Positions 1-5,709 of a stretch of DNA of 5,709 bases are shown one piece after another. Position 1 is the first letter of the stretch, and each line of letters begins with the position of its first letter. A program made the translations under genes and the position numbers. The notes beneath the pieces are model-generated. The model was not told where the DNA came from and ran no database searches. It saw only the letters and a list, made by a program, of their open reading frames with translations. The DNA comes from an uncultured Pseudomonadota bacterium (GTDB taxonomy: Bacteria > Myxococcota_A > Polyangia > HGW-17), in contig CALKWH010000122.1 of NCBI GenBank assembly GCA_938004375.1, forward strand, positions 1-5,709. Reading direction: 5' to 3'.

Positions 1-657
1 CTTCGGGAGCGCGAGCTGGATTCCCTGGGCGAAGGCGGCGCAGCCGGCGCGCACCGGGCAGGCCTCGCAGCGAGGGGTCGGGGCGCACACCAGCGCGCCG
101 AAGTCCATGGCCGCCTGGTTGTGGGCGCCGCGGCCCGCGGGCGGCAGCAGCGAGGTGGCCAGGCGCTCCAGGCGGGCGCGGGTCTTCGGGCTGGTGATGT
201 CGCCTTCGTCCGCGAAGTACCGGGCCAAAAAGCGCAGCACGTTGCCGTCCACGGCCGCGGCCGGCGCATCGAAGGCGATGGAAGCCACGGCGGCGGCGGT
301 GTAGCGCCCCACGCCTGGCAGGCGTTCGAGCAGCTCGGGGGACTCGGGGAGCCGCCCATGGTAGGTTGCGGCCACCTCCCGGGCGCCGGCCAGGAGGTTC
401 CGTGCGCGGCTGTAGTAACCCAACCCCTTCCAGGCGGCCAGCACGGCCTCGTCGTCGGCCGCGGCCAGGTCCGCCAGGGTGGGGAACGCGGTGACGAAGC
501 GCTCGTAATAGGGCAGCACGGTCTCCACGCGGGTCTGCTGGAGCATGACCACCATGAGCCAGATCCGGTAGGGATCCTCGTCGGGACGCCAGGGCAGGTG
601 CCGGCCGTGCTCGTCGAACCAGGCCACCAGGGCGGCGGAGAGCGCTGCGGGGGTCAT
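1..657 (-). CDS. mutY: A/G-specific adenine glycosylase MutY, C-terminal part off the window, altered active site
   Basis: Base-excision repair glycosylase family that removes adenine mispaired with 8-oxoguanine. 219 codons are visible and the gene runs off the left edge, so the usual C-terminal NUDIX-like 8-oxoG recognition domain is not seen. Visible hallmarks: LPWR (residues 21-24), DPYRIW (28-33), VMLQQT (37-42), GLGYYSRARNL, the helix-hairpin-helix LPGVGRYTAAAV, the catalytic Asp in VDGNV (D137), and a C-terminal cysteine cluster (C191, C197, C200, C206). QQT and GYYxRARN point to MutY rather than Nth. Two oddities: the position aligned with E. coli Glu37 is Val36 (codon GTG at 552-550), and the cysteine spacing is C-x5-C-x2-C-x5-C instead of C-x6-C-x2-C-x5-C. 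The ATG at 657 lies 3 bases after the upstream stop, with GGGAG (671-667) 9 bases before it. The family call is secure; whether the enzyme is active is uncertain. Confidence 0.93.
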   Translation of the reverse strand, partial: MTPAALSAALVAWFDEHGRHLPWRPDEDPYRIWLMVVMLQQTRVETVLPYYERFVTAFPTLADLAAADDEAVLAAWKGLGYYSRARNLLAGAREVAATYHGRLPESPELLERLPGVGRYTAAAVASIAFDAPAAAVDGNVLRFLARYFADEGDITSPKTRARLERLATSLLPPAGRGAHNQAAMDFGALVCAPTPRCEACPVRAGCAAFAQGIQLALPK

Positions 658-660
658 AGG

Positions 661-2424
661 TCAGATCTCCCGGAGCCGGGCGAGCCCGGAGAAGCCGCGG
701 TAGCGGGAGAGCTCGTCCTCGCAGCGGGCGGTGAGCGCGGCCGGATCCCGGGAGAGCGCGGCTTCCCAGCCGAGCTTGGTGACCAGCTCCGCGACGCGGA
801 CCGCCCGTTCATGGGAGAGCGGCGCCGCGGGATCGTCCGAGAGCGTGAGCAGGATCAACTTCACCGCCGCGTGGCGCTCCTTGATGCGCCAGGGCGAGGT
901 CAAATCGTCGTGGGGGGCCACCGCGCGCTCGAAGTCCTCGCGGGCGCGCTCCCGGAAATACGCGGCGTCGCGGGCCTCGCCCGCCGCGGCCAGCGCCTGG
1001 GCGTGGCGCAGCACCAGCGTTGGGCGGTCCACCACCGTGCCCTCGACGACGAGGTTGGTGGCGTAGCCGCCCATGACCGACGAGAAGACGACCAGGTAGG
1101 TCAGGGGCACGCCCAGCACGTGGCGCCAGCGCGGCGGCGTCTTCACCGGCGGGGCCGGCTGCCCGGCCGCGCGGGCGGCCTTGCGGGCGGCGGTGGCGCG
1201 GTCCATGGCCACGCGCTCGAGGTGGAGCAGCACGCCCACGCCCACGAACATCACGCCATTTTCGACGAACATGCTCCAGTATGGGGCGATGGCGTTGTTC
1301 ATGAAATAATGCTTCACCGCCCAGTGCAGCACGGTGGAGCCCACGATGAACACGCCGAACGCGCCGATCCACAGGCGCAGGATCGGGTGGGAGCGGCGCC
1401 CGAGCACCAGCGGGTAGAAGAAGAGATCCACGAGCAGGTCCCGGAAATGGACGTTCCAGCGGCGCCACCACTCGAGCACCGAGTGGGAGACAAGCGGCGA
1501 GCGGAAGGCCAGCGTCACCGGCGCGCCCATGCGGTTGTACAGCCCGGTGAGGATGTACGACGACGAGAGCGCCCAGAATACCGGCTCCATGGGGTAAACC
1601 CACGGGATGATCAGCCACTTCTGGCCGGTGACCGCGGCCGCCCACAGGATGGCCGGCTCCAGCGCGTGATAGGACAGCGCGAACAGCACGCCCGCGACCA
1701 GGTAGCGCGTGCCCTGGGCGGTGAGCACGGGATCCGGCGGCGCGTCGAGGCGCAGGTGCTCCCGGCGCGGGAGCGCGAACATGTACGGCACCAGGATCAC
1801 CGCCGGAAGCGTAAAGAAATATGTGAACACCTCGGCCACGGTCACCGGGGGGGCGCCGTCGCGCAGGGCCTGGTGGTGGAACCACAGCAGGCGCAGCGGC
1901 AGGAAGAACGCGAAGATCAGGCCCGCGGGGCCCCACACCGGCGAGAACACCACCGCCGGGAACCAGCAGAAGTGGTAGAGCGCCATCACCGCCAGGTGGA
2001 GCGCGAACAGGGTCGCCCACTTCGCCCACTTGGGCGCGCCGGAGCGCATCACCAGCGCGTAGGGCACAAGCACGGCCACCGCCAACGCGGTCGCCGCAGG
2101 CAGCAGAATCGCCGAGAGCGCCAGCGAGCCCCAGAGCCAGAGCCGGGCGCGGGCTGCCGGCCACGCCTCCTGGGCGAGCGTGAGGGCGAAGAATCCCGTG
2201 AGCAGCACACCCACGCCCCAGGGGGAGTGGAACTTCGGCGTCCAGCAGGTCAGGTGCACGTGCCCGGTCGCGTACAGCGCCCCGATGACCGCGAGCAGGA
2301 ACGCGAGGCTCGCCCGGGCGAGGCCGGGGCGAAGGACCCGCGGGCGCGCGTCGTCCACCGTGAGCTCGGGATCCCACCAGAACCGCAGGATCGAGCGCCC
2401 AACTGTCAATGGAATTCGGAACAT
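661..2424 (-). CDS. Membrane-bound O-acyltransferase (MBOAT)-like polytopic protein with soluble C-terminal tail
   Basis: 587 residues with roughly 11 hydrophobic segments (about 37-54, 70-86, 96-125, 135-160, 168-183, 198-218, 240-265, 272-295, 350-368, 385-403, 435-460), so an inner-membrane protein. The MBOAT signature is recognisable: WWRRWNVHFRDLLVD at 319-333, comparable to FWRRWHIS of AlgI/DltB-type enzymes, and a later membrane-embedded histidine in TVLHWAVKH (H367), matching the invariant catalytic His. The first active-site position is Asn324, as in several eukaryotic MBOATs, rather than the bacterial His. MBOAT enzymes move acyl groups from a donor onto a hydroxyl or amine; the substrate here cannot be told, and no SGNH/AlgJ-type partner is in view. 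After about residue 465 the chain is soluble, helical and Ala/Arg/Glu-rich, possibly TPR-like. The start lies 3 bases after the phoH stop with no clear Shine-Dalgarno, so translational coupling is likely. The family call rests on motifs alone. Confidence 0.75.
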   Translation of the reverse strand: MFRIPLTVGRSILRFWWDPELTVDDARPRVLRPGLARASLAFLLAVIGALYATGHVHLTCWTPKFHSPWGVGVLLTGFFALTLAQEAWPAARARLWLWGSLALSAILLPAATALAVAVLVPYALVMRSGAPKWAKWATLFALHLAVMALYHFCWFPAVVFSPVWGPAGLIFAFFLPLRLLWFHHQALRDGAPPVTVAEVFTYFFTLPAVILVPYMFALPRREHLRLDAPPDPVLTAQGTRYLVAGVLFALSYHALEPAILWAAAVTGQKWLIIPWVYPMEPVFWALSSSYILTGLYNRMGAPVTLAFRSPLVSHSVLEWWRRWNVHFRDLLVDLFFYPLVLGRRSHPILRLWIGAFGVFIVGSTVLHWAVKHYFMNNAIAPYWSMFVENGVMFVGVGVLLHLERVAMDRATAARKAARAAGQPAPPVKTPPRWRHVLGVPLTYLVVFSSVMGGYATNLVVEGTVVDRPTLVLRHAQALAAAGEARDAAYFRERAREDFERAVAPHDDLTSPWRIKERHAAVKLILLTLSDDPAAPLSHERAVRVAELVTKLGWEAALSRDPAALTARCEDELSRYRGFSGLARLREI

Positions 2425-2427
2425 ATG

Positions 2428-3729
2428 CTACAGGATGTTCGAGGCGAGCTCGGCGAGCTTGGAGCGCTCCCCGTGGGTGAGCGTGATGTGGGCGGCCACC
2501 TCCTGGCTCTTGAAGCGCTCGACCACGTAGGAGAGGCCGTTGTTGGTGGCGTCGACGTAGGGGTTGTCGATCTGGTACGGGTCGCCCGTGAGGACGATCT
2601 TGGTGCCGTCGCCGCAGCGGGTGATGATGGTCTTGACCTCGTGGGGGGTGAGGTTCTGCGCCTCGTCCACGATGATGTACTGGTTGGGCAGCGAGCGTCC
2701 GCGGATGTAGGTGAGCGGCTCGATGCGGATGTTCTCCTGGCTCACGATGTCGCGGTAGGTGGCGCCCAGGCCGTTCTTCAGGTGCGCGATGAGCTCCATG
2801 TTGTCGTAGATGGGCTGCATCCACGGGTTGAGCTTGGAGTCGAGGTCGCCGGGCAAAAAGCCCAGCTCCTTGCCCATGGGGAACACCGGGCGGCTCACCA
2901 CGAGGGCCTTGTAGGAGTCGTGCTCGAGGGCCTCGAGCCCCGCGGCGATGGCCAAAAGCGTCTTGCCCGTGCCGGCCTTGCCCACCAGGGTCACGATGGG
3001 GATGTCGGGATCGAGCAGGATGTCGAACGCGAAGATCTGCTCCTTGTTGCGGCTCTTGAGCCCGCTGACCATGCGCTTCTTGGCGTTGGGGATCAGCCGG
3101 ATCTGGTTGGTCTTGGCGAGGTAGCGGCCCAGCGCCGAGGAGGAGTCGTCGGTCTTCAGGGTGACGAACTCGTGGGGGTAGAGATCCCAGTGCTGCTGGC
3201 GCTCGACGGCGCCGTTCTTGTAGATCTCGTCGATGACGTCCTGGGTGGTCGTGATCTCCTGGTCGCCGCAGTACAGTTCGTCGATCTTCTTGGGGGCGTC
3301 GCCGGTGTACTCCTCGACCTTGATGTTGAGCGCGTCGGCCCGGATCCGCAGGTTCACATCCATGGTGACGAAGATCGTCGGCTCCGACGAGGTCTCCATG
3401 ACGTGGAGCACGGTCGCCAGGATCGCGTTGTCCATCTCGCTGTGCTTGCTCTCGAACGGGATCTTCAGGGACATGGTCTTGGGGTATTTGACCTTGATCA
3501 CGCCGAGCTTCTCGCCGAGGGAGACGCCCTCGATGAGCGAGCCCTTCTCGCGCAGGGCCTCGATCTTGCGGATGACCTCGCGGGAGCTCTTGCCGCGCTG
3601 GCTGAGCTCTTTCTTGAATTTGTCGACCTCGTCGAACACGTAGAGCGGGATGATCACGTCGTTGGCGCCGAACTCGAAGATGGCGTTGGGATCGTGGAGC
3701 AGGACGTTGGTGTCGAGTACATAGTTCAT
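2428..3729 (-). CDS. PIN domain-PhoH ATPase fusion protein (PhoH2/YlaK type)
   Basis: 433 residues, the normal size for the two-domain PhoH2 class, in which a PIN ribonuclease domain is fused to a PhoH RNA-dependent ATPase/helicase-like domain. Such proteins are cytoplasmic and thought to unwind and cut RNA. PIN acidic residues are visible: D6 in LDTNVL, D33/E34/D36 in FDEVDKF, D100 in MDNAILA, and D124 with N126 in VTMDVN. The ATPase domain has Walker A GKAGTGKT at 250-257, Walker B IIVDEAQN (D355, E356), and the LTGDPYQIDNP sensor motif typical of PhoH. Nothing catalytic appears to be missing. The ATG at 3729 is supported by AGGAG at 3740-3736, 6 bases upstream. It is the first gene of a three-gene minus-strand operon. 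No small antitoxin-like ORF, as found beside mycobacterial phoH2, is seen upstream. I left the symbol blank because phoH is used for several paralogues. Confidence 0.93.
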   Translation of the reverse strand: MNYVLDTNVLLHDPNAIFEFGANDVIIPLYVFDEVDKFKKELSQRGKSSREVIRKIEALREKGSLIEGVSLGEKLGVIKVKYPKTMSLKIPFESKHSEMDNAILATVLHVMETSSEPTIFVTMDVNLRIRADALNIKVEEYTGDAPKKIDELYCGDQEITTTQDVIDEIYKNGAVERQQHWDLYPHEFVTLKTDDSSSALGRYLAKTNQIRLIPNAKKRMVSGLKSRNKEQIFAFDILLDPDIPIVTLVGKAGTGKTLLAIAAGLEALEHDSYKALVVSRPVFPMGKELGFLPGDLDSKLNPWMQPIYDNMELIAHLKNGLGATYRDIVSQENIRIEPLTYIRGRSLPNQYIIVDEAQNLTPHEVKTIITRCGDGTKIVLTGDPYQIDNPYVDATNNGLSYVVERFKSQEVAAHITLTHGERSKLAELASNIL

Positions 3730-3779
3730 GAAGCACTCCTGGGATCGGCGGACCGCGGGATCCGCTGCGACCGGAGCCT

Positions 3780-3809
3780 ACTTTGGCAAAGTCGGCTTCG
3801 GTTTGTCAA
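3780..3809 (-). promoter_or_regulatory. Candidate phoH-operon promoter with overlapping 13-bp palindrome
   Basis: On the minus strand a perfect consensus -35 hexamer TTGACA (3809-3804) is followed after 18 bases by CAAAGT (3785-3780), a 3-of-6 match to the -10 consensus. This predicts a leader of roughly 40 nt before the phoH start. A perfect inverted repeat, ACTTTG-G-CAAAGT, covers 3780-3792 and includes the presumed -10, a classic place for a repressor operator. A weak GCGGA/TCCGC stem (3748-3752 with 3761-3765) lies in the leader. The promoter call is by inspection; the operator role is inference. Confidence 0.45.
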
Positions 3810-3849
3810 TGGAGGAATCGGCGGCCGGGCGTTTTCGGGCGCGGGCGGA

Positions 3850-4527
3850 TCACAGGGCGGGTTCGGTGCAGGTCAGGTCGGAGCCGCCGGCGGGGTCACG
3901 GAAGGCCAGCACGGTCACGGTGCCGCCCTGTCCGAAGACCACCTCGAGTTTGGCGTAGGAGCCGTCGGAGAGGTGCAGGATGTAGATGTTCCCGTTGCAG
4001 GTCCAACCCGTGCCGCAGGAGCCGCCGTCGAGCCAGGAGTTGCCGATCACGTAGGTGCCAGCGCCGTCGGCCTCGTAGGTGACATCCGAGGGCGCGGTCG
4101 TGACGGCGTAGAAGTCGGCTTCGTTGCCGGCGTTGTAGGCCGTGGTGTCCGGGCACAGCAGGATGCGGGGGCCGTTGAGCTCGTCGTCGACGAAGCCGAA
4201 GTCGCAGGAGGCGAGATCGCCGCCGGCGGTCTTGTCCCGCAGGTTCATTTTCTGGGTGCCGGGGTCGTGGAGGCTGATGGTCAACTCGAAGGACTCGCGG
4301 GTGAGGTTGTTCGTATTGTTCGTGTTGTTGACGTTGTTGACGTTGTTGACGTTATTCACGTTGTTGACGTTGTTGACGTTGTTGACGTTGTTCACGTTGT
4401 TGACGTTGTTGACGTTATTCACGTTGTTGACGTTGTTCGCGTTGTTGCCGGAACTGTCGTCGTCGCAAGCGACGGCGAAAAGGGACAGGGCGAGGATCAG
4501 ACCGAAAGTGAAGAGCTTGGATTGCAT
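3850..4527 (-). CDS. Lipoprotein with an Asn-Asn-X repeat linker and a Cys-containing beta-rich domain
   Basis: 225 residues, function unknown. The chosen start (ATG at 4527) has GGAGG 9 bases upstream and opens directly into a signal peptide; a longer in-frame ORF from 4653 would only translate the upstream 9-bp repeat and is rejected. Residues 1-20 form a type II signal peptide with a relaxed lipobox (AVAC) and acceptor Cys21, followed by DDDSSG. Asp at +2 is an inner-membrane retention signal in E. coli; its meaning here is unknown. Residues 28-75 are 16 Asn-Asn-X triads (one Ala, twelve Val, two Thr, one Leu), presumably a flexible tether. Residues 76-225 form a beta-rich domain with five cysteines (108, 125, 171, 177, 220), including the closely spaced pair SCGTGWTC. 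The stretch YILHLSDGSYAKLEV faintly recalls HmuY-like domains, too weak for a call. It is divergent from the deformylase gene, and no strong terminator separates it from phoH. Confidence 0.85.
   Translation of the reverse strand: MQSKLFTFGLILALSLFAVACDDDSSGNNANNVNNVNNVNNVNNVNNVNNVNNVNNVNNVNNVNNVNNTNNTNNLTRESFELTISLHDPGTQKMNLRDKTAGGDLASCDFGFVDDELNGPRILLCPDTTAYNAGNEADFYAVTTAPSDVTYEADGAGTYVIGNSWLDGGSCGTGWTCNGNIYILHLSDGSYAKLEVVFGQGGTVTVLAFRDPAGGSDLTCTEPAL
4303..4446 (-). repeat. In-frame 9-bp tandem repeat coding for Asn-Asn-X
   Basis: Sixteen consecutive 9-bp units (144 bp), coding-strand consensus AAC AAC GTC. Almost every Asn codon is AAC; three AAT exceptions occur, and three of the twelve Val codons are GTG rather than GTC. 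Two of the AAT variants are each paired with a neighbouring GTG, and this composite recurs about 63 bp apart inside similar flanks, suggesting duplication of multi-unit blocks by slippage or unequal recombination. Unit loss or gain keeps the frame and only changes tether length. Confidence 0.97.
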
Positions 4528-4595
4528 GGAAAAGGACCTCCGTTGCGGAAAAAGTTGATTCGCGCGGAGGGTGAAATGCCGCATTTTTGGCGGAA

Positions 4596-4601
4596 AGTCA
4601 A
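4596..4601 (-). promoter_or_regulatory. Weak candidate -35 box of the lipoprotein gene
   Basis: TTGACT on the minus strand (4601-4596) matches 5 of 6 bases of the -35 consensus and lies about 70 bases before the lipoprotein start, directly beside the intergenic 9-bp array. No good -10 box follows at 16-18 bases (best candidates CATTTC or GCATTT), so this is tentative. Confidence 0.25.
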
Positions 4602-4646
4602 GTCTGACGTGTCTGACGTGTCTGACGTGTCTGACCAGTCTGACCC
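4602..4646. repeat. Intergenic 9-bp tandem array (five units)
   Basis: Five head-to-tail 9-bp units on the plus strand: GTCTGACGT three times, then GTCTGACCA and GTCTGACCC. The array lies between the divergent starts of the lipoprotein and deformylase genes, ending about 20 bases before the deformylase's putative -10 and touching the candidate -35 of the lipoprotein gene. It could be a minisatellite or a set of direct-repeat protein-binding sites; the sequence alone does not decide. It can be read open in-frame with the downstream gene, but it lies outside the supported coding region. Confidence 0.9.
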
Positions 4647-4666
4647 TTCCCACGACCCCGATTCCG

Positions 4667-4672
4667 TACTAT
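4667..4672 (+). promoter_or_regulatory. Weak candidate -10 box of the deformylase gene
   Basis: TACTAT matches 4 of 6 bases of the -10 consensus and sits in an AT-rich patch that is rare here. It would give a short leader of about 17 nt that still includes the ribosome binding site. No convincing -35 box is seen 16-18 bases upstream; the last unit of the 9-bp array lies in that area. Confidence 0.3.
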
Positions 4673-4683
4673 ATCTGCACGCC

Positions 4684-4688
4684 GGAGG
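4684..4688 (+). promoter_or_regulatory. Ribosome binding site fixing the deformylase start
   Basis: GGAGG, 7 bases before the ATG at 4696. It matters because it selects the start that includes the signal peptide; no comparable site precedes internal alternatives such as the TTG at residue 31 or the ATG at residue 77. Confidence 0.85.
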
Positions 4689-4695
4689 TTTTCCC

Positions 4696-5367
4696 ATGCG
4701 TTGTGCGTCGTTGCTTGTGTCCCTGTTCCTGTTCGTGTCCTGTGCCTCGTCGAGCCGCGCCACGCTGCCGGCGGCCGAGCGGAAGTTGATCGACTCCCCG
4801 GGGCCGCTGCTCGAGATCGTCACCTGGGATCCGGCCAAGAACGAAGGACACCCGGTGCTGCGGCAACGGGCGCGCCCGGCGGGCGGGCTGGCGCGCGGGG
4901 ACCTCGAGAAGCTCGACCGGCTCATGCGAGCCACCCTGGAGAAGTCCGGCGGCGTGGGCCTGGCCGCGCCCCAGGTGGGGCTGCCCCTGCGCGTCGTGCT
5001 GGTGCAGCTGCAGGACCCCGCGAAGACCGTGATCACCTGCGTCGATCCGGTGATCGAGGTGCGCTCCGAGGCCGTCGTGGACGGCTACGAGGGCTGCCTG
5101 AGCATCCCCGGCCTGGGCGGCAAGGTCCGGCGTCACGAGGCCATCCAGGTGCGCTGCCTGTCCCTCGAGGGTCGCGTGAAGATCTACGAGTCCAGCGGCT
5201 TCGAGGCCCGGATTTTCCAGCACGAGCTCGACCACCTCGACGGCGTCCTGTACGCCGACAAGCTCGAAGGCGCCCTCATGCCCATCGAGGAGATGCGCCG
5301 CCGTCGGGCCGCCGAAGCCGGCGGGGCCGCCGAGGCCGGTCCGTCGAACGAAGCCGGGAAGAAATAA
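4696..5367 (+). CDS. Peptide deformylase with a lipoprotein-type signal peptide (predicted exported)
   Basis: 223 residues. The peptide deformylase family removes the N-formyl group from the initiator methionine of new proteins, using Fe2+ or Zn2+. All three family motifs are intact: GVGLAAPQVG (86-95), EGCLSIPG (132-139, metal ligand C134) and QHELDH (175-180, ligands H176 and H180, catalytic E177). Normal deformylases are about 165-190 residues and begin almost at the LRxxARP region; here a roughly 35-residue extension precedes it. That extension starts MRCASLLVSLFLFVSCASSS, a short basic n-region, a hydrophobic core and a near-lipobox (FVSC, Cys16; Phe at -3 is unusual). About six residues (DPAKNE, 45-50) also appear inserted before GHPVLR. 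The tail is Ala/Glu-rich and ends in KK. No fmt gene adjoins it, so it is probably an accessory paralogue of the housekeeping def; I leave the symbol blank. The family call is very safe, export is likely, lipidation less certain. Confidence 0.93.
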   Translation: MRCASLLVSLFLFVSCASSSRATLPAAERKLIDSPGPLLEIVTWDPAKNEGHPVLRQRARPAGGLARGDLEKLDRLMRATLEKSGGVGLAAPQVGLPLRVVLVQLQDPAKTVITCVDPVIEVRSEAVVDGYEGCLSIPGLGGKVRRHEAIQVRCLSLEGRVKIYESSGFEARIFQHELDHLDGVLYADKLEGALMPIEEMRRRRAAEAGGAAEAGPSNEAGKK

Positions 5368-5391
5368 AACAGAAGAAAGCAGTCACGTTCC

Positions 5392-5406
5392 GGCAACTTC
5401 GTTGCC
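5392..5406. terminator. Hairpin downstream of the deformylase gene
   Basis: Perfect 6-bp stem GGCAAC/GTTGCC with a TTC loop, 25 bases after the deformylase stop. There is no T-run after it on the plus strand, so it is at best an atypical terminator or a transcript-end stabiliser. Confidence 0.35.
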
Positions 5407-5423
5407 TCAAATGGCGGGCTGAC

Positions 5424-5461
5424 GCCCGGTCCGGGCTGTCCGGCGCGTGCGTTGACGCGCC
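5424..5461. terminator. Two GC-rich inverted repeats in the convergent spacer
   Basis: A GCCCGG-T-CCGGGC palindrome (5424-5436) is followed by a perfect 7-bp stem GGCGCGT/ACGCGCC with a 6-nt loop (5442-5448 with 5455-5461). They lie between the converging ends of the deformylase gene and the gene at 5490, where a bidirectional terminator is expected. Neither has a T-tract on either strand. Confidence 0.4.
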
Positions 5462-5489
5462 TCCGTGCCGACGCCATGGGGGGGGACTG

Positions 5490-5662
5490 TCACTTCCGGA
5501 TCAGGCGGAAGTGGTGGGTCACCGGGATCGCCGGTAGAAGCGGCATCTTGCGCGTGGTGTAGCCGTCGGTCCAGTTGTTGATGACCAGCGGGTTCCCGGC
5601 TCCGTCGCGCTCCTCGGAGACGACGCCCACATGGTCGGGGCCGGCCTTGGGCAGCGTGTCCA
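5490..5662 (-). CDS. C-terminal fragment of a DUF1287-like protein, 5' end lost at the contig end
   Basis: About 56 codons end at a TGA (5492-5490). Readable features are LPKAGPDHVGVVSEE, then NPLVINNW, GYTT and a terminal VTHHFRLIRK. The order PxHxGIV, then a (V)I(H/N)N motif, then a final xHxFR/HYR strand, resembles the C-terminal half of DUF1287 proteins, an uncharacterised bacterial family often exported and thought to be related to NlpC/P60-type cysteine peptidases. The His of PDHVG would be the conserved His of that fold. The N-terminal half, with any signal peptide and catalytic Cys, lies beyond the contig end. The frame stays open into the adapter, so any automatic call extending past 5662 would carry false residues. 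It is convergent with the deformylase gene. The family call is from motif memory only and moderately sure. Confidence 0.6.
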
Positions 5663-5709
5663 AGATCGGAAGAGCGTCGTGTAGGGAAAGAGTGTAGATC
5701 TCGGTGGTC
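5663..5709. other. Illumina TruSeq adapter sequence (non-biological)
   Basis: From AGATCGGAAGAGC at 5663 to the last base, all 47 bases match the reverse complement of the Illumina universal adapter as I know it, including GTCGTGTAGGGAAAGAG and GTAGATCTCGGTGGTC. This is read-through adapter left in the assembly, not genomic DNA. Confidence 0.98.

Follow-up and report, generated by a model that had tools for sequence, protein, structure and literature searches.

The window (the whole 5,709-nucleotide stretch of DNA analysed here) encodes a peptide deformylase with a predicted lipoprotein-type signal, an observation that the translated sequence confirms, and relatives in the Myxococcota and Bacteroidota form a whole deformylase branch to which, by the signals called in their sequences, a lipoprotein-type signal is common. 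We suggest, with a probability of roughly 0.55, that this envelope lipoprotein removes the N-formyl group from the formyl-Met ends of proteins and peptides that escape the cytoplasmic deformylase and cross the inner membrane still formylated. The enzyme family is known; its lipid-anchored, extracytoplasmic branch appears to be undescribed in the open-licence literature searched, a body of text outside which lie most subscription papers and all preprints. No lipoprotein, Tat or secreted deformylase was found there, and within that scope the statement in an earlier note on this DNA that no lipoprotein deformylase class has been described still stands.

Table 1. Features of the deformylase gene in the window (positions counted from the first nucleotide of the window).
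Feature	Positions	Strand	Remarks
Gene for predicted exported peptide deformylase, 223 residues	4696..5367	+	stop codon included; PF01327, TIGR00079 and NF001159
GGAGG ribosome-binding site	4684..4688	+	7 nt ahead of ATG 4696; from the sequence, scored
Predicted signal peptide, residues 1-15	4696..4740	+	own signal rule; low-confidence part of the AlphaFold2 model
Lipobox FVSC	4732..4743	+	predicted lipidation site Cys16 (4741-4743), with Ala at +2
Modelled deformylase domain, residues 36-204	4801..5307	+	AlphaFold2 model; aligned range in the PDB comparison
Motif 1 GVGLAAPQ, residues 86-93	4951..4974	+	from the sequence
Motif 2 EGCLS, residues 132-136	5089..5103	+	Cys134 is the expected metal ligand
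Motif 3 QHELDH, residues 175-180	5218..5235	+	expected to supply two His ligands and the catalytic Glu177

The catalytic motifs had been described as intact, and all three are indeed present (Table 1). The Pfam family PF01327 covers residues 51-191 (E 4.9e-40), the cut-offs of TIGR00079 (109.8 bits against 103.95) and NF001159 (142.7 against 125) are passed, and an AlphaFold2 model (pLDDT 93.2 over the whole model), compared with PDB structures, has a deformylase fold. The residues flanking HELDH are normal, and the patterns GxGxAAxQ, EGCLS and HExxDH occur together in all but two of the 121 proteins P0001-P0121 (119). The metal site of the window protein is probably active. The earlier note had argued for a different substrate or activity; the envelope location on which it built is supported by the evidence below, while a changed reaction is so far unsupported for the window protein, which in motifs, sequence and fold matches an ordinary deformylase. 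Some relatives do depart from the pattern. Motif 2 reads DGCLS in several Bacteroidota members and EGDLS in five Flavobacteriia-like loci, and the EGDLS relatives (L176-L180; L210, L211, L212, L247) are exported proteins in which Asp replaces the metal Cys and the signal lacks a lipobox; four such loci adjoin haem genes, which Pfam, run on L210 only, identifies as HemS and ChaN. These variants would favour a branch that hydrolyses another formamide or amide instead of formyl-Met, a reading that we hold to be quite unlikely given the normal motifs, fold and HELDH surroundings retained in the window protein.

Translation from the start that had been assigned on the strength of a GGAGG and an ATG, an assignment we retain, begins MRCASLLVSLFLFVSC-ASSS. 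Its positive n-region, hydrophobic stretch and lipobox Cys are those expected of a lipoprotein signal, and a single Arg, with no twin-arginine motif before the hydrophobic stretch, sets it apart from Tat signals; a housekeeping cytoplasmic Def would be expected to have no export signal, whereas this protein has a signal and a lipobox. An alternative upstream ATG at about 4576 also has a GGAGG (spacing 5); translation from it would traverse a 9-base repeat at 4602-4644, and in the one relative compared (L001) no ATG is among the listed starts at that place. If instead the true product, or a second one, began past the hydrophobic stretch, the enzyme would be a cytoplasmic deformylase. We regard this as very improbable, since the signal ATG has a good ribosome site and the later starts do not: under our own scoring rule no such site precedes the in-frame TTG/GTG starts at 80, 78, 72 and 55 codons ahead of motif 1, and a GTG 32 codons ahead of it has only AGGA. 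A promoter scan of 4500-5600 gave zero promoter-like sites and one weak terminator-like site, about the same as shuffled sequence.

As to the rest of the window, a divergent lipoprotein-like gene (3850-4527, minus strand) without a Pfam match carries an Asn-Asn-Val repeat directly after its signal, encoded by a 9-base DNA repeat at 4324-4447 (13.8 copies). The tandem 9-base repeat between the two divergent genes, GTCTGACGT, spans 4602-4644 (4.8 copies). The product of 661-2424 (minus strand), 587 residues long, is a membrane protein that looks MBOAT-like by eye and passes the cut-off of no Pfam family. A fragment at 5490-5663 (minus strand) resembles the end of DUF1287 (E 5.1e-05, just missing the Pfam cut-off) and is cut by what we take to be Illumina adapter sequence at the contig end (5663-5709); the 33 bases at 5663-5695 match the adapter exactly, and open frames at 5663-5709, such as TTEIYTLSLHDALPI, are adapter and not genome.

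Signals among relatives were called with a self-written strict rule and a looser variant of it. Among the 60 best of several thousand matches (P0001-P0060, the query included), the looser rule found a signal with a lipobox Cys in 54, with four lacking it, one late annotated start and one fragment; the hydrophobic signal ending in VSC-ASSS that the earlier note had described, and that we read in the translation, is thus real. By the strict rule 47 of these 60 have signals, 35 twin-arginine-like and 12 not, and in none of the 47 is the +2 residue Asp. Of the four that lack it under the looser rule, P0021, P0028 and P0045 show by eye a twin-arginine motif and a later Cys behind over-long annotated starts, with the Cys far from the annotated start in P0028 and P0021. 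Of 140 distinct deformylase frames in the fetched loci, 12 have a signal by the strict rule. Three proteins count against export: P0003, which is 89% identical and has an unrelated N-terminus and no signal on a 1,990-base contig, and P0010 and P0121, whose late annotated starts would also suit a downstream start. Homologues that start downstream, named beforehand as evidence against export, are thus found in these rows and not in the family.

Two alignments bear on the same point, A1 with 39 self-chosen rows from the homologue searches and A2 with 35 rows (33 from a search with the Prolixibacteraceae protein L039, and two others). The lipobox column holds Cys in 38 of 39 and 35 of 35 rows, respectively, the one exception (P0023) having Ser there and a Cys three columns further on; such conservation is not expected of an untranslated stretch, which argues against a start downstream of it. 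Mean identity is 25% before the lipobox Cys versus 44% after it in A1, and 19% versus 51% in A2. Between the window and L001, 10 of the 16 signal codons are changed non-synonymously and 2 synonymously, which speaks against the envelope reading inasmuch as the type of signal is kept and its sequence is not. Signal type varies among relatives, and the conserved trait, to judge from the predicted signals, is export rather than one particular signal. Export as a lipoprotein, the central prediction of the earlier note, is supported because the lipobox Cys is conserved, because Sec-type and twin-arginine signals mix within one clade, and because a second lipoprotein lineage exists.

In a tree of 136 deformylases sampled from the collected sequences, 55 rows form a clade (SH-aLRT 99) of which 50 were called or judged exported; the other five are L127, L129 and L130, with lipoprotein signals by eye, and P0010 and P0121 with their short annotated starts. 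Only L134 was called by the strict rule among the 81 rows outside this clade; L134 and the uncalled L151, also outside it, are by eye lipoproteins of the second lineage. A further tree of 101 hand-picked rows is divided by a branch with support 98.4. One side has 66 exported rows (lipoproteins or secreted proteins, by rule or by eye), which come from Myxococcota, Bacteroidota and two unclassified genomes; the other has 25 cytoplasmic and 10 second-lineage rows. The second lineage (L134, L151, P0242-P0361) is separate from the window's branch, and records found with L134 include the names Myxococcaceae and Archangium. The 120 proteins of that lineage, the best of several thousand matches to L134, comprise 86 with a lipobox Cys, 31 starting within 60 residues of motif 1, which again would suit a downstream start, two without a call and one without a core. 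In many second-lineage proteins the annotated start is an internal Met immediately ahead of the enzyme domain, and two forms from one gene are therefore possible in that lineage. The best 120 of several thousand matches to L039, whose source names include Prolixibacteraceae, Rikenellaceae and Alistipes, comprise 111 with a lipobox Cys, six without, two short and one without a core.

The exported branch is patchy across genomes, which counts against the envelope reading. A1 has matches above 165 bits in 8 of 283 genomes of the phylum of G002 (Myxococcota by record; G002 is itself in A1), and A2 matches at 1e-45 in 7 of 296 genomes of L039's phylum, five of the seven in the EGDLS form, and at 1e-38 in 30 of 198 genomes of its order. 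From the order search 26 loci were read, of which the strict rule called 16, and three further loci were unreadable; among those it did not call are longer proteins and secreted forms that lack a lipobox. The suggestion that a second, cytoplasmic def would be found together with fmt holds in several relatives: the eight strong A1 genomes have two or three deformylase matches each, a further copy lacking a signal was read in G002, G210, G124, G193, G103 and G004 (G130, G247 and G263 left out of the reading), and Fmt exceeds its cut-off in three of four genomes. Type I methionine aminopeptidase does so in 13 of 14, and no exported-looking N-terminus appeared among the methionine aminopeptidases of 14 genomes, where frame picking was poor. 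Of 13 genomes in the order of G001, which is the one closest to the window, eight carry an exported copy and five of those eight also a signal-less one (L260 judged by eye; L256 and L262 left out of the reading).

Three genomes (G001, G003 and G784) show the exported copy and no other deformylase, which counts against our preferred explanation and in favour of a downstream start. G001 and G003 also give no match to the Nudix gene that usually neighbours the signal-less copy, and in G784 a contig start truncates that gene, which points to assembly gaps. We consider such gaps the likely cause of the missing cytoplasmic copies; their coincidence with a missing or cut syntenic neighbour weighs against a downstream start, and true loss of the cytoplasmic deformylase in the three genomes is unsupported.

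Of 51 fetched loci, 45 yielded a deformylase gene (the misses are L154, L155, L159, L163, L164 and L221), and the 311 clustered neighbours of these 45 loci contain no conserved operon partner, a point against the envelope reading. The widest recurrent pattern is synteny among close relatives, chiefly that of the haem genes in L210, L211, L212 and L247, and Myxococcota contexts are thin because the simple gene calling used performs poorly where GC content is high. The clustering has a bearing on a further alternative, in which an outward-facing lipoprotein strips formyl groups from the peptides of other bacteria and so makes food for peptidases. Myxococcota and Bacteroidota have many secreted hydrolases, the +2 residues fit outer-membrane sorting, and in some Bacteroidota the relative is a longer, secreted protein whose deformylase domain lies at the C-terminus, but no peptidase or transporter gene recurs beside the exported deformylase in the clustered loci, and we think this scavenging role unlikely. 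Tandem double deformylase domains occur in the exported proteins L234:7482-8627 and L239:7094-8245, the first of the two in L239 looking degenerate.

We would make the distinction between the window enzyme and known deformylases. From cytoplasmic Def (PF01327, TIGR00079, NF001159) it differs by its lipoprotein-type signal and its separate tree branch, and relatives of the exported enzyme often hold a signal-less copy too. The organelle enzymes PDF1A and PDF1B (1zxz, 3cpm) offer a likeness, in that an N-terminal extension sends a deformylase to another compartment; however, they go to organelles with translation, while the window enzyme is predicted at a ribosome-free site. Profile A2 of the exported Bacteroidota proteins has its best PDB hit, among the matches listed, in the Leptospira interrogans deformylase (1szz, 1sv2; 147 bits), but the solved chain of that enzyme, 177 residues long, aligns from residue 12 and no room for a signal is seen; no solved structure of an exported member stood out among the matches listed (60 of 80).

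Returning to the envelope deformylase that we favour, the protein would be processed by signal peptidase II and lipid-anchored at Cys16 in the cell envelope. Lipoproteins mature on the outer face of the inner membrane, and the enzyme should hence face the periplasm or beyond; Ala at +2, read by the E. coli +2 rule for lipoprotein sorting, would send it to the outer membrane. Twin-arginine relatives would be exported folded, metal included. In a published study on E. coli, SRP blocks deformylation of nascent signal peptides in vitro, N-out membrane proteins are proposed to keep their formyl group, formylated signal peptides are mentioned, and the role of formyl retained on bacterial membrane and periplasmic proteins is stated as not known (PMC5454389). 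An envelope deformylase would meet such N-out proteins and signal peptides, and N-out membrane proteins and released signal peptides may thus be its likeliest substrates. More tentatively, and at somewhat less than even odds, Myxococcota and Bacteroidota may run a second, extracytoplasmic deformylation, in which the exported branch (Sec, Tat and secreted forms) and the second lineage finish formyl removal on SRP-carried proteins and signal peptides.

By the usual teaching, deformylation takes place in the cytoplasm during translation, and formyl-peptides are sensed by animal immune cells. If a second, extracytoplasmic step is true, deformylation would not be purely cytoplasmic and ribosome-coupled. 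A conserved exported deformylase makes the role of formyl retained in the envelope, a question raised in that study (PMC5454389), testable, and its members recorded as Alistipes and Rikenellaceae bear on how many formyl-peptides gut bacteria shed.
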